A DNA stretch of 64,000 nucleotides from Nitrospira sp. Its GTDB lineage: Bacteria > Nitrospirota > Nitrospiria > Nitrospirales > Nitrospiraceae. Below, one piece after another: positions 1 to 64,000 of the stretch. Location of the stretch: positions 124,001-188,000 of the forward strand of contig JACOEL010000005.1 of NCBI GenBank assembly GCA_024998625.1. The letters run 5' to 3'. Every line of letters starts with the position of its first letter. Positions within the stretch are counted from its first letter, which is position 1. The notes beneath the pieces were generated by a model that worked only from the letters and a program-made list of their open reading frames with translations, ran no database searches and was not told the DNA's origin. A program made the translations under genes and the position numbers.

Positions 1-618
1 CGGCACGGGGCGACCGTCGGGCCAGTACACCCGCCATGAACCGCACCATCTGGTGACGCCGAGCACGGGTCTCGATCCCCAGAGATCCACGGCCGCTTGA
101 TTGTAGCGCGTGATTCGTCCCTCGGCATCGGTCGTGTAGACCGCGATCGGAAGGGCTTCGACCAGATTCGCCAGGTCACGCTCCCCTTGTTTTCGTTCCG
201 AAATCTCCCGGGCAACTTTTGAGGCGCCTACAATCCGGCCTCCCCGATCCTTGATCGGCGACACCGAAAGAGAAATGTCGATCATCGTGCCATCTTTGCG
301 CTGCCGCACTGTTTCGTAATGGTCGATCCGTTGCCCCAGGCGGAGGCGTTCCAGAATTCTGGGTTCTTCATCGCATCGGTCTTTGGGGATCAGACGTTGG
401 ACTGGCTGTCCGATCATTTCCTGGGCCGTGTATCCGAAGAGACGTTGCGCCCCCTGGTTCCAACTCGTGATACAGCCATTGAGGTCTTTGGAGATGATGG
501 CGTCATCGGACGACTCCACGATCGCAGCCAGACGCGATAGTAGAAGATCGATCTGGGGCGGAATCTCGGGGGAGGTGGCGTTGTCTCCCTGTATCGAATG
601 CATCTCGGTGTGCCTCAT
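1..618 (-). CDS. PAS-domain sensory protein, 3' part cut by the window edge
   Basis: Translating the minus strand from position 618 gives an open frame that runs off the left edge (about 206 residues visible). It holds one complete PAS domain (about residues 28-135, with typical stretches such as SSDDAIISKD and ITSWNQGAQRLFGY), a PAC-like end (KVAREISERK), then the start of a second PAS domain (EALPIAVYTTDAEGRITRYN). This is the layout of PAS-containing histidine kinases or diguanylate cyclases, and the output domain lies outside the window. ATG codons in the same frame at 618 and 603 are both possible starts. The one at 603 has a GATGAGG sequence about 9 bases upstream. No signal peptide or membrane segment is seen, so a cytoplasmic sensor is likely. 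Confidence 0.85.
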   Translation of the reverse strand, partial: MRHTEMHSIQGDNATSPEIPPQIDLLLSRLAAIVESSDDAIISKDLNGCITSWNQGAQRLFGYTAQEMIGQPVQRLIPKDRCDEEPRILERLRLGQRIDHYETVRQRKDGTMIDISLSVSPIKDRGGRIVGASKVAREISERKQGERDLANLVEALPIAVYTTDAEGRITRYNQAAVDLWGSRPVLGVTRWCGSWRVYWPDGRPVP

Positions 619-686
619 CTCTTCGCGTGGACAGCGACCGATTCGGGCGCGGACTTGATACTAGGATCTTTGGGCCCATGTGAACA

Positions 687-704
687 ACTAGGCAAACCGC
701 TAGC
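687..704. promoter_or_regulatory. Putative operator of the ACTAGG-N6-CCTAGT family (site 1)
   Basis: Reads ACTAGG CAAACC GCTAGC. The left arm is perfect and the right arm keeps the CTAG core. It is centred about 120 bp before the Hsp20-like gene (816) and about 77 bp before the divergent PAS gene. Its role is inferred from recurrence in the window. Confidence 0.45.
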
Positions 705-815
705 ATCCTCCAGCCTCAGATCCCGGGGAAATTCTAGTGGTCCGCCCGACGGTATGTCGTAAGGTACTACCAAGATACAAGCGATACCCCCCACCATGAC
801 ATGATTGGAGGAAGC

Positions 816-1199
816 ATGAAACGTCCACTTCGTGGTGAGATTGATGGAATGCGGTTGAATGCCTCCGCCCAAGAATTCCAACGGGGGACCGGCGGCCCGC
901 CCGGTTCCTCGGGCACCATTCAGCAAGGCCCCTTGATTGAAGTGTCGGAGTCCGATGGCACGTTCAATGTCTCCGCAGACTTTCGAGCGATGCAGGACAC
1001 GTCCAGTGCCGAGGATATGGCGGTTGAATTCGCCCGGCAGGGCGTCATTCTCGCCGGCGGGTCGGTGCAGAGATACGTGCCGCTGCCCACTGATGCGCAA
1101 ATCGAGCATGCCAGGGTGACCATCGACGCAGGCATCGTGCGAATGTCCGTTCCGACCGCGGATCTGGGGCATCGATGGCGCTCGCTCGTCATGTGGTGA
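816..1199 (+). CDS. Divergent small heat-shock (Hsp20/alpha-crystallin-like) protein
   Basis: 127 residues. The C-terminal 80 residues follow the alpha-crystallin domain pattern: a first strand with SDGTFNVSADF, a middle strand with MAVEFARQGVILAGG, and the closing YVPLPTDAQIEHARVTIDAGIVRM... stretch, which resembles the usual LPxxVDxxxIxAxxxDGVLxIxxP. The N-terminal 40 residues are Gly/Pro-rich and unlike typical members. Family members are ATP-independent chaperones that hold unfolding proteins. The start at 816 is chosen because GGAGG lies 5 bases upstream; an in-frame ATG at 801 lacks this. It is convergent with the decayed kinase gene, 8 bp away. The family call is by pattern only. Confidence 0.6.
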   Translation: MKRPLRGEIDGMRLNASAQEFQRGTGGPPGSSGTIQQGPLIEVSESDGTFNVSADFRAMQDTSSAEDMAVEFARQGVILAGGSVQRYVPLPTDAQIEHARVTIDAGIVRMSVPTADLGHRWRSLVMW

Positions 1200-1207
1200 C
1201 CGGTGAC

Positions 1208-3282
1208 TTAGCGCGGCACTCCGTCGTCTGCCAGCGCCTGGCGGATCGAGGCGTAGAGTTCGTCGACTGCGGATTCTTTGGAGATCAAGGTGGCGGCGCC
1301 GGCTTGCAGCATGGCCTCCCGTGCCTCGCCGGTGTTTTGGACAGAGAGTCCGATGATGGCCACGTCCGGATGCCGTGATTTGATTTCGACCGTCTCATCG
1401 ATCCCGTTGGTTTCCGGCATATTGATATCCATGACGACCACCGCAGGCCGCAGCCGTTCGACGAACTCGATCGCTTCGCGACCGGTTGACGCTTCGCCCA
1501 CCACCGCGACGTCGTCATAATGTTCCAGCACCCTCCGCAATCCCTGCCGGACCATCGCATGGTCGTCCACCAGCAGAATGCCGATCTTCGACGTGGGATG
1601 AAGGGAAAGGTCCTCCACGTCTGTGGACCGGGTCCGTAGTGAGGGTGCCCGTGATTCTGCCGGAGCCAGGGTGTCGTCGTCCTTCGGTGTTTCCCGGCTG
1701 TTCCAATACGGCGTCGTGAGGGTGGCGCGTGTCCCGACGCCCAGGACGGATTCGATGACCAATTGCCCACCCATCGCGGCCATGCGCTCTTGAATGCTGA
1801 ATAGCCTGAAGCGGTTGGCGGTGGTTCCGGGTCGATTCTGCGGTGCAGTGACAAATCCGCAGCCGTCATCGGCGACCACCACCTCCAACTGGCCGTCGTC
1901 TCTCACTGTGAGTCCGATGGTCGCCTCCGTAGCCTTGGCATGTTTGAGCACGTTAAAAAGCAGTTCGCGCACGGATTGAAACAGGAGAACTGCCTGGTCC
2001 TCCGGCAGCGGCAAAGGCGTTGCGTCCTGTCGCACGGTGACGGCGAGCCCGTGGCATTGCCTCTGTGTAGCCAGCCAGGTCAGCGCCTGAAGCAGGCCGA
2101 ATTCCTTGAGAGTAGGGGGCGTCAACTCTGCGACGAGCGACCGGGTGTATGCGAGAGATTGATTCAAGGCGTGGTCGGCGTCTTTCAAAACTCGGGGACC
2201 CGCTCCCCCGTGACCAGCGGAATGGTCTGCCGTAATTTCATCCGCACGACCACAAGTAATTGGGCCAGGTAGTCGTGGAGCTCCGTGGCCAGTCGTTTGC
2301 GTTCCCGCTGCTCGGCCAGATTTAACTCCGTCGCCAGCGCACGAAGCTGCTCCTGCGCTTGCAGCAACGCCGATGTTTTTGGGCTGACAGCCCGTTCAAG
2401 GTCGACGCTCCATCGTTGCAGGCGTTCTTCGGCCTCCTTGCTTTCGGTGACGTCGAAACTCGCCCCGATATAACCAAGGACCTCTCCGTCAGCGGAGAGA
2501 TTCGGCATCCCAACAGAACGAATCCATCGATAGGTGCTGTCCCGTCGCCGACAGCGCAAAGAAACCTCGAAACGGGTTCGGTCCTCGACCGCCTGCTGGT
2601 AGACCGAAGCCGCCTGGTCACGATCGTCCGGATGGACGTGGCGAGCCCAGTCGAACACGTCGATCTGGCCCAGGTGATCGATGCCCATGAAATCGAGACA
2701 GGCCTGGTTGATGAACTCGCAGCCGGATGGTCCGTTCATCCAGATGATCACCGGTGCGCTGTCGGCCAACGTCCGGAAGCGCACTTCGCTTTCGCGCAGC
2801 CGACGATTGGCCTCGTCGCGTTCCCGCAAGAGGCGGGCCTTTTCTTCGGCGAGCGTGATGAATGTGTCCCGCTGGCGGGCCAGCTCTTCCCGCTGCCGGT
2901 ACAGGTCCAGGAAAATTCCGGCCTTGCTGCGCAACACGTCCGGCTCGAGGGGCTTGTAGAGAAAATCCACGGCACCGGCCTGGTACCCGCGAAAGCGGCG
3001 CAGGTTGTCCTGAGGTCCTGCCGTCAGAAAAATAATCGGCACGTGCTGGGTGCGCTGGGACCCACGCATGAGTTCCGCCAGTTCAAAGCCGTTCATGATC
3101 GGCATCTGGACGTCGATGACAGCCAGGGCGATGTCATGTTGGAGCAACAGCTCAAGCGCTTCCCTCCCGGTCCTGGCGCGTAACATTTCGACGTCGTCAC
3201 GGGACAGGACGGCGCTCAGGGCCACCAGATTGGGCTCATGGTCGTCGACTAAGAGGAATTTGGCCTGTGAATCGGTCAGCAC
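1208..3282 (-). pseudogene. Hybrid histidine kinase REC-PAS-HisKA_3-HATPase-REC, broken by one frameshift
   Basis: Two overlapping frames make one protein of about 690 residues. The first frame (3282 to 2185) has a receiver domain (FLLVDDHE, phospho-acceptor in AVIDVQMP), a coiled coil, a PAS domain and the dimerisation H-box TELHDYLAQLL. It stops at TGA inside the dimerisation helix. The next frame resumes at once with LKDADHALNQSLAYTRSL, the HATPase domain (ELLFNVLKHA, DDGCGF) and a NarL-type receiver (VVMDINMPETNG) without its HTH. One extra T in the T run at 2187-2190 would restore reading. The GTG start at 3282 overlaps the cheB stop as GTGCTGA. It is either a true mutation, a sequence error or, less likely, a -1 frameshift site. 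Confidence 0.8.
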
Positions 3283-3880
3283 TGAACGGTCCCTCCACAG
3301 GCGCACAACCGCTCCGCGAGTGTGCGCAGGTTCATCACTCGCGCCTCCGGACAGGCCGTGAGGGCGGATTCCGGCATCATCCGGGCCTCGGCAGAATCCG
3401 GGCTCTGCACCACGACGATCCCGCCGGCTTCGCCGACTGCGCGAACCCCCTCGCGCCGTCCTCGTTCGCGCCGCTGTGAACGATCGCCGGCAAGTCCTTC
3501 CCATACGCGTCCGCTGCCGACTCGAACAGCACGTCGACCGACGGGCGGGCGAAGTTCACCGGTTTCTCATTGGACAGCGACAGGGATCGATCCTGCTCCA
3601 CGAAAAGATGATAGTCAGGCGGAGCGACGTAGACGGTTCCGGGCACGATGGGCTCCTTACCCTCTGCTTCCTTGATCGTAATCCGGCACTTTGTCTGCAA
3701 CAAGGCCGGAATACTGTTGAGCTTGTCGGCGGGCACGTGTACCGTCACCAGGATTGCCAATGGAAAGTCTGCCGCCAGCGGGGGCAGGAGGCGTGAGAGC
3801 GCGGCGACCGCGCTGGCGGACGCGCCGATGACGATGGCGCGTGGTTTCCTGAGGCATTTCTGCACCGGGCGCGCCGTCAC
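3276..3880 (-). pseudogene. cheB: Stand-alone CheB-type methylesterase with a frameshift near its end
   Basis: CheB removes methyl groups from glutamates of chemoreceptors. This copy has only the catalytic domain, with no receiver. The Ser-His-Asp triad positions are visible: Ser in VIGASASAV, His in LVTVHVPAD and Asp in GANEDGARG. After GANEDGARG the frame is lost. One more G in the G run (C5 on the plus strand at 3446-3450) would continue VRAVGEAGGIVVVQSPDS and MMPESALTACPEARVMNL to a stop at 3276-3278 that overlaps the next gene. As it stands the product ends in a foreign tail at 3377. The start at 3880 overlaps the cheR remnant stop, as in intact CheR-CheB operons. Confidence 0.8.
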
Positions 3881-4074
3881 TCATCGCCTCGTTTCTGATA
3901 AATCCGCTCGCCGGGGAGTAACTCCGTGAACGCCTTGACGTGGGCGTTGAAGCGTAGGCTCTCTCTGGCGCCGATACCGAGAAATCCTTTTCGGACGAGG
4001 GCCTCCTTGAATAGGCCGGTCGCGCGGTCTTGCATCGGCCGGTCGAAATAAATCAGCCCGTTTCGGCAGGGCAC
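3877..4074 (-). pseudogene. CheR methyltransferase remnant (C-terminal end only)
   Basis: The frame encodes VPCRNGLIYFDRPMQ followed by GLFKEALVRKGFLGIGARES and the tail GERIYQKRGDE, matching the last quarter of the SAM-binding domain of CheR (usual CRNxxIYFD motif). The roughly 190 N-terminal residues are missing. Upstream, the same frame runs straight into IVYTGRELSSDEEQ, which belongs to a receiver domain of the neighbouring kinase, so a deletion junction lies at about 4072-4077. The stop overlaps the cheB start (ATGA-type). Judged non-functional. Confidence 0.8.
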
Positions 4075-4907
4075 CTGTTCCTCATCGGAAGAAAGCTCAC
4101 GGCCTGTATAGACGATACGGGTGGAAAGGCGAGGTGCTCTTCCCGGCTGAGGGTTTCGAGCAGTGAAAAGCCCGACGCATCGGGTAGCGTGAGGTCGAGC
4201 ACCATACAATCGAAGGTTCGCTCGGCGAGATGGGCGAGACATTCCGCCGCGCTGTCCGCGCCGATCGTTTCGACTTCGTCTGAACCGAGCAGCAGCCGCA
4301 GGCTCTCCTGCTGGGTGAGGTCGTCCTCCACGATCAGCACCCGCCGCGGTTTATCCGTCAGCCTGGTCTCGAATTGCCGGAAGGCGTCCACAAGCTGCTC
4401 CCGTTTCATCGGTTTGAGCATGTAGCCGACGGCGCCCAACGAGAGTGCGGTCTTCTCATAATCGTGACCCGAGACGACGTGGATCGGAATATGCCGTTTC
4501 CGGGGATCGGCTTTCAGTCGATCGATGACGGAGAGCCCGGAGTGGTCCGGAAGTCCGATATCGAGAATGACCGCGCTCGGCAGGTAGCGCGAGGCAAGCG
4601 CCGAGGCATCGGCCGCTGTCGCGGCGACCAGGACCTGAAAATTGAGTTCATGGGCCAGGTCCGCAAGAATCTTCGAAAAGGGTTCGTCATCCTCGACGAT
4701 CAAAATCACCCGCCGGTTGGCGGCCAGCCGTTCCCGATTATCCGCGATGGGTGTCGTCGTTACCCGGCTCTCAGACGGGATTGCAGGCCTGGGGGGAACG
4801 TCGCCGGGTCTGATCGGCATGGGCGGCGGTTGTGTTTTGAGGGAACGGGAAGGCCCAGGCCCTGGCCCGACGCCAGTGGAATGCCCGGATCCGGCCACCC
4901 ATCTCAC
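4075..4907 (-). pseudogene. Remnant of a multi-receiver hybrid sensor kinase (REC-REC piece)
   Basis: The frame from 4907 has a Pro-rich linker, then a full receiver (VILIVEDDEPFSKIL, ILDIGLPDHSGL, GYMLKPMKREQL) and most of a second receiver (RVLIVEDDLTQQ, MVLDLTLPDASGF). The second is cut at FPPV by a one-base loss near 4116. The other frame continues IVYTGRELSSDEEQ and is then joined to cheR. The sensor, dimerisation and ATPase parts expected before the linker are absent; the DNA upstream of 4907 shows no kinase coding. From memory of the family, the intact protein would carry HK-REC-REC-REC. It has lost both ends and one frame, so it is a relic. Confidence 0.75.
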
Positions 4908-4957
4908 TGCCGGTCAACCAACTGAAGGTTTCACTTGAGTTCATCTGCCGGTCAACC
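4907..4957 (+). repeat. Short direct repeat beside the kinase relic
   Basis: CTGCCGGTCAACC occurs at 4907-4919 and 4945-4957. A good ribosome-binding sequence (GGAGGTGA) and an ATGATG follow at 4963-4974 but open only a five-codon frame. This may be a scar of the event that removed the 5' part of the kinase. The stretch 4958-5112 has no gene. Confidence 0.4.
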
Positions 4958-5066
4958 GCATCGGAGGTGAATGATGACTGCGTATTAGGTCAGGGACGGA
5001 TTTTGGGGTCCGAGACGCACCATGCACAATGCGCACGGGTAGTAGCACCTTGGCCCGCATCGCCCC

Positions 5067-5084
5067 ACTAGTGAAACCCCTAGT
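5067..5084. promoter_or_regulatory. Putative operator of the ACTAGG-N6-CCTAGT family (site 2)
   Basis: Reads ACTAGT GAAACC CCTAGT, with a perfect right arm. It lies about 168 bp before the relic kinase start and just past the 3' end of the gene at 5113-5571, so it may have served the lost operon. Confidence 0.45.
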
Positions 5085-5112
5085 TCAATGCTGGCGCGTC
5101 TGACAGCGTACC

Positions 5113-5571
5113 TTATTTTGCGGAGAAATGTGGGGGGATCTCAGGCGCCGTGCTGTCCATCACCCGGACGGCCTGTTGGCGATCATCGAGTTTGAGGGTA
5201 ACACGTTGACCGACGGACAAATTGAGAAAGAGTTCCGGTTTTGGGATTCGAAAAGCCACTTCCCTACCTAGATCGGTCGTGAGCAGTCCTTGTTGTTCGA
5301 TTAAATCGATTTTTGCCAGCACACCGGAGATGGTGTGTTGTGGATCTGTCGCCGTATCCGCCATGAGATAGGCATATGGATTAATTGACGGATGGGGGGG
5401 AATCACCGGTTTCGGATCGGGTGGAACGGGAACTGGGTCGGAGGGTTTCGGTGGAACAGTCGGTCCGGGACCAGGATGCGGAGCGGGAGCCGGCACCTCG
5501 TTCGATGAAGGACTCCACCCCGTGAGCAGGGCGCCACCTACTAGGCCGACTCCGATGATGGTGCGCAACAT
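5113..5571 (-). CDS. Secreted Pro-rich hypothetical protein
   Basis: 152 residues. A short hydrophobic leader (MLRTIIGVGLVGGALLTGW) suggests export. A Pro/Val-rich linker follows (about residues 25-65), then a small beta-rich C-terminal domain (about 75-150) with SGVLAKIDLIEQQGLLTTD and NLSVGQRVTLKLDD. The C-terminal domain looks like a small OB-like or SH3-like barrel as found in periplasmic proteins that report a material property, but I do not recognise the family. There is no lipobox cysteine. The gene stands alone between the signalling relic and the Cys-rich gene. Confidence 0.7.
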   Translation of the reverse strand: MLRTIIGVGLVGGALLTGWSPSSNEVPAPAPHPGPGPTVPPKPSDPVPVPPDPKPVIPPHPSINPYAYLMADTATDPQHTISGVLAKIDLIEQQGLLTTDLGREVAFRIPKPELFLNLSVGQRVTLKLDDRQQAVRVMDSTAPEIPPHFSAK

Positions 5572-5623
5572 GATGACCTCCTCTCAAGCCGGTTCCTGAT
5601 GCGGGACGATCAGATGCGGCCGG

Positions 5624-6025
5624 CTAGGCCGTACCACCGGAAGAACTCGGCACCGTTTCCATGACCATTTTATGGCAAAGTTCCGCGCAGCGACGGCATG
5701 CTGCCGCGCAGTCACCGCAGAGGGCATGGTGTGGAGCCTGTTCCTCACAGAGGCCGGCGCAGAGTTCACAGACCTCGGCGCACCATGCGCACAGACGGAC
5801 GGCGAACGTGGAGGTCCGCCCCATCCACTGAGCCGAGAGCAGGCAGATATCCGCACAGTCCCGACAGAGTCGAATACAGCGGCTCATAAGATCCTGCTCC
5901 GTTTCGTGCGGCATGCCGATCATGTCGTCCCCGCAGGTATTACACAGACGGGCGCAGTCGAGGCAGGCCTGTATACAGTCGGTTCTATGTTGGTCGATGG
6001 AGTGGGGCGCTGCAGTTATGGTCAT
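5624..6025 (-). CDS. Four-helix-bundle Cys-rich copper-binding protein (Csp/DUF326 family)
   Basis: 133 residues with 19 or so cysteines in helical CxxxC spacing (DCIQACLDCARLCNTC, CIRLCRDCADIC, LCAWCAEVCELCAGLC, CGDCAAACRRCAELC). This is the pattern of copper storage proteins, in which cysteines line the core of a four-helix bundle and bind many Cu(I) ions. No signal peptide is present, so the cytosolic (Csp3-like) type is likely. GGGAGG lies upstream of the ATG at 6025. It faces the phospholipase D gene across a 224-bp intergenic region. A role in copper buffering is inferred from the family. Confidence 0.85.
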   Translation of the reverse strand: MTITAAPHSIDQHRTDCIQACLDCARLCNTCGDDMIGMPHETEQDLMSRCIRLCRDCADICLLSAQWMGRTSTFAVRLCAWCAEVCELCAGLCEEQAPHHALCGDCAAACRRCAELCHKMVMETVPSSSGGTA

Positions 6026-6120
6026 CGGTCTGTCCTCCCTGTCGTCTGAATCTAGGACAGCCTACTTCAGATTTCATGGGTCGCCTACTAGGGAAACCTC
6101 TCGATCGATGATTCATCAGG

Positions 6121-6138
6121 GCTAGGGGTATGACCAGC
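6121..6138. promoter_or_regulatory. Putative operator of the ACTAGG-N6-CCTAGT family (site 3)
   Basis: Reads GCTAGG GGTATG ACCAGC, a weaker copy. It is centred about 120 bp before the phospholipase D start (6250) and about 104 bp before the copper-storage gene (6025). A further ACTAGG half-site lies at 6087-6092. Confidence 0.35.
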
Positions 6139-6249
6139 TGGGCAGCCCTGCCTTCTCTGAGTTAAGGTAATAGCGCGGATCGCATGGGAGATCGACTGTG
6201 CGAGAAACGACTGTGACAGTGTGTGACAGTGGATGGGGGAGAGTGTTGC

Positions 6250-8463
6250 ATGGAGCGAAGTGAAGTGCCGCAGGAATGCGAGGGGCAGGAACAGAGAGAC
6301 ACTCCGTCTACGTTTTTGTTGCGAGGCCGCACCTGTTGGCGCGTGGAGCGAAGCGATCGGTCCGGATTTTTGATCGATGGGGAGGCGTATTTCAAGGCGT
6401 TTCGGGATGTCGCCTTGCAAGCCAAACATTCCATCATCATTGTCGGGTGGGATCTCGATACGCAGATCGAACTGGTGAGGGGCGCGGTGGAGCCGTCGGA
6501 GTTTCCTTCGAAGCTCGGTGACTTTGTCTCGGCGCTCCTGCGGCGAAAGCGAAAGTTGAGAGCCTATGTGCTCAATTGGGACTTCGCAATGATCTATGCC
6601 TTGGAGCGTGAGTGGATGCCGACGGCCCAAACGGGATGGAGCGGCCACCGCCGGCTTTCGTACCAGGTGGATGGTCAGCACCCCATCGGTGCGTCGCATC
6701 ACCAGAAGCTGGTGGTCATCGATGACACGATCGCCTTTGTCGGAGGGTTGGATTTGACAAAGTCCCGATGGGATACCGGTGCTCACGCTTGTCAGGATCC
6801 CCTCCGCGTCGATTCGGACGGACGACCCTATGCGCCGTTTCACGATGTCCAGATGATGGTGTCCGGCCCGGCGGCAGCCGCTCTGGGCGAGTTGGCTCGT
6901 TTCAGATGGTTCAACGCGACGGGGCGGCGACTGCTCCCTGCCATTCGACGGCCGGTAGAGGAGCTCTGGCCGGACGCCCTCGTGCCGGACGTGGAACCAT
7001 GCGATGTCGGTATTATGCGGACGCAACCCGCTTATGCCGGGCAGCCTGAGGTTCGGGAAATCGAACAGGCCTATCTGGAGGCAATCAAGCGTGCACGTCG
7101 CTCCATCTATATCGAATCGCAGTATTTCACGGCCAACGGGATCAGCCGGGCCGTGGCAGCTCGTCTGATGGAGCAGAACGGTCCGGAAGTGGTGCTGGTC
7201 CTTCGTCACAATTGCGACGGGTGGTTGGAACGTCAGACGATGGATGCGCTCCGTTCCCGTGTCTTGAGTGAACTGGAACTCGCCGACCACTACGGACGCT
7301 TGCGCGTGTATGCTCCCACCGTACCGGGCACGCAGGGCAGGGAGATGGTGGCGGTGCACAGCAAGGTGCTCATTGTCGATGAAGACTTTGTCTGTGTGGG
7401 GTCCGCCAATGTGTCGAATCGTTCCATGGGATTCGATACGGAGTGTAACCTCGCGATCGAATCGGATGGAATGGCGCGACTCCAGGCTGTCATTGCGCGA
7501 TTTCGCAACGGACTGATCGGGGAGCATCTCGGTGTCGAGCCTGCGCTGGTGGCTGAGCATGTCCATCGGCTGGGTTCGTTGACCCATGCGATTGATCACC
7601 TCCGGGGCGGAGACCGGAGCCTGGAAAGTGGATGTTTCGACCAGCGCGCTGCCGATGCAATGCCGATCCCGGAACAACTCCTCATCGACCCTGAACGCCC
7701 CATGGCCGCAGGCGAGGTGTTAGGGACCATCGTTCAGCATCACGAACGAACCCATGTGGGGCGGCGGGTGTTTCTTGGATATACGGCGCTGCTCATGCTG
7801 GGCCTCCTGGCGGCTGTGTGGCGATGGAGCCCTTTGAGTGACTGGATGAACGTGAACGACCTGGTCGATGCGGTGCGGGTATTCGGCCATGGACCGACCG
7901 GTGTGCTCGCATTGCTGGGCGGTTTTCTTGTGAGCGGCGTTCTCGCGGTTCCCATTACGGTCTTGATCGTAGTAACGATTCTGGCGTTCGGTCCGCTGAT
8001 CGGCGCTCCATCCGCCCTGGCCGGCGCGCTGGTAAGCGCCATGACCATTTTTGGGCTGGGCCGGGCCCTGGGAAGGTATCGAGTTCAACGATTTGCCGGC
8101 CGTCGAGTGGCGCATTTGAGCCGCCGGATCGCCCAGAGAGGGCTCTGGGCGATCCTGATCGTCAGGGTCCTGCCCATCGCGCCCTTTTCTATGGTGAACC
8201 TGGTTGCCGGGGCGACCCCGTTGTCTCTGCGCGATTTTTTGCTGGGAACCGCGCTTGGCATGAGTCCAGGAATTGTGCTGATGTCAGCCTTCGTCGACCG
8301 GTTGGCGGAAGCGCTTCGCAATCCAAGCCCCGTCGCCTTTGGCGTGCTGGGTCTGCTCATGGGGGTCGCTTGGAGCCTTGCATGGTATGTGTCGCGGCGT
8401 TTACACGTTAGGGGTACCGCACCGGGTGTCGGCAAGGTTCAGAGGGCGACTCTCGCTGGCTGA
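6250..8463 (+). CDS. Phospholipase D/cardiolipin-synthase-like protein with C-terminal VTT (DedA-like) membrane domain
   Basis: 737 residues. Two HKD motifs mark the phospholipase D fold: SHHQKLVVIDD near residue 150 and VHSKVLIVDED near 368, each followed by a conserved GG or GSAN segment (FVGGLD, VGSANVSNRS). After a charged linker (about 420-510) comes a membrane part of about six helices with the VTT/SNARE-associated signature (ILVVRVLPIAPFSMVNLVAG-like segment near 640). Such enzymes transfer or hydrolyse phosphatidyl groups; the VTT domain is related to lipid scramblase or transport proteins. The start at 6250 has GGGGGAGAG before it; a GTG at 6223 is an alternative. The endonuclease/exonuclease/phosphatase gene follows after 21 bp, so the two form an operon. 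Confidence 0.88.
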   Translation: MERSEVPQECEGQEQRDTPSTFLLRGRTCWRVERSDRSGFLIDGEAYFKAFRDVALQAKHSIIIVGWDLDTQIELVRGAVEPSEFPSKLGDFVSALLRRKRKLRAYVLNWDFAMIYALEREWMPTAQTGWSGHRRLSYQVDGQHPIGASHHQKLVVIDDTIAFVGGLDLTKSRWDTGAHACQDPLRVDSDGRPYAPFHDVQMMVSGPAAAALGELARFRWFNATGRRLLPAIRRPVEELWPDALVPDVEPCDVGIMRTQPAYAGQPEVREIEQAYLEAIKRARRSIYIESQYFTANGISRAVAARLMEQNGPEVVLVLRHNCDGWLERQTMDALRSRVLSELELADHYGRLRVYAPTVPGTQGREMVAVHSKVLIVDEDFVCVGSANVSNRSMGFDTECNLAIESDGMARLQAVIARFRNGLIGEHLGVEPALVAEHVHRLGSLTHAIDHLRGGDRSLESGCFDQRAADAMPIPEQLLIDPERPMAAGEVLGTIVQHHERTHVGRRVFLGYTALLMLGLLAAVWRWSPLSDWMNVNDLVDAVRVFGHGPTGVLALLGGFLVSGVLAVPITVLIVVTILAFGPLIGAPSALAGALVSAMTIFGLGRALGRYRVQRFAGRRVAHLSRRIAQRGLWAILIVRVLPIAPFSMVNLVAGATPLSLRDFLLGTALGMSPGIVLMSAFVDRLAEALRNPSPVAFGVLGLLMGVAWSLAWYVSRRLHVRGTAPGVGKVQRATLAG

Positions 8464-8484
8464 CGCCGTGTGAACAGGAGAACG

Positions 8485-9174
8485 ATGCGTCTGCGGGTGG
8501 CCTCCTACAATATCCATCGCGCCATCGGCAGAGACGGGCAATATGAGCCCGGCCGCATCCTTCGTGTCGCGCAAGAACTCAACGCAGACATCATTGCTTT
8601 ACAGGAAGTTGATTTTCCAAGGCAGGACAATGCTCCGATTGCGCCGTGGCTGGCGAAGAGAACCGGTATGATTGCGGTCGCCGGGCCAGTGTGGTCACGG
8701 GAGGGCGTGGGGTATGGCAACGCGCTGCTGAGCCGGTATCCGGTGGACCGGGTGCGCAGATGGGATCTCTCGGTGGGTCGCCACGAACCGAGAGGCGCGC
8801 TGGATGTCGACCTCACGATCTGCGGCCGAACGGTTCATGTGCTCAATACCCATCTGGGGCTGTGGCCGCGCGAACGGCCGCAACAGGCGGATCGATTGTT
8901 GAAACTCCTGGCAGTCGACCGACACGATCTCACGATTTTGATGGGCGACCTGAATGAGTGGCACGTCTGGGGTAAGTCGTTACGGGGGTTGCGCCGGGTG
9001 TTCGGTACCCCGGCCGCTCCGGTCACCTTTCCCGCTCGATGGCCGGTATTGGCGCTGGATCGTATCTGGATTTCTCCTGCTAAGGCGCTGTTGACCATAG
9101 AGGCGCACGATACTCCCCGAAGCCGGCTGGCCTCAGATCATCTGCCGGTCAAGGCCGACATCCTCCTTCCCTAA
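8485..9174 (+). CDS. Endonuclease/exonuclease/phosphatase family protein
   Basis: 229 residues with the metal-dependent EEP fold: VASYNIHRAIG at the N-terminus, IIALQEVDFP (catalytic Glu), LNTHLGLWPRERPQQ, ILMGDLNEW (Asp/Asn) and the terminal SDHLPVKADI (Asp-His pair). Substrates range from DNA to phospholipid head groups. Placement behind a phospholipase D-like gene favours lipid or phosphodiester chemistry in the membrane, which is inference. The start at 8485 has AGGAG 8 bases upstream; a GTG at 8470 is possible but lacks a good site. The 3' end overlaps the convergent gene at 9133-9417 by 42 bp. Confidence 0.88.
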   Translation: MRLRVASYNIHRAIGRDGQYEPGRILRVAQELNADIIALQEVDFPRQDNAPIAPWLAKRTGMIAVAGPVWSREGVGYGNALLSRYPVDRVRRWDLSVGRHEPRGALDVDLTICGRTVHVLNTHLGLWPRERPQQADRLLKLLAVDRHDLTILMGDLNEWHVWGKSLRGLRRVFGTPAAPVTFPARWPVLALDRIWISPAKALLTIEAHDTPRSRLASDHLPVKADILLP

Positions 9175-9417
9175 GTCCTCACAAAGATCGGTTTGCGGGG
9201 CTCTTGGGATGGCCGCATGCGCACGGCTCAGTTTCGAAAATCGAACTGAACAGGATGGGCAATAGGTATGGGTCAACCGATAGTCCCCGCTCGTCAGATG
9301 ATGATGGTTGAGATACGCCTCCAACGTTCCCCATCCCGGGTCCATCCCATCACGTTCCGAATCGTTCCGCACGTTATTGCAGCAACAGCAAATGGGAATG
9401 AACCGTGGTGTTGTCAT
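9133..9417 (-). CDS. Small zinc-binding protein resembling the C-terminal Cys motif of signalling proteins
   Basis: 94 residues. Visible pattern: IPICCCCNNVRND, then GWGTLEAYLNHHH, then THTYCPSCSVRF. This follows the C-x2-C-x2-IR...W-x2-VE-x-Y...FTH-x-xCPxC arrangement often attached to the C-terminus of PAS kinases and response regulators, but here it stands alone. Four cysteines could bind one zinc. The tail after residue 65 is not conserved-looking and overlaps the convergent gene. GGAGGGTGATGCC precedes the ATG. A perfect half ACTAGG (minus-strand reading) lies about 85 bp upstream (site 4), mirrored by the copy in front of the divergent hemerythrin gene. Function unknown. Confidence 0.65.
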   Translation of the reverse strand: MTTPRFIPICCCCNNVRNDSERDGMDPGWGTLEAYLNHHHLTSGDYRLTHTYCPSCSVRFSKLSRAHAAIPRAPQTDLCEDLGKEDVGLDRQMI

Positions 9418-9488
9418 GGCATCACCCTCCAGAGTTGAGTGCGCAAAGCGGACATTTTGTCAGCATACATGACGCCCTGCGCCAGTCC

Positions 9489-9506
9489 ACTGGGAGGAGC
9501 CCTAGT
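9489..9506. promoter_or_regulatory. Putative operator of the ACTAGG-N6-CCTAGT family (site 4)
   Basis: Reads ACTGGG AGGAGC CCTAGT on the plus strand. It is centred 80 bp before the start at 9417 (minus). Paired with site 5, which serves the divergent gene at the same distance. Confidence 0.55.
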
Positions 9507-9538
9507 TCTCACACGAGGGAGTCTCGGAGTCAGTGATA

Positions 9539-9556
9539 ACTAGGGCTTCCACGAGC
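9539..9556. promoter_or_regulatory. Putative operator of the ACTAGG-N6-CCTAGT family (site 5)
   Basis: Reads ACTAGG GCTTCC ACGAGC and is centred about 81 bp before the hemerythrin start (9629). Together with site 4 it forms a larger inverted repeat, GCCCTAGTT (9499-9507) against AACTAGGGC (9538-9546). Confidence 0.5.
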
Positions 9557-9628
9557 TAACCCCTGATCGACCCGCGTGATAGGTTGCGCGTGGCAGTAAC
9601 GAATCACTTCATTCGAAAGGAGCTGACT

Positions 9629-10129
9629 ATGGCACGAGCGGCAGGATTCGTTTCGACGGTATTCGAAATGTTGAAGGAGGATCACGACAAGGTCAAAAGG
9701 CTGTTTGAAGATTTCGAATCGGCGGAGGGGCGGGAGCGGGGCGAGATTGTAAAAACGGCCATCCAGGAGCTGGAAATCCATGCGGATCTGGAAGAGCGTC
9801 TGATTTATCCGGCCATTAAAGAGAAGATGGATGATCCGGATATGATGAACGAGGCGGTGGAGGAACATCATCTGGTGCATGTCTTGATCGCCGAGCTGAA
9901 GCGGATCAAGTCCGGAGACGAAAAATTTCAGGCCAAGTTCCGCGTGCTCAGCGAAGTGGTCAAGCATCATATCGATGAGGAGGAAGGTGAGATGTTCCCG
10001 CAAGCCGAGCAATGCGATATCGATTGGGAGCCGCTGGAGGCGGTTGCCTTTAAACGCAGGGAAACGTTGATGGCCAGAGCATCCGGTCGAAAAACCGGCG
10101 CCCGCCCATCCAAGAAAACGACTCGCTAG
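9629..10129 (+). CDS. Hemerythrin HHE-domain protein
   Basis: 166 residues. The HHE pattern for a di-iron site is clear: KEDHDKVKRLFEDFE, IHADLEERLIYPAI, EEHHLVHVLIAEL and VKHHIDEEEGEMFPQ. Hemerythrin-like proteins bind O2 or NO, or handle iron and peroxide. The tail (about 140-166) is basic (SGRKTGARPSKK), which may bind nucleic acid or simply be disordered. AAAGGAG 7 bases before the ATG fixes the start at 9629. Catalase follows 42 bp downstream, consistent with an oxidative-stress unit. Site 5 lies upstream. Confidence 0.88.
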   Translation: MARAAGFVSTVFEMLKEDHDKVKRLFEDFESAEGRERGEIVKTAIQELEIHADLEERLIYPAIKEKMDDPDMMNEAVEEHHLVHVLIAELKRIKSGDEKFQAKFRVLSEVVKHHIDEEEGEMFPQAEQCDIDWEPLEAVAFKRRETLMARASGRKTGARPSKKTTR

Positions 10130-10171
10130 CCCGGTCATTTCGAATAGGGTCCTACCAGGGAGGAGTGTGTC

Positions 10172-12367
10172 ATGCCAAAAGATCGTTCCAAGCGGGAGAA
10201 TGAGAAAACCGCTGCCCTTGACGGCGCGCGGGAGAAGTCCGCAGATCAGTTCCTGACCACCAATCAGGGCCTGCGGGTCAACAATGATCAGAACAGCCTC
10301 AAAGCCGGTGCGCGTGGTCCGACACTGCTGGAAGATTTTATCCTACGGGAGAAAATCACGCATTTCGACCATGAGCGCATTCCCGAAAGGGTGGTACATG
10401 CCAGGGGCGCGGCCGCGCACGGCTATTTCCAAGTGTATAAATCGCTCGCATCGCTGACGAGGGCGAAGTTTCTACAAGACCCGGAGGTCAAGACACCGGT
10501 CTTCGTGCGTTTTTCCACCGTTGCCGGGTCGCGAGGATCCAGTGATCTGGCGCGTGACGCGCGAGGCTTCGCCGTGAAGTTTTACACGGAGGAAGGGAAT
10601 TACGACCTGGTTGGCAACAACATCCCGGTCTTCTTCATCCAGGATGCGGTGAAATTCCCGGATTTGGTCCATGCCGTGAAACCGGAGCCTCATCATGAGA
10701 TGCCGCAGGCGGCCTCGGCGCATGACACGTTTTGGGACTTTATCTCCCTCATGCCGGAATCCATGCACATGATCATGTGGGTCATGTCGGATCGGGCCAT
10801 CCCCCGGAGTTTTCGAATGATGGAAGGCTTTGGGGTGCATACCTTTCGCTTTGTGAATGCCAAAGGCGTCGGACGGTTCGTGAAATTTCACTGGAAGCCG
10901 CTTCTGGGTGTGCATTCACTATTGTGGGATGAGGCACAGAAAATTTCCGGGTTGGATCCCGATTTTCACCGGCGTGATTTATGGGAAGCCATCGAAGCTG
11001 GGCAATATCCGGAATGGGAACTGGGGGTACAGATCGTGGAGGAGAAGGACGAACAGAAATTTGAATTCGATCTCCTGGATCCGACCAAGCTCATTCCCGA
11101 GGAACTGGTGCCGGTGGTCCGAATCGGCAAGATGACGCTCGATCGTAATCCGGACAATTTTTTTGCCGAAACCGAGCAGGTAGCGTTTCATCCCGGGCAC
11201 CTCGTGCCCGGGATCGATTTTACGAACGATCCGCTGTTACAGGGCCGACTGTTCTCATATACCGACACCCAACTCATTCGATTGGGCGGACCGAACTTCC
11301 ATGAGATTCCCATCAATCGACCGTTGGCGCCTTTGCATAACAATCAACGCGACGGTCATATGCGACAGACGATCCATTCCGGGCCGGTGAGTTACCAACC
11401 GAACACTTTGGGGGGAGGCTGTCCCATGCAGGCCAAGGCGGGGATGGGCGGGTTCCTGAGTTATGCCGAACGGCTGCCTGCCGGCAAGGTGCGTGAGCGG
11501 AGTAGGAGTTTCTTCGACCATTTCAGTCAGGCTGCGCTGTTGTGGCGAAGTCAGTCTGTACCGGAGCAAGAGCATCTCGTGCAGGCGTTGCAGTTTGAAC
11601 TAGGCAAGGTCGAGAGCCTTCCGATTCGGGAACGAATGGTTGGCATGCTGTCCCAGATCGATAAAGGCTTGGCTGGACGGGTCGCGAAGGGCTTGGGCGT
11701 GCCGGTGAAGAAGATCGAGGGTCTGCTCAATTTGAGTGTTCCCGCCGATGGAGATCCGAAGGAGTTTCAACCCAAGCGCGCGACAACTTCGCTGGACAAG
11801 TCTGCGGCGCTGAGTATGGTGTTGGCTCCTAAGGAAGGTATTCAATCCAGAAAGGTGGCGATTCTGGTTGATGATGGAGTAGATGTCGAGTCGGTCAAAG
11901 GAATGCAGATGGCCCTTGCAGCCGCCGGAGGGCAGGGCAAGATAGTGGCGACCCGTTCGGGAAGCCTCACATCTTCGAACGGAAGTGAGCTGAAGATCGA
12001 TTTCAGCCTGTTGACGACGGGATCGGTGTTATTCGATGCGGTCTATATTCCAGGCGGTCAACGGAGCGCCAGCGCATTGTTGCGAACCGCCAAAGCAAGA
12101 ACGTTCGTTCAGGACGCCTACATCCATTGCAAAACGATTGCGGCGACGGGGGAAGGGGTTGCCTTTTTTGAAGCGTCGGTCGGGGCGGACTATCCGGAGG
12201 CGGAATCTGGAGGCAAAACCAGCCAGACACCGAAAGACTGGTCGCAGGATTCAGGAATTGTTCTGGCGCCGGACTCTTCGCCGAGGCAGATCGCAGCCCG
12301 CTTCATTAAGGGGATCGAGATGCATCGCCATTGGGCGAGGGAGATTCCACTGGCCAGTCCTTCCTGA
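10172..12367 (+). CDS. katE: Large-subunit catalase (HPII/KatE type)
   Basis: 731 residues. Converts hydrogen peroxide to water and oxygen with heme. Catalase core about residues 30-540: [14 protein letters not shown] with the distal His, [13 protein letters not shown], the Asn region [12 protein letters not shown], and the heme-ligand Tyr in RLFSYTDTQ. The C-terminal 170 residues form the flavodoxin/DJ-1-like domain unique to large catalases ([24 protein letters not shown]). The N-terminal extension (about 75 residues, [18 protein letters not shown]) is also typical of HPII. GGGAGGAG precedes the ATG. It is probably co-expressed with the hemerythrin gene. The length and key residues look complete. 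Confidence 0.95.
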
Positions 12368-12406
12368 GGCGAATCTTGCACGGCTTTGAGCCGGTTGCGC
12401 CGGGTG

Positions 12407-12446
12407 AAGCCGCCATCCACACCATTGGTGCTAGGGATGGCGGCTT
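12407..12446 (+). terminator. Strong hairpin behind katE
   Basis: AAGCCGCCATCC (12407-12418) pairs fully with GGATGGCGGCTT (12435-12446) across a 16-base loop. It lies between the convergent ends of katE and the lipoprotein gene and may terminate both. There is no long T run. Confidence 0.7.
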
Positions 12447-12462
12447 GCTGTTCGTACCACCC

Positions 12463-12900
12463 CTATTGAACGGTGATCGAGCCATGGGTGTTGGCCATGG
12501 AAGTTTGTGCGTCGTCAGTCGGTCGTACCGTATATTTCACAGTGCCGATCCGGCTGAAACAGAGTCCCGCAGTCTCATTGCTCGACAAGGTCGTTGAGTT
12601 GTCCACTCCCATTCCCATCGCCCTGGAAAATCCGTTCCGACAGGAGACGTTGTATTCCAGCGGTTCATCGACCGTGACGGTGACGGAATCTTGTCGCTGA
12701 TTGATCCATCGAACCTCGTCGCCGGCTCTGACCGTTAGGGCATCGGGGACGATCATCTCCTTGATGACGATGTTCTTGACCATACCGGTCTTCGTGCCTG
12801 CCTCCATTTCTGAGCGGGTTTTCGACGCGGTCGGTGAATTGGAGCAGGCCGTCAATGAAATAAGCGCCAACGCGAGCAGCGAATGCAGTGAGGTCTTCAT
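12463..12900 (-). CDS. Lipoprotein with a small cupredoxin-like beta domain
   Basis: 145 residues. The start at 12900 is chosen for AAGGAGG 6 bases before the ATG and for the lipoprotein signal that follows (hydrophobic run ending in LISLTAC, Cys 19). The mature part has IVIKEMIVPDALTVRAGDEV, RWINQRQDSVTVTV and GTVKYTVRPTD, with HGSITVQ at the end. Together these look like the beta sandwich of plastocyanin-like or cupredoxin-type domains, including the GDEVRWxN turn. A full type-1 copper set (His, Cys, His, Met) is not evident, so metal binding is doubtful. Convergent with katE. Confidence 0.75.
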   Translation of the reverse strand: MKTSLHSLLALALISLTACSNSPTASKTRSEMEAGTKTGMVKNIVIKEMIVPDALTVRAGDEVRWINQRQDSVTVTVDEPLEYNVSCRNGFSRAMGMGVDNSTTLSSNETAGLCFSRIGTVKYTVRPTDDAQTSMANTHGSITVQ

Positions 12901-13137
12901 CGATTGCCTCCTTGGTAAGGTGAACGTGGTGTTGCAGGAATACAGTCCTTGCAGGATGTTGCAGGTCATCGCATTCGATAACTTCACAGTACCGAGGCCT
13001 GGTGCGGGACCATACTCGGGAGACCCCCGGTATGCGTGCGGGGCCTGACTGGTTATGGATTGAAAAGGACGAATGTAAGCGAGAGCGGCGTCTGCGGCGC
13101 CTTCAGAGATCCAGCTGACGATGAAAACGAACTGTCG

Positions 13138-13953
13138 ATGGTTGTCTTGATGAGCGGTTGCGCGCGCATTTTTGGGTATCGGCATGCCGATTGGATGATC
13201 AGCTGGCAATAGGACCACTACTTGGATCTCACGGCGGGCCAGCGCCGGGATGTCACGGCCCGATTGAAACCGCTCCTCGCCCGGCACCGGATCGAGGCGA
13301 TCCCACAGTACGAACAATTTTTGAAAGCGTTGCAGCAACGGGTGAGTCGAGGGCTGACCCGGGAAGACCTGGAGTGGATGTACACGTCCTACGACCGGTT
13401 TCGAGCGGATTTGTTCGAATGGGCTGTACCGGACGGCCGCCCATTATTAAGAACCGTCAGCGAGCAGCAGAGTCGCAATCTGGAGGAAGTGTTTCGTAAA
13501 GAGGACAACAAGTCCCTGCGCACGCTACAGGGATCGGTTTCAAAACGACTCGACGAGCGCACAAGGAAAATGCTGGCCATGGCGGAGGATTGGGTAGGCC
13601 CTTTGAGCACGGCGCAGGCGGCGCGAATCAGCCCCTTCACCAGAGCCCTTCCCGACAACACTCAACCGGGGTTGTGGCACTATCGGAGGGCAACGCCAGC
13701 AGGAACTCTTGACGCTGCTTCGACATCCTGTATCGTTCGATGCCATGAGCCGGGAATTACGAGTGATGTTCGTCCAGCCGGATATCAGACCGCGCCGGCC
13801 AGCTACCGTGAGATGGTCGGGGAGTTACGGGCATCCCTCACCCTTCTTCTCTTGGAAGCCGACCGACTCCTGACCTTACAACAGCGGCAGAAGGCGATCA
13901 CGTGCATCCAACGTCTCATCGACGACCTGCACGTCCTATCCCTCGGTTCGTGA
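13138..13953 (+). pseudogene. DUF6279-type lipoprotein gene with a nonsense codon and two frameshifts
   Basis: The beginning reads VVLMSGCARIFGYRHADW (a lipobox-like LMSGC and the conserved HADW), then MISWQ and a TAG at 13210-13212, then in the same frame DHYLDLTAGQRRDVTARLKP. The body matches the DUF6279 pattern (YDRFRADLFEW, RALPDNTQ). Around 13688-13690 an extra G shifts the frame. The alternate frame then gives RQRQQELLTLLRHPVSFD and MSRELRVMFVQPDIRP before returning near 13790 to PASYREMVGELRASL. The longest open part without the stop begins at 13222. Function of the family is unknown; members are exported. Three lesions make an active product unlikely. Confidence 0.75.
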
Positions 13954-14034
13954 TCAGAACCCGACGACACCAAACAACCACAGCACAAGAATCAAACTCA
14001 CCGGCACTCCCAGAAGCCATAGAAGGATCGGCAT
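13954..14034 (-). CDS. 26-residue hydrophobic membrane peptide
   Basis: The minus strand from 14034 encodes MPILLWLLGVPVSLILVL and then WLFGVVGF before TGA at 13954-13956. One membrane-spanning helix makes up nearly all of it. GGAGAAG lies 6 bases before the ATG. Site 6 of the recurring inverted repeat lies about 108 bp upstream. It resembles tiny one-helix proteins that are common near stress genes in other bacteria. It is too short for a confident family call, but the start signals and composition support a real gene. Confidence 0.6.
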   Translation of the reverse strand: MPILLWLLGVPVSLILVLWLFGVVGF

Positions 14035-14133
14035 GATGTCTTCTCCATTTACAATAGCGCTGGCCGCAGAACTTCTCCGAAGATCAATCTCTGCGCCTGC
14101 TTTTTACGATGCCGCAAGGAGGGGAACGGCGCC

Positions 14134-14151
14134 ACTAGGCGATTCCCTGGC
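14134..14151. promoter_or_regulatory. Putative operator of the ACTAGG-N6-CCTAGT family (site 6)
   Basis: Reads ACTAGG CGATTC CCTGGC. The left arm is perfect and the right arm matches at four of six. It lies upstream of the 26-residue peptide gene and just beyond the 3' end of the HAD-ATPase gene. Confidence 0.35.
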
Positions 14152-14168
14152 GGCAGGCGATAAAACGT

Positions 14169-15902
14169 TCAGGCGGTATGTGCTTCTCCGCCTGCAGGGA
14201 CTGTGTATCGATCTTCGATGGCGCGACGGATCAGTTGCCGGCTCTCTTCCGGGGACAGATGCGCCTGCTGCTCCACTTCTTGTACGCGCCGCTCGAGCGC
14301 CTCATCCTTGATAACCTGCTTGATCCAGGTGGAGTAATCGTGAGAGTGGAGGTGGTGCGTCCATGTCGCCTGGTCGACGCCTTCGCCGAGCTGTATAAAG
14401 AGCAGTAAATTATGAGCCCGAAGATTGAGTTGTCCGGACGGCCCTCGAAAGTAAAAGCTTTGCTCCGGAGGCAATTCGCCCTCCGCATATTTCCTCCGAT
14501 GCCGGCGGCGTTCGATCGTGTTCGGTGCGATCTCAAGCAGGAAAGGTGTCTCCCCGGAGGAGCGATTCCATATAATTGCTCGACCCGGTTGAAGCTGGGC
14601 GGCAGTTGCGGCCGGAGCCGACTGTTGGACCGCAGCACAATATTGTCTCAACGTCTCGGCCGGCGATTTGCCCAGGGCGAACACAATGTCCACGCTCTTG
14701 AGGATCGATTGTTCGATGTGGTCGGCATGAACGGTGACGTAAATGATGCCGGCTAAATTCTTCATCAGTCCCGGTGTCATGGGGTTTCCATCGACGGGTA
14801 ACAAATGGTGCGTTTCATCTACCAGCATCCAATGGGGGCGGCCAGTTTTCGACCGAAGTTCCTGAAGCTTGGGCAACAGGGTGAGAAAAAATGAGGGTCG
14901 GTCCTGTAGCGGAAGTCCCACAAGGTTTACGACCACATGGTTATTCGGATTGGCCAACGCCGTGAGAATTTCGGCGAGACCGGGACCATCCTGCGCAGTT
15001 CCGAGGACAATCGCCTGTGGAAAATTCTCGTAGTCTCCCTCCGGATCGATGACACACAGTTGATAACCTCGTTCGCCAAGTCGCTCGAGTAGCCCCGTCG
15101 CCAGCGTAGACTTTCCGCTGCCGGACGTGCCGGCAAGCAAGAGGTTCTGTCGCGCCGGATGAAAGGTGATGTCTCCCCCGTTCTCCCCTGTGCCGAGCGC
15201 AATCCGATGCCGCGCCACCGATCGCTCCGCTATCGCCAGGTCATTTTCGACCAGCTCGTTGATCAACTCGATGACGCCGCGTCCATGATCGCCGAGGGTG
15301 GTACGATCCGCCGTTTCTTTCAACATCGGAACGGCATTCTCAACCGCCACGGCATATTCGGAACACCTCAGCATGGCATGGTCGTTTTCTCCGTCTCCGA
15401 TCGCGGCAGTGTTATGAGGGGACAATTCCAACTGCTTGAGCGCTGTGGCCAGCCCGGTGGCCTTATTGATGCCATGGGACAGCACCATCACCGCGCCCTT
15501 GTTGAAGATAATGCGCAGGTCGAGACCGAGATCACGGATGATGTCCAGGATAACCGTCTCATACGGAACCCGGGTCGCAACGATGGAATTCCCGATGGTG
15601 AGGTGGTCAACCTTGCGGCGTTGTACCTCCTCCAGGAATGCCGGTGGAGGAGGAGGGGCAAGAAGAGTGATTTCTTTAGTGGCCGGCCGGTAGAGGACTG
15701 CGCCATTTTCTGCCACGACACGTTCGCAAAGAGATATCTGGGGAAAAATCTCCAAGATCTCCGGCAAGACCCGGCCGGTGACTAAAATGAGTTTTCGACC
15801 CGAGGCCACAAGGCGTTCGAGGGCCCGGAGCGTCTCCTGATCGACCGTCCCTGCGACCGCCAATGTCCCATCATAGTCGGCGGCCAACGCTAAGTAACGC
15901 AT
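14169..15902 (-). CDS. Fusion of a HAD-IIB phosphatase with a DUF87/FtsK-HerA-like ATPase
   Basis: 577 residues. Residues 1-230 form a Cof/SPP-type HAD phosphatase: ALAADYDGTLA (nucleophile motif, here DYDGT), ILVTGR, a conserved Lys region (HGINKATGL) and AIGDGENDHAML. Residues 235-480 hold a P-loop ATPase: LAGTSGSGKSTLATGL (Walker A), LCVIDPEGDY, WMLVDETHHLLP (Walker B) and IIYVTVHADHIEQSIL. The last 100 residues are helical and charged. Family members pair a sugar-phosphatase-like module with a HerA-type ATPase; the substrate is not known. Complete and in one frame. It is read towards the 26-residue peptide and follows the Rieske flavoprotein gene after 33 bp. Confidence 0.85.
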   Translation of the reverse strand: MRYLALAADYDGTLAVAGTVDQETLRALERLVASGRKLILVTGRVLPEILEIFPQISLCERVVAENGAVLYRPATKEITLLAPPPPPAFLEEVQRRKVDHLTIGNSIVATRVPYETVILDIIRDLGLDLRIIFNKGAVMVLSHGINKATGLATALKQLELSPHNTAAIGDGENDHAMLRCSEYAVAVENAVPMLKETADRTTLGDHGRGVIELINELVENDLAIAERSVARHRIALGTGENGGDITFHPARQNLLLAGTSGSGKSTLATGLLERLGERGYQLCVIDPEGDYENFPQAIVLGTAQDGPGLAEILTALANPNNHVVVNLVGLPLQDRPSFFLTLLPKLQELRSKTGRPHWMLVDETHHLLPVDGNPMTPGLMKNLAGIIYVTVHADHIEQSILKSVDIVFALGKSPAETLRQYCAAVQQSAPAATAAQLQPGRAIIWNRSSGETPFLLEIAPNTIERRRHRRKYAEGELPPEQSFYFRGPSGQLNLRAHNLLLFIQLGEGVDQATWTHHLHSHDYSTWIKQVIKDEALERRVQEVEQQAHLSPEESRQLIRRAIEDRYTVPAGGEAHTA

Positions 15903-15935
15903 TCGGATTCTTCTCTTTCGTCACGAGAAACTGGC

Positions 15936-17480
15936 CTACCCATCGTCTTCTTTGAGCGGGCTCAAGTCGCTTGTTGCCGGACCGTTGAGGACTTTGCCGA
16001 ACTGGTCGAACCGCGAGCCGTGGCAGGGGCAGTCCCACGTATTTTCTGCATGGTTCCAGGCCACGATGCAGCTCAGATGTGGGCACACGGCCGAACATTT
16101 GTGAAGATCTCCCTGGGCATCGCGGTAGATCGCGATCTTTGTCAATCCATCCCTCAGCACCGCGCCCTGTGCATGTGGAATTTGTGCCTCGGTTTCAACG
16201 TCCCCTCCGGTTACCCAGTCGGTATATTGAGCCGCGACGTTCAGTGATTCGCGGGAAAATTCGCCTGCGGCGCGCACCGTTTGTCGCGAGGGATCGTAGA
16301 GGGCGGACCAAGGCGACTCCCGTTTCATAATGAGATCGGTGATCAGCAATCCGGCAATCGTGCCATGCGTCATGCCCATTCCGGAATCTCCGGTTGTGAT
16401 GTAGATATTGTCCGCATCGCCCGGATTCCTGCCGATGTAGGCCAGCCCGTCCACCGATTCCATCACTTGTCCGGACCATCGAAATGTGAGGGCCTGCATC
16501 ATCGGGAAACGCTCGCGCGCCCACGCCTCCAGGCGAGCATAGCGGGCTTCCCCGTCGTCGGCCTGTCCGACCTTGTGGTCCTCGCCGCCCACGATGAGGA
16601 TAGATTGTGCGTCGCCTTGCGGGGATACCTCGCGATGAATTCGTATGTAGTGGTAGGGATCAAGGGTATCCCACAGTAGGACCGGTTCGATCGCTCCGTC
16701 CGGAATCGCCGCTCCGATGACATAACTGATATAGGGCGCCTGTTTGGTATGAATGGTCACCAGATTGTTGATGGGCGTGTTGGTGGCCACGACGACGGCC
16801 TGTGCGGTCACGATGCATCCCTGGCGGGTCTCCACCTTCGCCTGCTCACCGCTGTCGACATTGATCACATGGGCATCACTGAAGATGCGACCACCCTGCC
16901 GTTGAATGGCCTTCACGAGGCCGGCCAGATATTTCAATGGATGAAATTGAGCTTGTCCGGAGAACCGCAAGCAAGGGCCGCTACAAAACAGATTTCCCGG
17001 GAGTTGCTTTAAACACGTGACGTGTGGGATCTCCGCCCGCTGGATGGCTTGCCATTCTTCTTCAATGTCTTGGCCGGAGTCGTCCGAAGGAGCAAAACGA
17101 TAGCCGTCTAAGCGGATAAAATCACAATCGATGGGTTCCTGAGCCTGTATCTGCTCGATCCAATCGATGGCGGCCATATGGCTGCCGGCAACGAGGCGAG
17201 GAGCCGATCCCCCGTGGAGGCGTTCTATTTCGCCATAGCTGGAGTCGATGGCATTCGATAAGTGGGCTGTCGTTCGTTGAGTCATGCCGCTGCCGGGCTG
17301 ATCCTCATCCAATACGACGACCGACTTCCCTTGCTTGGTCAGGCAATAGGCCACTGTAAGTCCTGCGATGCCTGCCCCGACAACGCAGACGTCCGCATGG
17401 GCTCCTGTCGGCAGCGGTTGGGTTATGGGCATGGGCGTGGTCATCCATATCGAGCTGGTTTGTCCTGAATCGTTTTTCAT
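15936..17480 (-). CDS. FAD-dependent oxidoreductase with C-terminal Rieske [2Fe-2S] domain
   Basis: 514 residues. Residues 25-400 are a DAO/GlpO-type flavoprotein: dinucleotide motif VVGAGIAGLTVAYCL, VVVLDEDQPGSGMTQRTTAH and the C-terminal FAD motif YITTGDSGMGMTHG. Residues 420-510 form a Rieske domain with CPHLSC and CPCHGS ligands (Cys-x-His and Cys-x2-His, counting the second Cys of CPCH). Such fusions couple amine or sugar oxidation to an electron carrier; the substrate cannot be told. No signal peptide. It shares a 225-bp divergent region with the Cys-rich/ku operon, which contains two copies of the recurring inverted repeat. Confidence 0.88.
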   Translation of the reverse strand: MKNDSGQTSSIWMTTPMPITQPLPTGAHADVCVVGAGIAGLTVAYCLTKQGKSVVVLDEDQPGSGMTQRTTAHLSNAIDSSYGEIERLHGGSAPRLVAGSHMAAIDWIEQIQAQEPIDCDFIRLDGYRFAPSDDSGQDIEEEWQAIQRAEIPHVTCLKQLPGNLFCSGPCLRFSGQAQFHPLKYLAGLVKAIQRQGGRIFSDAHVINVDSGEQAKVETRQGCIVTAQAVVVATNTPINNLVTIHTKQAPYISYVIGAAIPDGAIEPVLLWDTLDPYHYIRIHREVSPQGDAQSILIVGGEDHKVGQADDGEARYARLEAWARERFPMMQALTFRWSGQVMESVDGLAYIGRNPGDADNIYITTGDSGMGMTHGTIAGLLITDLIMKRESPWSALYDPSRQTVRAAGEFSRESLNVAAQYTDWVTGGDVETEAQIPHAQGAVLRDGLTKIAIYRDAQGDLHKCSAVCPHLSCIVAWNHAENTWDCPCHGSRFDQFGKVLNGPATSDLSPLKEDDG

Positions 17481-17572
17481 CGATGTTCCTCAGTGAAATG
17501 GCGGTATCGCGTTGGGGGAAGCGCCGGAGCATTTGCTGACCTGAGCCTAGCGACGAGTAGGCGGAGGATGCA

Positions 17573-17590
17573 GCTAGGCAGAGGCCTAGT
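17573..17590. promoter_or_regulatory. Putative operator of the ACTAGG-N6-CCTAGT family (site 7)
   Basis: Reads GCTAGG CAGAGG CCTAGT and is centred about 101 bp before the Rieske flavoprotein start (17480). The right arm is perfect and the left arm matches at five of six. Confidence 0.55.
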
Positions 17591-17624
17591 TTCCTTCGCC
17601 AGTTCTTTCCCTAGCGCATCGCAG

Positions 17625-17642
17625 GCTAGGGGTTGTCCGAGT
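17625..17642. promoter_or_regulatory. Putative operator of the ACTAGG-N6-CCTAGT family (site 8)
   Basis: Reads GCTAGG GGTTGT CCGAGT and is centred about 72 bp before the Cys-rich gene that leads the ku operon (17706). Confidence 0.5.
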
Positions 17643-17705
17643 TGTCGAGCCAGCCGTCCGTGATACGTTGCGCAGTAGAGCTCTCCGGGGGATGATGAGG
17701 GTGAA

Positions 17706-17906
17706 ATGACGATGTGTCCGTATGACTGCAGCCGCTGCATTGATCCATCCTGCCGGCGAGACGGTTGCCGACAGAGCAACGAAACGATGCTTGTGGTCTG
17801 TGAGGGCTGCGGCGAACCAGTGGCGTGTGTCGATTGTTTGCGGCTCTGCAAGATCTGCGTCCTGACCTCAGTGCGGGAGTGTTCCCGAATACTTCAAACA
17901 AGGTGA
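17706..17906 (+). CDS. Small Cys-rich, probably zinc-binding protein upstream of ku
   Basis: 66 residues with about a dozen cysteines in pairs (CPYDCSRCIDPSC, VVCEGCGEPVACVDCLRLC, CKICV). The spacing suggests two zinc-binding knuckles. GAGGGTGAA stands directly before the ATG. The stop is 4 bp before the ku start, so the two genes are probably translated together. No known family is recognised. A role linked to DNA repair is inferred from position only. The frame is free of stops on the coding strand and its codon use is like its neighbours. Confidence 0.6.
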   Translation: MTMCPYDCSRCIDPSCRRDGCRQSNETMLVVCEGCGEPVACVDCLRLCKICVLTSVRECSRILQTR

Positions 17907-17910
17907 CGTC

Positions 17911-18771
17911 ATGCCGCGAGCGCTCTGGAAAGGGTTCATCAGTTTTGGGCTCGTCAATATTCCTGTTGTGCTGTATTCGGCCGAAAATCGGAACAGCTTC
18001 GATCTGACGCTCCTCGACCGTCGCGACATGAAACCGGTTGGATTCAAGCGCTACAACAAGGAGACGGGCAAGGAAGTGGCTTGGGACCACATCGTCAAAG
18101 GGTATGAATATGAAAACGGCCGTTACGTCGTTCTGACGAACGAAGATTTTCGACGCGCGAATGTCGAGGCCACACAGACCATCGATATTCAGAGCTTCGT
18201 GCGTGTGGAAGATATTTCGCCCACTTCCTTCGAGACTCCTTATTATCTGGCACCGGATAAACGGGGAGAAAAGGGGTATGCGCTCCTGCGCGAAACGTTG
18301 ACCAAAACAGGGAAGGCTGCCATTGCCACGGTTGTGATCAGGACGAGGCAATATATCGCCGCGCTGGTTCCCTGGAGTGAGATGATGGTGTTGAATACGC
18401 TGCGGTATGCCAACGAACTCCGGCCGATCAAGGATCTTGAGATTCCGGCGAAGAGCTTAAAGACGACGGGCGTGACGCCACGAGAGATAGAGATGGCGAC
18501 CAAACTGGTGGAGGAAATGTCGGATAGCTGGAACCCGGTCCAATATAAAGACACCTACCACGACGATCTCATGCGATTGATCAACAAGCGGATCAGGGCC
18601 GGTAACACTGAAGTGGTGACAGCGCCGAACAAAGGCGAAGCGGGCGAAAAGGCTGGCCGTGCCAAGGTCGTGGATTTGATGGCGCTCCTCAAGCGAAGCG
18701 TGCAACAGTCCGGAAAACCACAGCGGAACTGGCTGAAACGGGAGCGCCAGGCCAGTCGCAAAACGGCATGA
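17911..18771 (+). CDS. ku: Ku DNA-end-binding protein of bacterial NHEJ
   Basis: 286 residues. Homodimeric ring that binds double-strand break ends and recruits LigD. Ku core: MPRALWKGFISFGLVNIPV at the N-terminus, YNKETGKEVAWDHIVKGYEY, FVRVEDISPTSFETPYYL, GKAAIATVVIRTRQYIA and NPVQYKDTYHDDLMRLI. The last 40 residues are Lys/Arg-rich (KRERQASRKTA), as in proteobacterial Ku, and bind DNA or LigD. AAGGTG lies 6 bases before the ATG. The partner LigD gene is about 6 kb downstream on the same strand. Complete. Confidence 0.95.
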   Translation: MPRALWKGFISFGLVNIPVVLYSAENRNSFDLTLLDRRDMKPVGFKRYNKETGKEVAWDHIVKGYEYENGRYVVLTNEDFRRANVEATQTIDIQSFVRVEDISPTSFETPYYLAPDKRGEKGYALLRETLTKTGKAAIATVVIRTRQYIAALVPWSEMMVLNTLRYANELRPIKDLEIPAKSLKTTGVTPREIEMATKLVEEMSDSWNPVQYKDTYHDDLMRLINKRIRAGNTEVVTAPNKGEAGEKAGRAKVVDLMALLKRSVQQSGKPQRNWLKRERQASRKTA

Positions 18772-18871
18772 ATCGACCAATAAAATCAGCTTGCGTCCTC
18801 GCAGCGATGAAGGCATACCCAAATCGATCCATTGATGAGAATTCAGTCGGGGCCGCCAGAGGAATCGCCTT

Positions 18872-20779
18872 ATGAGCGGGTCGCCTACGGTCGTGCCGGA
18901 GCAAGCACCCGGCAATCAGGCCCCGTCGGCCGGCCATAACCGGCTCGGGGCTCACGTCATCCAGGAAGGCGTGTGGTTCCGCTGTTGGGCACCCAAGCCA
19001 GCGCAGCTCGATGTCGTTCTTGAGCCCCATGGAACCGTTCATTCGCTCACAAGGGGAGCCGATGGATATTGGACCGGTGTGGTCCCAGAGGCCAGGGCCG
19101 GCATGACCTACCGCTATCGCTTGAATGGACAACACCTCTACCCGGATCCCTGTTCTCGATATCAACCTGACGGACCCCATGGGCCTTCGCTGATCGTCGA
19201 TCCGGACACGTTTGCTTGGAGGGATCACGGGTGGCTCGGTCTGACGATGCATGGACAAGTGATCTATGAGCTGCATATCGGAGCGTTTACCCCGGAAGGG
19301 ACATTCGATGCGGCCGTCACACGTCTCGACGCCCTGAAGGATCTCGGCATCACCGTCATCGAGATCATGCCGGTGGCGGAGTTTCCGGGTCGATGGAATT
19401 GGGGCTACGACGGAGTCGGCCTCTATGCGCCTGCGCATGTGTACGGTGAGCCCGATTCCTTGAAGCGGTTTGTGGACGAAGCGCATCTGCGGGGCTTGGG
19501 TGTGATTCTCGACGTCGTGTACAACCATTTGGGACCGGATGGGAACTATCTGCCCGCGTTCAGTGACGACTACCTCACCGATCGATACCCCAACGAGTGG
19601 GGGCAAGCGATCAATTTCGACGGACCCGACTCCAAAGAAGTGCGTGAATTTTTTATCCGGAATGCCTGTTACTGGATCGAGGAGTTTCATCTTGACGGCC
19701 TCAGGTTGGATGCCGTCCACGCATTTCATGATGAGGGGCCTCTGCACGTGATCGCAGAATTGTCTCAGGCGGCCAGGAAGGCGGCAGGAGCACGATCGAT
19801 CATCCTGGTCGCCGAATGCGAGGCGCAGTGGGTCTGCACGATTCAACCGACAGCCGAACAGGGATGGGGGCTCGATGCGGTCTGGAGTGAAGATTTTCAC
19901 CACAGCGCGCGTGTGGCCGCCACGGGCCGAAGCGAAGGATATTTCACCGACTATCGGGGCAGGCCGCAGGAGCTGATTTCCTGCGTCAAGCGGGCGTTTC
20001 TGTACCAGGGACAACGTTATCAATGGCACGGCGGCCCGCGTGGAACGTTCGTTCGTGCCGAGCCGGCGGAACAGTTCGTGTTTTTTCTTCAGAACCATGA
20101 CCAGGTGGCCAATCAGTTGCGGGGAGACCGATTGCACCAGAAGACTGGTCCCGGTCTGCATCGTGCCTTGACGGCGCTCCTCCTGCTGGCTCCTGAAACG
20201 CCGATGTTGTTCATGGGGCAGGAGTTCGGGGCATCCGCTCCCTTCTTATTCTTCGCCGACTTTCCAGCGGGCGAGTTGGCCCGGCAGATCCACCAAGGAA
20301 GAAAGCAGTTCCTCGCTCAATTTCCGAGTTATGGCTCCCCGGAGGCTCAGGCGACCGTCGCTGATCCTCACGACCCTGTCGTATTCCAACGCTCCAAAAT
20401 CGATTGGTCGGAGCGCGAGCGGCATGCCGGGTACGTCCGATTGCATCGAGATCTGCTTCGCCTCCGGCGGGAAGACCAGGTCATCGCACAACAGGCTCGC
20501 GATCGGGTGGATGGTGCCGTGATCGGAGCGGCTGCGTTCGTCTTGCGGTATGCCGGTGAACAGGGCGATGATCGACTCCTGCTCATCAATCTAGGGGCGG
20601 ATTGCGACTATCGGCCCGCTCCTGAACCATTGCTTGCCCCGCCCGATGGGCGAACCTGGCGCCTGGTCTGGTCGAGCGATGCGCCGGAATACGGAGGACC
20701 CGGAGTCATCGAGCCCTTGACGGAAACCGGATGGGTCATTCCGGGCGGATCGGCAGCGTTGTATTCCGTCCACGGTTAA
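18872..20779 (+). CDS. treZ: Malto-oligosyltrehalose trehalohydrolase
   Basis: 635 residues. Cleaves maltooligosyl-trehalose to release trehalose (GH13). An N-terminal carbohydrate-binding beta domain (GVWFRCWAPKPAQLDVVL) precedes the catalytic barrel: VIYELHIGAFTPEGTF, GWGYDGVGLYAP, VILDVVYNHLGPDGNYL, LDGLRLDAVHAF (nucleophile Asp), IILVAECE (acid Glu) and FLQNHDQVANQ (third Asp). The C-terminal beta domain is present. The usual partner treY (maltooligosyl-trehalose synthase) is not in this window. The debranching enzyme gene starts 7 bp after the stop, so the two form an operon for glycogen to trehalose conversion, a common osmotic or drying response. Confidence 0.92.
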   Translation: MSGSPTVVPEQAPGNQAPSAGHNRLGAHVIQEGVWFRCWAPKPAQLDVVLEPHGTVHSLTRGADGYWTGVVPEARAGMTYRYRLNGQHLYPDPCSRYQPDGPHGPSLIVDPDTFAWRDHGWLGLTMHGQVIYELHIGAFTPEGTFDAAVTRLDALKDLGITVIEIMPVAEFPGRWNWGYDGVGLYAPAHVYGEPDSLKRFVDEAHLRGLGVILDVVYNHLGPDGNYLPAFSDDYLTDRYPNEWGQAINFDGPDSKEVREFFIRNACYWIEEFHLDGLRLDAVHAFHDEGPLHVIAELSQAARKAAGARSIILVAECEAQWVCTIQPTAEQGWGLDAVWSEDFHHSARVAATGRSEGYFTDYRGRPQELISCVKRAFLYQGQRYQWHGGPRGTFVRAEPAEQFVFFLQNHDQVANQLRGDRLHQKTGPGLHRALTALLLLAPETPMLFMGQEFGASAPFLFFADFPAGELARQIHQGRKQFLAQFPSYGSPEAQATVADPHDPVVFQRSKIDWSERERHAGYVRLHRDLLRLRREDQVIAQQARDRVDGAVIGAAAFVLRYAGEQGDDRLLLINLGADCDYRPAPEPLLAPPDGRTWRLVWSSDAPEYGGPGVIEPLTETGWVIPGGSAALYSVHG

Positions 20780-20786
20780 GAACGGG

Positions 20787-22871
20787 ATGTCATTTTCGGG
20801 AGGGGTGAGGTCTGATAGGAACGGTCTAGCCATGGTGCAAGTCGACAATATGACGCTCTCCGTGCCGCTGGAGCACCTTCAGGACAGCGATGCCATGCTC
20901 TCCAGAGAATGGCTGGTGACCAATGGCCTCGGCGGCTATGCCTCCGGAACATTGCTGGGTGCCCCGACTCGCCGCTACCATGGGACGTTCGTGCCTGATC
21001 TTCCCTCGCCTTGGGGGCGGACAGTCATGATTCCCCGCCTGGACGAAGAAATCATGGTGGAGGGAGAGTCCGTGCTCCTCAGCGGCATCGAGTTTGAAGA
21101 TGGACGCCTGCAAGGTGACCTGACGAAGGTCATCAGTGCGTTTACCCGCGAGGGGCAAACTCCGGTCTGGCGTTGCTCATTTAAGGGCCGGCAGCTGGAA
21201 AAGCGTGTCATCATGCCGTACGGTCATAACTCGGTCTATGTGGAATACCGGTTGCTGGAGGGTGATCCGGTTCGCCTTCATCTCCGCCCGTTCGTGACTT
21301 TTCGCATGCTGGATGCGCCGCTCCATGACGCGAGGAAGCCTCCCTTTCCGCTCACGGTGCGCGACGGGCGTTACGAAATGTCTCTGTCCGAAAACGCCCC
21401 GTCGCTCAAAATGTGCCTGCGGCCTCACGCCGGAGTCTTCGTGGCCGACTCACTGTTAAGTGAGGGGGTGTCCTATCGAGTGGATCGCGATCGCGGGGCC
21501 GAACATGTTGAAAGCCTCGCAAGTCCCGGCTACTTCAGCGCGGACCTGATGCCGGGTCGGCCGATCGCGTTTGTGGCCAGCATGGAGCCGTGGGAACACC
21601 TCGAGTTCACTCCCGAAGAAATTTTTGACGCGGAAGCGCAGCGGCTCAATAAGTTCGTGGCACAGCTGCCAAATGGAAGTCAGCATGATATTGAACGATG
21701 GCTGACGCTTGCGGCCGATCAGTTTATTGTCCTTCCGGGTTCGCGCATGGAAGAGCAAGCGCTTGCAAAAGCGTCAGGCAATGAAGCGCGAACGGTGATC
21801 GCCGGCTATCACTGGTTCACCGACTGGGGTCGCGACACCATGATCAGTTTGGACGGACTCACGCTCTGTACCGGACGACATCAAGAAGCGCGGTCGATTC
21901 TTCGCACCTTCGCCAATTATATCCACGATGGACTCCTGCCCAATCTGTTCCCTGAGGGACAGCGGAAGGCGCTCTACCATACCGTGGATGCGACGCTCTG
22001 GTATTTCCACGCGCTGGACCGGTATCACCGGGTGACCGGCGACAGCGAGACTCTGCTGGCGCTGCGGCCAATTTTGCAATCCGTCATCGAACATCATCAG
22101 AACGGCACCCATTTCGGTATCGGCGTGGATCGGCACGATGGGCTCTTGCGAGCGGGCGCGGAGGGATATCAACTCACTTGGATGGATGCGAAAGTGGATG
22201 GGTGGGTCGTCACCCCCCGGCGCGGCAAGCCGGTCGAAATTCAAGCTCTTTGGTACAACGCGCTGCGGTGCATGGTGCAGTGGGGGGAGATGGCCGGGGA
22301 AGAGGCGAGCCAATGGGATGTGATGGCGACCAGGGCGCGGCAATCGTTCAATGAGAGGTTTTGGCGGCAGGAGGGCGGCTATTTGTTCGATGTCATCGAC
22401 GGCGAGCAGGGCAATGATCCCAGCTTTCGTCCGAACCAGATTCTCGCGATTGCCCTACAGCACCCGATCCTCGATGAGCCGCGATGGCGAGCAGTGGTCG
22501 ACGCGGTGGCGCAGAAACTACTGACGCCGGTCGGCTTGCGCAGTCTCTCGCGCGACCATCGCGACTACAAGCCGATGTATTTCGGGGATCTCCGCGCCAG
22601 AGATGCCGCCTATCATCAGGGAACGGTGTGGGCATGGCTGATCGGGCCCTTTATCGACGCCTGGCTGAAGGTCTACAAGGATGCGTCGAAGGCACGAGAC
22701 ATGTTGGGAGGCTTCCGCTCCCATTTGCTTGAGAGCGGCATCGGCACGGTGAGCGAGATTTTCGATGCGGAACCGCCTTACCATCCACGCGGGTGCATTG
22801 CCCAAGCCTGGAGTGTCGCAGAACTCTTGCGGGTTTGCAGAAAAACGAGACAGGTGTTGGAACCTCTATGA
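20787..22871 (+). CDS. Glycogen debranching enzyme (amylo-alpha-1,6-glucosidase type)
   Basis: 694 residues. The N-terminal GDE domain (about 20-260; EWLVTNGLGGYASGTLLG, RRYHGTFVPDL) is followed by an (alpha/alpha)6 catalytic domain with WFTDWGRDTMISLDGLTL, GLLPNLFPEG, YHTVDATLWYFHAL, YQLTWMDAK and PRGCIAQAWSVAELLR. This is the bacterial/archaeal single-function type that removes alpha-1,6 branch glucose. It is linked to treZ and, elsewhere in the window, to glgC. An in-frame ATG at 20832 (MVQVDNMTLSV) is an equally good start; neither has a strong ribosome site. Confidence 0.9.
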   Translation: MSFSGGVRSDRNGLAMVQVDNMTLSVPLEHLQDSDAMLSREWLVTNGLGGYASGTLLGAPTRRYHGTFVPDLPSPWGRTVMIPRLDEEIMVEGESVLLSGIEFEDGRLQGDLTKVISAFTREGQTPVWRCSFKGRQLEKRVIMPYGHNSVYVEYRLLEGDPVRLHLRPFVTFRMLDAPLHDARKPPFPLTVRDGRYEMSLSENAPSLKMCLRPHAGVFVADSLLSEGVSYRVDRDRGAEHVESLASPGYFSADLMPGRPIAFVASMEPWEHLEFTPEEIFDAEAQRLNKFVAQLPNGSQHDIERWLTLAADQFIVLPGSRMEEQALAKASGNEARTVIAGYHWFTDWGRDTMISLDGLTLCTGRHQEARSILRTFANYIHDGLLPNLFPEGQRKALYHTVDATLWYFHALDRYHRVTGDSETLLALRPILQSVIEHHQNGTHFGIGVDRHDGLLRAGAEGYQLTWMDAKVDGWVVTPRRGKPVEIQALWYNALRCMVQWGEMAGEEASQWDVMATRARQSFNERFWRQEGGYLFDVIDGEQGNDPSFRPNQILAIALQHPILDEPRWRAVVDAVAQKLLTPVGLRSLSRDHRDYKPMYFGDLRARDAAYHQGTVWAWLIGPFIDAWLKVYKDASKARDMLGGFRSHLLESGIGTVSEIFDAEPPYHPRGCIAQAWSVAELLRVCRKTRQVLEPL

Positions 22872-23321
22872 ACACCTGGATCTCCCGTGGGCCAGGCCGA
22901 ATTTGCAGGAGGGCGTAGCACATGCCCCACGCGCGCATCGGCACATCTCAAAACCTTTCTCCGCGCGCTTCCGGCAGGGCGGCGGTATAACATCGAATTC
23001 CGTGATCAGAGCTGGCAGACCGGCCGGGTCTTCGACTTCTTGCGGCAATACAACGTGGCATTTTGTATTTACGAACTTGGTGGTATCCGGTCTGCGTTGG
23101 AAGTGACCGCTGATTTTGTCTATGTCCGGCTGCATGGACCGGGAAACAAATACGAAGGCGACTATTCGATCACGACGTTGAAATCCTGGGCCACCCGTCT
23201 AGAACGTTGGATAAAGTCACACCGAGGCGTGTACGTGTATTTCGACAATGATCAGGCAGGATATGCGGTTAAACATGCACAAGAACTCAAAAACCTCATC
23301 GCCTGCGAGGCCAAGGAATGA
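22863..23321 (+). pseudogene. DUF72-family protein remnant, N-terminus missing and frameshifted
   Basis: The frame from 22887 ends with the conserved DUF72 C-terminal half: FLRALPAGRRYNIEFRDQSW, VAFCIYELGG, TADFVYVRLHGPG and GVYVYFDNDQAGYAV. Just before it, another frame carries YEHLDLPWARPNLQ, the preceding conserved segment, so one frameshift lies between about 22910 and 22945. The first 110 or so residues of a normal DUF72 protein are missing, because the debranching gene ends at 22871. Intact members are TIM-barrel proteins of unknown activity. Judged a relic behind the glycogen operon. Confidence 0.7.
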
Positions 23322-23485
23322 CCTCACTCTTGTCCTCTTGCCATCCGGGTTTTGCTAATGCAATGAGCCCTTCCTAGTCGTTCGTTCATCCTCTGACCCG
23401 GTTTGAATAGAGTGTCCCCGCCTCCAGCCCATCCCGTCTCGAACATCGTGCGTATTCGAAGTCGGAGAGTAAAAGTACTGCCGCG

Positions 23486-23503
23486 GCTAGGGTAAACGCT
23501 AGC
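23486..23503. promoter_or_regulatory. Putative operator of the ACTAGG-N6-CCTAGT family (site 9)
   Basis: Reads GCTAGG GTAAAC GCTAGC and is centred about 99 bp before the outer-membrane protein gene (23594). Both arms keep CTAG. Confidence 0.45.
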
Positions 23504-23593
23504 TACCACTTGCCGGTCCGTACCGGTACAGTCGACTTTCTGCGCCTGTCTCGATTGAGCTCAAGCCGGACAAATCCAGAGAGGCCACAATTT

Positions 23594-24224
23594 ATGACGC
23601 GTATAGGCAATATAGTGGCTGTGAGCTTGTGGTTGGCGGCAGGCATGCTTCACCCTCATTCGGCCTCCGCGGAATGGTATGTGGCCGGCCAGTTCGGCGC
23701 GAACCTGGCTGACCGACTCAGCGACATTCGTGGGACCGGCGATCTAAGCGGATTTCGTGCACCGGATTTCGATCTCCAGAAGTCGTTTCTCTATGGAGCA
23801 AAAGTGGGTACGTTTCCCGGTAACGGCTGGTTCGGTGTGGAACTCGACGCCTTCCATAACATGCCCCACATCAAGAACCTGGATGATGTGCCCGGAATTC
23901 ATATGCGGGTCACGAATGTCGGGGTGAATTTGCTGGCGCGTTACCCAGGGGTGACGTTTCAGCCCTATGCCGGAATCGGCGCCGGCGCAGCGATTGCGCG
24001 CATCGGAGATTCGGCGACGACGCGTGGGGACTACCGACGTGTCTTCGGCCGTCAATCTGCTGATGGGGGTGAGAGCCTTCATCACCCCTTACGTGGCGGT
24101 GTATACCGAGTACAAATATAGTCAGTCCACCTTCGAGTTCAACCAGGCATTCGGACCGACGAGCGGGTTCAACGGAGATTATGATGCGAACATCCTGGTC
24201 ACCGGCCTGTCCTATCATTTCTAG
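23594..24224 (+). pseudogene. Outer-membrane beta-barrel protein, frame broken by one G
   Basis: A signal peptide (cleavage likely after HSASA, before EWYVAGQFG) is followed by barrel-like strands: FLYGAKVGTFPGNGWFGVEL, VGVNLLARYPGVTFQPYAG, GAGAAIARIGDSATTR. After ATTRG the first frame diverges. A second frame, ending at 24224, continues DVSSAVNLLMGVRAFITPYV, YTEYKYSQSTFEF and the C-terminal NILVTGLSYHF with the terminal aromatic typical of outer-membrane proteins. Removing one G from GGGG at 24026-24029 gives one protein of about 209 residues. As written, the product lacks its C-terminal strands. GAGAGG precedes the ATG at 23594. It could be a sequence error. Confidence 0.75.
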
Positions 24225-24948
24225 AAACCGAACGGCCTGGTTACAGCGTCTGGCCGGCGGGGCGGCTATGTTGTTAGCGCTCGCGACCGGCTGTGCCCAA
24301 AGCGCTCACCAATCAGGCCGAGAGCTGCTCGATCGAATCCTGCCGGACCATGTGCAGCAACAAATCGACCCGTCAGTCTCGTTCCGCGAATTGAAAGACG
24401 ATCCCTCCGCCTATCAAGGCAAAACCATCATGGTCGGCGGCATCGTGCTCAAGAGCAGGCGAGTGAAGGATCGCACCGAGATCGAGGTCCTGCAAATTCC
24501 TATCGGCTCAGGCGCGGTGCCAACCAACGATCGCACGAAGTCCCAGGGCCGATTTCTCGCGGTCAAGAGCGGAGAGTTTTTGGATCCCGCGGTCGTCGAT
24601 GCCGGCACGCCGGTGATGATCGTCGGTGAAGTGGGGCCTGCCGTGACGCGAACGATGGATGAAGGGGAGTATACCTACCCAGTGCTTGAGGTCAAACATC
24701 TGCTGGATTGGGATGAAGTCGATCCACAAGTACGTGCCGCTCCCTACGTCTATCCCTATGGGCGCTCCATGTATGCCTACCCCTATTCCTACTGGGGACC
24801 ATACGGAGGAGTGGGAGGTTGGTACGGCGGTTATCTTGGGTACGGGTATGGGCATCCCTACTATGGGCCGTTCTTCGGGTTCGGTCGCCGTTCACCCGTC
24901 CCTAGCGGGCCACCACCCGCATCTGCGCCGCCGCAGTTCAAGAAATGA
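24181..24948 (+). CDS. Slp-family outer-membrane lipoprotein
   Basis: 255 residues from the ATG at 24181. Lipoprotein signal with lipobox near residue 38 (LLALATGC). The mature part has the Slp pattern: SFRELKDDPSAYQGKTIMVG, GIVLKSRRVKDRTEIEVLQ, GRFLAVKSGEFLDPAVVDAG and VMIVGEVGPAV. The C-terminal 60 residues are Tyr/Gly/Pro-rich (GGYLGYGYGHPYYGP), a low-complexity tail. Slp lipoproteins are starvation-induced envelope proteins in enterobacteria. The start overlaps the preceding outer-membrane gene by 44 bp; a later start near 24268 would leave a short but usable leader. Function unproven. Confidence 0.85.
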   Translation: MMRTSWSPACPIISRNRTAWLQRLAGGAAMLLALATGCAQSAHQSGRELLDRILPDHVQQQIDPSVSFRELKDDPSAYQGKTIMVGGIVLKSRRVKDRTEIEVLQIPIGSGAVPTNDRTKSQGRFLAVKSGEFLDPAVVDAGTPVMIVGEVGPAVTRTMDEGEYTYPVLEVKHLLDWDEVDPQVRAAPYVYPYGRSMYAYPYSYWGPYGGVGGWYGGYLGYGYGHPYYGPFFGFGRRSPVPSGPPPASAPPQFKK

Positions 24949-24981
24949 GCTGAGGGGCCCCTCGTCAGGTGGAGGAATCCC

Positions 24982-27594
24982 ATGGGTCTTCAGCAATATT
25001 GGAAGAAGCGAAACTTCGAGAAGACGCCGGAACCTCGGGGCAAGAAAGCTCTGCCGGACGGTTGTCTGCAGTTCGTCATCCAGAAGCATGCCGCATCCCG
25101 TCTCCACTACGACGTTCGACTTGAGTTGAATGGCATGTTGAAAAGTTGGGCAGTTCCGAAGGGGTCCAGTCTGGATCCAGCACAAAAGCGGTTGGCCGTG
25201 CATGTGGAGGATCACCCGCTGGAGTATGCCGGGTTCGAGGGCACCATTCCCGCCAAGCAGTATGGCGGCGGCACGGTGCTGCTTTGGGACCGGGGCTACT
25301 GGGAGCCGATCGGCGACCCCGGTTCCAGTTATCGCCGTGGACACCTCAAGTTCACCCTGCACGGGGAAAAGTTGCATGGCATCTGGAATCTGGTGCGCAT
25401 GAGTGGCCGAAAGGCAGGGGGCAAGGCAAACTGGCTTCTCATCAAAGAGAATGATGAAGAAGCGCAGCGCGGCAAACGGGGCGAAATTACGCAGACCCTG
25501 GAGGAGAGTGTGGCGAGCGGAAAAACCCTGGAGCAGATTGCCACCGGAGAACATGCCGTATGGCAGCCGAAGCGACCATCGGGGAAAATGAGTCCGGCCG
25601 GGTACGCGCATCGTCCTATAAAAAGACCTCCTGCTTTGGGCGCTCGAAAAGCTCCGCCGGCGCCATGGATGGCTCCGCAGCTGGCGACCCTGGTCTCGAC
25701 TTCCCCTGAAGGGCCGGAATGGGTGCACGAACTCAAGTATGACGGCTATCGAATGCTCTGTCGGGTGAAAGACGGCAAAGCAACGTTGTTGACCAGAAAC
25801 GGCCATGACTGGACTGCGAAGCTCCCCCATGTCGCCGCAGCGGCGGCAGACCTCCGGGTCAACAGCGCCTGGCTTGACGGAGAAGTGGTCGCGTTGCTTC
25901 CGGATGGGCGGGTCAGCTTTCAACGGTTACAGAATGCTTTCGATGCGCATAGCGACAGTCGCCTGGTCTATGTCGTCTTCGATCTGCTCTATCTCGATGG
26001 CTACGATCTGCGGCCGCTCCGCCTGATTGAGCGCAAACGTCTCCTGTCGGCCCTTCTGCAAGACAACTCGCAGTCCACGCTGATTCGATATAGCGACCAC
26101 ATTGCCGGGCAGGGCCAGGTAGCCTTTGCCGAGGCCTGTCGAAGCGGCATGGAGGGGCTGATTGCCAAACGCGCCGACGCCTCCTATCTCGCAGGGCGAA
26201 ATCGTCATTGGGTCAAGGTGAAATGTGGCCGGCGGCAGGAATTTGTCATCGGCGGATTCACCGATCCCTCCGGCTCTCGCACCGCGTTCGGCGCGGTGCT
26301 GCTCGGTGTGTATGATGAACAGGGTCGGTTGCGGTTTGCCGGACGGACCGGGACGGGCTTCTCAAGCCGTTCCCTCACAGAACTGCACGTTCGTTTGAAG
26401 CGTTTACAACAAGCGAACTCACCCTTCGTGAACCCGCCGGGCGGGAGCCAGGCTGCGGGAGTGCATTGGGTGAAGCCGACGCTGGTCGCCGAAGTCGCAT
26501 TTGCCGAGTGGACTCATGAAGGGCAATTACGACAAGCCTCCTTCCAAGGCTTGCGGGAGGACAAAGACGCTCGCTCCGTCGTCGTCGAACGCCCATCGGA
26601 GAACGCTTCGAATGAGAAGCCCGGGCAATCAAACGATCGCGCGAAGAGACCTGGACCAAAGCGCAGCGCCGATCAACGGGATTCAGGAAAGGCTTCAGCC
26701 GCTCAAGCGACCGTGGTCGGGGGAGTAACCCTGAGTCATCCCGACCGCGTGTTGTTTCCGGAGCAAGCCGTCACCAAACTGGCGCTCGCCAGGTACTATG
26801 AGGCCGTCGGCGATTGGATCCTTCCTCACGTGAAGGACCGTCCGTTGACTCTCGTGCGTTGTCCTGAAGGGTATCGCAAAGAATGTTTTTATCAGAAACA
26901 CGCGACTGACCGGATGCCCGATGTGATCGGAAGGGTGGAGGTTCCTGGAGATCAAGGGCGTGCCTGCTATACGATCGCCCACTCGCTGCAGGCGTTGATG
27001 GGACTGGTTCAAATCGGCGTGCTGGAAATTCACACCTGGGGGGCGAAGCGGGACAAATTGGATCGTCCCGACCGGATGATTCTCGACCTGGATCCGGACC
27101 CCGCTGTGGACTGGTCGTCCGTCATCGAAGGGGCTCAACTGCTGCGCGCGTTGTTGAGCGAATTGAACCTGGCCTCCTTCGTCAAAACCACGGGCGGGAA
27201 AGGTCTGCATGTCGTTGTGCCGTTACAGCGCGTGCACACCTGGGATGAGGTTAAGACGTTCTCGAAATCTCTCGCGGAACATCTCGAACGCCTGATTCCC
27301 GAACGGTTCGTGGCCACCATGTCGAAGGCCAAGCGCAAGGGCAAGATCTATGTCGATTACCTGCGCAATGCGCAGGGTGCGACGGCCGTTGCCGCGTTTT
27401 CTACGCGCGCCAGGCCGGGCGCTCCGGTGTCAGTCCCGCTGGCATGGGACGAACTCTCGATCGACCTGCGCTCCGACAGTTTCACACTCGTCAATCTTCC
27501 GGATCGACTCCGCCGACTTCCGAAAGACCCCTGGGCAGAGTACGGTGCGACGAAACAACGACTCACGAAAGCAATGCGGCACAGACTCACTTAA
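24982..27594 (+). CDS. ligD: Multidomain NHEJ DNA ligase LigD (phosphoesterase-ligase-polymerase)
   Basis: 870 residues. Domains in order: 3'-phosphoesterase (about 30-190; FVIQKHAASRLHYDVRLEL with catalytic His, HVEDHPLEYAGFEG), ATP-dependent ligase (about 225-535; nucleotidyl Lys in HELKYDGYRML, WLDGEVVAL, GLIAKRADASY, WVKVKC), and AEP-type polymerase (about 575-860; LSHPDRVLFPEQAVTK, MILDLDPDPAVDW, FVKTTGGKGLHVVVPL). This is the three-domain layout of Pseudomonas-type LigD, with phosphoesterase first. It trims, fills and seals broken ends with Ku. GGAGG precedes the ATG. Complete, in one frame. Confidence 0.96.
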   Translation: MGLQQYWKKRNFEKTPEPRGKKALPDGCLQFVIQKHAASRLHYDVRLELNGMLKSWAVPKGSSLDPAQKRLAVHVEDHPLEYAGFEGTIPAKQYGGGTVLLWDRGYWEPIGDPGSSYRRGHLKFTLHGEKLHGIWNLVRMSGRKAGGKANWLLIKENDEEAQRGKRGEITQTLEESVASGKTLEQIATGEHAVWQPKRPSGKMSPAGYAHRPIKRPPALGARKAPPAPWMAPQLATLVSTSPEGPEWVHELKYDGYRMLCRVKDGKATLLTRNGHDWTAKLPHVAAAAADLRVNSAWLDGEVVALLPDGRVSFQRLQNAFDAHSDSRLVYVVFDLLYLDGYDLRPLRLIERKRLLSALLQDNSQSTLIRYSDHIAGQGQVAFAEACRSGMEGLIAKRADASYLAGRNRHWVKVKCGRRQEFVIGGFTDPSGSRTAFGAVLLGVYDEQGRLRFAGRTGTGFSSRSLTELHVRLKRLQQANSPFVNPPGGSQAAGVHWVKPTLVAEVAFAEWTHEGQLRQASFQGLREDKDARSVVVERPSENASNEKPGQSNDRAKRPGPKRSADQRDSGKASAAQATVVGGVTLSHPDRVLFPEQAVTKLALARYYEAVGDWILPHVKDRPLTLVRCPEGYRKECFYQKHATDRMPDVIGRVEVPGDQGRACYTIAHSLQALMGLVQIGVLEIHTWGAKRDKLDRPDRMILDLDPDPAVDWSSVIEGAQLLRALLSELNLASFVKTTGGKGLHVVVPLQRVHTWDEVKTFSKSLAEHLERLIPERFVATMSKAKRKGKIYVDYLRNAQGATAVAAFSTRARPGAPVSVPLAWDELSIDLRSDSFTLVNLPDRLRRLPKDPWAEYGATKQRLTKAMRHRLT

Positions 27595-27742
27595 GGCATG
27601 AGCGTGATGGCCAGGGTGCTTTAAACGGAGACCTGGGGGGAGTGCTAGTGGAGTGATTCAGGGCGGACTGATATTGGTGAGCATGGCAAACGGTGGGAGA
27701 GCGCACCGCGCCCGTCAAGGATCACAATGAAAGGAGAACCGT

Positions 27743-27997
27743 ATGAACTCCACCAGCATGACCATCCCTCTCATCAATAGAAACAGGCAGGCCGCCGAAT
27801 CTGTCCGGGGTTCTTCATCCTGCTGTGTACGGTGCGGAGGCCTGATGATCGACGAGCGTTGTATGGACATCGGCGAGAGTCTCGGCGGCTATTGGTTCTG
27901 GGCCATGCGTTGTATTCAATGCGGCGACATCGTCGACGAGGTAATCCTGCGGAACCGCTGCCGTCCCCAGATACAGGAAGTGGTGCAAGCCGCTTGA
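27743..27997 (+). CDS. Small zinc-ribbon-like hypothetical protein
   Basis: 84 residues. Two CxxC pairs frame a possible zinc ribbon: CCVRCGGLMIDERCMD and MRCIQCGDIVDEVIL, separated by GESLGGYWFWA. Such short proteins recur in Nitrospira genomes as I recall, but have no assigned role. AAAGGAG lies 6 bases before the ATG. A CTAG sequence (27642-27647) sits about 100 bp upstream but does not fit the recurring inverted repeat. It stands alone between ligD and the convergent transducer-like gene. Confidence 0.7.
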   Translation: MNSTSMTIPLINRNRQAAESVRGSSSCCVRCGGLMIDERCMDIGESLGGYWFWAMRCIQCGDIVDEVILRNRCRPQIQEVVQAA

Positions 27998-28025
27998 TTG
28001 TGTATGGGGCGGCGGATGCCGGGGA

Positions 28026-28397
28026 TCAGGCGGGGAACGCCATCGTGCTGAACAATGCGTTCTCTGCCTGGCGTGAGTCGAGCCGGGTATGCTGGACGAC
28101 AATGCGCACATTCGACTCAATGACGCTGGCGTAATCCGTATCCGTTGGAATCGGCGCGGGGTCTTTCAGATCGTTGAATCGAACGTGTCTGGTGCGTCGG
28201 GCAGGAACCGTGACCAGATAGGGGCCCACCGGTTCCCGGTCCGCGTAGAAAATCGTGATCCGAATATGGGCGTGCTGGTCGGACGTGTTCAGAATGCAAA
28301 CCGTCTCATGACTTGTCATCTGCGGCGCCGGTCCATGACTCCCGGCGGGCAGGTATCCTTCTGCAATGGCCCATCGCCTGCGACCGATCGCTTCCAT
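28026..28397 (-). CDS. Anabaena-type sensory rhodopsin transducer (ASRT) family protein
   Basis: 123 residues. The conserved ASRT pattern is complete: RRWAIAEGYLP, GPAPQMTSHETVCILNTSDQ, AHIRITIFYADREPVGPY, TVPARRTRHVRFNDLKDP and VRIVVQHTRLDSRQAENA. In Anabaena the soluble tetramer interacts with a sensory rhodopsin; most family members occur without a rhodopsin gene and have been suggested to bind a sugar or nucleotide. No rhodopsin is encoded in this window. AAAGGAGG before the ATG at 28397 marks the start. It may share transcription with the TPP enzyme, being directly downstream on the same strand. Confidence 0.88.
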   Translation of the reverse strand: MEAIGRRRWAIAEGYLPAGSHGPAPQMTSHETVCILNTSDQHAHIRITIFYADREPVGPYLVTVPARRTRHVRFNDLKDPAPIPTDTDYASVIESNVRIVVQHTRLDSRQAENALFSTMAFPA

Positions 28398-28440
28398 CTC
28401 GATCCCTCCTTTCTTAGCCGTTTCCGTCCGACGGCTAGCG

Positions 28441-30192
28441 TTACACCACTTCCCTGATTTTTCCGGTCACCAGGGTCTTGATAATCTCCCAGCGGTCGGC
28501 CTGTCCCCGGGCCAACGCCTTGGCAAACTGCCAGGCCTGGTCGGTGGTGATTTTCCCCGGTAGCGGAGCTTCAAGAGGATCGATCACCGCTTCCACGACG
28601 ACCGGGCCTGGTGTCGAAAACGCTTGTCGCAGCACGTCCTGAACCTGGTGGGGATCTTCGACCGTGAAGCCGGTTGCGCCGCAAGCCCGTGCAAAGCCGG
28701 CGAAGTCGATCGGCTGGAGATCGACTCCATATTGCGGGTTGCCCTCAAACGCCAGCTGTTCCCATTTGATCATGCCCAGCACATTGTTCTTCAGGACGAT
28801 GATTTTAACCGGCAGCGCGTATTTCACCAGCGTCGCCAGTTCGCCCATTAACATGGTAAATCCCCCGTCCCCTGCGATGCAGACGATTTGTCTCCCCGGG
28901 TGCGCCATACCGGCCCCGAGACTATAGGGCAGTCCGTTGCCCATCGTGGCCAGCGTCCCGGAGGCGGAGAACTCCATCTGTCCCTTCATTGTGATGTGCC
29001 GGGCGACCCACGTGGTGACGGTACCGGTATCACAACAGACGATGGCGTCACTGGTAAGAAACTCGTTGACCGCGCGGACCACGACCTGAGGCTTCAATGG
29101 CATGTCCATGCGGCTGCCTCGCTCCTCCATCAACCTGTTCCATTCCGCCATCCGCCCCTGAGCATCCGTCAAGAATGTGCGGTCGGCTCGGTGCGATACC
29201 AGTGGCAGTAACACGCGGAGGACATCCCAGCAATGTCCGACCAATCCCACCTCCACCGGATATCGAAGGCCGATGCGGCTCGCATCGAGGTCGATTTGAA
29301 CGGCCCTGGCTTGACCGGGTTTCGGGTAAAACTCCAGGTAGGGGAAACTGCTGCCGGCGATGATCAGGGTGTCGCATGCTTCGAGGACTTCTTGTGAGGG
29401 CGCGGTGCCGAGCAGGCCGACTCCACCGGTGGTCAAGGGATGATCATCCGGCACGACGGCTTTCCCCAGCAGTGGTTTCACAATCGGTGCTCCGAGTAGC
29501 TCTGCGAGTTGGATAATTTCTGATTTCGCGCCCAGGCTGCCGCGTCCCGCCAGGATGGCGGGCTTCGACCCGGCATTGATGACGGCGACGGCCCGCTCGA
29601 TCAGGGATTGCGAAGGGAGCGGCAATGGATCGCTGTAGCGGTCTCCGCTGTGTCCCGGGATGTTGGCCTTGGAGCCTACTTCCTGCGCGCTCCAGTCCTG
29701 AATATCTTTCGGGATGGTAATGTGGGCCACGGCGCGATGGGAGATGGCGGTTTTGATGGCCTCATCGACGACATTGCCGACATGCGCCGGTCCCATGACC
29801 CGTTCGCTATACAGGGCGACATCGCTGAACAGTTTCTCCAGATTCACATCCTGCTGATAGTGCGTGCCGAGCAGGTCGTGGAAGGTGTGCCCGGTAATCG
29901 CCAGCACCGGTTGCCCGTCGCTCTTCGCGTCATACAGTCCATTCAGCAAGTGGATGCCCCCCGGACCCGACGTGGCCAGACAGACGCCTAATCGCCGGGT
30001 GAACTTGGCATATCCGCAGGCAGCCAGGGCGGCAGATTCTTCGTGCCGCACCTGGACGAGTCTGACGCGATCGTGTCGGGTGCGGAGGGCTTCATAGATG
30101 CCGTTGATCCCGTCACCAGGTAGGCTGAAGACCGTGTCGACTCCCCAAGCGATCACACGGTCGATTAACAGGTCCGCGACGGTGCTGCGCAT
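28441..30192 (-). CDS. Thiamine-diphosphate enzyme of the pyruvate oxidase (PoxB)/acetolactate synthase family
   Basis: 583 residues. Three-domain ThDP enzyme: the PYR domain with catalytic Glu in LVQVRHEESAALAACGYA, the central domain (AVINAGSKPAILAGRGSLG), and the PP domain with the ThDP motif IAGDGGFTMLMGELATL...LKNN. It is most like quinone-dependent pyruvate dehydrogenase (pyruvate to acetate and CO2) or a related decarboxylase. The C-terminus (FAKALARGQADRWEIIKTLV) is longer than in acetolactate synthases and could serve membrane binding. GGAGGGGGAG precedes the ATG at 30192, which overlaps the AI-2E transporter stop by one base (TAATG), so the genes are coupled. Confidence 0.88.
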   Translation of the reverse strand: MRSTVADLLIDRVIAWGVDTVFSLPGDGINGIYEALRTRHDRVRLVQVRHEESAALAACGYAKFTRRLGVCLATSGPGGIHLLNGLYDAKSDGQPVLAITGHTFHDLLGTHYQQDVNLEKLFSDVALYSERVMGPAHVGNVVDEAIKTAISHRAVAHITIPKDIQDWSAQEVGSKANIPGHSGDRYSDPLPLPSQSLIERAVAVINAGSKPAILAGRGSLGAKSEIIQLAELLGAPIVKPLLGKAVVPDDHPLTTGGVGLLGTAPSQEVLEACDTLIIAGSSFPYLEFYPKPGQARAVQIDLDASRIGLRYPVEVGLVGHCWDVLRVLLPLVSHRADRTFLTDAQGRMAEWNRLMEERGSRMDMPLKPQVVVRAVNEFLTSDAIVCCDTGTVTTWVARHITMKGQMEFSASGTLATMGNGLPYSLGAGMAHPGRQIVCIAGDGGFTMLMGELATLVKYALPVKIIVLKNNVLGMIKWEQLAFEGNPQYGVDLQPIDFAGFARACGATGFTVEDPHQVQDVLRQAFSTPGPVVVEAVIDPLEAPLPGKITTDQAWQFAKALARGQADRWEIIKTLVTGKIREVV

Positions 30193-31391
30193 TATCTCCC
30201 CCTCCTCGGTTCGTCGAGCGGCTCGGATAAAACGGCAGTGCGGGCGAGCTGCGGAAGAAGTAGTTCCTGCGCCAGGATCTTCAAGCAGGCCGCTATGGGA
30301 ATGGCGAGCACCAGTCCGTAGAAGCCTCCCAACGCCCCACCGACGAAGACCACGATCAAGACCGTGACGGCATTCATGTCCATCGACTGACTCTGTATCC
30401 AGGGTGTCAGGAGCCAGCTCTCGATGAACTGCACCAGGAGGTAGGCGAGAGAAGGCCAGATCACGATCGTCATCAGATCGAATCCGCCCGCATTGGACGA
30501 GAGCACGTCCAGGTATTTCAGGGCAATGGCAAGCGGCCAGCCGATCAGTGAGGCATAGGGAATGATCGTCAAGATGCCCGTGATCAAACCGAGAAGAAAC
30601 CAATAGCGTATACCGGTAAAAGCCCAGGCGAGTGAGTATAGGACCGCCGATCCGAGGGCGATCGCCAGGCGGCCGCGAAAGAATCCGCTGACGGCATCAT
30701 CCATGCGTCGCACGATGTGGCGCGCTCGTGATCGATAGGTTGTCGGGATGTACCGTTTGATTTGATCGAGCGCGCCGTCGAAATGCCAGGCAAAGAAAAA
30801 GAAATAAATCGGGATCAGGATGAATGCCAGGACGACGTCGGTTGTTGTGCCGATGACAGTCCCGAGAATCCCGAAGGCCTGGCCTGTTCCGGAAAAGACC
30901 GGCTGAAGAATGGAAAGCGGGTCGTCTCTAAGGCTGGTGGCAAGTCCTGAGAGGTGTTCCGAGAAATCACCCAGGCGCACATGGTAGCGCTGGGCGATGC
31001 TTTGGAGATACGACGGTACCCGTTCGGCGAACGACTGTACCTGCTCCGCCAGGAGCGGGCCAAGCCAGGTAATCAATCCGAGGATCACGACGGCTGAAAC
31101 GAAAAGAAGGCCGGAAATCGTGACGGGACGCGGAATGTGCCAGCGGTCTTCCGCTCGCTTGATCAGGGGGCTGAACAGGTATGCCAACAGCAGCGCGACG
31201 ATGACCGGCGTAAACACGCCACGCAGATGGTAGCCGAACCATAGGCAGAACAGAATCCCGCCCAGCCACATGATGTCTCTGATCGGTGTGATCTGCCACA
31301 AATGCCGATCCGCAGGAACAGGGGAGATCTGCTCTCCCGGTGGTAAAGGCACATCTTCTTTCATCAGCGGGTCAGGATAGACGGGTGTCAT
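30192..31391 (-). CDS. AI-2E family (TqsA/PerM-like) transporter
   Basis: 399 residues and about eight membrane segments. Typical features: GGILFCLWFGYHLRGVFTPV at the start, LLAYLFSPLIKRAE, a central amphipathic loop region, and the conserved C-terminal block TGILTIIPYASLIGWPLAIA followed by ESWLLTPWIQSQSMDMNAVT, VLIVVFVGGALGGFYGLVLA and IPIAACLKIL. Family members export small molecules or act as ion antiporters; an AI-2 role is shown for few. It is translationally coupled to the ThDP enzyme downstream. BrkB lies 35 bp upstream on the same strand, so all three may form one transcript. Confidence 0.9.
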   Translation of the reverse strand: MTPVYPDPLMKEDVPLPPGEQISPVPADRHLWQITPIRDIMWLGGILFCLWFGYHLRGVFTPVIVALLLAYLFSPLIKRAEDRWHIPRPVTISGLLFVSAVVILGLITWLGPLLAEQVQSFAERVPSYLQSIAQRYHVRLGDFSEHLSGLATSLRDDPLSILQPVFSGTGQAFGILGTVIGTTTDVVLAFILIPIYFFFFAWHFDGALDQIKRYIPTTYRSRARHIVRRMDDAVSGFFRGRLAIALGSAVLYSLAWAFTGIRYWFLLGLITGILTIIPYASLIGWPLAIALKYLDVLSSNAGGFDLMTIVIWPSLAYLLVQFIESWLLTPWIQSQSMDMNAVTVLIVVFVGGALGGFYGLVLAIPIAACLKILAQELLLPQLARTAVLSEPLDEPRRGR

Positions 31392-31426
31392 AGAACTTCG
31401 TGTCCATTCTGTGTGAGCCGCTCAAC

Positions 31427-32356
31427 TCAATTCGCAGAGGCCGGAACTGGTTGTGGCGCCTTTTCCTGCCGGATGCGGAGCGATGAGGCGGCCTGTTGAA
31501 TCTGGGCATTGATTTCTCCACCGAGCAGGATCACCACCCCGGTGAGATAGAGCCATAACATTAAGACGATCACTCCTGCGATGGAGCCATAGGCGGCGTT
31601 GTAGTTTCCGAAATGCTCGACATAGGCCTTAAACGCCAGGGAGAGCACGAGCCACAGCGACCCCGCGCACACAGATCCTGGTGTGACCCATCGCCAGTCC
31701 TGCTTCACATCCGGACAGACGTAATAAATAATCGCGAGAGCCAGGAGCATCAGCGTGACGGCGACCGGCCATTGCGCAATGTTCCACGTGATGAGGAAGA
31801 GCCATCCGAGCCCGACGATATCGGCGATCCATTCGCCGATGCGGGCACCATAGAGAATCAGCGTGATGGAAACGATAATGAACCCCGCGAGGCCGATCGT
31901 GAGCAACGAGGCAACCAGCCTCACCTTCCAATACGGCCTGGTTTCCTTGGTTGCGTAGACCACATTGAGCGCCTCCATGATGGCCGTCACGCCGCTGGAG
32001 GAGGCCCAGAGGGCGCCTAATAGTCCAAGGGACAGAATGTCGCCGCTGCTGCCCTTCACGACGTTGTCCAGATATTTCTCCAACAGGGAGAGGGCATCGG
32101 CAGGGAGGACGGTCCTGAGATATTGCATCAACTCCGGCATGGCCTGCTTGAGTGGGAAGAGACCCATAAATGCCGTGAGAAACAAGAGCGCCGGAAAGAG
32201 GGCCAGCAGAAAGTAGTAGGCCAACTGCGCGGCGCGTCCGAGAATCTCGTCGTGCAGGCTTTCTCTCCACAAACGGCGGCCCAATACCTTCCAGCCTAGG
32301 CCGCCCAGTTTCCAAGGATTCGAGCCGGGCGAGGAACCGGTGAGGACGGATGGCAC
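31427..32356 (-). CDS. YihY/BrkB family inner-membrane protein
   Basis: 309 residues. Six hydrophobic segments in the YihY pattern: LGRAAQLAYYFLLALFPALLF, LGALWASSSGVTAIMEALNV, GFIIVSITLILYG, TLMLLALAIIYYVCPD, WVTPGSVCAGSLWLVLSLA and YGSIAGVIVLMLWLYLTGVV. The C-terminal tail is short and Gln/Ala-rich. The family was once called ribonuclease BN, but activity as an RNase is not supported; its role is unknown, probably envelope-related. The start near 32356 is accepted, although the first 40 residues are poorly conserved and a later start is possible. Confidence 0.88.
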   Translation of the reverse strand: MPSVLTGSSPGSNPWKLGGLGWKVLGRRLWRESLHDEILGRAAQLAYYFLLALFPALLFLTAFMGLFPLKQAMPELMQYLRTVLPADALSLLEKYLDNVVKGSSGDILSLGLLGALWASSSGVTAIMEALNVVYATKETRPYWKVRLVASLLTIGLAGFIIVSITLILYGARIGEWIADIVGLGWLFLITWNIAQWPVAVTLMLLALAIIYYVCPDVKQDWRWVTPGSVCAGSLWLVLSLAFKAYVEHFGNYNAAYGSIAGVIVLMLWLYLTGVVILLGGEINAQIQQAASSLRIRQEKAPQPVPASAN

Positions 32357-32491
32357 GGATTTATCTCCATTTCAGGTGAGGGACGATAGCCCATGTCTCC
32401 CTGGGACCGTGGATACATTTCATGCTGCTCCGTGAACGGGTCATGGGAGGAGCCGATGAGCGTCGAGTTCTTCCCTGCAGGGAGCCTGAGA

Positions 32492-33214
32492 TCAAGTTGA
32501 GTGAACAGGTTGTTGGGCATCGTTGCCCCGGCGATTCCCGCCGTCGGCTCCCTTGTTCAATGAGGTTTGCGTCCGTGATGGGTGCTCGTCCTCCGGAGTG
32601 AGGACCGTGAGATTCATGCCCAACGCGCGAGCGATTTCGGGCATGGCCTTGCGCGCCAGTTCAAACAGTAGTGTGCGTCCGACCTGTAGCACCATGTGTT
32701 TGGTCTCTTCTGTATCATGGCCGAATTCGCGCGATAAGGAACTCCAGAGGCTTGAGCCATGGCCGTCGGGTCGTCCGACGGAGGATTGTGATTCGTGAGG
32801 ATAGTAGTCATACACGCCTTCGGCCTGCTTGGACTTTGCGTGTCGTTGAGCCGGAGCCGGCATAACCCGGGGGCCGCGCACACCCGGCGGGTAGTGAGGA
32901 TACACTCCACCGCGTTGATGTTTGCTTCCCTGTTCGATTAAACCGATGGCATACCCTGCGCAGAGGGCACCGCCCAACATCAGCCAGGGATGCCGGTCGA
33001 TGTGCTGGGCCGGATCCACGACCGCTTTGGTTTTATTCACGAACGCACCGATGTTGTCGGTGGCTCGATTCAACATGTCTGAACACGTCATCGTCACGTC
33101 CTCCACTCGGTGTGTGATCCGTTGCTCCAGCACATCCAGCTTTTCGGCAATGGCGATCCTCGTCTGTGCGATGTCTCTCAAGCCCTGTTCGATAGCACTC
33201 GTTCTGTGATCCAT
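32492..33214 (-). CDS. DUF883/ElaB-like membrane-anchored stress protein
   Basis: 240 residues. The N-terminal 75 residues are helical and amphipathic (IAEKLDVLEQRITHRVEDV, RATDNIGAFVNKTKAVVDPA), followed by a membrane helix PWLMLGGALCAGYAIGLI, as in DUF883/YqjD proteins. The region after (about 100-240) is hydrophilic and includes a helix (MVLQVGRTLLFELARKAM). Related proteins tie ribosomes or envelope structures to the membrane in stationary phase. AAAGGAAG precedes the ATG. The first 37 bases overlap the holin-like gene, which points to a common transcript. Confidence 0.75.
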   Translation of the reverse strand: MDHRTSAIEQGLRDIAQTRIAIAEKLDVLEQRITHRVEDVTMTCSDMLNRATDNIGAFVNKTKAVVDPAQHIDRHPWLMLGGALCAGYAIGLIEQGSKHQRGGVYPHYPPGVRGPRVMPAPAQRHAKSKQAEGVYDYYPHESQSSVGRPDGHGSSLWSSLSREFGHDTEETKHMVLQVGRTLLFELARKAMPEIARALGMNLTVLTPEDEHPSRTQTSLNKGADGGNRRGNDAQQPVHST

Positions 33215-33585
33215 CGGACATCTTCCTTTAGTGAGTGAAAGGTGCGAAATGGCCAGTATCGGAGACTCGCGCCCACCTTAACCACCCTGAACATCAACCC
33301 ACCGGTCCCGACTGCGGAGGTGAACCCCACAATGCCGTAACAGGCCCAGAGCGGAAGGTTTGTGTAGGTCAGGAGTAAATGGACCCCCATCATCAGCAGG
33401 AAGAGGGTTGCCATGACTCCCAGGAGAAGACTGATGCCGCTCTGTATCACTATCGAGCTGAGCTTGTGCCGTTCGTGCTGCAGTTCGTGACGTGCCAGCT
33501 CCATCTCTTGACGCAGGAGGCAACGGAGGTCTGACATCAGGCCCGACACGAGCACGCCGATTGAAATTGGATGTGGATTGTCCAT
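33178..33585 (-). CDS. Phage-holin-like (Actinobacterial holin-X/DUF1469) membrane protein
   Basis: 135 residues from ATG 33585. N-terminal LVSGLMSDLRCLLRQEMELA with amphipathic helix HELQHERHKL, then two membrane helices (IVIQSGISLLLGVMATLFLL, LPLWACYGIVGFTSAVGTGG), the usual layout of this family. In non-phage settings it is co-located with DUF883 and similar proteins, as here, and is thought to act in the envelope under stress. GGGGAAAGG lies about 12 bases upstream. Overlaps the next gene by 37 bases. Confidence 0.82.
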   Translation of the reverse strand: MDNPHPISIGVLVSGLMSDLRCLLRQEMELARHELQHERHKLSSIVIQSGISLLLGVMATLFLLMMGVHLLLTYTNLPLWACYGIVGFTSAVGTGGLMFRVVKVGASLRYWPFRTFHSLKEDVRWITERVLSNRA

Positions 33586-33604
33586 GTCCGAAGCCCTTTC
33601 CCCG

Positions 33605-33955
33605 CTACTCAGGCCGCGCGCGCGCGAGCAGGTATCCGCACCCAAGTCCAACGAGGAGGGTTTGAAGCGGGTAACGCCGCATGAGAATTTCGAGATCTTC
33701 GACGATGCCGCTCATCCCCTGTTGTTGGAGTATGCGCGAGGTTTGTTTCACGCCTCGGGAAGCGGCATCCGCTGCGGCACCGGCCGCGCCATCTTGTGGA
33801 AGACGTTCACGCAGTCGGTCGGCCGCGGATTCCAGCGCTTCACCTGCTCGGTTGGTCGTTCGATTTGCCGCAGCCATCGTGTCGGTCACGGCGCCATGAA
33901 CGGTTGCTTTCCCCTGCTCGGCTGTCTGTTCGAATGTGCTCTTCTCCTGCTCCAT
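33605..33955 (-). CDS. Small DUF883/DUF3618-like membrane-anchored protein
   Basis: 116 residues. Mostly Ala/Arg/Glu-rich helix (AAANRTTNRAGEALESAADR, DAASRGVKQTSRILQQQG) with a C-terminal hydrophobic helix LQTLLVGLGCGYLLARARP. This resembles YqjD/ElaB-type proteins with a C-terminal anchor. GAAGGAGAG precedes the ATG. It leads a three-gene set (this gene, holin-like, DUF883) on the minus strand. Site 10 of the recurring inverted repeat is about 92 bp upstream. Confidence 0.78.
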   Translation of the reverse strand: MEQEKSTFEQTAEQGKATVHGAVTDTMAAANRTTNRAGEALESAADRLRERLPQDGAAGAAADAASRGVKQTSRILQQQGMSGIVEDLEILMRRYPLQTLLVGLGCGYLLARARPE

Positions 33956-34038
33956 CGGGACTCTCCTTCACCCTCAATAACGGTTGTGGCTAGGCGTCGT
34001 TGGTAAGCTCAAGGTAACGATCTGCGTTCGCCGCATAA

Positions 34039-34056
34039 ACTGGGCAAAGCCCTAGT
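34039..34056. promoter_or_regulatory. Putative operator of the ACTAGG-N6-CCTAGT family (site 10)
   Basis: Reads ACTGGG CAAAGC CCTAGT on the plus strand, with a perfect right arm and five of six on the left. Centred about 92 bp before the start at 33955. Confidence 0.55.
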
Positions 34057-34096
34057 CGCACCGCTGGACGCATGACTTCATCCCCACCATAGGCTC

Positions 34097-35200
34097 TCAG
34101 AGGGTGGGGGCAGTCGCACGGACCTGTCTCGGTTTAGCGACCGGCGGTCGGTGCATTTGCAGCCGGACGTCGGGCCGCACCTGTTTCGTCGACAGTCGGA
34201 GCGGAACGCTGCGACCTTGCCGGGCGGAACGATGCAGGGCTTCGATAATTTGCACATCGAGCAGGCCCTCAAGCCCATTCGGCTCCGGTTGGCGATTGTC
34301 TCGTACGCAGGAGGCAAAATAGATCAGTTGGGGGGCGAACTGATCCCCCGGTCTGAACATGCGGACGCGTGTCTTCCCGTTTACGGTGATGGACGCTTTC
34401 AAGCTTCCCAGGTATTCGTAAGCCGGCTCCACACGCACCCGGCCCTTTGTGCCGACGATTTCATACATGGCGGCATCGGTCGCGCCGAAGCTGCAGGTCA
34501 ATGTCGCCAGGCGATCGTGGGGAAAGCGAAGGATTGCGCCGGCCGATTCTTCGACCTTCTGGAATCGGCGGTCACGGCCGCGACCGACCAGCGCGGTGAC
34601 CTCCGTCGGTTCGTCGCGGAAGAGGTATCGTGCCGCGTTGATGCAATAGATGCCGATATCATACAGCGGCCCCCCGCCCAACCGCTGGCTCAAACGGATG
34701 TCGCCGGAACGAACCTGTTGGGTGAAGACCGAATGAAAGAGCCTCGGCTCACCTAAGCGCCCGGACTGCAACAGGGCAATGGTCTGAAGATTGCAAGCCT
34801 CGAAGTGCAGACGATACGCGACCATCAGTTTGACGCGATACCGCTCGGCGGCTCGGATCATCTTCCGGCAATCGGCGGCAGTCACGGCAAGGGGCTTTTC
34901 ACACAGGATATGTATGCCGGCACGAGCCGCCCGCACCGCGTATTCGCGATGGAGACTGTTCGGCAGGGCAATGTACACGGCATCAATTTCGCCGCTTCGC
35001 AAACACTGCTCGTAGTCTTTGTAGGCATAAGTGTGAGCGACCCCGTATTGTCGGCCGAGGATGCGACGCTTCAGGGGGTCGTCCGATACCAGTGCGGTCA
35101 GCCGTGCCGAGGATTTTGTATGGGCGAAGGCGGGAAGCACGGCAACCTGGGAAATATGTCCAAGACCGACGACCGCAAAGCGCAGTGGTGAAAGACTCAT
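34097..35200 (-). CDS. Gfo/Idh/MocA family NAD(P)-dependent oxidoreductase
   Basis: 367 residues. The N-terminal Rossmann fold (FAVVGLGHISQVAVLPAF) is followed by DAVYIALPNSLHREYAV and the conserved catalytic ILCEKPLAVT (Lys of EKP). The C-terminal alpha/beta substrate domain has GGGPLYDIGIYCINAARYLF (Asp and aromatic positions of the family) and EIVGTKGRVRVEPAYEY. These enzymes oxidise or reduce sugars and related compounds; the true substrate is not predictable. The last 35 residues (VRPDVRLQMHRPPVAKPRQV) look unstructured. A lone gene between two stress-gene groups. Confidence 0.9.
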   Translation of the reverse strand: MSLSPLRFAVVGLGHISQVAVLPAFAHTKSSARLTALVSDDPLKRRILGRQYGVAHTYAYKDYEQCLRSGEIDAVYIALPNSLHREYAVRAARAGIHILCEKPLAVTAADCRKMIRAAERYRVKLMVAYRLHFEACNLQTIALLQSGRLGEPRLFHSVFTQQVRSGDIRLSQRLGGGPLYDIGIYCINAARYLFRDEPTEVTALVGRGRDRRFQKVEESAGAILRFPHDRLATLTCSFGATDAAMYEIVGTKGRVRVEPAYEYLGSLKASITVNGKTRVRMFRPGDQFAPQLIYFASCVRDNRQPEPNGLEGLLDVQIIEALHRSARQGRSVPLRLSTKQVRPDVRLQMHRPPVAKPRQVRATAPTL

Positions 35201-35306
35201 TCAGTGGCACTCCATTTCTCCCGGGGAAGGGGATGTCAGCATCCGTCGTTCGAGCCATCATCCTGTGTAGTACATTCCGGATGTGCTGCTACCAATGCCT
35301 GTGGTG

Positions 35307-35705
35307 CTATCTCTTGTTCAATAGCGGAAAGAGATCGCGCTCCTCCGCGATGAAATGGGCACGGACGGTCTGCATCATGTCTTCAAAGAATTCATCCAAC
35401 AATTCGTCGTCATCGTTTTCAGCCTGTTGTAACTCGTCTACCATCGCTTTAATCTCCTCATGTTCTAAGAGAAGATGTTCCACCAAGGTCCGGCCTTCGT
35501 TGTCCTGATGCCGAACGTCCTCCGTCAGCCGCTCTTCCATTTGGAAATGGCCTGTCAATCGTTGCAGGATCTGGTCGATGTGGGATTGTCGGGAGTCTGC
35601 CGGGGCGGCACGGTACAGCTGGAAGAGGGCCAGAATATGGCGATGGTCGTCGCGTATCAGCTTGACCGCGCCGTCGGTGTTCGACATCGTCGGTGTGTTC
35701 GCCAT
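35307..35705 (-). CDS. Hemerythrin HHE-domain protein
   Basis: 132 residues from ATG 35705, chosen for GGGAGG 7 bases upstream; a longer frame starts at 35768. Di-iron ligand pattern: RDDHRHILALFQLY, HFQMEERLTEDV, LLLEHEEIKAMVDEL and VRAHFIAEERDLFPLL. A second hemerythrin beside the one at 9629. The Asp/Glu-rich stretch (AENDDDELLDEFFED) between the last two helices is unusually acidic. A role in O2, NO or iron handling is known for the family. Site 11 lies upstream. Confidence 0.88.
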   Translation of the reverse strand: MANTPTMSNTDGAVKLIRDDHRHILALFQLYRAAPADSRQSHIDQILQRLTGHFQMEERLTEDVRHQDNEGRTLVEHLLLEHEEIKAMVDELQQAENDDDELLDEFFEDMMQTVRAHFIAEERDLFPLLNKR

Positions 35706-35782
35706 GAGGCTGCCTCCCAATGAGTGACGCGTGGTCATTCGTGGTATCAACGCCACCGTATCAGTCAATCATTAGCGTGCGC

Positions 35783-35800
35783 ACTGGGTAGGACCCTAAT
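35783..35800. promoter_or_regulatory. Putative operator of the ACTAGG-N6-CCTAGT family (site 11)
   Basis: Reads ACTGGG TAGGAC CCTAAT on the plus strand and is centred about 86 bp before the hemerythrin start at 35705. Its spacer and flanks share TAGGGTCCTACC (reverse reading) with the sequence before katE. Confidence 0.45.
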
Positions 35801-35831
35801 CATCGACGCCAGGGTGAACGGCGACATTCGG

Positions 35832-35870
35832 ACGTGGAGAGGAAGCGTCGTTGGACGCTCCTCTCCACGT
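35832..35870 (-). terminator. Hairpin behind the DUF4403 gene
   Basis: ACGTGGAGAGG-A-AGCGTC (35832-35849) pairs with GACGCT-CCTCTCCACGT (35854-35870) around a GTTG loop, with one bulged A. It lies directly after the DUF4403 stop on the minus strand. Probable transcription terminator. Confidence 0.75.
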
Positions 35871-35878
35871 GGTGTGGG

Positions 35879-37354
35879 TTAGCGGCTTTCCCGCGGGAGC
35901 AACGCCCTGGTTCCTTGCCCCTCGAGTGTGACCTGGCCGGTGGCGCTGGCAGTTCCTTCCAGCAAAATGATGACCGTCAAGCCCTGCGGTGAAGAGCGGA
36001 CCTGGTCGGGCAGTTGCCGTGTCACAAGCATATCCATCGTGACGCCTCCCGACCGGTGTGTTCCAGTCAGTGTTTGCTTCAATCGATCGACTTGCGCAGA
36101 GATGTCGACAGCGATAGCCTGCCGGAGTTTCGGATTGAGTTCCCGATCCACCAGTTGCCAATAGCCGATACGAATGGAGTCGATGGCGGATTTCGACTCA
36201 TTGGCCATTTGGAGGTCCGGCACGGAGAGGCTCCGTCCCCCGTCATCCAGGCGTGGCGTTCCCCAATAGTAAATCGTACCTTTGAGATCGCCGCTGAGTT
36301 CGACCGTCACCAGGACGCGCCCACTGGCGTCCGCGGCGGAGACCTGTTCAATTACGGCCCTGTCTGAGGCCGTGGAATCGAGCACCACCGTCTGGTGGAA
36401 CAGCTTGCTCTGCAGTTGGTGCGAGAGCTGCTGATAAGAAAATGGGACTCGGGCCAACATCGTGTAGGGCTTATTAACAGCCGACAGGGGGCCCGAATTG
36501 ACGAGGGCGACCGTGGGAGCAGCCTCCGCACAGGTCGGCTCATAGGTGATGAAGGGCATTTGTTTTGCCGAGCCCAGAATCACCGTGTCCTGTGTCGTAC
36601 CCTTCTGTTGTCCGAGAATCATTTCTCTTGGATTGCCGTAGAGGCAGGCATGGGTGTTCAGAGTCGCCATCGAGAGGGACAGGGGACCGTCGAGATCATC
36701 CCAGAGCCGTTGCAATGGAATCGCAAATGCGTCGGCTTGGACAGCCTCCGTCAGTGCGATCTTGATCTCAGGCAGTCCGAACAAGTCGGGCGCCTGATCG
36801 GTCACCGGGACGTTGAACATATTGCAGCGCGCGTCGCTCTCCGGTTTGGTTCTCACCGCAAGGTGAGTGGGTTCAAAGCCAAAAGAGACCGATTCGCTTT
36901 CTTGCAGCAGGGCGAGTTTGCCCGTGACGTCCAGCGTGGCAAAAACAGGATCCAGGTGACAGGCCCGTGAACTGCCGCGCGACTCGATTTCTCCTTTATA
37001 TTCGGCATGAATCCCGACGAGGCCGTCCTGGATATGCACCTGCGGATTGCTGCTCCGCACAAAGGTCCAACGGAATTCTTGACCGAGCGGATGCCCCGAC
37101 TCCGTGATGCGTTCCGGAATGGCATCTCGAATGGCCGTCTGAATCGGCGTCAGATCGATCTTTACCTGGAAGGGCATCTGCGAGAGCGGAGCCCGTGACT
37201 CCTCCTTTGCCGTCGCTGTGAAGGAAGGAACCGCGCTGGTAATCGGAGGGGGAACCGGTTTGGATGTTGACTGCGGGATGGAATGGCTGCAGGCACTACC
37301 GAGCAGCAAGACTGCGCAGAGTGCCGGCAGAACAGGTTGTGTATGGTGCTTCAT
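35879..37354 (-). CDS. DUF4403 family lipoprotein
   Basis: 491 residues. Lipoprotein signal MKHHTQPVLPALCAVLLL with lipobox GSAC at about 23, then a Pro-rich linker. The body follows DUF4403: VKIDLTPIQTAIRDAIPE, repeated barrel-like halves with ALTEAVQADAFAIPLQRLWD, and a second half (VPFSYQQLSHQLQSKLF, GDLKGTIYYWGTPRLDDGG) that looks like a duplicated lipid-binding (SMP/BPI-like) fold. The function is unknown; lipid carriage in the envelope is an inference from that fold. GGGAGG precedes the ATG at 37354. The hairpin at 35832 ends the transcript. Confidence 0.85.
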   Translation of the reverse strand: MKHHTQPVLPALCAVLLLGSACSHSIPQSTSKPVPPPITSAVPSFTATAKEESRAPLSQMPFQVKIDLTPIQTAIRDAIPERITESGHPLGQEFRWTFVRSSNPQVHIQDGLVGIHAEYKGEIESRGSSRACHLDPVFATLDVTGKLALLQESESVSFGFEPTHLAVRTKPESDARCNMFNVPVTDQAPDLFGLPEIKIALTEAVQADAFAIPLQRLWDDLDGPLSLSMATLNTHACLYGNPREMILGQQKGTTQDTVILGSAKQMPFITYEPTCAEAAPTVALVNSGPLSAVNKPYTMLARVPFSYQQLSHQLQSKLFHQTVVLDSTASDRAVIEQVSAADASGRVLVTVELSGDLKGTIYYWGTPRLDDGGRSLSVPDLQMANESKSAIDSIRIGYWQLVDRELNPKLRQAIAVDISAQVDRLKQTLTGTHRSGGVTMDMLVTRQLPDQVRSSPQGLTVIILLEGTASATGQVTLEGQGTRALLPRESR

Positions 37355-37595
37355 AATTGCCTCCCAAAGCATGTGAACCGGTCGACGCTCCGTCATGTTC
37401 CGGCGTCGTGGCCGTTGCGGCGCAGTTCGCGGCGGATATCACGATTACACCTGGCTACGATGAGATGTATACGGAAACGCAAGAGGACATGCTCATCGTG
37501 CAGGTGATCGTGCAGACAGCATAGAGGCGAGCGCTACTGACGCGCACTGCCGTGCCCGGATTCCCACAAGCTTCCTGCTCAAGATTGTGGTCAGA

Positions 37596-37907
37596 TTACT
37601 GCGGTTGAATCTGAAGATTGTTATTCACCGTCCTTACGCCGGTTACTCCTCGTGCCAGTTCGGCTACCCGCATTTTCTGTTCCGTGGATGTGACGACACC
37701 GTTCAGAGTCACCACCCCGCGTTCTGTATCTACGTCGATACGGGAAAAATTCGACAGGCGATCGGATGACAGTTTGGATTGCACCGAAGTCGTGATGGTG
37801 GCGTCATCGATGGTTTGTCCCGCGGTCTTGCCGGTGGTGGACTGGCAGCCGACCAGCGAAAGCATCGCCACAGCAAAAACGAAACGTGTCAGATGTGCGA
37901 ACATCAT
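37596..37907 (-). CDS. BON-domain lipoprotein
   Basis: 103 residues. Signal peptide with lipobox LSLVGC at about 20. One BON domain (about 32-100): DATITTSVQSKLSSD, RIDVDTERGVVTLNGVVTS and VTGVRTVNNNLQ. BON proteins such as OsmY, DolP and Kbp bind membranes or potassium and are often osmotically induced. It sits with YtxH and DUF4403 genes in an envelope-stress group. ATGATG at 37907-37902 gives two possible starts. Confidence 0.88.
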   Translation of the reverse strand: MMFAHLTRFVFAVAMLSLVGCQSTTGKTAGQTIDDATITTSVQSKLSSDRLSNFSRIDVDTERGVVTLNGVVTSTEQKMRVAELARGVTGVRTVNNNLQIQPQ

Positions 37908-37977
37908 GATGTGTACTCCTTGTCAGAATGTCGTCCAGGTGTATATCCGTATGCGTTCAGACGGTGTCATTGGAATA

Positions 37978-38304
37978 CTACGTGCGCCGGGAAGCCGCCT
38001 CGCCCACGGTTTTCTCGGCGGTCTGGACGGTCTCTTCCACGAATTCCCGGGCGGCCCGCCCGGCGTTTCGTAGGGTTTGCTTTCCACCCTCGACATATTC
38101 CTGCCCGCGATCCACGGCGTGATCCCAAGCGGCGCGACCCTGCTCGGTAGCCTCGTCCAGTTCATCTTTGGCCTTGGATGCATAGTCGCGCAGGGTGGAA
38201 CGAAGCTCCGTGCCGGACTGGGGAGCCAACAGTAGTGCGATCCCCGCACCGATGAATGCGCCCGCCATAAATGCCGACCAGTTGGAAGACTCTTCTGTAT
38301 TCAT
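37978..38304 (-). CDS. YtxH-domain (gas-vesicle/stress-type) membrane protein
   Basis: 108 residues. YtxH signature at the start: WSAFMAGAFIGAGIALLLAPQ followed by SGTELRSTLRDYASKAKDEL, then a long Ala/Glu/Arg helix to the C-terminus. Family members in Bacillus belong to the general stress response. A near-perfect ribosome site (AAGGAGGT) precedes the ATG. Site 12, the best copy of the recurring inverted repeat, is about 91 bp upstream. Confidence 0.85.
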   Translation of the reverse strand: MNTEESSNWSAFMAGAFIGAGIALLLAPQSGTELRSTLRDYASKAKDELDEATEQGRAAWDHAVDRGQEYVEGGKQTLRNAGRAAREFVEETVQTAEKTVGEAASRRT

Positions 38305-38613
38305 CGCTGACCTCCTTACAATTGACAGAATTGACGATGTTGTCGAACGCCTGATCTCAACAGTAACAGGATGCTGCGAACCTCCCACTAGGCATGGCCC
38401 TAGTTGAGCGGTGCGCAGCGTGTGAACGCGGGAATTTGCATTGACTATGCGTGACGGCGAGTCATGCCGGAATGGGCGGCATCGCGTGAGGGAGAGCGTA
38501 GAGATAGGCAAGTCAGCAGGGCTGCTCGTCAACGGAGTGTCTGGAGCTTAAACGCGGAAAATTCGTGGCAATGCCAAGCAGGGAACGAGGGAAAATGACA
38601 TGGTGCGGGATTA
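38305..38613. other. Intergenic region between the YtxH gene and tRNA-Arg
   Basis: 309 bp without a convincing gene. It contains the ribosome site of the YtxH gene and the inverted repeat at 38387-38404. Nothing else is recognised in 38405-38613. Confidence 0.7.
38387..38404. promoter_or_regulatory. Putative operator of the ACTAGG-N6-CCTAGT family (site 12, perfect arms)
   Basis: Reads ACTAGG CATGGC CCTAGT, a perfect inverted repeat with a six-base spacer. Centred about 91 bp before the YtxH start (38304). This copy defines the consensus. Confidence 0.6.
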
Positions 38614-38689
38614 TGGTGCGCCCGACAGGACTTGAACCTGTAACCTTCTGATCCGTAGTCAGATGCTCTATCCATTGAGCTACGGGCGC
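38614..38689 (-). tRNA. tRNA-Arg (anticodon ACG)
   Basis: The minus strand folds into a full cloverleaf: acceptor GCGCCCG with CGGGCGC, D-arm GCTC...GAGC, anticodon stem TCTGA/TCAGA around loop CTACGGA (anticodon ACG), and T-arm ACAGG-TTCAAGT-CCTGT. The CCA end is encoded. ACG is read as ICG after A34 deamination and decodes CGU, CGC and CGA arginine codons. Confidence 0.97.
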
Positions 38690-38700
38690 ACATCCGATGC

Positions 38701-38743
38701 TTTGAGCCCGCTCGAAGAGCGGTCCTTCCGGAGCGGGCTCAAA
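38701..38743 (-). terminator. Perfect 13-bp hairpin between the BACON/FN3 gene and tRNA-Arg
   Basis: TTTGAGCCCGCTC (38701-38713) pairs exactly with GAGCGGGCTCAAA (38731-38743) across 17 bases. It lies after the stop of the secreted-protein gene on the minus strand and before the tRNA, and probably ends that transcript. Confidence 0.75.
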
Positions 38744-38805
38744 TGAGCAGCGCTGGTTATACAGGCTTGAGGGAAGGACGGTCAAGTCTATCCGGCATAC
38801 ATATT

Positions 38806-40479
38806 TTAGAAGAGACTCCTGCTGATTTCTCCGGAAGGGGAGCTTTCGTTGCCGCTTGAGTCGTAGGCCGTCACGGAAAACCAATAGGTCGATCCCAGCG
38901 GCAATGTCAAGCGTGTTGAAGTGACGTTGCCGACGTCGAACGACTGAGAACGAACGCCGGACGCTGTGCCGACATAGACCCGATAGCCTCTGAGGTCTGC
39001 CTCACTGTTTGCGACCCAGGTGACCGTCACCGTGCCGGTTGCCGTGCCAGAAGGCGGGGGTGGAGGCGTTGTGCTTCCGGTCGGCGAAGGCGGGGGCGGT
39101 GGGGGGGTGGTCCCGGTTGCCGTGACGTTGAGTGCGACCGGAATACGCAAGGTTTGCGATCCGTTGGGGCCGCTCTCGACGATATAGATGATGCCTGAGT
39201 AAGTGCCGACGTTCATGGCCGAGGTGTTCACCGAGACCGTGATGGGATCGATCTCAGTATTGATGGTCTGCGTGCTGCCATAGGGCGGATTGAGGGCCGT
39301 CCAGGATTGGCCGGCGCTGATGCTATAGGTGCTCTGTTGGGTGCTGGACTTCTGCAGGTTGAAAACACCCGACGCAGTGCTCCCCTTCGCGGCGGTGAGC
39401 GAGAGTGCGGACGGGAAGGCCTGGAGCATGGGCGTCAATGAACTGGTCGGCGGCGGCGGAGGGGGCAGCGTCGTCGAGGGCGGGGGCGGCGGTGGCGTGG
39501 TCGATGGTGGGGGCGGCGGCGGTGTCGTGCTTGCAGGGGGCGGCGGGGGCGGTGGGGGGGTGGTCCCGGTTGCCGTGACGTTGAGTGCGACCGGAATACG
39601 CAAGGTTTGCGATCCGTTGGGGCCGCTCTCGACGATATAGATGATGCCTGAGTAAGTGCCGACGTTCATGGCCGAGGTGTTCACCGAGACCGTGATGGGA
39701 TCGATCTCAGTATTGATGGTCTGCGTGCTGCCATAGGGCGGATTGAGGGCCGTCCAGGATTGGCCGGCGCTGATGCTATAGGTGCTCTGTTGGGTGCTGG
39801 ACTTCTGCAGGTTGAAAACACCCGACGCAGTGCTCCCCTTCGCGGCGGTGAGCGAGAGTGCGGACGGGAAGGCCTGGAGCATGGGCGTCAATGAACTGGT
39901 CGGCGGCGGCGGAGGGGGCAGCGTCGTCGAGGGCGGGGGCGGCGGTGGCGTGGTCGATGGTGGGGGCGGCGGCGGTGTCGTGCTTGCAGGGGGCGGCGGG
40001 GGCGGTGGGGGGGTGGTGCTGGTCGCAGTCACGGTGGTGGTCACCGGTATCCGCCAAGTCGTAGACACGCCAGGTCCGGCCTGTCCGATATAAATCGTGC
40101 CCGAATAGGTTCCTGCCGCAAGTCCCATGGCAGCGGTATTGACCGTGACCGTGAGCACATCCGTTTCGGTGCTGATGGTTTGGGTGCTGCCATAAGGCGG
40201 ATTCAGCCAGATCCAGGACTGGTTGGCGCTGATGAAATAGGTATGTTGCGCGGTGTCTGATTTTTTCAAACTGAGGGTGCCGCTGACTGTGCCCCCCTGG
40301 GCGACCGTCAAAGACAGTGCGCTCGGCGTAAACTGGATGTTTTGCGCGAGGGCGGTTGATCCGTCTGCGCCGAAGTCGCAGAACCACAGAGTCAGCATCA
40401 AGGCCGTAAGCAATCCCTTCGCGCGTCGTCCGACGAGCCGGGGTCGATGCTGATTGACGGTGGTATCGTGCAACCTCAT
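38806..40479 (-). CDS. Secreted repetitive protein: three BACON-like domains, poly-Pro linkers and an FN3 domain
   Basis: 557 residues. Signal peptide (LLTALMLTLWFCDFGADG, cut near STALAQ). Three BACON-like modules (about 50-150, 205-305, 355-455), each with SALSLTxAxGxTxSGxxxL, a SAxQSWxxLNPPYGSTQT block and YSGxIYI. They are separated by linkers of nearly pure Pro/Thr/Ser (PPPPPP runs). The end (about 470-557) is a fibronectin type III domain (VTWVANSEADLRGYRVYVG, PLGSTYWFSVTAYDSSGNES). Modules 2 and 3 with their linkers are encoded by identical 453-bp DNA repeats. Such proteins are surface or matrix proteins that bind carbohydrate or mucin-like material. The upstream sigma-54-type promoter suggests control together with exopolysaccharide genes, which is inference. 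Confidence 0.85.
   Translation of the reverse strand: MRLHDTTVNQHRPRLVGRRAKGLLTALMLTLWFCDFGADGSTALAQNIQFTPSALSLTVAQGGTVSGTLSLKKSDTAQHTYFISANQSWIWLNPPYGSTQTISTETDVLTVTVNTAAMGLAAGTYSGTIYIGQAGPGVSTTWRIPVTTTVTATSTTPPPPPPPPASTTPPPPPPSTTPPPPPPSTTLPPPPPPTSSLTPMLQAFPSALSLTAAKGSTASGVFNLQKSSTQQSTYSISAGQSWTALNPPYGSTQTINTEIDPITVSVNTSAMNVGTYSGIIYIVESGPNGSQTLRIPVALNVTATGTTPPPPPPPPASTTPPPPPPSTTPPPPPPSTTLPPPPPPTSSLTPMLQAFPSALSLTAAKGSTASGVFNLQKSSTQQSTYSISAGQSWTALNPPYGSTQTINTEIDPITVSVNTSAMNVGTYSGIIYIVESGPNGSQTLRIPVALNVTATGTTPPPPPPSPTGSTTPPPPPSGTATGTVTVTWVANSEADLRGYRVYVGTASGVRSQSFDVGNVTSTRLTLPLGSTYWFSVTAYDSSGNESSPSGEISRSLF
39091..39996. repeat. Two tandem 453-bp identical repeats inside the BACON/FN3 gene
   Basis: 39091-39543 and 39544-39996 are the same by eye, and a partial third copy of the Pro-linker part begins at 39997. 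453 is a multiple of three (151 codons), so loss or gain of a unit keeps the frame. Identity implies recent duplication or gene conversion. It is also a place where assemblies may miscount units. Confidence 0.9.
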
Positions 40480-40537
40480 AGTCAGTACTCCCTTAGGTGA
40501 TATTCCTGAAAAGAAAAAAGGAAACGATCGTTGGTGA

Positions 40538-40552
40538 GCAACAGTCGTGCCA
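40538..40552 (-). promoter_or_regulatory. Sigma-54 (-24/-12) promoter for the BACON/FN3 gene
   Basis: The minus strand reads TGGCACGACTGTTGC, matching the consensus TGGCACG-N4-TTGC with exactly ten bases between the GG and GC pairs. Transcription would start near 40526, leaving a leader of about 47 bases before the ATG at 40479. Confidence 0.75.
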
Positions 40553-40669
40553 CAACAAATCGCTTCGGCGTTCTTCTGAATTATTTGCCGGGAATCGTTC
40601 AGCGGAGTTCGGTGAGAATCCCGTCAGGATTACTATCAGCGCCGACCCTACCGGAAGAGAGCGGAATAG

Positions 40670-40690
40670 GCAAGTAAAAATTTCACTTGC
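40670..40690. promoter_or_regulatory. Inverted repeat, possible enhancer-binding site
   Basis: GCAAGT (40670-40675) and ACTTGC (40685-40690) are exact inverted copies around AAAAATTTC. It lies about 130 bp upstream of the sigma-54-type promoter, a usual distance for an activator of that class. Confidence 0.45.
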
Positions 40691-40993
40691 TTCCCGTAGG
40701 AGTCATGGGAAGACATCTCGTAGAAAAAAGTGGATGGGAGCGGTGACCACTGTAGGGTGTCGGCACCTGTCCGTACAAAACCGGCAGTCGTGCTGTTCAT
40801 GGTGCAGAGAGATCCCTAGGTATACACCAGAGACGTTTGCGGGTGGCGATGCGGGCTTATGGGCATGGGGTGTGAGAAAGTTGTTGACCATGTTCGGCAG
40901 GTAGGGTATCAGTGGGCGCGCCGTTTCCGATGGGATACGTAGTCTCGTCGTAATATGGGGCATCAGGGCCGGCGGGCGAGGGAGTTCTGGCAT

Positions 40994-42025
40994 ATGATCG
41001 CACTACGATGTCTGGTTTGTGTGATGTGCGCGTGCCTTGCGGGTTATGACGTACCATTTGCCACGGCTGAGGTTGCGCCGGCTCAGTCGTCCGGGATCGC
41101 CCGTGTCGACATCGGCCTGTCGGAATGGTTCAGCCAGGGTGAGACGGTCTGGAGCCACAACGCCTCAGGCCTGGATGCCAATCTCGGAAATCCAAGTTCC
41201 AAACTCAAGTATAAGGACACCGGCACCAATGTGACCGAAATCAGCGGTCGGGTGCAGTTGAAGAACAAAATCTTTTTCCGCGGCGCCTTCGGGTACGGTT
41301 CGATCGGCGGAGGCCGACTAACGGATGACGACTTTCTCAGCGCGCAGGGGGCTGCGGCTCAGGGCGCGACCGTCAGCGGAGAACATCGGTTCTCGCGCAC
41401 GTTCAGTGACATCGGGGGAGACAATCTCTGGTATCTGAACGGCGATATCGGTGCGATGACTTTGACCTTTCCCGAAAACAAAGGCACCCTGGGGATGTTT
41501 GTGGGGTTGCAGTACTGGCGGGAGCGGCATGTGGCAAAGGGGGTCACACAAGCCGAATGTACCACGGCATCCTCTCCGAACCAGGATTTTCGTTGTTCAC
41601 CTGCCGGTACGGTTGGGTTTCGTAACCAGACGGTGATTACCAACACGTCTACCTGGGTATCAGGCCGGTTCGGAGGTGAGGTCGAATATCGGGTCGATAA
41701 GCGCATCAGCATTGAGGCCAAAATAGCCATGCTCTTGTCCTATTTGAACAATGAAGATGTCCATCACCTCAGAACCGATCTTGCGCAGGATCCGAGCTTC
41801 AGAATGACGGGCCTTGGCCTGGGTACCAATTCGGATATCAATCTGCGAATAAGGATCTGGGACCGGCTCTACCTGACAGGCGGGTATCGCGTGTTCTGGA
41901 ACCGCGTGCTCGTCGGTGATCAGTGGAAGCTCTACGGCTCCGACGGCTCATCGAGTACCGCCTCCCTGAACCAGTTTCAAGCTCTCCGGCACGGGCCCAC
42001 CATCGGCCTGACGTACTCCTTCTAG
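40994..42025 (+). CDS. Outer-membrane beta-barrel protein of unknown function
   Basis: 343 residues from ATG 40994 (GAGGGAG upstream). Signal peptide MIALRCLVCVMCACLAGY and onward, cut after about residue 28. The rest alternates polar and hydrophobic residues in barrel-like strands (TEISGRVQLKNKIFFRGAFG, LWYLNGDIGAMTLTFPENKG, MFVGLQYWRERHV, YLTGGYRVFWNRV) and ends with a terminal Phe (GPTIGLTYSF), as for BAM substrates. Two cysteines (ECTTASS, FRCSP) may form a disulfide. It is divergent from the BACON/FN3 gene. The family is not recognised; a porin-like or omptin-like barrel is possible. Confidence 0.75.
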   Translation: MIALRCLVCVMCACLAGYDVPFATAEVAPAQSSGIARVDIGLSEWFSQGETVWSHNASGLDANLGNPSSKLKYKDTGTNVTEISGRVQLKNKIFFRGAFGYGSIGGGRLTDDDFLSAQGAAAQGATVSGEHRFSRTFSDIGGDNLWYLNGDIGAMTLTFPENKGTLGMFVGLQYWRERHVAKGVTQAECTTASSPNQDFRCSPAGTVGFRNQTVITNTSTWVSGRFGGEVEYRVDKRISIEAKIAMLLSYLNNEDVHHLRTDLAQDPSFRMTGLGLGTNSDINLRIRIWDRLYLTGGYRVFWNRVLVGDQWKLYGSDGSSSTASLNQFQALRHGPTIGLTYSF

Positions 42026-42126
42026 CAATTTGGCCGCTGTGTTCTCATGGACCAGTAGCTCATTTCTCCGCGACGTACGTTTCACGACTACGTTTGACGA
42101 GGCTGCGTCTTCGCAGCCTGTTGCGC

Positions 42127-43197
42127 TCAGCGCGATCGAGATGGGCCGGTTTCTTCTTCGTATTCCGCGAAGAGACGTTTGGCTTCGGGATGGAGGAGGT
42201 GCGGTTGACCGTAGGGGATTCCGGCGGTCCGGAAGAGGGGCGTCAGTTTTTCGTTCGGGTGCAGGTAGCCGGCCCGGAGCGGGACCGATCGTTTGGTGTG
42301 GCGGATGAGCGCACAGGGATTCGGGCGGATGGCGGTCAGCCAATCCGCAATATCCTGCGGATTCCCGATCGAGGCGGACAACAAGAGCAGGCGCGCCTGG
42401 GACGGACAGAAGATCAATGTCTCCTCCCACACCACCCCGCGTTCCGGATCGGCGAGGTATTGGGATTCGTCCATGATCACCAGCCCCAACGTATCCAGGC
42501 GCACGTCGATTTCGCCCCCCGCTGCATCGTAGAGCAGGTTGCGCAAAATTTCCGTGGTCATGATGAGCAGGGGTGCCTGAGCATGCTCCCGGCGGTCGCC
42601 GGTGAGGATCCCGACCTGCTCCGGACCGAACAAGCGCGAGAACTCGGTGAATTTCGTGTTGGAGAGCGCTTTCAGCGGAGATGTGTAGATGACCGTGCGA
42701 TTCTCCTGCATCGCTCGCTTCGTGGCCTCGATGGCGACATAGGTTTTTCCGCTGCCGGTCGGCACGCTGACCACCACGTCGGTTTCAGCCAGCTTTGCCA
42801 ACGCATCCACCTGCCAGGCATCCGGTACAAACGGCTGTGCCTGCGGAACTCCGATTCCCGACAACCATTCATGAAGCGAGACAGGCGGCTCATGGTGGCC
42901 GTGTTCCTCGGCCCGGTGCGGGCGTGTTGAGATGGGGGATGTGGCTGGTCTCGCAGGCACCTTCGGTTTTGGGGCTGTCGCGGCGGGCCTTGCCTGTTGG
43001 CGCTGTGATTGTTCCTCGATCAGAGCAGCCAAGTCGGACTCCAGCCCGGGGCGATTTTCAGCGGAAGCCTGGAGCAACAGATCGATGAGCTTGCGTTTGC
43101 CGGAACGAAAATGCCGGCTGATCCGTCCGCGTGCCAATCGGTGCAGCAGCGAGACTGGTTGCTGCAGCAGTAGCTGTTCGAGTTCGTGCGTCGTCAT
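42127..43197 (-). CDS. Ski2-like DEAD/DEAH helicase, first RecA domain only
   Basis: 356 residues. A helical N-terminal part (about 1-65) and an Arg/Pro-rich linker come before RecA domain 1 (about 120-310): VVSVPTGSGKTYVA (motif I), VIYTSPLKALSNTKF (Ia), GILTGD (Ib), LVIMDESQYLAD (motif II, DESQ) and LLLLSASIGNPQ (III). The protein stops after FAEYEEETG without RecA domain 2. That domain is encoded by the gene at 43301-45163, which lies upstream on the same strand. The two products are presumably subunits of one helicase. GAGG precedes the ATG at 43197. The C-terminal boundary falls cleanly between domains, which argues against accidental breakage. Confidence 0.85.
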   Translation of the reverse strand: MTTHELEQLLLQQPVSLLHRLARGRISRHFRSGKRKLIDLLLQASAENRPGLESDLAALIEEQSQRQQARPAATAPKPKVPARPATSPISTRPHRAEEHGHHEPPVSLHEWLSGIGVPQAQPFVPDAWQVDALAKLAETDVVVSVPTGSGKTYVAIEATKRAMQENRTVIYTSPLKALSNTKFTEFSRLFGPEQVGILTGDRREHAQAPLLIMTTEILRNLLYDAAGGEIDVRLDTLGLVIMDESQYLADPERGVVWEETLIFCPSQARLLLLSASIGNPQDIADWLTAIRPNPCALIRHTKRSVPLRAGYLHPNEKLTPLFRTAGIPYGQPHLLHPEAKRLFAEYEEETGPSRSR

Positions 43198-43220
43198 AGA
43201 GGCCTCGTGATGCGTGACAC

Positions 43221-43258
43221 GTGAAACGTGAGGGGTGAAACGTGAAACGTGAAACGTG
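43221..43258. repeat. Short tandem repeat GTGAAAC between the helicase genes
   Basis: GTGAAAC occurs three times in tandem at 43235-43255, with a further copy at 43221-43227. Similar TTTCACG tracts are, as I recall, frequent between genes in Nitrospira. No function is visible. Confidence 0.8.
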
Positions 43259-43300
43259 TGAATACGAGGCCCGTCGGAAATCCTCTTGCGAACGACACGC

Positions 43301-45163
43301 TCACGGCAGTTCCTCCAGCACGCCCCGGCGCATACCCGCGATGGCTTGATCGGCGGATTCGGCCAGTGAGGGGTGGGTCGCTTTGAGAGTCTTCAATTGA
43401 GAGAGAAACTCGATCGTGCGCGCGAAGAGCCGGAACATGTCGCCTTCGGCCATCGTGGTCAGGCGGGCCAGGCCGATCCAGGTCAGCGTCTGGTCTGCGA
43501 CCCAGCGTTCGGTCAAGGCAGCGACATCCGCACGGAGCATCGGAGGCGCTTCATGCGGCGCGAGACTTTCTGCCAGCTTCCGGACCTGGAACAGGAGCGT
43601 GACAAGCCCCGCGCTGCCGCGTGGAAACGAGCCAGGACGATCGTCGTCATGCGCGATACTGGCCATGACAGCGGCGAGCAGCGGCGGATCGATGGCGCCG
43701 AAGGCCTCGGCCCGGATCAATTCCGTGATCAGGAGGGAATGGTCGATGCGAATCAAGCGCGCCCACTCGCCGTCGGCGGTGAGCTGTGCCGTGGCGTTGA
43801 GATAGCCGAAGCGCTCGAGGACATCGATGCGCTCTTGAAACCGGTGCCACAAGCTGGTCTGGAGCGCTTGAATCGATTTCATGTGCCGCTGGATGTCCTG
43901 GCGGACCCGTGAGGCTCTTGGGAAATCGCGTTGACAGGCCTGACGCGAGGGACAGGTGGGACAGGCGAAATCGCCAAGGGTTTGGATGATGGAACTGTCG
44001 AGCGGAATCTCTTCGTTCTGGTGAGTCAGAATCGGCAGAATCGGGAGACGCGGCGGCAGATCCAGGAGATGGTGCGTCAGTTGCTCCAGTGTCTGCGGAG
44101 TACACCAGGGATAGGCAGAGGTTTCCTCGCAGTCAAACGTGCGATCGAACACCTGCGTCACGATCGAGGCGGGGCATTCATTCAGCGAACCGCCGTCCCG
44201 CAGTAACGTCACCATCGGCGCATGCTGGCCCTTGCTTCGATATTGGCGCAGGATGATGCCGCGTCCCCGAGTCAGCCCCACGACGCGTCCCGGCGTGAGA
44301 AAGTGCAGACGCGCAGCGACATCGGGCGATTCCTGCCTGGCCCCCAGGCCGCGCGGTTTTTTTCGTTTCCGGGCCTGATCGAATACCTGCCACTGCGTGA
44401 TCCAATCCGAGCAGACCCGCGGACCGAAGGGTTCCATTTCGGCACGTAGTCCATCAAGTTTGGTTTCGAGCACGGCCGTGCGCTGGTTCAGCTGAAACTG
44501 GGCAAAGCTTTTCGCGAGAATGGATTGGATCTGTTCGCGCGGGTGCGCTTTGAGCAGGTTCAACACCATCGGGTAGCTGATGACGAATTGGCTGTGAATC
44601 GCCTCCGGTTGTCCCGTGAGCCCTTTGGTCAGGACGGTCAGATCGATATAGGGCGACGGGGTGATGACGGCGAATCCGACCAGGTCTTTGCCGCGGCGGC
44701 CGGCCCGGCCGGCCAGTTGCTGAATCTCGCTGGCGGTCAAATCGGTAAAGTCGCGCGCTTTCCGGATGCTGGATTGTGTCACGACCACCGTGCGGGCGGG
44801 AAAGTCGACGCCGGCGGCGAGGGTGGTGGTGGCGAAGACGGCATCCAGGGACCCGGTGCGCATGAGTTCTTCGACGGCGATCTTCCAGGAGGGGAGATGG
44901 CCCGCGTGATGCGCCGCCACACCGATGCGCTGGACCGTGTCGATCAACGGGTGTTCCGCGATGCTGGGATATTGTTCGGTGACCTGGGCCAGGACGCGAG
45001 CGATCTGGTCCTGCTGCGCCTTGGGCAGGGTGACCTGGCTGCGCTCGAACGACTGCATCGCTTCGTCGCAGGCCCGTCTCGATGTGAGAAAGATAATCGC
45101 AGGAGTGAGATTTCTTTGGCGAAGCGTCGCGACCAGATCAACCGGATGAATCGACGGCGGCAT
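43301..45163 (-). CDS. Ski2-like helicase, second RecA domain and C-terminal module
   Basis: 620 residues. Starts at once with RecA domain 2: AIIFLTSRRACDEAM (motif IV), GVAAHHAGHLPSWK, VFATTTLAAGVDFPARTVVV (V) and QLAGRAGRRGKD (VI). The rest (about 200-620) matches the winged-helix and helical region of Ski2/Mtr4-like helicases. It includes a Cys cluster (FACPTCPSRQACQRDF), a possible metal site, and a DSHCT-like helical end (GEWARLIRIDHSLLITELI). No Walker A is present. It needs the partner at 42127-43197 to form an ATPase. The ATG at 45163 lies 26 bases inside glgC. RNA helicase function is inferred. Confidence 0.85.
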   Translation of the reverse strand: MPPSIHPVDLVATLRQRNLTPAIIFLTSRRACDEAMQSFERSQVTLPKAQQDQIARVLAQVTEQYPSIAEHPLIDTVQRIGVAAHHAGHLPSWKIAVEELMRTGSLDAVFATTTLAAGVDFPARTVVVTQSSIRKARDFTDLTASEIQQLAGRAGRRGKDLVGFAVITPSPYIDLTVLTKGLTGQPEAIHSQFVISYPMVLNLLKAHPREQIQSILAKSFAQFQLNQRTAVLETKLDGLRAEMEPFGPRVCSDWITQWQVFDQARKRKKPRGLGARQESPDVAARLHFLTPGRVVGLTRGRGIILRQYRSKGQHAPMVTLLRDGGSLNECPASIVTQVFDRTFDCEETSAYPWCTPQTLEQLTHHLLDLPPRLPILPILTHQNEEIPLDSSIIQTLGDFACPTCPSRQACQRDFPRASRVRQDIQRHMKSIQALQTSLWHRFQERIDVLERFGYLNATAQLTADGEWARLIRIDHSLLITELIRAEAFGAIDPPLLAAVMASIAHDDDRPGSFPRGSAGLVTLLFQVRKLAESLAPHEAPPMLRADVAALTERWVADQTLTWIGLARLTTMAEGDMFRLFARTIEFLSQLKTLKATHPSLAESADQAIAGMRRGVLEELP

Positions 45164-46376
45164 GCAGTTTCATTCCCTTTGAGATGACCACCAATCCGGA
45201 ATCGGTGACTTTGAAACGTTGACGATCCGCAACCGGGTCGAAGCCGATCACGGTTTTGGGCGGAATGATCACGTCCTTGTCGATGATCGCCCGCCTGATG
45301 CGGGCATGTTCGCCGATGACGACGTTCTCCATGACGACGGACTCGCGCACGTCGGCATGGTCGTGGACCCGGACGTGCGGCGAGAGCACCGAGTTCTGCA
45401 CGCGGCCGCCGGAAATGATGCAGCCGCCGCACACGACGGAGTCGAGCGCGACCCCCATGCGGCCGCCCTGAAAGTCCTGGGCGAAGACGAATTTGGCGGG
45501 CGGAAACTGCCCTTGATACGTGCGGATGGGCCAAGCCTTGTCGTAAAGGTTGAATAGCGGGTCGACGGCGACCAGATCCATGTTGGCTTCCCAATACGCA
45601 TCAAGAGTACCGATATCGCGCCAGTACTTTACGGCCTTCTTGTTTTCATCCTGGAACTTGAAGGCGTACACGCGGTTCTCTTTGATCATGCGCGGGATGA
45701 TGTTTCGGCCGAAATCGTGTTTGGTGCCTTCCTTGGCATCCCGGATGAGCTGCTCCCGGACCACCTCGGTGCGGAAGAGGTAGATACCCATCGACACGAA
45801 CGCCTGGGTTGGGTCGCCCGGAATCGCCATGGGTTTGTCCGGCTTTTCGTCGAAGCTCAGGATGCGGTGATCTTCGTCCACGCCGATGACGCCGAAACGG
45901 TTCGCGTCGGCCAGGGGCGTTTCGATGGCGCCCACCACGGCGTCGGCCTGTTTCTCCTGCATGAGGTTGTACATGTCGGCGTAGTTCATCTTGTAGATGT
46001 GATCGCCGGCCAGAACAAGCAGGTATTCGGGTTGATCGGGATCGAGCAGGAACAAATTCTGAAAGACCGCGTCGGCGGTGCCCCGGTACCAGTCTTCGCT
46101 GATACGCTGTTGCGGCGGCACCGATGTGATGTATTCGCCCAATTCCGCGTTGAGGATGTTCCAGCCGATGCGGATGTGTCGATCGAGCGAGTGCGACTTA
46201 TATTGGATCAGGACGGCGATCTGCCGCAGGCCGGAGTTCAGGCAGTTGCTCAGCGTAAAGTCAATGATGCGATATTTCCCACCGAACGGCACCGCCGGTT
46301 TCGCGCGTTGTTCAGTGAGCGGATTCAGGCGTTCGCCCTTCCCGCCTGCCAGCACCATGGTGAAGATCTTAGCCAT
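45138..46376 (-). CDS. glgC: Glucose-1-phosphate adenylyltransferase
   Basis: 412 residues. Makes ADP-glucose from ATP and glucose-1-phosphate for glycogen synthesis. MAKIFTMVLAGGKGERLNPL carries the nucleotide loop; others are AKPAVPFGGKYRIIDF, GTADAVFQNL, YLLVLAGDHIYKMNY, FDEKPDKP and YWRDIGTLDAYWEANMDL. The C-terminal left-handed beta-helix (GCIISGGRVQNSVLS, VIIPPKTVIGFDP) holds the allosteric region. The start at 46376 replaces a longer frame beginning at 46646. It fits with the debranching enzyme and treZ in the window. The helicase gene downstream overlaps its 3' end by 26 bases. Confidence 0.96.
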   Translation of the reverse strand: MAKIFTMVLAGGKGERLNPLTEQRAKPAVPFGGKYRIIDFTLSNCLNSGLRQIAVLIQYKSHSLDRHIRIGWNILNAELGEYITSVPPQQRISEDWYRGTADAVFQNLFLLDPDQPEYLLVLAGDHIYKMNYADMYNLMQEKQADAVVGAIETPLADANRFGVIGVDEDHRILSFDEKPDKPMAIPGDPTQAFVSMGIYLFRTEVVREQLIRDAKEGTKHDFGRNIIPRMIKENRVYAFKFQDENKKAVKYWRDIGTLDAYWEANMDLVAVDPLFNLYDKAWPIRTYQGQFPPAKFVFAQDFQGGRMGVALDSVVCGGCIISGGRVQNSVLSPHVRVHDHADVRESVVMENVVIGEHARIRRAIIDKDVIIPPKTVIGFDPVADRQRFKVTDSGLVVISKGMKLHAAVDSSG

Positions 46377-46511
46377 AGACGGGCCGATTGTAGCAGGACG
46401 ACCGATGAATAGAAAGGATGCAGAATGATTGACTTCAACTCGATCTCGGATGATACTACGACTCAACGTGCGGCTCCGACATCCGGTCGGGCTCAATGCG
46501 AAGGAGCGGAC

Positions 46512-46790
46512 ATGAAGAAACAGAATGCCCGTCAGACGGTCGTCAAGCCCGATATCGAAGCCGCGAATCCGATGATGGAAATGGTGTGGCGGCTGGAACG
46601 GTTGGAACGACAGGTGCAGCGCCTCTCCGAGCTCGTGCGGAACCATGCCGAAGACAACGACCGGCTCGTGCGGATTGTGGCGGAGGATCGCGACGTCATT
46701 CGCCGTGAACTATTGCGGAAGCATGAACATCGGGTGCGGGTGCGCAAACACCTGCGCGATGTCAGTTCCAAAGTCGATTTGGAGCATTGA
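46512..46790 (+). CDS. Small coiled-coil hypothetical protein
   Basis: 92 residues from ATG 46512 (AAGGAG upstream); a frame beginning at 46425 is open but less likely. The centre (about 20-75) has a heptad-like pattern rich in Arg, Leu and Glu (VWRLERLERQVQRLSELVRN). The remainder is basic (LLRKHEHRVRVRKHLRDV). It lies between divergent glgC and the polyamine transporter operon. No family recognised. Confidence 0.6.
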   Translation: MKKQNARQTVVKPDIEAANPMMEMVWRLERLERQVQRLSELVRNHAEDNDRLVRIVAEDRDVIRRELLRKHEHRVRVRKHLRDVSSKVDLEH

Positions 46791-46829
46791 GCCGTGACTG
46801 TCGGCGCGGCGGTTTAAATTCAGCCTTCG

Positions 46830-47969
46830 ATGGCCACGTCGTCCACTCCTCCGTTCACCGTTTCTGGACTGTCTCTTTCCTCAACACCTCCGACGATCGA
46901 TATACGCGGGATCGTGCGCCGCCACGGTGCGGTCACGGCCGTGGATCGAGTGAGTTTTCAGGTCCGCCGCGGCGAGTTTTTTTCCATCCTGGGCCCGAGC
47001 GGCGCGGGAAAAACGTCGGTCCTGCGCATGCTGGCGGGCTTCGAAGATCCCGACGAAGGCGATTTGTTGATCGACGGACGCTCGATGTTCGGCGTGCCGC
47101 CGAATCGCCGCCCGGTGAATCTGGTGTTTCAATCCTACGCGCTGTTTCCCCATCTCACCGTCCTCGAGAATGTCGCCTTCGGCCTGAAGATGCGGCGGGT
47201 TTCCCCCACGCTCATCGAGGAACAGGTGAGGCAGGCGTTGACGATGGTGAAATTGCTCGGCAAAGAAGGGCGGATGCCGAATCAACTGTCGGGCGGCGAG
47301 CAGCAGCGTGTGGCACTGGCCCGCGCGTTGGTGAACAAACCGGCCGTGGTCTTACTCGATGAACCGTTAGCCGCCTTGGATCAACAACTACGGCAGGCTA
47401 TGCAGGTTGAGCTGAAATCCATCCAAGAGCAGGCCGGGCTGACTTGCGTCTGCGTGACGCATCATCAGGAAGAGGCGATGATGATGTCGGACCGCATTGC
47501 CGTCATGCATCAGGGGCGCATGTGGCAAGTCGGAAGCCCGCGCGAGGTCTATGAGCGGCCCTGCAGTTTGTTTGTGTCCCGGTTTCTCGGCGTGTCGAAC
47601 GAACTGCCGGGTACGATCGGGCCCTGGGTCGGGGAGGATCGTGTCTTTCGGCCGACCGATGCCGACCAGATGCCGCTCACGGTCCGTACCGTTTCCACGG
47701 AACCGGCCGGCCGTTCAGCCACGCTCTCGCTTCGGCCGGAGCAGATCCACATGGCGCAGGAACGGCCGTCGACATCCGACCCGGTGCTTGCCGGCCGGAT
47801 TGAGAAGGTTCTGTTCGCCGGGAGCGATACGAAGTATCTGGTGCGAGTCGGCCGCGACCGTTTCTGGGAAACCAGGATGGTCTCGGGCACATCTCTACCG
47901 TCGTTCGCCGCGGGAGACCCGGTGTTTCTATACTGGTCCCGGGCTGATGCGCGGTTGTTCTTCGAGTGA
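46830..47969 (+). CDS. potA: ABC transporter ATPase, PotA (polyamine) type
   Basis: 379 residues. ATPase motifs: GPSGAGKTSVLRML (Walker A), YALFPHLTVLENVAFGL (Q loop region), NQLSGGEQQRVALARAL (signature), VLLDEPLAALD (Walker B) and CVTHHQEEAM (switch His). The last 120 residues form the TOBE-type regulatory domain (LSLRPEQIHMA). It energises the import of spermidine or putrescine through the next two permeases. The gene overlaps potB by four bases. The 24-residue N-terminal extension before the ATPase core is longer than usual. Confidence 0.92.
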   Translation: MATSSTPPFTVSGLSLSSTPPTIDIRGIVRRHGAVTAVDRVSFQVRRGEFFSILGPSGAGKTSVLRMLAGFEDPDEGDLLIDGRSMFGVPPNRRPVNLVFQSYALFPHLTVLENVAFGLKMRRVSPTLIEEQVRQALTMVKLLGKEGRMPNQLSGGEQQRVALARALVNKPAVVLLDEPLAALDQQLRQAMQVELKSIQEQAGLTCVCVTHHQEEAMMMSDRIAVMHQGRMWQVGSPREVYERPCSLFVSRFLGVSNELPGTIGPWVGEDRVFRPTDADQMPLTVRTVSTEPAGRSATLSLRPEQIHMAQERPSTSDPVLAGRIEKVLFAGSDTKYLVRVGRDRFWETRMVSGTSLPSFAAGDPVFLYWSRADARLFFE

Positions 47970-48862
47970 CCATGTCCTCTCACGACCTGTCTTCATCTCC
48001 TGCGCCTGCTCGATCCTCCTGCCGTTCTTGTTGGCTGGCCGCTCCCGGTCTGTTGTGGATGGGCTTGTTTTTTCTCGCGCCGCTGGCCTTGGTGTTTGCG
48101 ATCAGCTTCGCCTCACGTGGCACCTATGGCGGCATTGTGTGGGAGCTCACGTCGGCGAACTATCTGGACCTGTGGCATCCGCTGTACGGCAAGATCCTCG
48201 GACAGTCGCTCTGGTACGCGACGCTGACCACGGCCATCTGTTTCGTCCTGGGTTTTCCGCTCGCCTATGTGATTGCCAGGAGTCCGGCGCGTTGGCAGCC
48301 GGTGCTCTTGCTGCTGGTCATGCTGCCCTTCTGGACGAACTTCCTGGTGCGGACCTATGCCTGGATGATTCTGCTGCGCCAGGACGGCCTTGCCAACAGC
48401 CTCTTGATAGCCCTCGGGGTGGTGGACGCGCCGCTGGAATTGCTCTACACGCCGACGGCCGTCGTGATCGGGCTGGTCTACGGATACCTTCCCTTTATGG
48501 TCTTGCCGCTCTATGTGGCGGTTGAACGGCTGGATCCGCTCCTGGTGGAGGCAGCCTGGGATCTGTACGCGTCACGTTGGGCGGTGTTCACGCGGGTGGT
48601 GATTCCCCTCACGATGCCGGGCATCGTCGGTGGCTCGGTCCTGGTCTTCATCCCGTCGCTCGGCTCGTTCATTACGCCGGATCTGCTAGGCGGCGCGAGA
48701 AGCATGATGATCGGCAATCTCATTCAACATGAGTATCTGGTCGTGCGGGACTGGCCGTTGGGATCGGCGGTGTCCTTTGTGCTGATGGCGATCGTCATGG
48801 CCGCAGTCGCACTGTATTACCGCCATGCCGCCCGGACCACCGGGCCGTTGGAGGGACGATGA
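47966..48862 (+). CDS. potB: Polyamine-type ABC permease PotB
   Basis: 298 residues, six membrane helices: LLWMGLFFLAPLALVFAISF first, then ATLTTAICFVLGFPLAYVIA, and the cytoplasmic EAA loop LLVEAAWDLYASRWAVFTRV, which contacts PotA. Ends with ALYYRHAARTTG. Starts with GTG at 47966, overlapping potA, or ATG at 47972. Overlaps potC by four bases (ATGA). Confidence 0.92.
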   Translation: MTMSSHDLSSSPAPARSSCRSCWLAAPGLLWMGLFFLAPLALVFAISFASRGTYGGIVWELTSANYLDLWHPLYGKILGQSLWYATLTTAICFVLGFPLAYVIARSPARWQPVLLLLVMLPFWTNFLVRTYAWMILLRQDGLANSLLIALGVVDAPLELLYTPTAVVIGLVYGYLPFMVLPLYVAVERLDPLLVEAAWDLYASRWAVFTRVVIPLTMPGIVGGSVLVFIPSLGSFITPDLLGGARSMMIGNLIQHEYLVVRDWPLGSAVSFVLMAIVMAAVALYYRHAARTTGPLEGR

Positions 48863-49632
48863 GGCGAGGATCGACCGGTCTGAGTCTTGTCAGCAGCCTG
48901 GCGATGGTGTTTCTCTACGGACCCATTTTTGTGCTCGTGCTCTATTCGTTCAACGCCGCCCACCTGTCGATGGCGTGGCGGGGGACGACTCTCAAGTGGT
49001 ATGCCGCCCTCTGGCACGACGAGGCGCTGCTGGCTGCGACCGAGAACAGCCTGTTGATTGCCGTGATCTCGACCATCGGCGCGACGTTGCTGGGCGGGCT
49101 GATGGCACTCGGCATGGAGCGCATGCCGCTTCGCCGACAGCAGATCATCGAGGGCGGGCTGGTGCTGCCGCTCGTCATTCCGGAGGTGATGATGGGCGTA
49201 GCGCTGATGCTGCTCTTCGTGATGCTCAAGATGCCGCTCGGTCTCACCACGGTCATGCTCGGACACATCGTGTTCAATATTCCGCTGGTGACCATCATGA
49301 TCCGCACGCGGTTGCGCAAACTGGATCCGGCGTTGCGCGAGGCGGCGGCGGATCTGGGCGCGAACTCCTGGCAAGTCTTCCGGCACGTCACGTTGCCGCT
49401 CTTGCGTCCGGCGATCTGGGGCGCGGTGCTGGTGGCTTTTACGGTCTCGCTCGACGATTTTCTGGTGACGTTCTTCACGGCCGGTCCCGGCGCGACGACG
49501 CTGCCGTTGAAGGTGTATTCGATGATCAAGTCCGGTGTCACGCCGGAGATCAATGCGCTCTCCGCGCTGCTGCTGGTCATGTCCATGGCCTCCGTCGCTC
49601 TCGCCCTTCATCTTCAACGCCGCGAGGTTTGA
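48859..49632 (+). CDS. potC: Polyamine-type ABC permease PotC
   Basis: 257 residues, six helices: SSLAMVFLYGPIFVLVLYSF, ISTIGATLLGGLMALGMERM, VLPLVIPEVMMGVALMLLFV. EAA loop: ALREAAADLGANSWQVFRHV. The segment DDFLVTFFTAGPGATTLPL is conserved among PotC/PotI proteins. Start codon overlaps potB; potD begins directly after its stop. Confidence 0.93.
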   Translation: MRRGSTGLSLVSSLAMVFLYGPIFVLVLYSFNAAHLSMAWRGTTLKWYAALWHDEALLAATENSLLIAVISTIGATLLGGLMALGMERMPLRRQQIIEGGLVLPLVIPEVMMGVALMLLFVMLKMPLGLTTVMLGHIVFNIPLVTIMIRTRLRKLDPALREAAADLGANSWQVFRHVTLPLLRPAIWGAVLVAFTVSLDDFLVTFFTAGPGATTLPLKVYSMIKSGVTPEINALSALLLVMSMASVALALHLQRREV

Positions 49633-50703
49633 GTGGGGACTCCGCTCCGACGAATGAGCGTCTGGGGGCTGTGTCTACTCTGGCTGGCAGTAGCGCTGTC
49701 TTCCTGCGGCCAAGGTGCGGGCAGCGATCCTGCCGAGTTCCGACCGCTCCTGCATTACTTCACCTGGTCCGACTATGTGGGACCGGACATTATTCAGGAG
49801 TTTGAACGGCGTGAGCGGGTGAAGGTAGTCATCGATACCTTCAGCAGCAATGAAGAGTTGTTGGCCAAGCTCCAGAGCGGGGCCACGGGGTATGACGTGG
49901 CGGTACCCTCGGATTTCATGGTGGCCATCATGATCCAACAAGGGCTGCTGAGTGAATTGGACCAGCAGGCGCTGCCCAACGCGTCGTTCTTGGAGCCGCA
50001 TTTACAAGCGCTCCCGTTCGATCCGGAGCGACGGTATTCGGTCCCCTATCTGTGGGGCAGCGTGGGGATCGGGTACGATTCCGCGGTGATCCCGACGCCG
50101 CCCGACAGTTGGACGATCCTCTGGGACCAGCGATACAAAGGCCGCATCAGCATGTTGAACGATCAGCGGGAAGTCTTCGGCGCGGTGTTGCGTTCTATGG
50201 GACAATCGATGAACAGCACGGATCCGCAGGTGATCGAGGCGGCGAAGGAGCGGTTGCTGAGGCAGAAGCCTTTGGTGAAGACCTATACGAGCGACCATTA
50301 CGATCAGTTGTTGGCTTCAGGGGAGGTGGTTTTGGCGCATGCCTGGGGTGGACCGGTGGCGAGGGCCATGGCTGAGCGACCCTCCATTCGCTATGTCGTC
50401 CCGAAGGAAGGGGCAACCTTGTGGGCCGACTGTCTGGTGGTGCTCCGGACGGCGCCGCAGAAACAGTTAGCCATGCGGTTTATCAACTATTTGATGGAGC
50501 CTCAGGTCGCGGCGCGCACGTCGGAGCGGCTGCGTTTTGCCTCCGCTTCCCGGCCCGCCCGGGAATTGGTGAGCGCCTCGACAAGGGACAATCCCGCGGT
50601 GTATCCGCCGCTCGATCAACTTGATCGATTGGAGTGGATGAAGGACGTCGGCAGGGGCATCCGCCTCTATGACCGGGCCTGGACGGAACTGAAAATGCAA
50701 TGA
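49633..50703 (+). CDS. potD: Polyamine-binding periplasmic lipoprotein PotD
   Basis: 356 residues. Starts with GTG immediately after the potC stop (ATG 49654 is an alternative). Lipobox LSSC near residue 25, so it is anchored in the inner membrane, unlike soluble E. coli PotD. Binding-protein fold: LHYFTWSDYVGPDIIQEFER, VDTFSSNEELLAKLQSG, YDVAVPSDFMVAIMIQQG, VPYLWGSVGIGYDS and WTILWDQRYKGRISMLND. The aspartate/tryptophan pattern agrees with spermidine or putrescine binding. Completes the potABCD operon. Confidence 0.92.
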   Translation: MGTPLRRMSVWGLCLLWLAVALSSCGQGAGSDPAEFRPLLHYFTWSDYVGPDIIQEFERRERVKVVIDTFSSNEELLAKLQSGATGYDVAVPSDFMVAIMIQQGLLSELDQQALPNASFLEPHLQALPFDPERRYSVPYLWGSVGIGYDSAVIPTPPDSWTILWDQRYKGRISMLNDQREVFGAVLRSMGQSMNSTDPQVIEAAKERLLRQKPLVKTYTSDHYDQLLASGEVVLAHAWGGPVARAMAERPSIRYVVPKEGATLWADCLVVLRTAPQKQLAMRFINYLMEPQVAARTSERLRFASASRPARELVSASTRDNPAVYPPLDQLDRLEWMKDVGRGIRLYDRAWTELKMQ

Positions 50704-50722
50704 GCGAGTGCCGCGGGTCTTG

Positions 50723-50751
50723 TTTCAAAAAGACTGACGAATCAGTATAAT
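50723..50751 (+). promoter_or_regulatory. Sigma-70-type promoter before the RND efflux operon
   Basis: A perfect -10 box TATAAT at 50746-50751 with a weak -35 TTTCAA at 50723-50728 and a 17-base spacer. It lies 19 bp after the potD stop. Because transcription would begin near 50758, the outer-membrane gene must start at 50789 or 50801, not at 50750. Confidence 0.55.
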
Positions 50752-50788
50752 GCGCGCGCTGTCCTCGATGGTTCGATACTCCTGCACA

Positions 50789-52147
50789 ATGCGTGACGAC
50801 ATGCTCCACTACAGAGATCGCCTGCGGGTAGGCCCGTGCCTATCGGCCCTGGTCTGTCGAGCCTGGCTGGCGATCGGCCTGCTGGGATGTTTCCTGATCG
50901 GTGGCGCGATTGTGCAGGCGGCTGAATCAACCCCACCCCCGGCGGTTCCGTTTTCTCCGCCGGTGGTCCGCCTGAACTTGTCCGAGGCGATGGCCCTGTT
51001 TTTGAAGCAAAACCTGGATTTGCTGATTGCCAAGTACGGGATCGAGTCCAGCAAGGGACAGCAGATTACGGCACGGCTCTTTCCGAATCCGGTAGCACAG
51101 CTGGGAAACGTGGCCTCGTTTACGCAGGGCAATACGCTGGCCAAAACCGGCGCACTCACCATGCAGGTGCAGCAATTGTTTGAATTGGCCGGCAAACGCG
51201 GATACCGGATCGAAAGCGCCGGTTTCGGGGTGCAGTCGGCGGAAGCGGATTTTGAAGATGCCGTTCGGCAGCTAGGGTTTACGATCAAAGATGCCTACTA
51301 TCGAGTGCTGGTGGCGCAGCGCCGGCTGTCTTTGGCCGAAGAAAACCGGGACCGGTTTGCGCGCATTTTAGACGTCAACACGATCCGGTTTAAGAAAGGG
51401 TATATCGCCGAAGTCGATCTGATCCGCATTCGTCTGCAGGTGGTCGATTTTCAAGCGCAGGTGATCGAGGCGATTCAGGAGGGCGAGTCCGCCCGAGCCG
51501 ATCTTCGGCAACTGCTGCGTCTCTCTCCTGTGTCGAAGCTGGAGTTGACGACCGAAATGGACTACCGGCGGGTGGACCCCGACATGGGACGGCTCAGGTC
51601 GGTGGCCCTCGATGTCCGTCCCGATATCAAGAGCCGGCGGGCGGCCCTGTTGCAACGAGAGGCGGATCTCAAACTGGCCAAGGCCTTTCGGGTTCCCGAT
51701 GTGACGATCGGCGCCGGTTATGCGGTGCAAGGGTCGCGGGGCCCCGATAACCAGCAGATGGGGATCCTGAATCTGGGGGTGCCCCTGCCCCTGTTCAATC
51801 GTAACCAGGGCGGGATCGTCCAGGCTGAGGTCGGCGTGCAGTCGGCGCAGGCGGAGTTGGATCGCACGGTCAACCAGGTGGAGAACCAGGTGGATGTGGC
51901 CTACCAGAATCTGCTCCAGAGTCGCCGGCTGGTGGAAGCCTATCTGGCGGGAGTGCTGGAAGATGCCCGCTCCACCTTCACCATCGTCGAGCGCGCCTAT
52001 GAACGGGGAGGAGCCACCATTCTGGATCTCCTCGATGCCGCGCGTACGTCCCGTACGATTCAACAGAATTTCATCGAGGCCCTCTTTTCCTATCAGCGGA
52101 ACCTGTTCCAATTGGAGAGTTCGGTCGGGCAGGAGATCTCGTCATGA
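50789..52147 (+). CDS. TolC-family outer-membrane factor of a metal RND efflux system (CzcC/CusC-like)
   Basis: 452 residues from ATG 50789 (ATG 50801 is also possible). Signal sequence with AIGLLGCFLIGGAIVQAAES. Two outer-membrane-efflux repeats: LNLSEAMALFLKQNLDLLIA, PVAQLGNVASFTQGN, LFELAGKRGYRIESA in the first; ALLQREADLKLAKAFRVPD, GVPLPLFNRNQGGIVQAEV and LDLLDAARTSRTIQQNF in the second. The GKRGYR...PLFNRNQG pattern is typical of CzcC/CusC-type members. Forms the outer channel for the adaptor and pump encoded next; the stop overlaps the adaptor start (ATGA). Confidence 0.9.
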   Translation: MRDDMLHYRDRLRVGPCLSALVCRAWLAIGLLGCFLIGGAIVQAAESTPPPAVPFSPPVVRLNLSEAMALFLKQNLDLLIAKYGIESSKGQQITARLFPNPVAQLGNVASFTQGNTLAKTGALTMQVQQLFELAGKRGYRIESAGFGVQSAEADFEDAVRQLGFTIKDAYYRVLVAQRRLSLAEENRDRFARILDVNTIRFKKGYIAEVDLIRIRLQVVDFQAQVIEAIQEGESARADLRQLLRLSPVSKLELTTEMDYRRVDPDMGRLRSVALDVRPDIKSRRAALLQREADLKLAKAFRVPDVTIGAGYAVQGSRGPDNQQMGILNLGVPLPLFNRNQGGIVQAEVGVQSAQAELDRTVNQVENQVDVAYQNLLQSRRLVEAYLAGVLEDARSTFTIVERAYERGGATILDLLDAARTSRTIQQNFIEALFSYQRNLFQLESSVGQEISS

Positions 52148-53289
52148 TCATTGGCGTGCGGTCGGTCGCAGGAGTAGCCGTGGCGCTGTCGCTATGCGCC
52201 TGCAGTCAAACGCAAGAACCAGCCTCTTCGAAGCCTCCCGTGCCCCCGGAACATGTTGCCGTCCAGCCTTCGCCGCAGTCCACCGGACAGATTGAAACGG
52301 CTGTGGTGGATTTCAAACCGATCCAGCCCGAGCTGGTCCTGGTCGGAAAGGTGGCCTATGGGGAGGACCGGTATTCGAAAATTTCCTCTCCATTGCAGGG
52401 ACGGGTGGTGGAGGTGCGGGCCAAACTGGGCGATCGCGTGGAGGCGGGCGCGACGTTGCTGGTCATCGACAGTTCCGAGATTACCGCCGCCTATTCGGAG
52501 TTCGTGAAAGAAGCCTCGGAGTTGGAGTACTCCACGCGGGCGCAGGAACTCGCGAAGGAATTGTTTGCCACCAAGGCCTTGGCCTTGAAGGATCTCAAGC
52601 AGGCCGAGAACGATTTGATCAAAGCACGCGCGGAATTCCGGCGGGCGAAGGAGCGCTTGTTGTCTCTGCGCATTCCTGCTCAGGAGCTGGAGAAGCCGCT
52701 CGCCCAACAGCGTATTACCTCGCGCTTCGAGATGAAGAGCCCCTTGACCGGCACCGTCGTCGAACGGGCCGTGACGCCGGGACAGTCTGTCGGAAGCGAC
52801 GCCGGCCAAGTGTTGTTCACGGTGGCCGATCTGGATCGGTTGCAGGTCGTGGCCGATGTCTACGAACGGGACCTCGCTTTGGTGAAAGTCAGCCAGGTCG
52901 GGCGGATCAATGTGGAAGCCTATCCGGGGACCGACTTCGCCTCCGTCGTGGCCTCCATCGGAGATGTCGTCGATCCGAACACCCGCACGATTAAGGTTCG
53001 AGCCTGGGTCGATAATCGCGATCAGCGCCTGAAACCGGAGATGTTCGCGAGACTGAGGTTGGATGTCGGCGACGCCACGCCGTTCCTCACGATTCCCAAG
53101 GAAGCCGTCGTCGAGATCGACGGCAAACATTTCGTCTATCTGGTCGACGCGCCCAACCACTATGAGAAACGCGAGGTGATGGTCTCCAACGTATCCAGCG
53201 GACAGGTCCGCATTCTGGAGGGGCTGACGTCCGGCCAGCGCATCGTCATCAAGGGCGCGGTGTTGGTGAAGGGGCAGGAGGTGAAATAA
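52144..53289 (+). CDS. RND periplasmic adaptor subunit (CzcB/CusB-like lipoprotein)
   Basis: 381 residues. Signal with lipobox LCAC near residue 19, so it is lipid-anchored. Membrane-fusion protein layout: barrel-sandwich halves (ISSPLQGRVVEVRAKLGDRV, SRFEMKSPLTGTVVERAVTP), an alpha-hairpin between them (about 115-190; LKDLKQAENDLIKARAEF) and beta-barrel and proximal domains (TIKVRAWVDNRDQRLKPEMF, TIPKEAVVEIDGKHFVYLV). No metal-binding Met cluster of CusB or His tail is obvious. Links the pump to the outer-membrane factor. Confidence 0.92.
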   Translation: MIIGVRSVAGVAVALSLCACSQTQEPASSKPPVPPEHVAVQPSPQSTGQIETAVVDFKPIQPELVLVGKVAYGEDRYSKISSPLQGRVVEVRAKLGDRVEAGATLLVIDSSEITAAYSEFVKEASELEYSTRAQELAKELFATKALALKDLKQAENDLIKARAEFRRAKERLLSLRIPAQELEKPLAQQRITSRFEMKSPLTGTVVERAVTPGQSVGSDAGQVLFTVADLDRLQVVADVYERDLALVKVSQVGRINVEAYPGTDFASVVASIGDVVDPNTRTIKVRAWVDNRDQRLKPEMFARLRLDVGDATPFLTIPKEAVVEIDGKHFVYLVDAPNHYEKREVMVSNVSSGQVRILEGLTSGQRIVIKGAVLVKGQEVK

Positions 53290-53305
53290 TGAGGTATCCC
53301 GCCTC

Positions 53306-56300
53306 ATGATTGTTCGTATCGTCGAGCTCTCCCTGGTTCAGCGGTTTCTGATCTGCGCGCTGGGTTTCAGTCTCCTCTTCGGCGGGCTCTATGCCTTCCA
53401 GCAACTCGACATCGTCGCCTATCCGGATCCGTCTCCTCCGATGGTGGAGGTGATCACGCAATTTCCCGGTTGGTCCGCGGAAGAGATCGAGCGGCAGATC
53501 ACGATTCCCATCGAGGTGGCCTTAAACGGCATGCCGGGTCTTACCGATATCCGTTCCTTGTCTATTTTCGGGTTGAGCGACGTGAAGATCTATTTCGACT
53601 TCGGGACGCAATATTTCTTCGACCGGCAGGAAGTCATCAATCGCCTGGCCACGGTCACTCTTCCTCAAAACGTGCAGCCGGCCTTGTCGCCCTGGTGGGC
53701 GATTGCGGAGATCTACCGCTATGAACTGGCCGGAGACGGGAAGACGAGCCTGACCGACCTCAAGACGATCCAGGATTGGCAGGTTCGGCGGGAGTTCCGG
53801 CGTGTGCCGGGCATCATCGATGTGACGGCCTTCGGAGGCACGACCCAGGAATATCACGTCGATATCGATCCCGGGAAATTGATCAGTTATCAAGTCAGCC
53901 TCGCGCAGGTCATGGAGGCGTTGACCAACAGCAACGCGAACGTCGGCGGCAACTATCTCACCGTCGGCGCGCAGAATTACAACATCCGCGGCCTGGGGCT
54001 GATCAACGGTTTGGCGGATATCGAGAATGTGATGGTGGCCGAAAAGGAAGGCACTCCCATTTTCGTCAAAACGCTGGGCACTGTGTCGGTGGGCCATCGG
54101 GTGAGGCTGGGCAAGGTCGGCATCGACGACAACGACGACGTGGTGGAGGGAGTGATTCTGTTGCAGCGTGGATACAAGGCGCTGTCCGTGCTGGAGCGGG
54201 TCCGGGAAAAGGTCGAGGAACTGAACAAGTGGAAATTGCCGGAAGGAGTGAAGGTCAAGACCTTCTACGACCGGACGGCCCTGATCCATACCACCGTTGA
54301 AACGGTCACCGATATTTTGATCAGCGGCATGGTGCTGGTCTTTGTGATTCTGTTCGTGTTTCTCGGTCATTTCCGTGCGTCCCTCATCGTGGCGTTGACC
54401 ATTCCCATGTCGCTGTTGTTCACCTTCACCATGATGGTGATGATCGGGCAGTCCGCCAACCTCATTTCGCTCGGCTCGATCGATTTCGGCATCATCGTCG
54501 ATGCGACCCTGGTGATGGTGGAAAGTATCTTTTTCCATCTCGGCCATGATCGCCGCCTGGGCCTGACTGTGCCGCAACAGATCGTACGGGCGGCCCGCCA
54601 GGTCGGCCAGCCGATTTTCTTTTCAACGGCGATCATCGTGGTGGCGTTCATTCCACTGTTCACGATGACCGGCGTGCCCGGGAAGATTTTTGCGCCGATG
54701 TCCATCACCTATGGATTTGCCCTCTTCGGTGCGCTGCTCATGGCCTTTACGTTGGCACCGGTGTTGTGCTCGCTGCTGCTGACAGGGGTGGTCAAGGAAG
54801 AAGATACGCGGTTTGTGAGCGCAATTCGCCGGACCTATCTGGCCGTGTTGCAGTGGGCCTTGCGCCACAACGTGAAAGTGATCGGCACGGCGCTGTTGCT
54901 GTTGGTCGGGGCATTCGGGGCGCTGCAATTCATCGGCGGAGAATTCATGCCGGCGTTGGAGGAGGGGAACCTCTGGGTTCGTGCGACCATGCCGGTCGAT
55001 ATTTCCTACGACGAAGCTGCCCGCTTGACCGGAGAAATCCGGCAGATGTTCCGGCAGTCGCCCGAGGTCGTCACGATCGTCTCTCAGCTCGGGAGACCCG
55101 ACGACGGGACCGACCCCACGAGTTTCTTCAACGCGGAGTTCCTCGCGAATCTGAAGCCGCAGAAGGAGTGGCGGTCTGGGCTCAGCAAGGACCAGTTGGT
55201 GGAGGAGATCGAGGCGCGGCTGAAGGTCATTCCCGGGATCGTCTTCAACTTTTCCCAGGTCATTCAGGACAATGTGGAAGAGGCCATGTCCGGCGTGAAG
55301 GGGGAGAATTCCATCAAGTTGTTCGGCAACGACCTGAAGACCATGGAGGCGAAGGCGGTCGAAGTCGAAGCGGTCATGAAGGGTGTCCGAGGCGTCAAGG
55401 ATTTGGGAATTTTCCGGTTAGTGGGACAGCCCAATCTCCTGATCCAGGTGGATCGGGAAGCCAGCGCCCGGTATGGGTTACGCGTGTCCGACGTCAACGC
55501 GGTGGTGCAGGCGGCGGTTGGCGGTCAGGGGGTGACCCAGGTCTACGAGGGCGAGCGCCTGTTCGATCTGGTGGTTCGGTTTCTTCCTGAGTTTCGGCGG
55601 GATGCCGAGACCATCGGCAATATTCTGGTCAATACGCCGGACGGCGCGCGGATCCCCCTGAAACAGGTGGCGACGATCAGGACCCAGACCGGCGCGTTCA
55701 TCATTTATCGGGAAAACAACGAACGGTATATTCCGATCAAGTTCAGCGTCCGCGACCGCGACCTGGAGAGCACGGTGAAGGAGGCCCAGACCAAGATGGC
55801 TCAAGCGGTCTCGCTCCCGGAACGGTATCGGCTTGAATGGGCCGGCCAGTACGATCAACTCACGGCCGAACAAAAACGCCTGACGATGATCGTCCCGGTG
55901 AGTCTGGTGATCATCCTGTTTCTTCTCTACACGACCTTCAACTCCCTGACGAACGCGCTGCTGGTGTTGGTCACGGTGCCGTTTGCGTTGATCGGCGGTA
56001 TTTTCTCGCTCGTTTTCACCGGAACCCATTTCAGCATTTCTGCGGCGGTCGGGGTGATTTCGACGCTGGGAGTAGCGATTCTCGGAGGAGTCCTGTTAAT
56101 CTCACGCATCGAGGATTTTCGTCGGCATGGGCTCGATTTGCGAGAGGCCGTCCTGAAGGGGGCGGATGTGCAGATGCGTCCCATTCTCATGGCCACGCTC
56201 GCGGCAGCCATCGGGCTGCTCCCTGCAGCCTTGGCCACGGGGATCGGCTCGCAGGCCCAACAACCGCTGGCCCGGGTGGTGGTGGGCGGAATGCTGACTG

Positions 56301-56410
56301 CGGCGGTGCTGATCCTGGTGGTGCTGCCGGTCTTGTATGAAGTGGTGCATCGTCGCACGGCGAGCACGCGCACGGTCGAAGCAGAGCAGGAACCGGTGGT
56401 TCCACATTAA
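53306..56410 (+). CDS. Heavy-metal efflux RND pump (CzcA/CusA family)
   Basis: 1034 residues. Twelve membrane helices and two large periplasmic loops. Family marks: DIVAYPDPSPPMVEVITQFP, WSAEEIERQITIPIEVALNG, SIFGLSDVKIYFDFG, the TM4 motif GSIDFGIIVDATLVMVES, and FIGGEFMPALEEGNLWVRAT. The TM4 acidic residues serve proton relay. CzcA and CusA types differ by motifs in TM4; DFGIIVDATLVMVE has Ala-Thr where CzcA has Gly-Ala, so the metal cannot be named. Proton-driven export of divalent or monovalent metals from cytoplasm or periplasm. Starts 16 bp after the adaptor stop. No metal sensor gene is adjacent. Confidence 0.94.
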   Translation: MIVRIVELSLVQRFLICALGFSLLFGGLYAFQQLDIVAYPDPSPPMVEVITQFPGWSAEEIERQITIPIEVALNGMPGLTDIRSLSIFGLSDVKIYFDFGTQYFFDRQEVINRLATVTLPQNVQPALSPWWAIAEIYRYELAGDGKTSLTDLKTIQDWQVRREFRRVPGIIDVTAFGGTTQEYHVDIDPGKLISYQVSLAQVMEALTNSNANVGGNYLTVGAQNYNIRGLGLINGLADIENVMVAEKEGTPIFVKTLGTVSVGHRVRLGKVGIDDNDDVVEGVILLQRGYKALSVLERVREKVEELNKWKLPEGVKVKTFYDRTALIHTTVETVTDILISGMVLVFVILFVFLGHFRASLIVALTIPMSLLFTFTMMVMIGQSANLISLGSIDFGIIVDATLVMVESIFFHLGHDRRLGLTVPQQIVRAARQVGQPIFFSTAIIVVAFIPLFTMTGVPGKIFAPMSITYGFALFGALLMAFTLAPVLCSLLLTGVVKEEDTRFVSAIRRTYLAVLQWALRHNVKVIGTALLLLVGAFGALQFIGGEFMPALEEGNLWVRATMPVDISYDEAARLTGEIRQMFRQSPEVVTIVSQLGRPDDGTDPTSFFNAEFLANLKPQKEWRSGLSKDQLVEEIEARLKVIPGIVFNFSQVIQDNVEEAMSGVKGENSIKLFGNDLKTMEAKAVEVEAVMKGVRGVKDLGIFRLVGQPNLLIQVDREASARYGLRVSDVNAVVQAAVGGQGVTQVYEGERLFDLVVRFLPEFRRDAETIGNILVNTPDGARIPLKQVATIRTQTGAFIIYRENNERYIPIKFSVRDRDLESTVKEAQTKMAQAVSLPERYRLEWAGQYDQLTAEQKRLTMIVPVSLVIILFLLYTTFNSLTNALLVLVTVPFALIGGIFSLVFTGTHFSISAAVGVISTLGVAILGGVLLISRIEDFRRHGLDLREAVLKGADVQMRPILMATLAAAIGLLPAALATGIGSQAQQPLARVVVGGMLTAAVLILVVLPVLYEVVHRRTASTRTVEAEQEPVVPH

Positions 56411-56437
56411 TGGTCATGCTGTAAGGGGTAGGTCACT

Positions 56438-57241
56438 ATGATAGGTGTGAAGCAGCGTATGGTCGGTCGATTGTTGGTTCGGAGCCTGGTGTGCCTGGGC
56501 TTGGTGGGAATTACTGCGGATCAAGCCTGGTCCGCTGCCACCGTATGGCCGGTGCAGATGCCGTATGAGGCGCCGCCCAAGTCCGAGCCGGTGCCGGATG
56601 TTTCGGTGGCCCCGAATACCAAGGCCCTGACGCCTGAGGAACTGCAGCGGGCCGAGGCGCTGTTGCCGTTGTTGGAGGGAAAGCAGGAATTCTGGGCGAT
56701 GGGTGAATTCGTGCATCTGGGTGAGCCGGTTCTGTCGGTGGTGACCAAGGCGCTGGCCATGCCCGGCCCGCGGATCCGGTACAATGCCATTGAGACTCTT
56801 TCCATGATCAAGTCTCCGGCCGCCGTGCCGGCTTTGCTGGATACCGCGAAGCTGGGGACGGAACTGCCTCGCATTCGTGAGCACGCGCTCCGGGTCGCGG
56901 TGCGCCTGGATCCGATGGAGGCCGCGCCGGCCATTGAGGTGATGGCGAAGGATGCCAATCCGTCGATTCGCAAGGCGGCGGCGGTTGAAGCGCGGTATGT
57001 TCGTCGGAAAGAGGTGATTCAGCCCCTCATCGATCTGCTGGGGGATGACGAACGGTTCGTGGCCCTGTCCGCCGTGCAGTCGCTTTGGACCTTGACCCGG
57101 CATGAGACGGAGTTTCATGACTGGGATGCCTCCAGCAAGCAGGATCGCCAGACTTGGGCGCAGGAATGGATTGACTGGTGGAACCAGTCGAAAGAGACGT
57201 TTGAAATGCCGGAGCCGAAGAGCCGCAAACGTGCGGGCTGA
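56438..57241 (+). CDS. Exported HEAT-repeat protein
   Basis: 267 residues. Signal peptide (LVRSLVCLGLVGITADQAWS, cut near WSA). The mature part from about residue 75 has HEAT-like helix pairs: VLSVVTKALAMPGPRIRYNA, SMIKSPAAVPALLDTAKLG, EHALRVAVRLDPMEAAPAIE and DDERFVALSAVQSLWTLTRH. HEAT repeats bind other proteins. It directly follows the RND pump gene (27 bp), so a periplasmic helper of the efflux system is possible but not shown. The last residues (EPKSRKRAG) are basic. Confidence 0.78.
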   Translation: MIGVKQRMVGRLLVRSLVCLGLVGITADQAWSAATVWPVQMPYEAPPKSEPVPDVSVAPNTKALTPEELQRAEALLPLLEGKQEFWAMGEFVHLGEPVLSVVTKALAMPGPRIRYNAIETLSMIKSPAAVPALLDTAKLGTELPRIREHALRVAVRLDPMEAAPAIEVMAKDANPSIRKAAAVEARYVRRKEVIQPLIDLLGDDERFVALSAVQSLWTLTRHETEFHDWDASSKQDRQTWAQEWIDWWNQSKETFEMPEPKSRKRAG

Positions 57242-57351
57242 CGACCGGATTCGGGCGGTTGCGGAGAGTCAAAAGCCCGTGGTAGGTATTGAAGGAACAG
57301 GTTGCGCGGCGGGAGTCGCTCGCGCGATGACATTGATAGAAAAGGTGCAGG

Positions 57352-57882
57352 ATGGCGATCTTGGCGATCAGCAAACTCGGTAATCCGATTCTCCGGCAGA
57401 AGGCTGTGCCTCTGACGCCGGCGGAGATAAAAAAAGCCGCATTCCAGCAACTCATCGACGACATGTTTGAAACCATGTACGACGAACCGGGGATCGGCTT
57501 GGCCGCTCCGCAGGTAGGACGATCGCAGCAACTCGTCGTGATGGATTGCCCAGGTGAAGGCGGCTTTCCCAAGACGGTGCTCATCAACCCGACGATCCAG
57601 TTTTATGGGCCCGAGCAGGTCGAAGGATGGGAAGGCTGCTTGAGCGTCGACGGGTTGCGAGGCAAAGTGACGCGTCCCTCGACCGTTCGAGTGACGGGGC
57701 TGGATCGGAGTGGAAAGCCGTTCGATTTCGAAGCCAGCGGGTTGTATGCCGTCTGTATCCAACATGAGCTGGACCATCTCATCGGTAAGCTGTTCATCGA
57801 CCGCATGACCGACTTCTCCACACTGACCCAGATGGATGAATTTCAGAAGTATTGGCAGAAAGAACCGGCCAGTGTCATCTGA
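57352..57882 (+). CDS. def: Peptide deformylase
   Basis: 176 residues. Removes the formyl group from the N-terminal Met of new proteins with a metal ion. All three motifs are present: GIGLAAPQ (47-54), EGCLS (94-98; Cys ligand) and HELDH (138-142; two His ligands and catalytic Glu). The N-terminal ILAISKLGNPILRQKAVPL is usual. The C-terminal end (MDEFQKYWQKEPASVI) is typical for this class. Preceded by a purine-rich site (AAGGTGCAGG). The fmt gene is not nearby. Intact. Confidence 0.96.
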   Translation: MAILAISKLGNPILRQKAVPLTPAEIKKAAFQQLIDDMFETMYDEPGIGLAAPQVGRSQQLVVMDCPGEGGFPKTVLINPTIQFYGPEQVEGWEGCLSVDGLRGKVTRPSTVRVTGLDRSGKPFDFEASGLYAVCIQHELDHLIGKLFIDRMTDFSTLTQMDEFQKYWQKEPASVI

Positions 57883-57906
57883 TCCCTCCCGGATCGTCGA
57901 GTCGTC

Positions 57907-59631
57907 GTGAACTCGCTTCTACGCGTTCTGTCTTACCTCAAGCCGTTCCGGATGCTGGCGTTGGTGACCTTCGTGTGCGCGGGTCTCGCCACGGCGTTGG
58001 AATTGGTTCCGCCGTATCTCGTCAAGATCGTCATCGACGATGTGATCCAGTCGAAGCGTCCTGAGATGTTGCCCTGGGTGTTGGGAGCGCTACTCGGCTC
58101 CTATGTCCTGCGAAATCTCATGAGCTCGATGCGGGTCCGGTTCAACAATCTGCTCGAACAGAAAGCCGTGCATGCGTTGCGCATGCAGGTGTTCGGGGCG
58201 TTGCAACGCCTGTCGTTGAGCTATTTCGAAAACCGCTCGACGGGTGAGATCATGACCCGGGTCACCAGCGATACCGAACATGTCGAGCGGATTTTCGTCG
58301 ATGGCCTGGAGGGCTTGCTGACGGCCTCGCTGACCCTGGTCGGCATCACGATCATGATGTTCGTTCTGAACTGGAAGCTCGCGCTGCTTTCGCTGCTGCC
58401 CATTCCGATTCTGATCGTCTGTGCCGCATGGTTTACGCAACGGGTGCACGGGTACTACGCCGAGATCCGAAAAAGCGTGGCGGACCTCAGTGCCTATCTT
58501 CAGGATGCCCTGTCGGGCATCAAGGAGACCATCGGCTTCAATCAGCACGAGTATGAACGTAAACGGTTCGAGACATTGAGCCAGACATACAGTCAAAACA
58601 GCCTGCGGGCCATGTTCCTGTGGTCCTGGTACTGGCCGGGTATGGTGTTTGTGGGCAGCACCGGCACGCTGTTGATTCTGTGGCACGGCGCGGGGGAAGT
58701 GCTGGCCGGAGAACTCACGGTCGGTCAGTTGGTGATGTTCCTCTCCTACCTCGGCCTCTTTTATACCCCGATCAATGAAATCCACTCGTTGAATCACATG
58801 CTGCAGCATGCGTTGGCGGCCAGTGAACGTGTATTCGAGATCCTCGATACCAAACCGGAGGTTGAAGACCGGTCCGATGCGGTGCGGCCGGTCGAACGGC
58901 TGAGGGGCGCGGTGGAATATCGGCATGTGGGGTTCGGCTACCGGAAGGACGACATCGTCCTATCCGATGTGAATCTCACGGTCAGGCCGGGAGAACGGAT
59001 CGCCCTGGTGGGGCCGAGCGGGGCTGGCAAAACATCGCTCTTGAAGCTGTTGATGCGGTTTTACGATGTGTGTAGCGGCGCGGTGCTGCTGGATGGGCAT
59101 GATGTGCGAGAGCTGCCGCTGGACTTCTTGAGAGGGCAGATCGGTCTGGTACAGCAGGAGCCGTTTCTCTTCAACGGCACCGTGCGCCAGAATATCGTCT
59201 ATAGCGATCTTTCGGCCGGCCATGAGCGCGTGGAGGCGGCCGCCCGCGCGGCGCGAGCCCATGACTTTATCACCCGCCTGCCGGACGGGTATGATAGCTG
59301 GATCGGGGAGCGCGGGGTGAAATTGTCGGTCGGGCAGAAGCAGCGGGTCTCGATCGCCCGTGTGCTGCTGAAAGATCCGCCCATCGTGATCTTCGACGAG
59401 GCCACCTCCAATATCGACACGGAAACCGAGGTGAAAATCCGTGAGGCCCTGAACGATCTCACCAAAGGGCGAACGACCTTCATCATTGCACACCGCCTGG
59501 CCACGCTGCATGACGTGGATCGCATCATCGTGGTAGAGCGGGGGACGATTGTCGAGGAAGGCGATCATGAAGCGTTGATGAAACGGGGCGGGGTGTATGC
59601 CGGGCTGTACGAGGCCCAGTTCAAAATTTAA
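57907..59631 (+). CDS. msbA: MsbA-like ABC exporter (lipid A/lipid flippase type)
   Basis: 574 residues. Six membrane helices (about 10-310) with MTRVTSDTEHVERIFVDGLE and ETIGFNQHEYERKRFETLSQ loops, then an ATPase domain: ALVGPSGAGKTSLLKLLMRF (Walker A), LVQQEPFLFNGTVRQNI, VKLSVGQKQRVSIARVLL (signature), IVIFDEATSNID (Walker B) and IIAHRLATL (His switch). A half transporter that works as a homodimer. MsbA flips lipid A core, but related exporters move other lipids or drugs; the assignment to lipid A is by length and pattern only. Starts with GTG at 57907. Confidence 0.88.
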   Translation: MNSLLRVLSYLKPFRMLALVTFVCAGLATALELVPPYLVKIVIDDVIQSKRPEMLPWVLGALLGSYVLRNLMSSMRVRFNNLLEQKAVHALRMQVFGALQRLSLSYFENRSTGEIMTRVTSDTEHVERIFVDGLEGLLTASLTLVGITIMMFVLNWKLALLSLLPIPILIVCAAWFTQRVHGYYAEIRKSVADLSAYLQDALSGIKETIGFNQHEYERKRFETLSQTYSQNSLRAMFLWSWYWPGMVFVGSTGTLLILWHGAGEVLAGELTVGQLVMFLSYLGLFYTPINEIHSLNHMLQHALAASERVFEILDTKPEVEDRSDAVRPVERLRGAVEYRHVGFGYRKDDIVLSDVNLTVRPGERIALVGPSGAGKTSLLKLLMRFYDVCSGAVLLDGHDVRELPLDFLRGQIGLVQQEPFLFNGTVRQNIVYSDLSAGHERVEAAARAARAHDFITRLPDGYDSWIGERGVKLSVGQKQRVSIARVLLKDPPIVIFDEATSNIDTETEVKIREALNDLTKGRTTFIIAHRLATLHDVDRIIVVERGTIVEEGDHEALMKRGGVYAGLYEAQFKI

Positions 59632-59675
59632 CAGGCTGCGGCCTAGCTGGACGGCCTTTCTGAACAGCCTGCGAC
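59630..59675. repeat. Imperfect inverted repeat, likely a copy of an interspersed intergenic element
   Basis: ACAGGCTGCGGCCTAGCTGG and the following GCCTTTCTGAACAGCCTGCG form a partly self-complementary unit directly at the msbA stop. Elements with the reverse reading AGGCTGTTCAGAAAGGCCG are, as I recall, repeated in Nitrospira intergenic DNA. It may act as a terminator. Only this copy is seen in the window. Confidence 0.5.
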
Positions 59676-59727
59676 GACCAAGACGAACGACGTGTTATGA
59701 CCAGATACGAAGGAGCGACGAGGAACT

Positions 59728-59922
59728 ATGGTGCTGATTTACGAGAGTGATCCGCTCGACAATGAGGACGCCCGGGGGCGTTTTTATCATGTCTGTCGGG
59801 GCCGGATCGACCGGACGGAAATCCGGTTGCCGGAGGGACAGTCGATTTACGAGTGCGCGGTGTGTGGTGTTGATCTGGAGCCTGAAGATTTCTGGATCGC
59901 GAGGCAAAAGGGATCGGTGTAG
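59728..59922 (+). CDS. Small hypothetical protein with one CxxC
   Basis: 64 residues. Starts MVLIYESDPLDNEDARGRF, then HVCRGRIDRTEIRLPEGQS and YECAVCGVDLEPEDFW. Cys in HVC and YECAVC could bind one metal. A weak ribosome site (GAGGAAC) precedes the ATG. It is paired with the next zinc-type gene on the same strand, 46 bp apart. No family recognised. Confidence 0.6.
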   Translation: MVLIYESDPLDNEDARGRFYHVCRGRIDRTEIRLPEGQSIYECAVCGVDLEPEDFWIARQKGSV

Positions 59923-59968
59923 CGCAGGTTGCGCGCACCGGATGAATATAGATGAAAGGAAGTCTGTT

Positions 59969-60178
59969 ATGGCGGGGAGTACAGGCCGGAAAACCGTGTC
60001 CGTGTCACGCGGCCTCATGATGCTGTGTGACGTGTGTTACGAACAGGTCTTTGCCGAGAATCTGGTCGATCAGCGGAACTTCGTGTCCGATCACGAATCG
60101 TTGTTCGATACCATTTGCATCGGATGCACGGATATTAATCGACCGCTCGTCGACGACATGTTGGGGAGTTCGGAGTAG
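59969..60178 (+). CDS. Small two-CxxC protein, probable zinc ribbon
   Basis: 69 residues from ATG 59969 (AAAGGAAG 8 bases upstream). Pattern: MMLCDVCYEQVFAENLVDQ and TICIGCTDINRPLVDDML, two CxxC pairs about 35 residues apart, consistent with one zinc site. It follows the small gene at 59728. Function unknown. Confidence 0.6.
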   Translation: MAGSTGRKTVSVSRGLMMLCDVCYEQVFAENLVDQRNFVSDHESLFDTICIGCTDINRPLVDDMLGSSE

Positions 60179-60274
60179 CGCTACGGCCTGCTTTCCGGTT
60201 TACAACCGACTGTCTTTCTTGTTTGCCTGACCGAACTCGCGCTGCCGGCAGGCTGAAGCGATGATGGCTCGACG

Positions 60275-60604
60275 CTATTTGCAGACCTTCCCGTCGAAGT
60301 GCAGACAGGTCGATTCGCCGGACTTGACCTTCCAGCTTTTCAGGAGCGGGGGTTCGCCCTCCCGTGTTTCCACTACAATGTCCACGAGCCCGGATTGCGG
60401 CAGTTTCTCCATGTGCGGACGGGCTGCTTCGGGAACGTCCACCCAAAAGACTGCGCCGAGCGTTGAGATCAGAATGCGGCTGTTTTCAACGTCCACATTG
60501 ATGATCGGGCTGTAGTAGCTCTTTTCAGCGGCGGAGGTGTGTCCGGGGTTCGTCACCCCGGTCAGGCATAAAATGAGTGCGATAATGAGCAGGCCGAATC
60601 GCAT
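60275..60604 (-). CDS. Exported hypothetical protein
   Basis: 109 residues. Signal peptide MRFGLLIIALILCLTGVT, cut near HTSAA. The mature part is short and mixed (IINVDVENSRILISTLGAV, VDVPEAARPHMEKLPQSGLV) and ends with two cysteines (STCLHFDGKVCK) that may form a disulfide loop. It lies next to the sulfur-carrier cluster on the same strand but 100 bp away. No family recognised. Confidence 0.7.
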   Translation of the reverse strand: MRFGLLIIALILCLTGVTNPGHTSAAEKSYYSPIINVDVENSRILISTLGAVFWVDVPEAARPHMEKLPQSGLVDIVVETREGEPPLLKSWKVKSGESTCLHFDGKVCK

Positions 60605-60704
60605 CGAATGCTCCCTTCGATGACAAGGTCAAGGCGCAATTATGGCATCGTTGCCGGTCGATTGGTAGAGGGAACGAGGTGGTTTTGTTCCAGCGGCGCG
60701 ATGA

Positions 60705-61217
60705 CTACATGATATGCACGTCGGCAGGGCGAACCTTGCCGCCGGCGATCCAGTAGGTGCGAATATCCGCTGCGGGGGAGTGCATGAGCGACACGAGGAG
60801 ATAGGCGGGGACGGGGAGATTGATGCGTGCCCAGATTTCTTCGTAATCGGTGGCGATCTTGATGTCGGTGTGCGAGGGGCGCGCCGGGTCTTTCGGATGA
60901 GAATGGTAGACCACTTGAAGGTCCAAGCCGTTCTTGCGGATGTCTTTCTTAGCGGCTGAAAAATCCCCCATGTCCATCACGAAGGCGATCTCAGCTCGCT
61001 CTTCCGGGGACAGCCGTTCGAGATGGGCGACCTTGTCGTCATCGAAGGTCGAGAGTTTCTCCGCCCCTTCGACGGCCACGATGTTCGTGATGCGGTAGAG
61101 GTGCGTGACGGTCTTGTTCCTGCCGGCGAGCAGGCCGCAGCATTCAAACGGGGCCAGCTCACGGGCGTGGGCGACGATTTGATCCAGGATGTGTTGCGGA
61201 ATCGACAGATCGGGCAT
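60705..61217 (-). CDS. JAMM/MPN metallopeptidase (Mov34/PAD-1 family)
   Basis: 170 residues. The JAMM zinc motif is complete: Glu in APFECCGLLAG, VVYHSHPKDPARPSHTD (His-x-His...Asp) with the Ser in between. Bacterial members such as Mec+ in actinobacteria cleave an amino acid from the C-terminus of a ubiquitin-like sulfur carrier after it has been loaded. Here the gene ends a five-gene cluster holding such a carrier, so that role is likely. The start at 61217 is 1 bp after the stop of the E1-like gene. Confidence 0.9.
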   Translation of the reverse strand: MPDLSIPQHILDQIVAHARELAPFECCGLLAGRNKTVTHLYRITNIVAVEGAEKLSTFDDDKVAHLERLSPEERAEIAFVMDMGDFSAAKKDIRKNGLDLQVVYHSHPKDPARPSHTDIKIATDYEEIWARINLPVPAYLLVSLMHSPAADIRTYWIAGGKVRPADVHIM

Positions 61218-61218
61218 A

Positions 61219-62022
61219 TCAGATGGTGCAGGCGACGCTATAGTCCCCGCCCAAGTCTTTGATCGTCGGCGTGGCGCTGCACAGGGGGCAACGCGGATCT
61301 TTCGGGCGCGATACTTTCCGGAACTTCATCTCCAGCGCATCGTAAATCACGAGTTTGTCTGCGATCGTCTCGCCGATGCCCAGAATTTCCTTGATGGCTT
61401 CAGAGGCTTGGAGGATGCCCATGGTTCCGGCCAAGACCCCCAGTACTCCTGCTTCCTGACAGTTCGGGACCAATCCGGCCGGTGGCGGTTCCGGGTAGAG
61501 GCAGCGGTAGCAGGGGAAACCGGCATGCGGCTTGATGGTCGTGAGCTGTCCCTCGAAGCGAAACATGCTGGCCGAGATGAGTGTTTTCTTAGCGAAGAAA
61601 CAGGCATCGTTCACGAGGAATCGCGTGGTGAAATTGTCGGAGCCGTCCAACACGATGTCGTAGTCGGCGACGAGGCCCAGAATGTTATCGGTATCCACGT
61701 TCAGTTGATAGGTCTTGATCGTGATGTCGGGATTGATGGCCGACAACATCCTTCGTCCCGATTCTACCTTGGGAACGCCGATCGTGGCGGTGGTATGCAG
61801 GATTTGCCGCTGGAGGTTTGAGAGATCCACCACATCGCCGTCCACCAGACCGATGGTGCCGATGCCGGCAGCCGCCAGATACAGGGCTGCGGGCGAACCG
61901 AGTCCCCCGGCTCCGATCAGGAGAACCTTGGCCTTGGACAGTTTGACCTGCCCCTTGCCGCCGACCTCATTGAGGATGATGTGCCGGCTATAACGCTGTA
62001 TTTGCTGTTCGGTAAATTCCAT
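61219..62022 (-). CDS. E1-like adenylyltransferase (MoeB/ThiF/HesA family)
   Basis: 267 residues. Rossmann-like ATP site VLLIGAGGLGSPAALYLAA, then GLVDGDVVDLSNLQRQI, the Arg finger region (HIILNEVGGKGQ) and DGSDNFTTRFLVND. A zinc site is formed by CYRCLYP and the C-terminal CPLCSATPTI. It activates the C-terminal Gly of the MoaD/ThiS partner as an acyl-adenylate, allowing sulfur transfer. No rhodanese domain is fused, unlike many MoeB-type proteins. Directly coupled to the JAMM gene. Confidence 0.93.
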   Translation of the reverse strand: MEFTEQQIQRYSRHIILNEVGGKGQVKLSKAKVLLIGAGGLGSPAALYLAAAGIGTIGLVDGDVVDLSNLQRQILHTTATIGVPKVESGRRMLSAINPDITIKTYQLNVDTDNILGLVADYDIVLDGSDNFTTRFLVNDACFFAKKTLISASMFRFEGQLTTIKPHAGFPCYRCLYPEPPPAGLVPNCQEAGVLGVLAGTMGILQASEAIKEILGIGETIADKLVIYDALEMKFRKVSRPKDPRCPLCSATPTIKDLGGDYSVACTI

Positions 62023-62046
62023 CGCGTAAGAATCTGTCGCTCGTCA

Positions 62047-62104
62047 ATGGTCATTCGTCAATCGCAACCGGAATTTCTCGCTTGACGATTGACGTGTGAC
62101 GAAT
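62047..62104. repeat. Low-complexity inverted repeat in the E1-NIL gap
   Basis: Contains CGTCAATCG and, inverted, CGATTGACG, together with ATTCGTCA against TGACGAAT. Resembles the repeated TGACG-rich tracts of this genome. No gene. It may form a hairpin within the operon transcript. Confidence 0.55.
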
Positions 62105-62116
62105 GACGCCTTTCCG

Positions 62117-62356
62117 TTACTCCACTACATTCAATTCAATGGGATCGACGACGCAGCCCTTGGTGCGGATACCGTCGATGGCGCGTTCGATTTCTTCGGT
62201 CTCACCGGTCAGTTCGAGATCCATCCAGCCGGTCGTCTCGCGCACATCGGCCCGGCGTACGTTGGTCACCACCTTGAACTCATGGCCGATCTGGTAAATG
62301 ATCGGTTCTTTGATTTTGTTCTCGGGAAAACGAATATGAAAGCGTAGGCTGGTCAT
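62117..62356 (-). CDS. NIL-domain protein
   Basis: 79 residues. NIL domain (ACT-like): TSLRFHIRFPENKIKEPIIY, RADVRETTGWMDLELTGETE and EEIERAIDGIRTKGCVVDPI. In MetN it senses methionine. As a lone protein in sulfur-carrier clusters it is thought to serve sulfur amino-acid metabolism, sometimes with ferredoxins. Two bases from the carrier gene upstream, so part of one operon. Confidence 0.9.
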   Translation of the reverse strand: MTSLRFHIRFPENKIKEPIIYQIGHEFKVVTNVRRADVRETTGWMDLELTGETEEIERAIDGIRTKGCVVDPIELNVVE

Positions 62357-62358
62357 GG

Positions 62359-62631
62359 CTACCCTCCGGCAATCGCGGGAACGATCGACACTTCATCGCC
62401 GTCCTTCAAAGAGGTTTCTTTCCCGTTCAGGAAACGGATGTCTTCTTCGTTGACGTAGATGTTGACGAAGCGGCGCAAGTCGCCTTTTTCGTCACAGAGC
62501 CGGTTCTTTAGCCCCGGATAGGTCGCGTCGAGCGATCCGATCATGTCCACTATGTTGGCTGCCGCAGATTCAACTTCGCCCTGACCCTTTGTGAGGGGGC
62601 GCAGGGGCGTTGGAATACGAACCTTAATCAT
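62359..62631 (-). CDS. MoaD/ThiS-family sulfur carrier protein
   Basis: 90 residues. Beta-grasp fold: MIKVRIPTPLRPLTKGQGEV, TYPGLKNRLCDEKGDLRRFV, NIYVNEEDIRFL and DGDEVSIVPAIAGG. It ends exactly in Gly-Gly, the group that is adenylated and turned into a thiocarboxylate. This ready-made end means no peptidase is needed for maturation, leaving the JAMM enzyme free for a later step. The ATG overlaps the threonine synthase-like stop by four bases (ATGA). Confidence 0.93.
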   Translation of the reverse strand: MIKVRIPTPLRPLTKGQGEVESAAANIVDMIGSLDATYPGLKNRLCDEKGDLRRFVNIYVNEEDIRFLNGKETSLKDGDEVSIVPAIAGG

Positions 62632-63878
62632 GAGTCACCACCACTGTTCTTTCCCATTTTGAATGTTTTTTGGAAGTTCACCAGGCTGGGCTGGATGCGG
62701 AACGGACGGCCGACGGCATCCACAACCGCTTCCTGGGTCTTGAGCCCGTTGCCGGTGATATAGGCCACCGTGACATCGCTCTTCTTGATCAGCCCCTGCT
62801 TCACGAGCTTGCACAACACCCCGATGGTCACTCCACCGGCGGTCTCCGCGAAAATGCCTTCGGTTTGGGCGAGCAGCTTGATGCCTTCGACGACCTCCTC
62901 GTCCGTCACCGCGTCCATCGCGCCCTTGCTCTCCGCGGTGGCTTTCAAGGCGTAGTAGCCGTCGGCCGGGTTGCCGATGGCGAGGGACTTGGCGATGGTC
63001 TTTGGCTTGACCGGCTTGAAAAAGTCCCGGCCCGCCTTAAAGGCGGTGGCGATCGGGGAGCAGCCTTCAGCCTGCGCACCGTTGATCTTGGTGCGGACGG
63101 AATCCACCAGACCCAGCGCATGCATTTCGTGCAGGCCCTTCCAGATCTTCGTCAATAAGGAACCAGAGGCCATGGGAATGACGGCCTGGTCCGGCGTGCG
63201 CCAGCCGAGTTGTTCGACGGTCTCGAACGCGAGTGTCTTGGATCCCTCGGCATAGTAGGGGCGAATGTTGATATTCACGAAGGCCCAGCCATGTTCACCC
63301 GCGATTTCGCTGCACAGCCGATTCACATCGTCGTAGTTGCCCTCGACCTCGACCACGTTCGGCTTGTAAATCAGGTTGCCGAGCACCTTCGCTGCTTCAA
63401 GATCGGCCGGGATGAACACGTAACACTTCATGCCCGCCGCTGCCGCGTGAGCCGCGACGGAGTTGGCCAGGTTGCCGGTTGAGGCGCAGGCCACCGTTTC
63501 AAAGCCGAGTTCCCGCGCGCGTGTGAGGGCGACCGAGACGACCCGATCTTTGAACGACAGGGTCGGATGGTTCACCGTATCGTTCTTGATATAGAGCTCG
63601 TCGATGCCGAGGTGCGCGCCAAGATTTTTCGCCCGCACCAACGGCGTCAGCCCGGCATGGGGGCCGATGATCGCGGTGCTTTCGACCGGCAGCAGGTCGA
63701 TATAGCGCCACATGCTGTTCGGACCCTGCTCGATTTTCTTCCGCGAGATCGTGCTCTTGATCTCGTCGTAATTATATTTCACTTCCAGCGGGCCGAAGCA
63801 CATCTCACAGACGTGGATGGCTTTGGGTGGATATTCCTTCCCACATTCCCGGCACACGAGCGCTTTCATTTTCGACAT
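62628..63878 (-). CDS. thrC: Threonine synthase-like PLP enzyme
   Basis: 416 residues from ATG 63878 (GAAGGTG upstream). N-terminal zinc-ribbon with CRECGKEYP and CEMCFGPL. PLP site: the Lys in HPTLSFKDRVVSVAL, Ser/Gly loop ACASTGNLANSVAAHAA, PMASGSLLTKIWKG and the C-terminal YITGNGLKTQEAV. Family enzymes make threonine from phosphohomoserine. In a cluster with a sulfur carrier, an enzyme of this fold might instead accept thiocarboxylate sulfur (as CysM in the Mec+/CysO route), but normal threonine synthesis is the simpler reading. Confidence 0.9.
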   Translation of the reverse strand: MSKMKALVCRECGKEYPPKAIHVCEMCFGPLEVKYNYDEIKSTISRKKIEQGPNSMWRYIDLLPVESTAIIGPHAGLTPLVRAKNLGAHLGIDELYIKNDTVNHPTLSFKDRVVSVALTRARELGFETVACASTGNLANSVAAHAAAAGMKCYVFIPADLEAAKVLGNLIYKPNVVEVEGNYDDVNRLCSEIAGEHGWAFVNINIRPYYAEGSKTLAFETVEQLGWRTPDQAVIPMASGSLLTKIWKGLHEMHALGLVDSVRTKINGAQAEGCSPIATAFKAGRDFFKPVKPKTIAKSLAIGNPADGYYALKATAESKGAMDAVTDEEVVEGIKLLAQTEGIFAETAGGVTIGVLCKLVKQGLIKKSDVTVAYITGNGLKTQEAVVDAVGRPFRIQPSLVNFQKTFKMGKNSGGDS

Positions 63879-63891
63879 GGAGACACCTTCG

Positions 63892-64000
63892 CTACAAGTT
63901 ACGTTGACCCGGGAGCGCACAGGTCGGCCCGGCGACGTCGCCGTCTTCAATCAGCTCCGTAATCGTGGGCCGTTCGCCGCACAGCGGACAATCGGGATTC
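63892..64000 (-). CDS. C-terminus of a second E1-like (MoeB/ThiF) protein, cut by the window edge
   Basis: The minus strand from 63999 encodes NPDCPLCGERPTITELIEDG, then a short tail, and stops with TAG at 63892-63894. The CPxCG...PTIxxLI pattern is the zinc-binding end of MoeB/ThiF proteins, like CPLCSATPTI in the gene at 61219. The body lies outside the window. It precedes the threonine synthase-like gene by 13 bp and is probably the first visible gene of the operon. Confidence 0.8.
   Translation of the reverse strand, partial: NPDCPLCGERPTITELIEDGDVAGPTCALPGQRNL

Follow-up and report, generated by a model that had tools for sequence, protein, structure and literature searches.

The question raised by this locus is whether two copies of a short dyad, lying back to back between divergently oriented genes, serve as one activator site for each gene or form a single larger palindrome. 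The locus lies in a 64-kb stretch of DNA from a nitrite-oxidising Nitrospira, hereafter the window, which is part of a stress-gene island in which promoters carrying the dyad cluster. Profile searches identified two hemerythrins, a large catalase, Ku, LigD, YtxH and DUF326 proteins among the products of the island genes, and the island presumably also encodes CsbD-like proteins, glycogen/trehalose enzymes and PAS kinases, which were named by reading the sequences. The reading that we favour, at a probability of about three in four, is that one box per gene would be occupied by a dimeric class II activator, likely the LuxR-type response regulator RR1 or a close paralogue.

The divergent promoter region

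The minus-strand gene (9133..9417, ATG at 9417) encodes a protein of 94 amino acids and is preceded by the sequence GGAGGGTG, which fits a ribosome-binding site. This gene had been labelled a zinc-protein gene in the first-pass annotation. A CxxC...CxxC motif is indeed present but is the sole basis of the label, since the protein has no match in Pfam or NCBIfam; it resembles the brief cysteine motifs with which some sensor kinases begin or end. Among the loci scanned, this gene was found as a target only here and in one relative (G023), and the proposal that it is a recurrent target elsewhere was dropped. On the plus strand lies a gene for an HHE-domain hemerythrin (9629..10129, ATG at 9629; Pfam PF01814, E 1.3e-17), followed after 42 bp by a gene for a large-subunit catalase (10172..12367; PF00199, E 2.6e-184) that is probably co-transcribed with it.

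Two copies of the dyad are present in the 211 bp between these genes as originally described, each an imperfect dyad in its own right. Box A (9489..9506, minus strand), which in its own orientation reads ACTAGGGCTCCTCCCAGT, would serve the zinc-type gene, and box B (9539..9556, plus strand; ACTAGGGCTTCCACGAGC) would serve the hemerythrin gene and probably also the catalase gene. The proposed distance of about 80 bp to the start codon of the respective gene is borne out by the box centres, at 80 bp for the zinc-type gene and 81.5 bp for hemerythrin. Box A shows no mismatch to the oriented consensus RCYAGGG-N5-CCYAGT derived below, and the -10-like sequence TATGCT (9462..9467, minus strand) lies 21 nt past it, from which a transcription start is predicted at about 9455 (minus strand). 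Box B is followed by an extended -10-like element, TGATAGGTT (TGaTAGGTT, 9577..9585, plus strand), whose hexamer TAGGTT (9580-9585) lies 23 nt past the box and places a predicted start at about 9592 (plus strand). The predicted leaders of the two genes are nearly equal in length at about 37 nt. Each predicted start is found some 34-36 nt past its box, within the 20-60 bp anticipated by the first-pass annotation. A scan for sigma-70 consensus promoters between 9380 and 9680 found none. A weak third match between the boxes (9513-9530, three mismatches) showed no conservation and was dropped.

The boxes are conserved to different extents. In the two closest relatives (G012 and G023), in which the gene order is unchanged, both boxes and both -10 elements are kept, with TATACT and TATGCT respectively as the equivalents of the box A hexamer, and the DNA between the boxes, including that between the arms of the repeat described below, has diverged. 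The proximal arm of box B is degenerate (ACGAGC against CCTAGT, three mismatches) and with these mismatches the box would not stand without its conservation. It is kept as AACTAGGG-N5-[AC]CGAG[CG] in all 13 hemerythrin orthologues with an alignable region (63-100% identity), and the degenerate arm is therefore a conserved feature. The element TGNTANNNT (TG-N-TA-N3-T) follows in the same 13, at an offset of 22 in 12 of them and of 23 in this genome. Box B is also retained where box A or the zinc gene is missing. No box of this type was seen at a few other hemerythrin copies (L031, L037, L043 and L044). Separately, four hemerythrin paralogues (L038, L039, L040 and L045) share a conserved upstream box, [TG]CTAGGGT[AG]CTTCCTAGC, with no TANNNT at the usual offset and, in some, a TATGAC-like hexamer nearby.

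The inner halves of the two copies had also been said to form a larger inverted repeat. This repeat is real (9498..9547), with 15-nt arms at 9498-9512 and 9533-9547 that are 93% complementary and separated by a gap of 20 nt, and the window contains only one other repeat of this quality (15-nt arms with no more than one mismatch, gap of 3-40). Its origin lies in the back-to-back layout of the boxes at 9489 and 9539, which turns their stronger, promoter-distal arms (ACTAGGG) toward one another. A separate role for it appears unwarranted, and a role as a hairpin is not supported by the sequence. An extended pattern, GCCCTAGTTNTNAC, was also tried and rejected: it is exact at the box pair only, and with three mismatches allowed its matches are no commoner than expected by chance.

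Box consensus, spacing and distribution

The tetranucleotide CTAG is about five-fold depleted in the window (43 seen against 233 expected), and CCCTAGTT occurs four times against an expectation of 0.57, a count reached in none of 100 shuffles. When the two copies were compared with the remaining CCCTAGTT occurrences in the window, the 18-bp dyad ACTAGG-N6-CCTAGT emerged. Its spacing to the -10 was determined in 504 kb of island DNA from seven Nitrospira genomes, which contains 99 dyads with at most two mismatches. Of these dyads, 14 are followed by the hexamer TANNNT at an offset of 21 nt, 43 at 22 nt and 15 at 23 nt, against about 0.6 cases for each other offset. At least one such -10 accompanies 70 of the 99 dyads, where 60 permuted dyads gave a mean of 0.57 and a maximum of 5; permuted arms were used because the reversed-pattern control counts GATC-rich sequences and is unsuitable for the plain dyad. 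In 26 of the 99, TANNNT is absent at 21-24 on both sides.

When 58 unique sites were oriented by their -10, the consensus became RCYAGGG-N5-CCYAGT. In 51 of them a G occupies position 7 of the distal arm, and the mirror position is not conserved, so that the dyad carries orientation. Judged from the -10, the dyad centre falls near -42, about 30 bp before the start of the -10 and abutting the -35 position, and no TTGACA-like -35 signal is conserved next to the box in the 58 oriented sites. In silico, the promoters thus combine the fixed dyad position and the lack of a consensus -35 that mark class II activator-dependent promoters, and we hold this predicted architecture of box, spacing and -10 with good confidence. 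The suggestion that each gene has its own oriented upstream activator site is largely supported by these computational results, given the outward -10-like element at 21-23 nt, the asymmetric arms and the conservation of both copies. Direction is given by the asymmetry of the arms and the position of the -10; the dyad itself is nearly symmetric.

In the 4.4-Mb genome to which the window belongs, the strict pattern of box, spacer and -10 has five matches, all on this contig, and the control has none. Seven of the 12 dyads with at most one mismatch lie within C32:97508-162404, five of them in the window; with two mismatches allowed there are 18 in that segment and none in the next 45 kb. Four of the five dyads on other contigs (C4, C7, C13 and C15) lack TANNNT at 21-23 and appear to be chance matches, and the fifth, on C28, has one.

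Elsewhere in the window, a minus-strand box at 687..704 lies upstream of a PAS-type kinase gene (start near 603), with TAGTAT 23 nt on. The direction of the box at 5067..5084 is uncertain, there being TACCTT at 24 nt on the plus strand and TACTAC at 22 nt on the minus strand; its sequence ACTAGTGAAACCCCTAGT is kept in two relatives (G003 and G008). A degenerate minus-strand box with three mismatches (6087..6104; TAGGCT 22 nt on) precedes the Cys-rich DUF326 gene (5624-6025), an arrangement also found in G020. Other minus-strand boxes point toward the membrane-protein genes at 33178-33504 (PF07332) and 32492-33214 (box 34039..34056, TACCTT 22 nt on) and toward the second hemerythrin gene at 35307-35705 (box 35783..35800, TACGGT 22 nt on), and a perfect dyad (38387..38404, minus strand; TACTGT 21 nt on) before the YtxH gene (37978-38304) has a near-identical counterpart in several relatives. 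The pair at 9489/9539 is not the only divergent one. At 17573..17590 (minus strand, TAGGCT 23 nt on) a box faces a FAD/Rieske oxidoreductase gene (15936-17480), and its partner at 17625..17642 (plus strand, TACGTT 21 nt on) faces Ku (17911-18771). A further pair lies at C32:97508/97549 (L015), where no obvious gene is seen on the minus-strand side, which may hold a missed small gene or RNA. In two relatives a single near-perfect dyad has a -10 at equal distance on both sides (G018:C15:539959-540031 and G017:C53:38086-38159). Taken with the two-box pairs, this indicates that divergent promoters of the regulon can be built either from two boxes or from one shared box.

The candidate regulator and rival explanations

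The gene for RR1 (C32:108528-109211) lies 15 kb upstream of the window and forms with that for RR2 a convergent pair (C32:108528-109872; L016, L053), 15.5-14.1 kb upstream of window base 1. RR1 has a receiver domain (PF00072, E 4.3e-24) and a GerE domain (PF00196, E 2.1e-20), as does RR2, and the DNA-binding domains of both proteins are near-invariant across 20 genomes. An RR1 orthologue (85-98% identity) is present in 20 of 29 Nitrospira genomes, which carry 4-12 strict promoters where the nine genomes without it carry 0-2 each, a split that is uncorrected for relatedness and in which the presence of RR1 is confounded with that of the island. Around RR1 relatives of 50-68% identity (L114-L132), 18 promoters were found in 284 kb of neighbourhood against a permuted mean of 0.2; the 291 kb of neighbourhoods around more distant relatives (L134-L150) contained none. 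In N. moscoviensis the convergent RR1/RR2 pair is kept and there is a box before RR1. It was also observed that in an Acidobacteria gp3 MAG (L133, position 10675) a box with the -10 spacing lies directly behind a response regulator of 51% identity; its occurrence in another phylum would reflect transfer or a binning error.

From the sequence, fixed spacing, conservation and co-occurrence of the boxes we infer the start sites, the activation, the identity of the protein and the signal. In the proposed mechanism each copy would be the site of a dimeric activator in the class II position of its own outward promoter, so that box A would activate the 94-amino acid CxxC gene leftward and box B would activate hemerythrin, and probably catalase, rightward. 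The activator would most likely be a LuxR/NarL-type response regulator in its phosphorylated form whose recognition helix is of the KTVEFHK type, the candidates being RR1 and its close paralogues. A regulator of the LuxR/NarL family is predicted with fair confidence, and for RR1 itself the odds are roughly even.

The same architecture may be used by a protein other than RR1, namely RR2, an RR1-RR2 heterodimer or a paralogue such as that encoded at C28:23351-23980, and we regard this as a serious possibility, if one at clearly less than even odds. A heterodimer would suit the unequal arms, and the convergent arrangement of RR1 and RR2 is conserved, as are the near-invariant DNA-binding domains noted above. 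The C28 paralogue has a box behind its own gene in four of the genomes examined, this one together with G002, G019 and G021; here it reads CCTAGG-N6-CCTAGT, directly downstream of the gene (L020 5246-5263 = G000:C28:24246-24263), with TACCCT 22 nt on. One of these genomes, G021, which is assembled as a single contig, has four promoters, RR1 and RR2 are absent from the surrounding 118 kb and there is no close RR1 elsewhere, so that RR1 cannot be the sole protein using the box. G011 has box B and no RR1, its contig being syntenic with G003 and ending about 1.7 kb before the RR1 position, and here the absence is likely to be an assembly gap. Outside the genus, three genomes (G029, G072 and G075) have 5-8 strict promoters and no RR1 at E<=1e-85. 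Against a different protein, island promoters vary in number with the presence of RR1 across the genus, and the RR1 neighbourhood is box-rich in distant relatives too. A CRP/FNR-family protein acting as the class II activator is decidedly improbable. Its geometry and position would fit, as CTAGG-N6-CCTAG has the 5-N6-5 layout of a CRP site, four CRP-type helix-turn-helix proteins score above the cut-off in this genome, and CRP/FNR regulators have been predicted in a Nitrospira close to N. defluvii (PMC8510549). However, none of the four genes is on the island contig, and within and beyond the genus the boxes cluster with LuxR-type response regulators.

The remaining alternatives concern the kind of element. 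Many operators are dyads, and the dyad here abuts the -35 position, where a repressor could block RNA polymerase. This is improbable given the near-constant spacing between box and -10, which repression does not require, the absence of a -35-like sequence beside the box and the lack of a sigma-70 consensus promoter in the region. The fixed distance to the -10 would also be expected if the box were an upstream promoter element recognised by an alternative sigma factor, and an RpoS-like sigma factor is encoded, just below the family cut-off; searches with the RpoS and SigB families found no member above the curated cut-offs. We consider this very doubtful, as 21-23 nt exceeds the 16-19 nt that usually separate the two elements of sigma-70-type promoters and an 18-bp dyad points to a dimer. 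Finally, almost no credence can be given to the pair being one composite element, whether hairpin, terminator or single large operator. The complementarity of the 15-nt arms speaks for it, but some relatives that lack the partner copy still retain copy B, the sequence separating the arms has diverged, a terminator scan of the intergenic region found none, and both predicted starts lie outside the repeat, which would therefore not be transcribed from these promoters. A dimeric activator of the LuxR/NarL type remains the preferred reading.

Relation to known systems and significance

Several precedents make LuxR/NarL-type proteins a good match for the geometry and position of the dyad. UvrY binds an 18-nt dyad, TGTAAG-N6-CTTACA, of 6-N6-6 layout (PMC4682653), and the UvrY/SirA/GacA-type systems thus resemble the Nitrospira box in geometry and in their LuxR/NarL-type response regulator. 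They differ in the half-site and in that the main targets of UvrY are small-RNA genes, whereas here many stress-gene promoters carry the box at one fixed position. A placement of RR1 in the UvrY/GacA subfamily was rejected, since it scores 140.7 bits with the UvrY-family model NCBIfam NF007018 (cut-off 280) and the site sequence differs. In Pseudomonas, CrbR, also a LuxR-type response regulator, requires an imperfect repeat that spans -52 to -36 (PMC5715377); its ACTU motif is likewise an imperfect dyad immediately before the promoter core but has another sequence and serves another regulon, that of acetate use. The 20-bp lux box, centred at -42.5 (PMC3376562), shares the GerE-type DNA-binding domain of its protein and the class II position, but its sequence differs and LuxR is a ligand-binding protein and not a response regulator. 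By sequence, the closest relatives of RR1 with solved structures include the response regulators DevR/DosR and VraR. Their known sites differ in sequence from the Nitrospira box. The mechanism would be of a known kind; the box, the spacing rule and the regulon were not encountered in a literature search limited to open-access papers.

The boxes are part of a set of stress-gene promoters that is conserved throughout the genus and whose members probably all answer to one family of signal-activated regulators. A bolder reading, which we consider rather unlikely, is that this Nitrospira lineage switches a general stress programme (comprising catalase, hemerythrins, CsbD, glycogen/trehalose and DNA end joining) en bloc by a convergent pair of LuxR-type response regulators at class II boxes and not by a dedicated stress sigma factor, the unequal arms being read by an RR1-RR2 heterodimer. 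What was a visual palindrome becomes a predictive promoter rule consisting of the box, 22 nt and TANNNT. In the N. defluvii lineage, whose members matter for wastewater treatment and are difficult to modify by genetic means, this rule identifies the promoters of an extensive stress island, and the group gains a testable candidate regulator.
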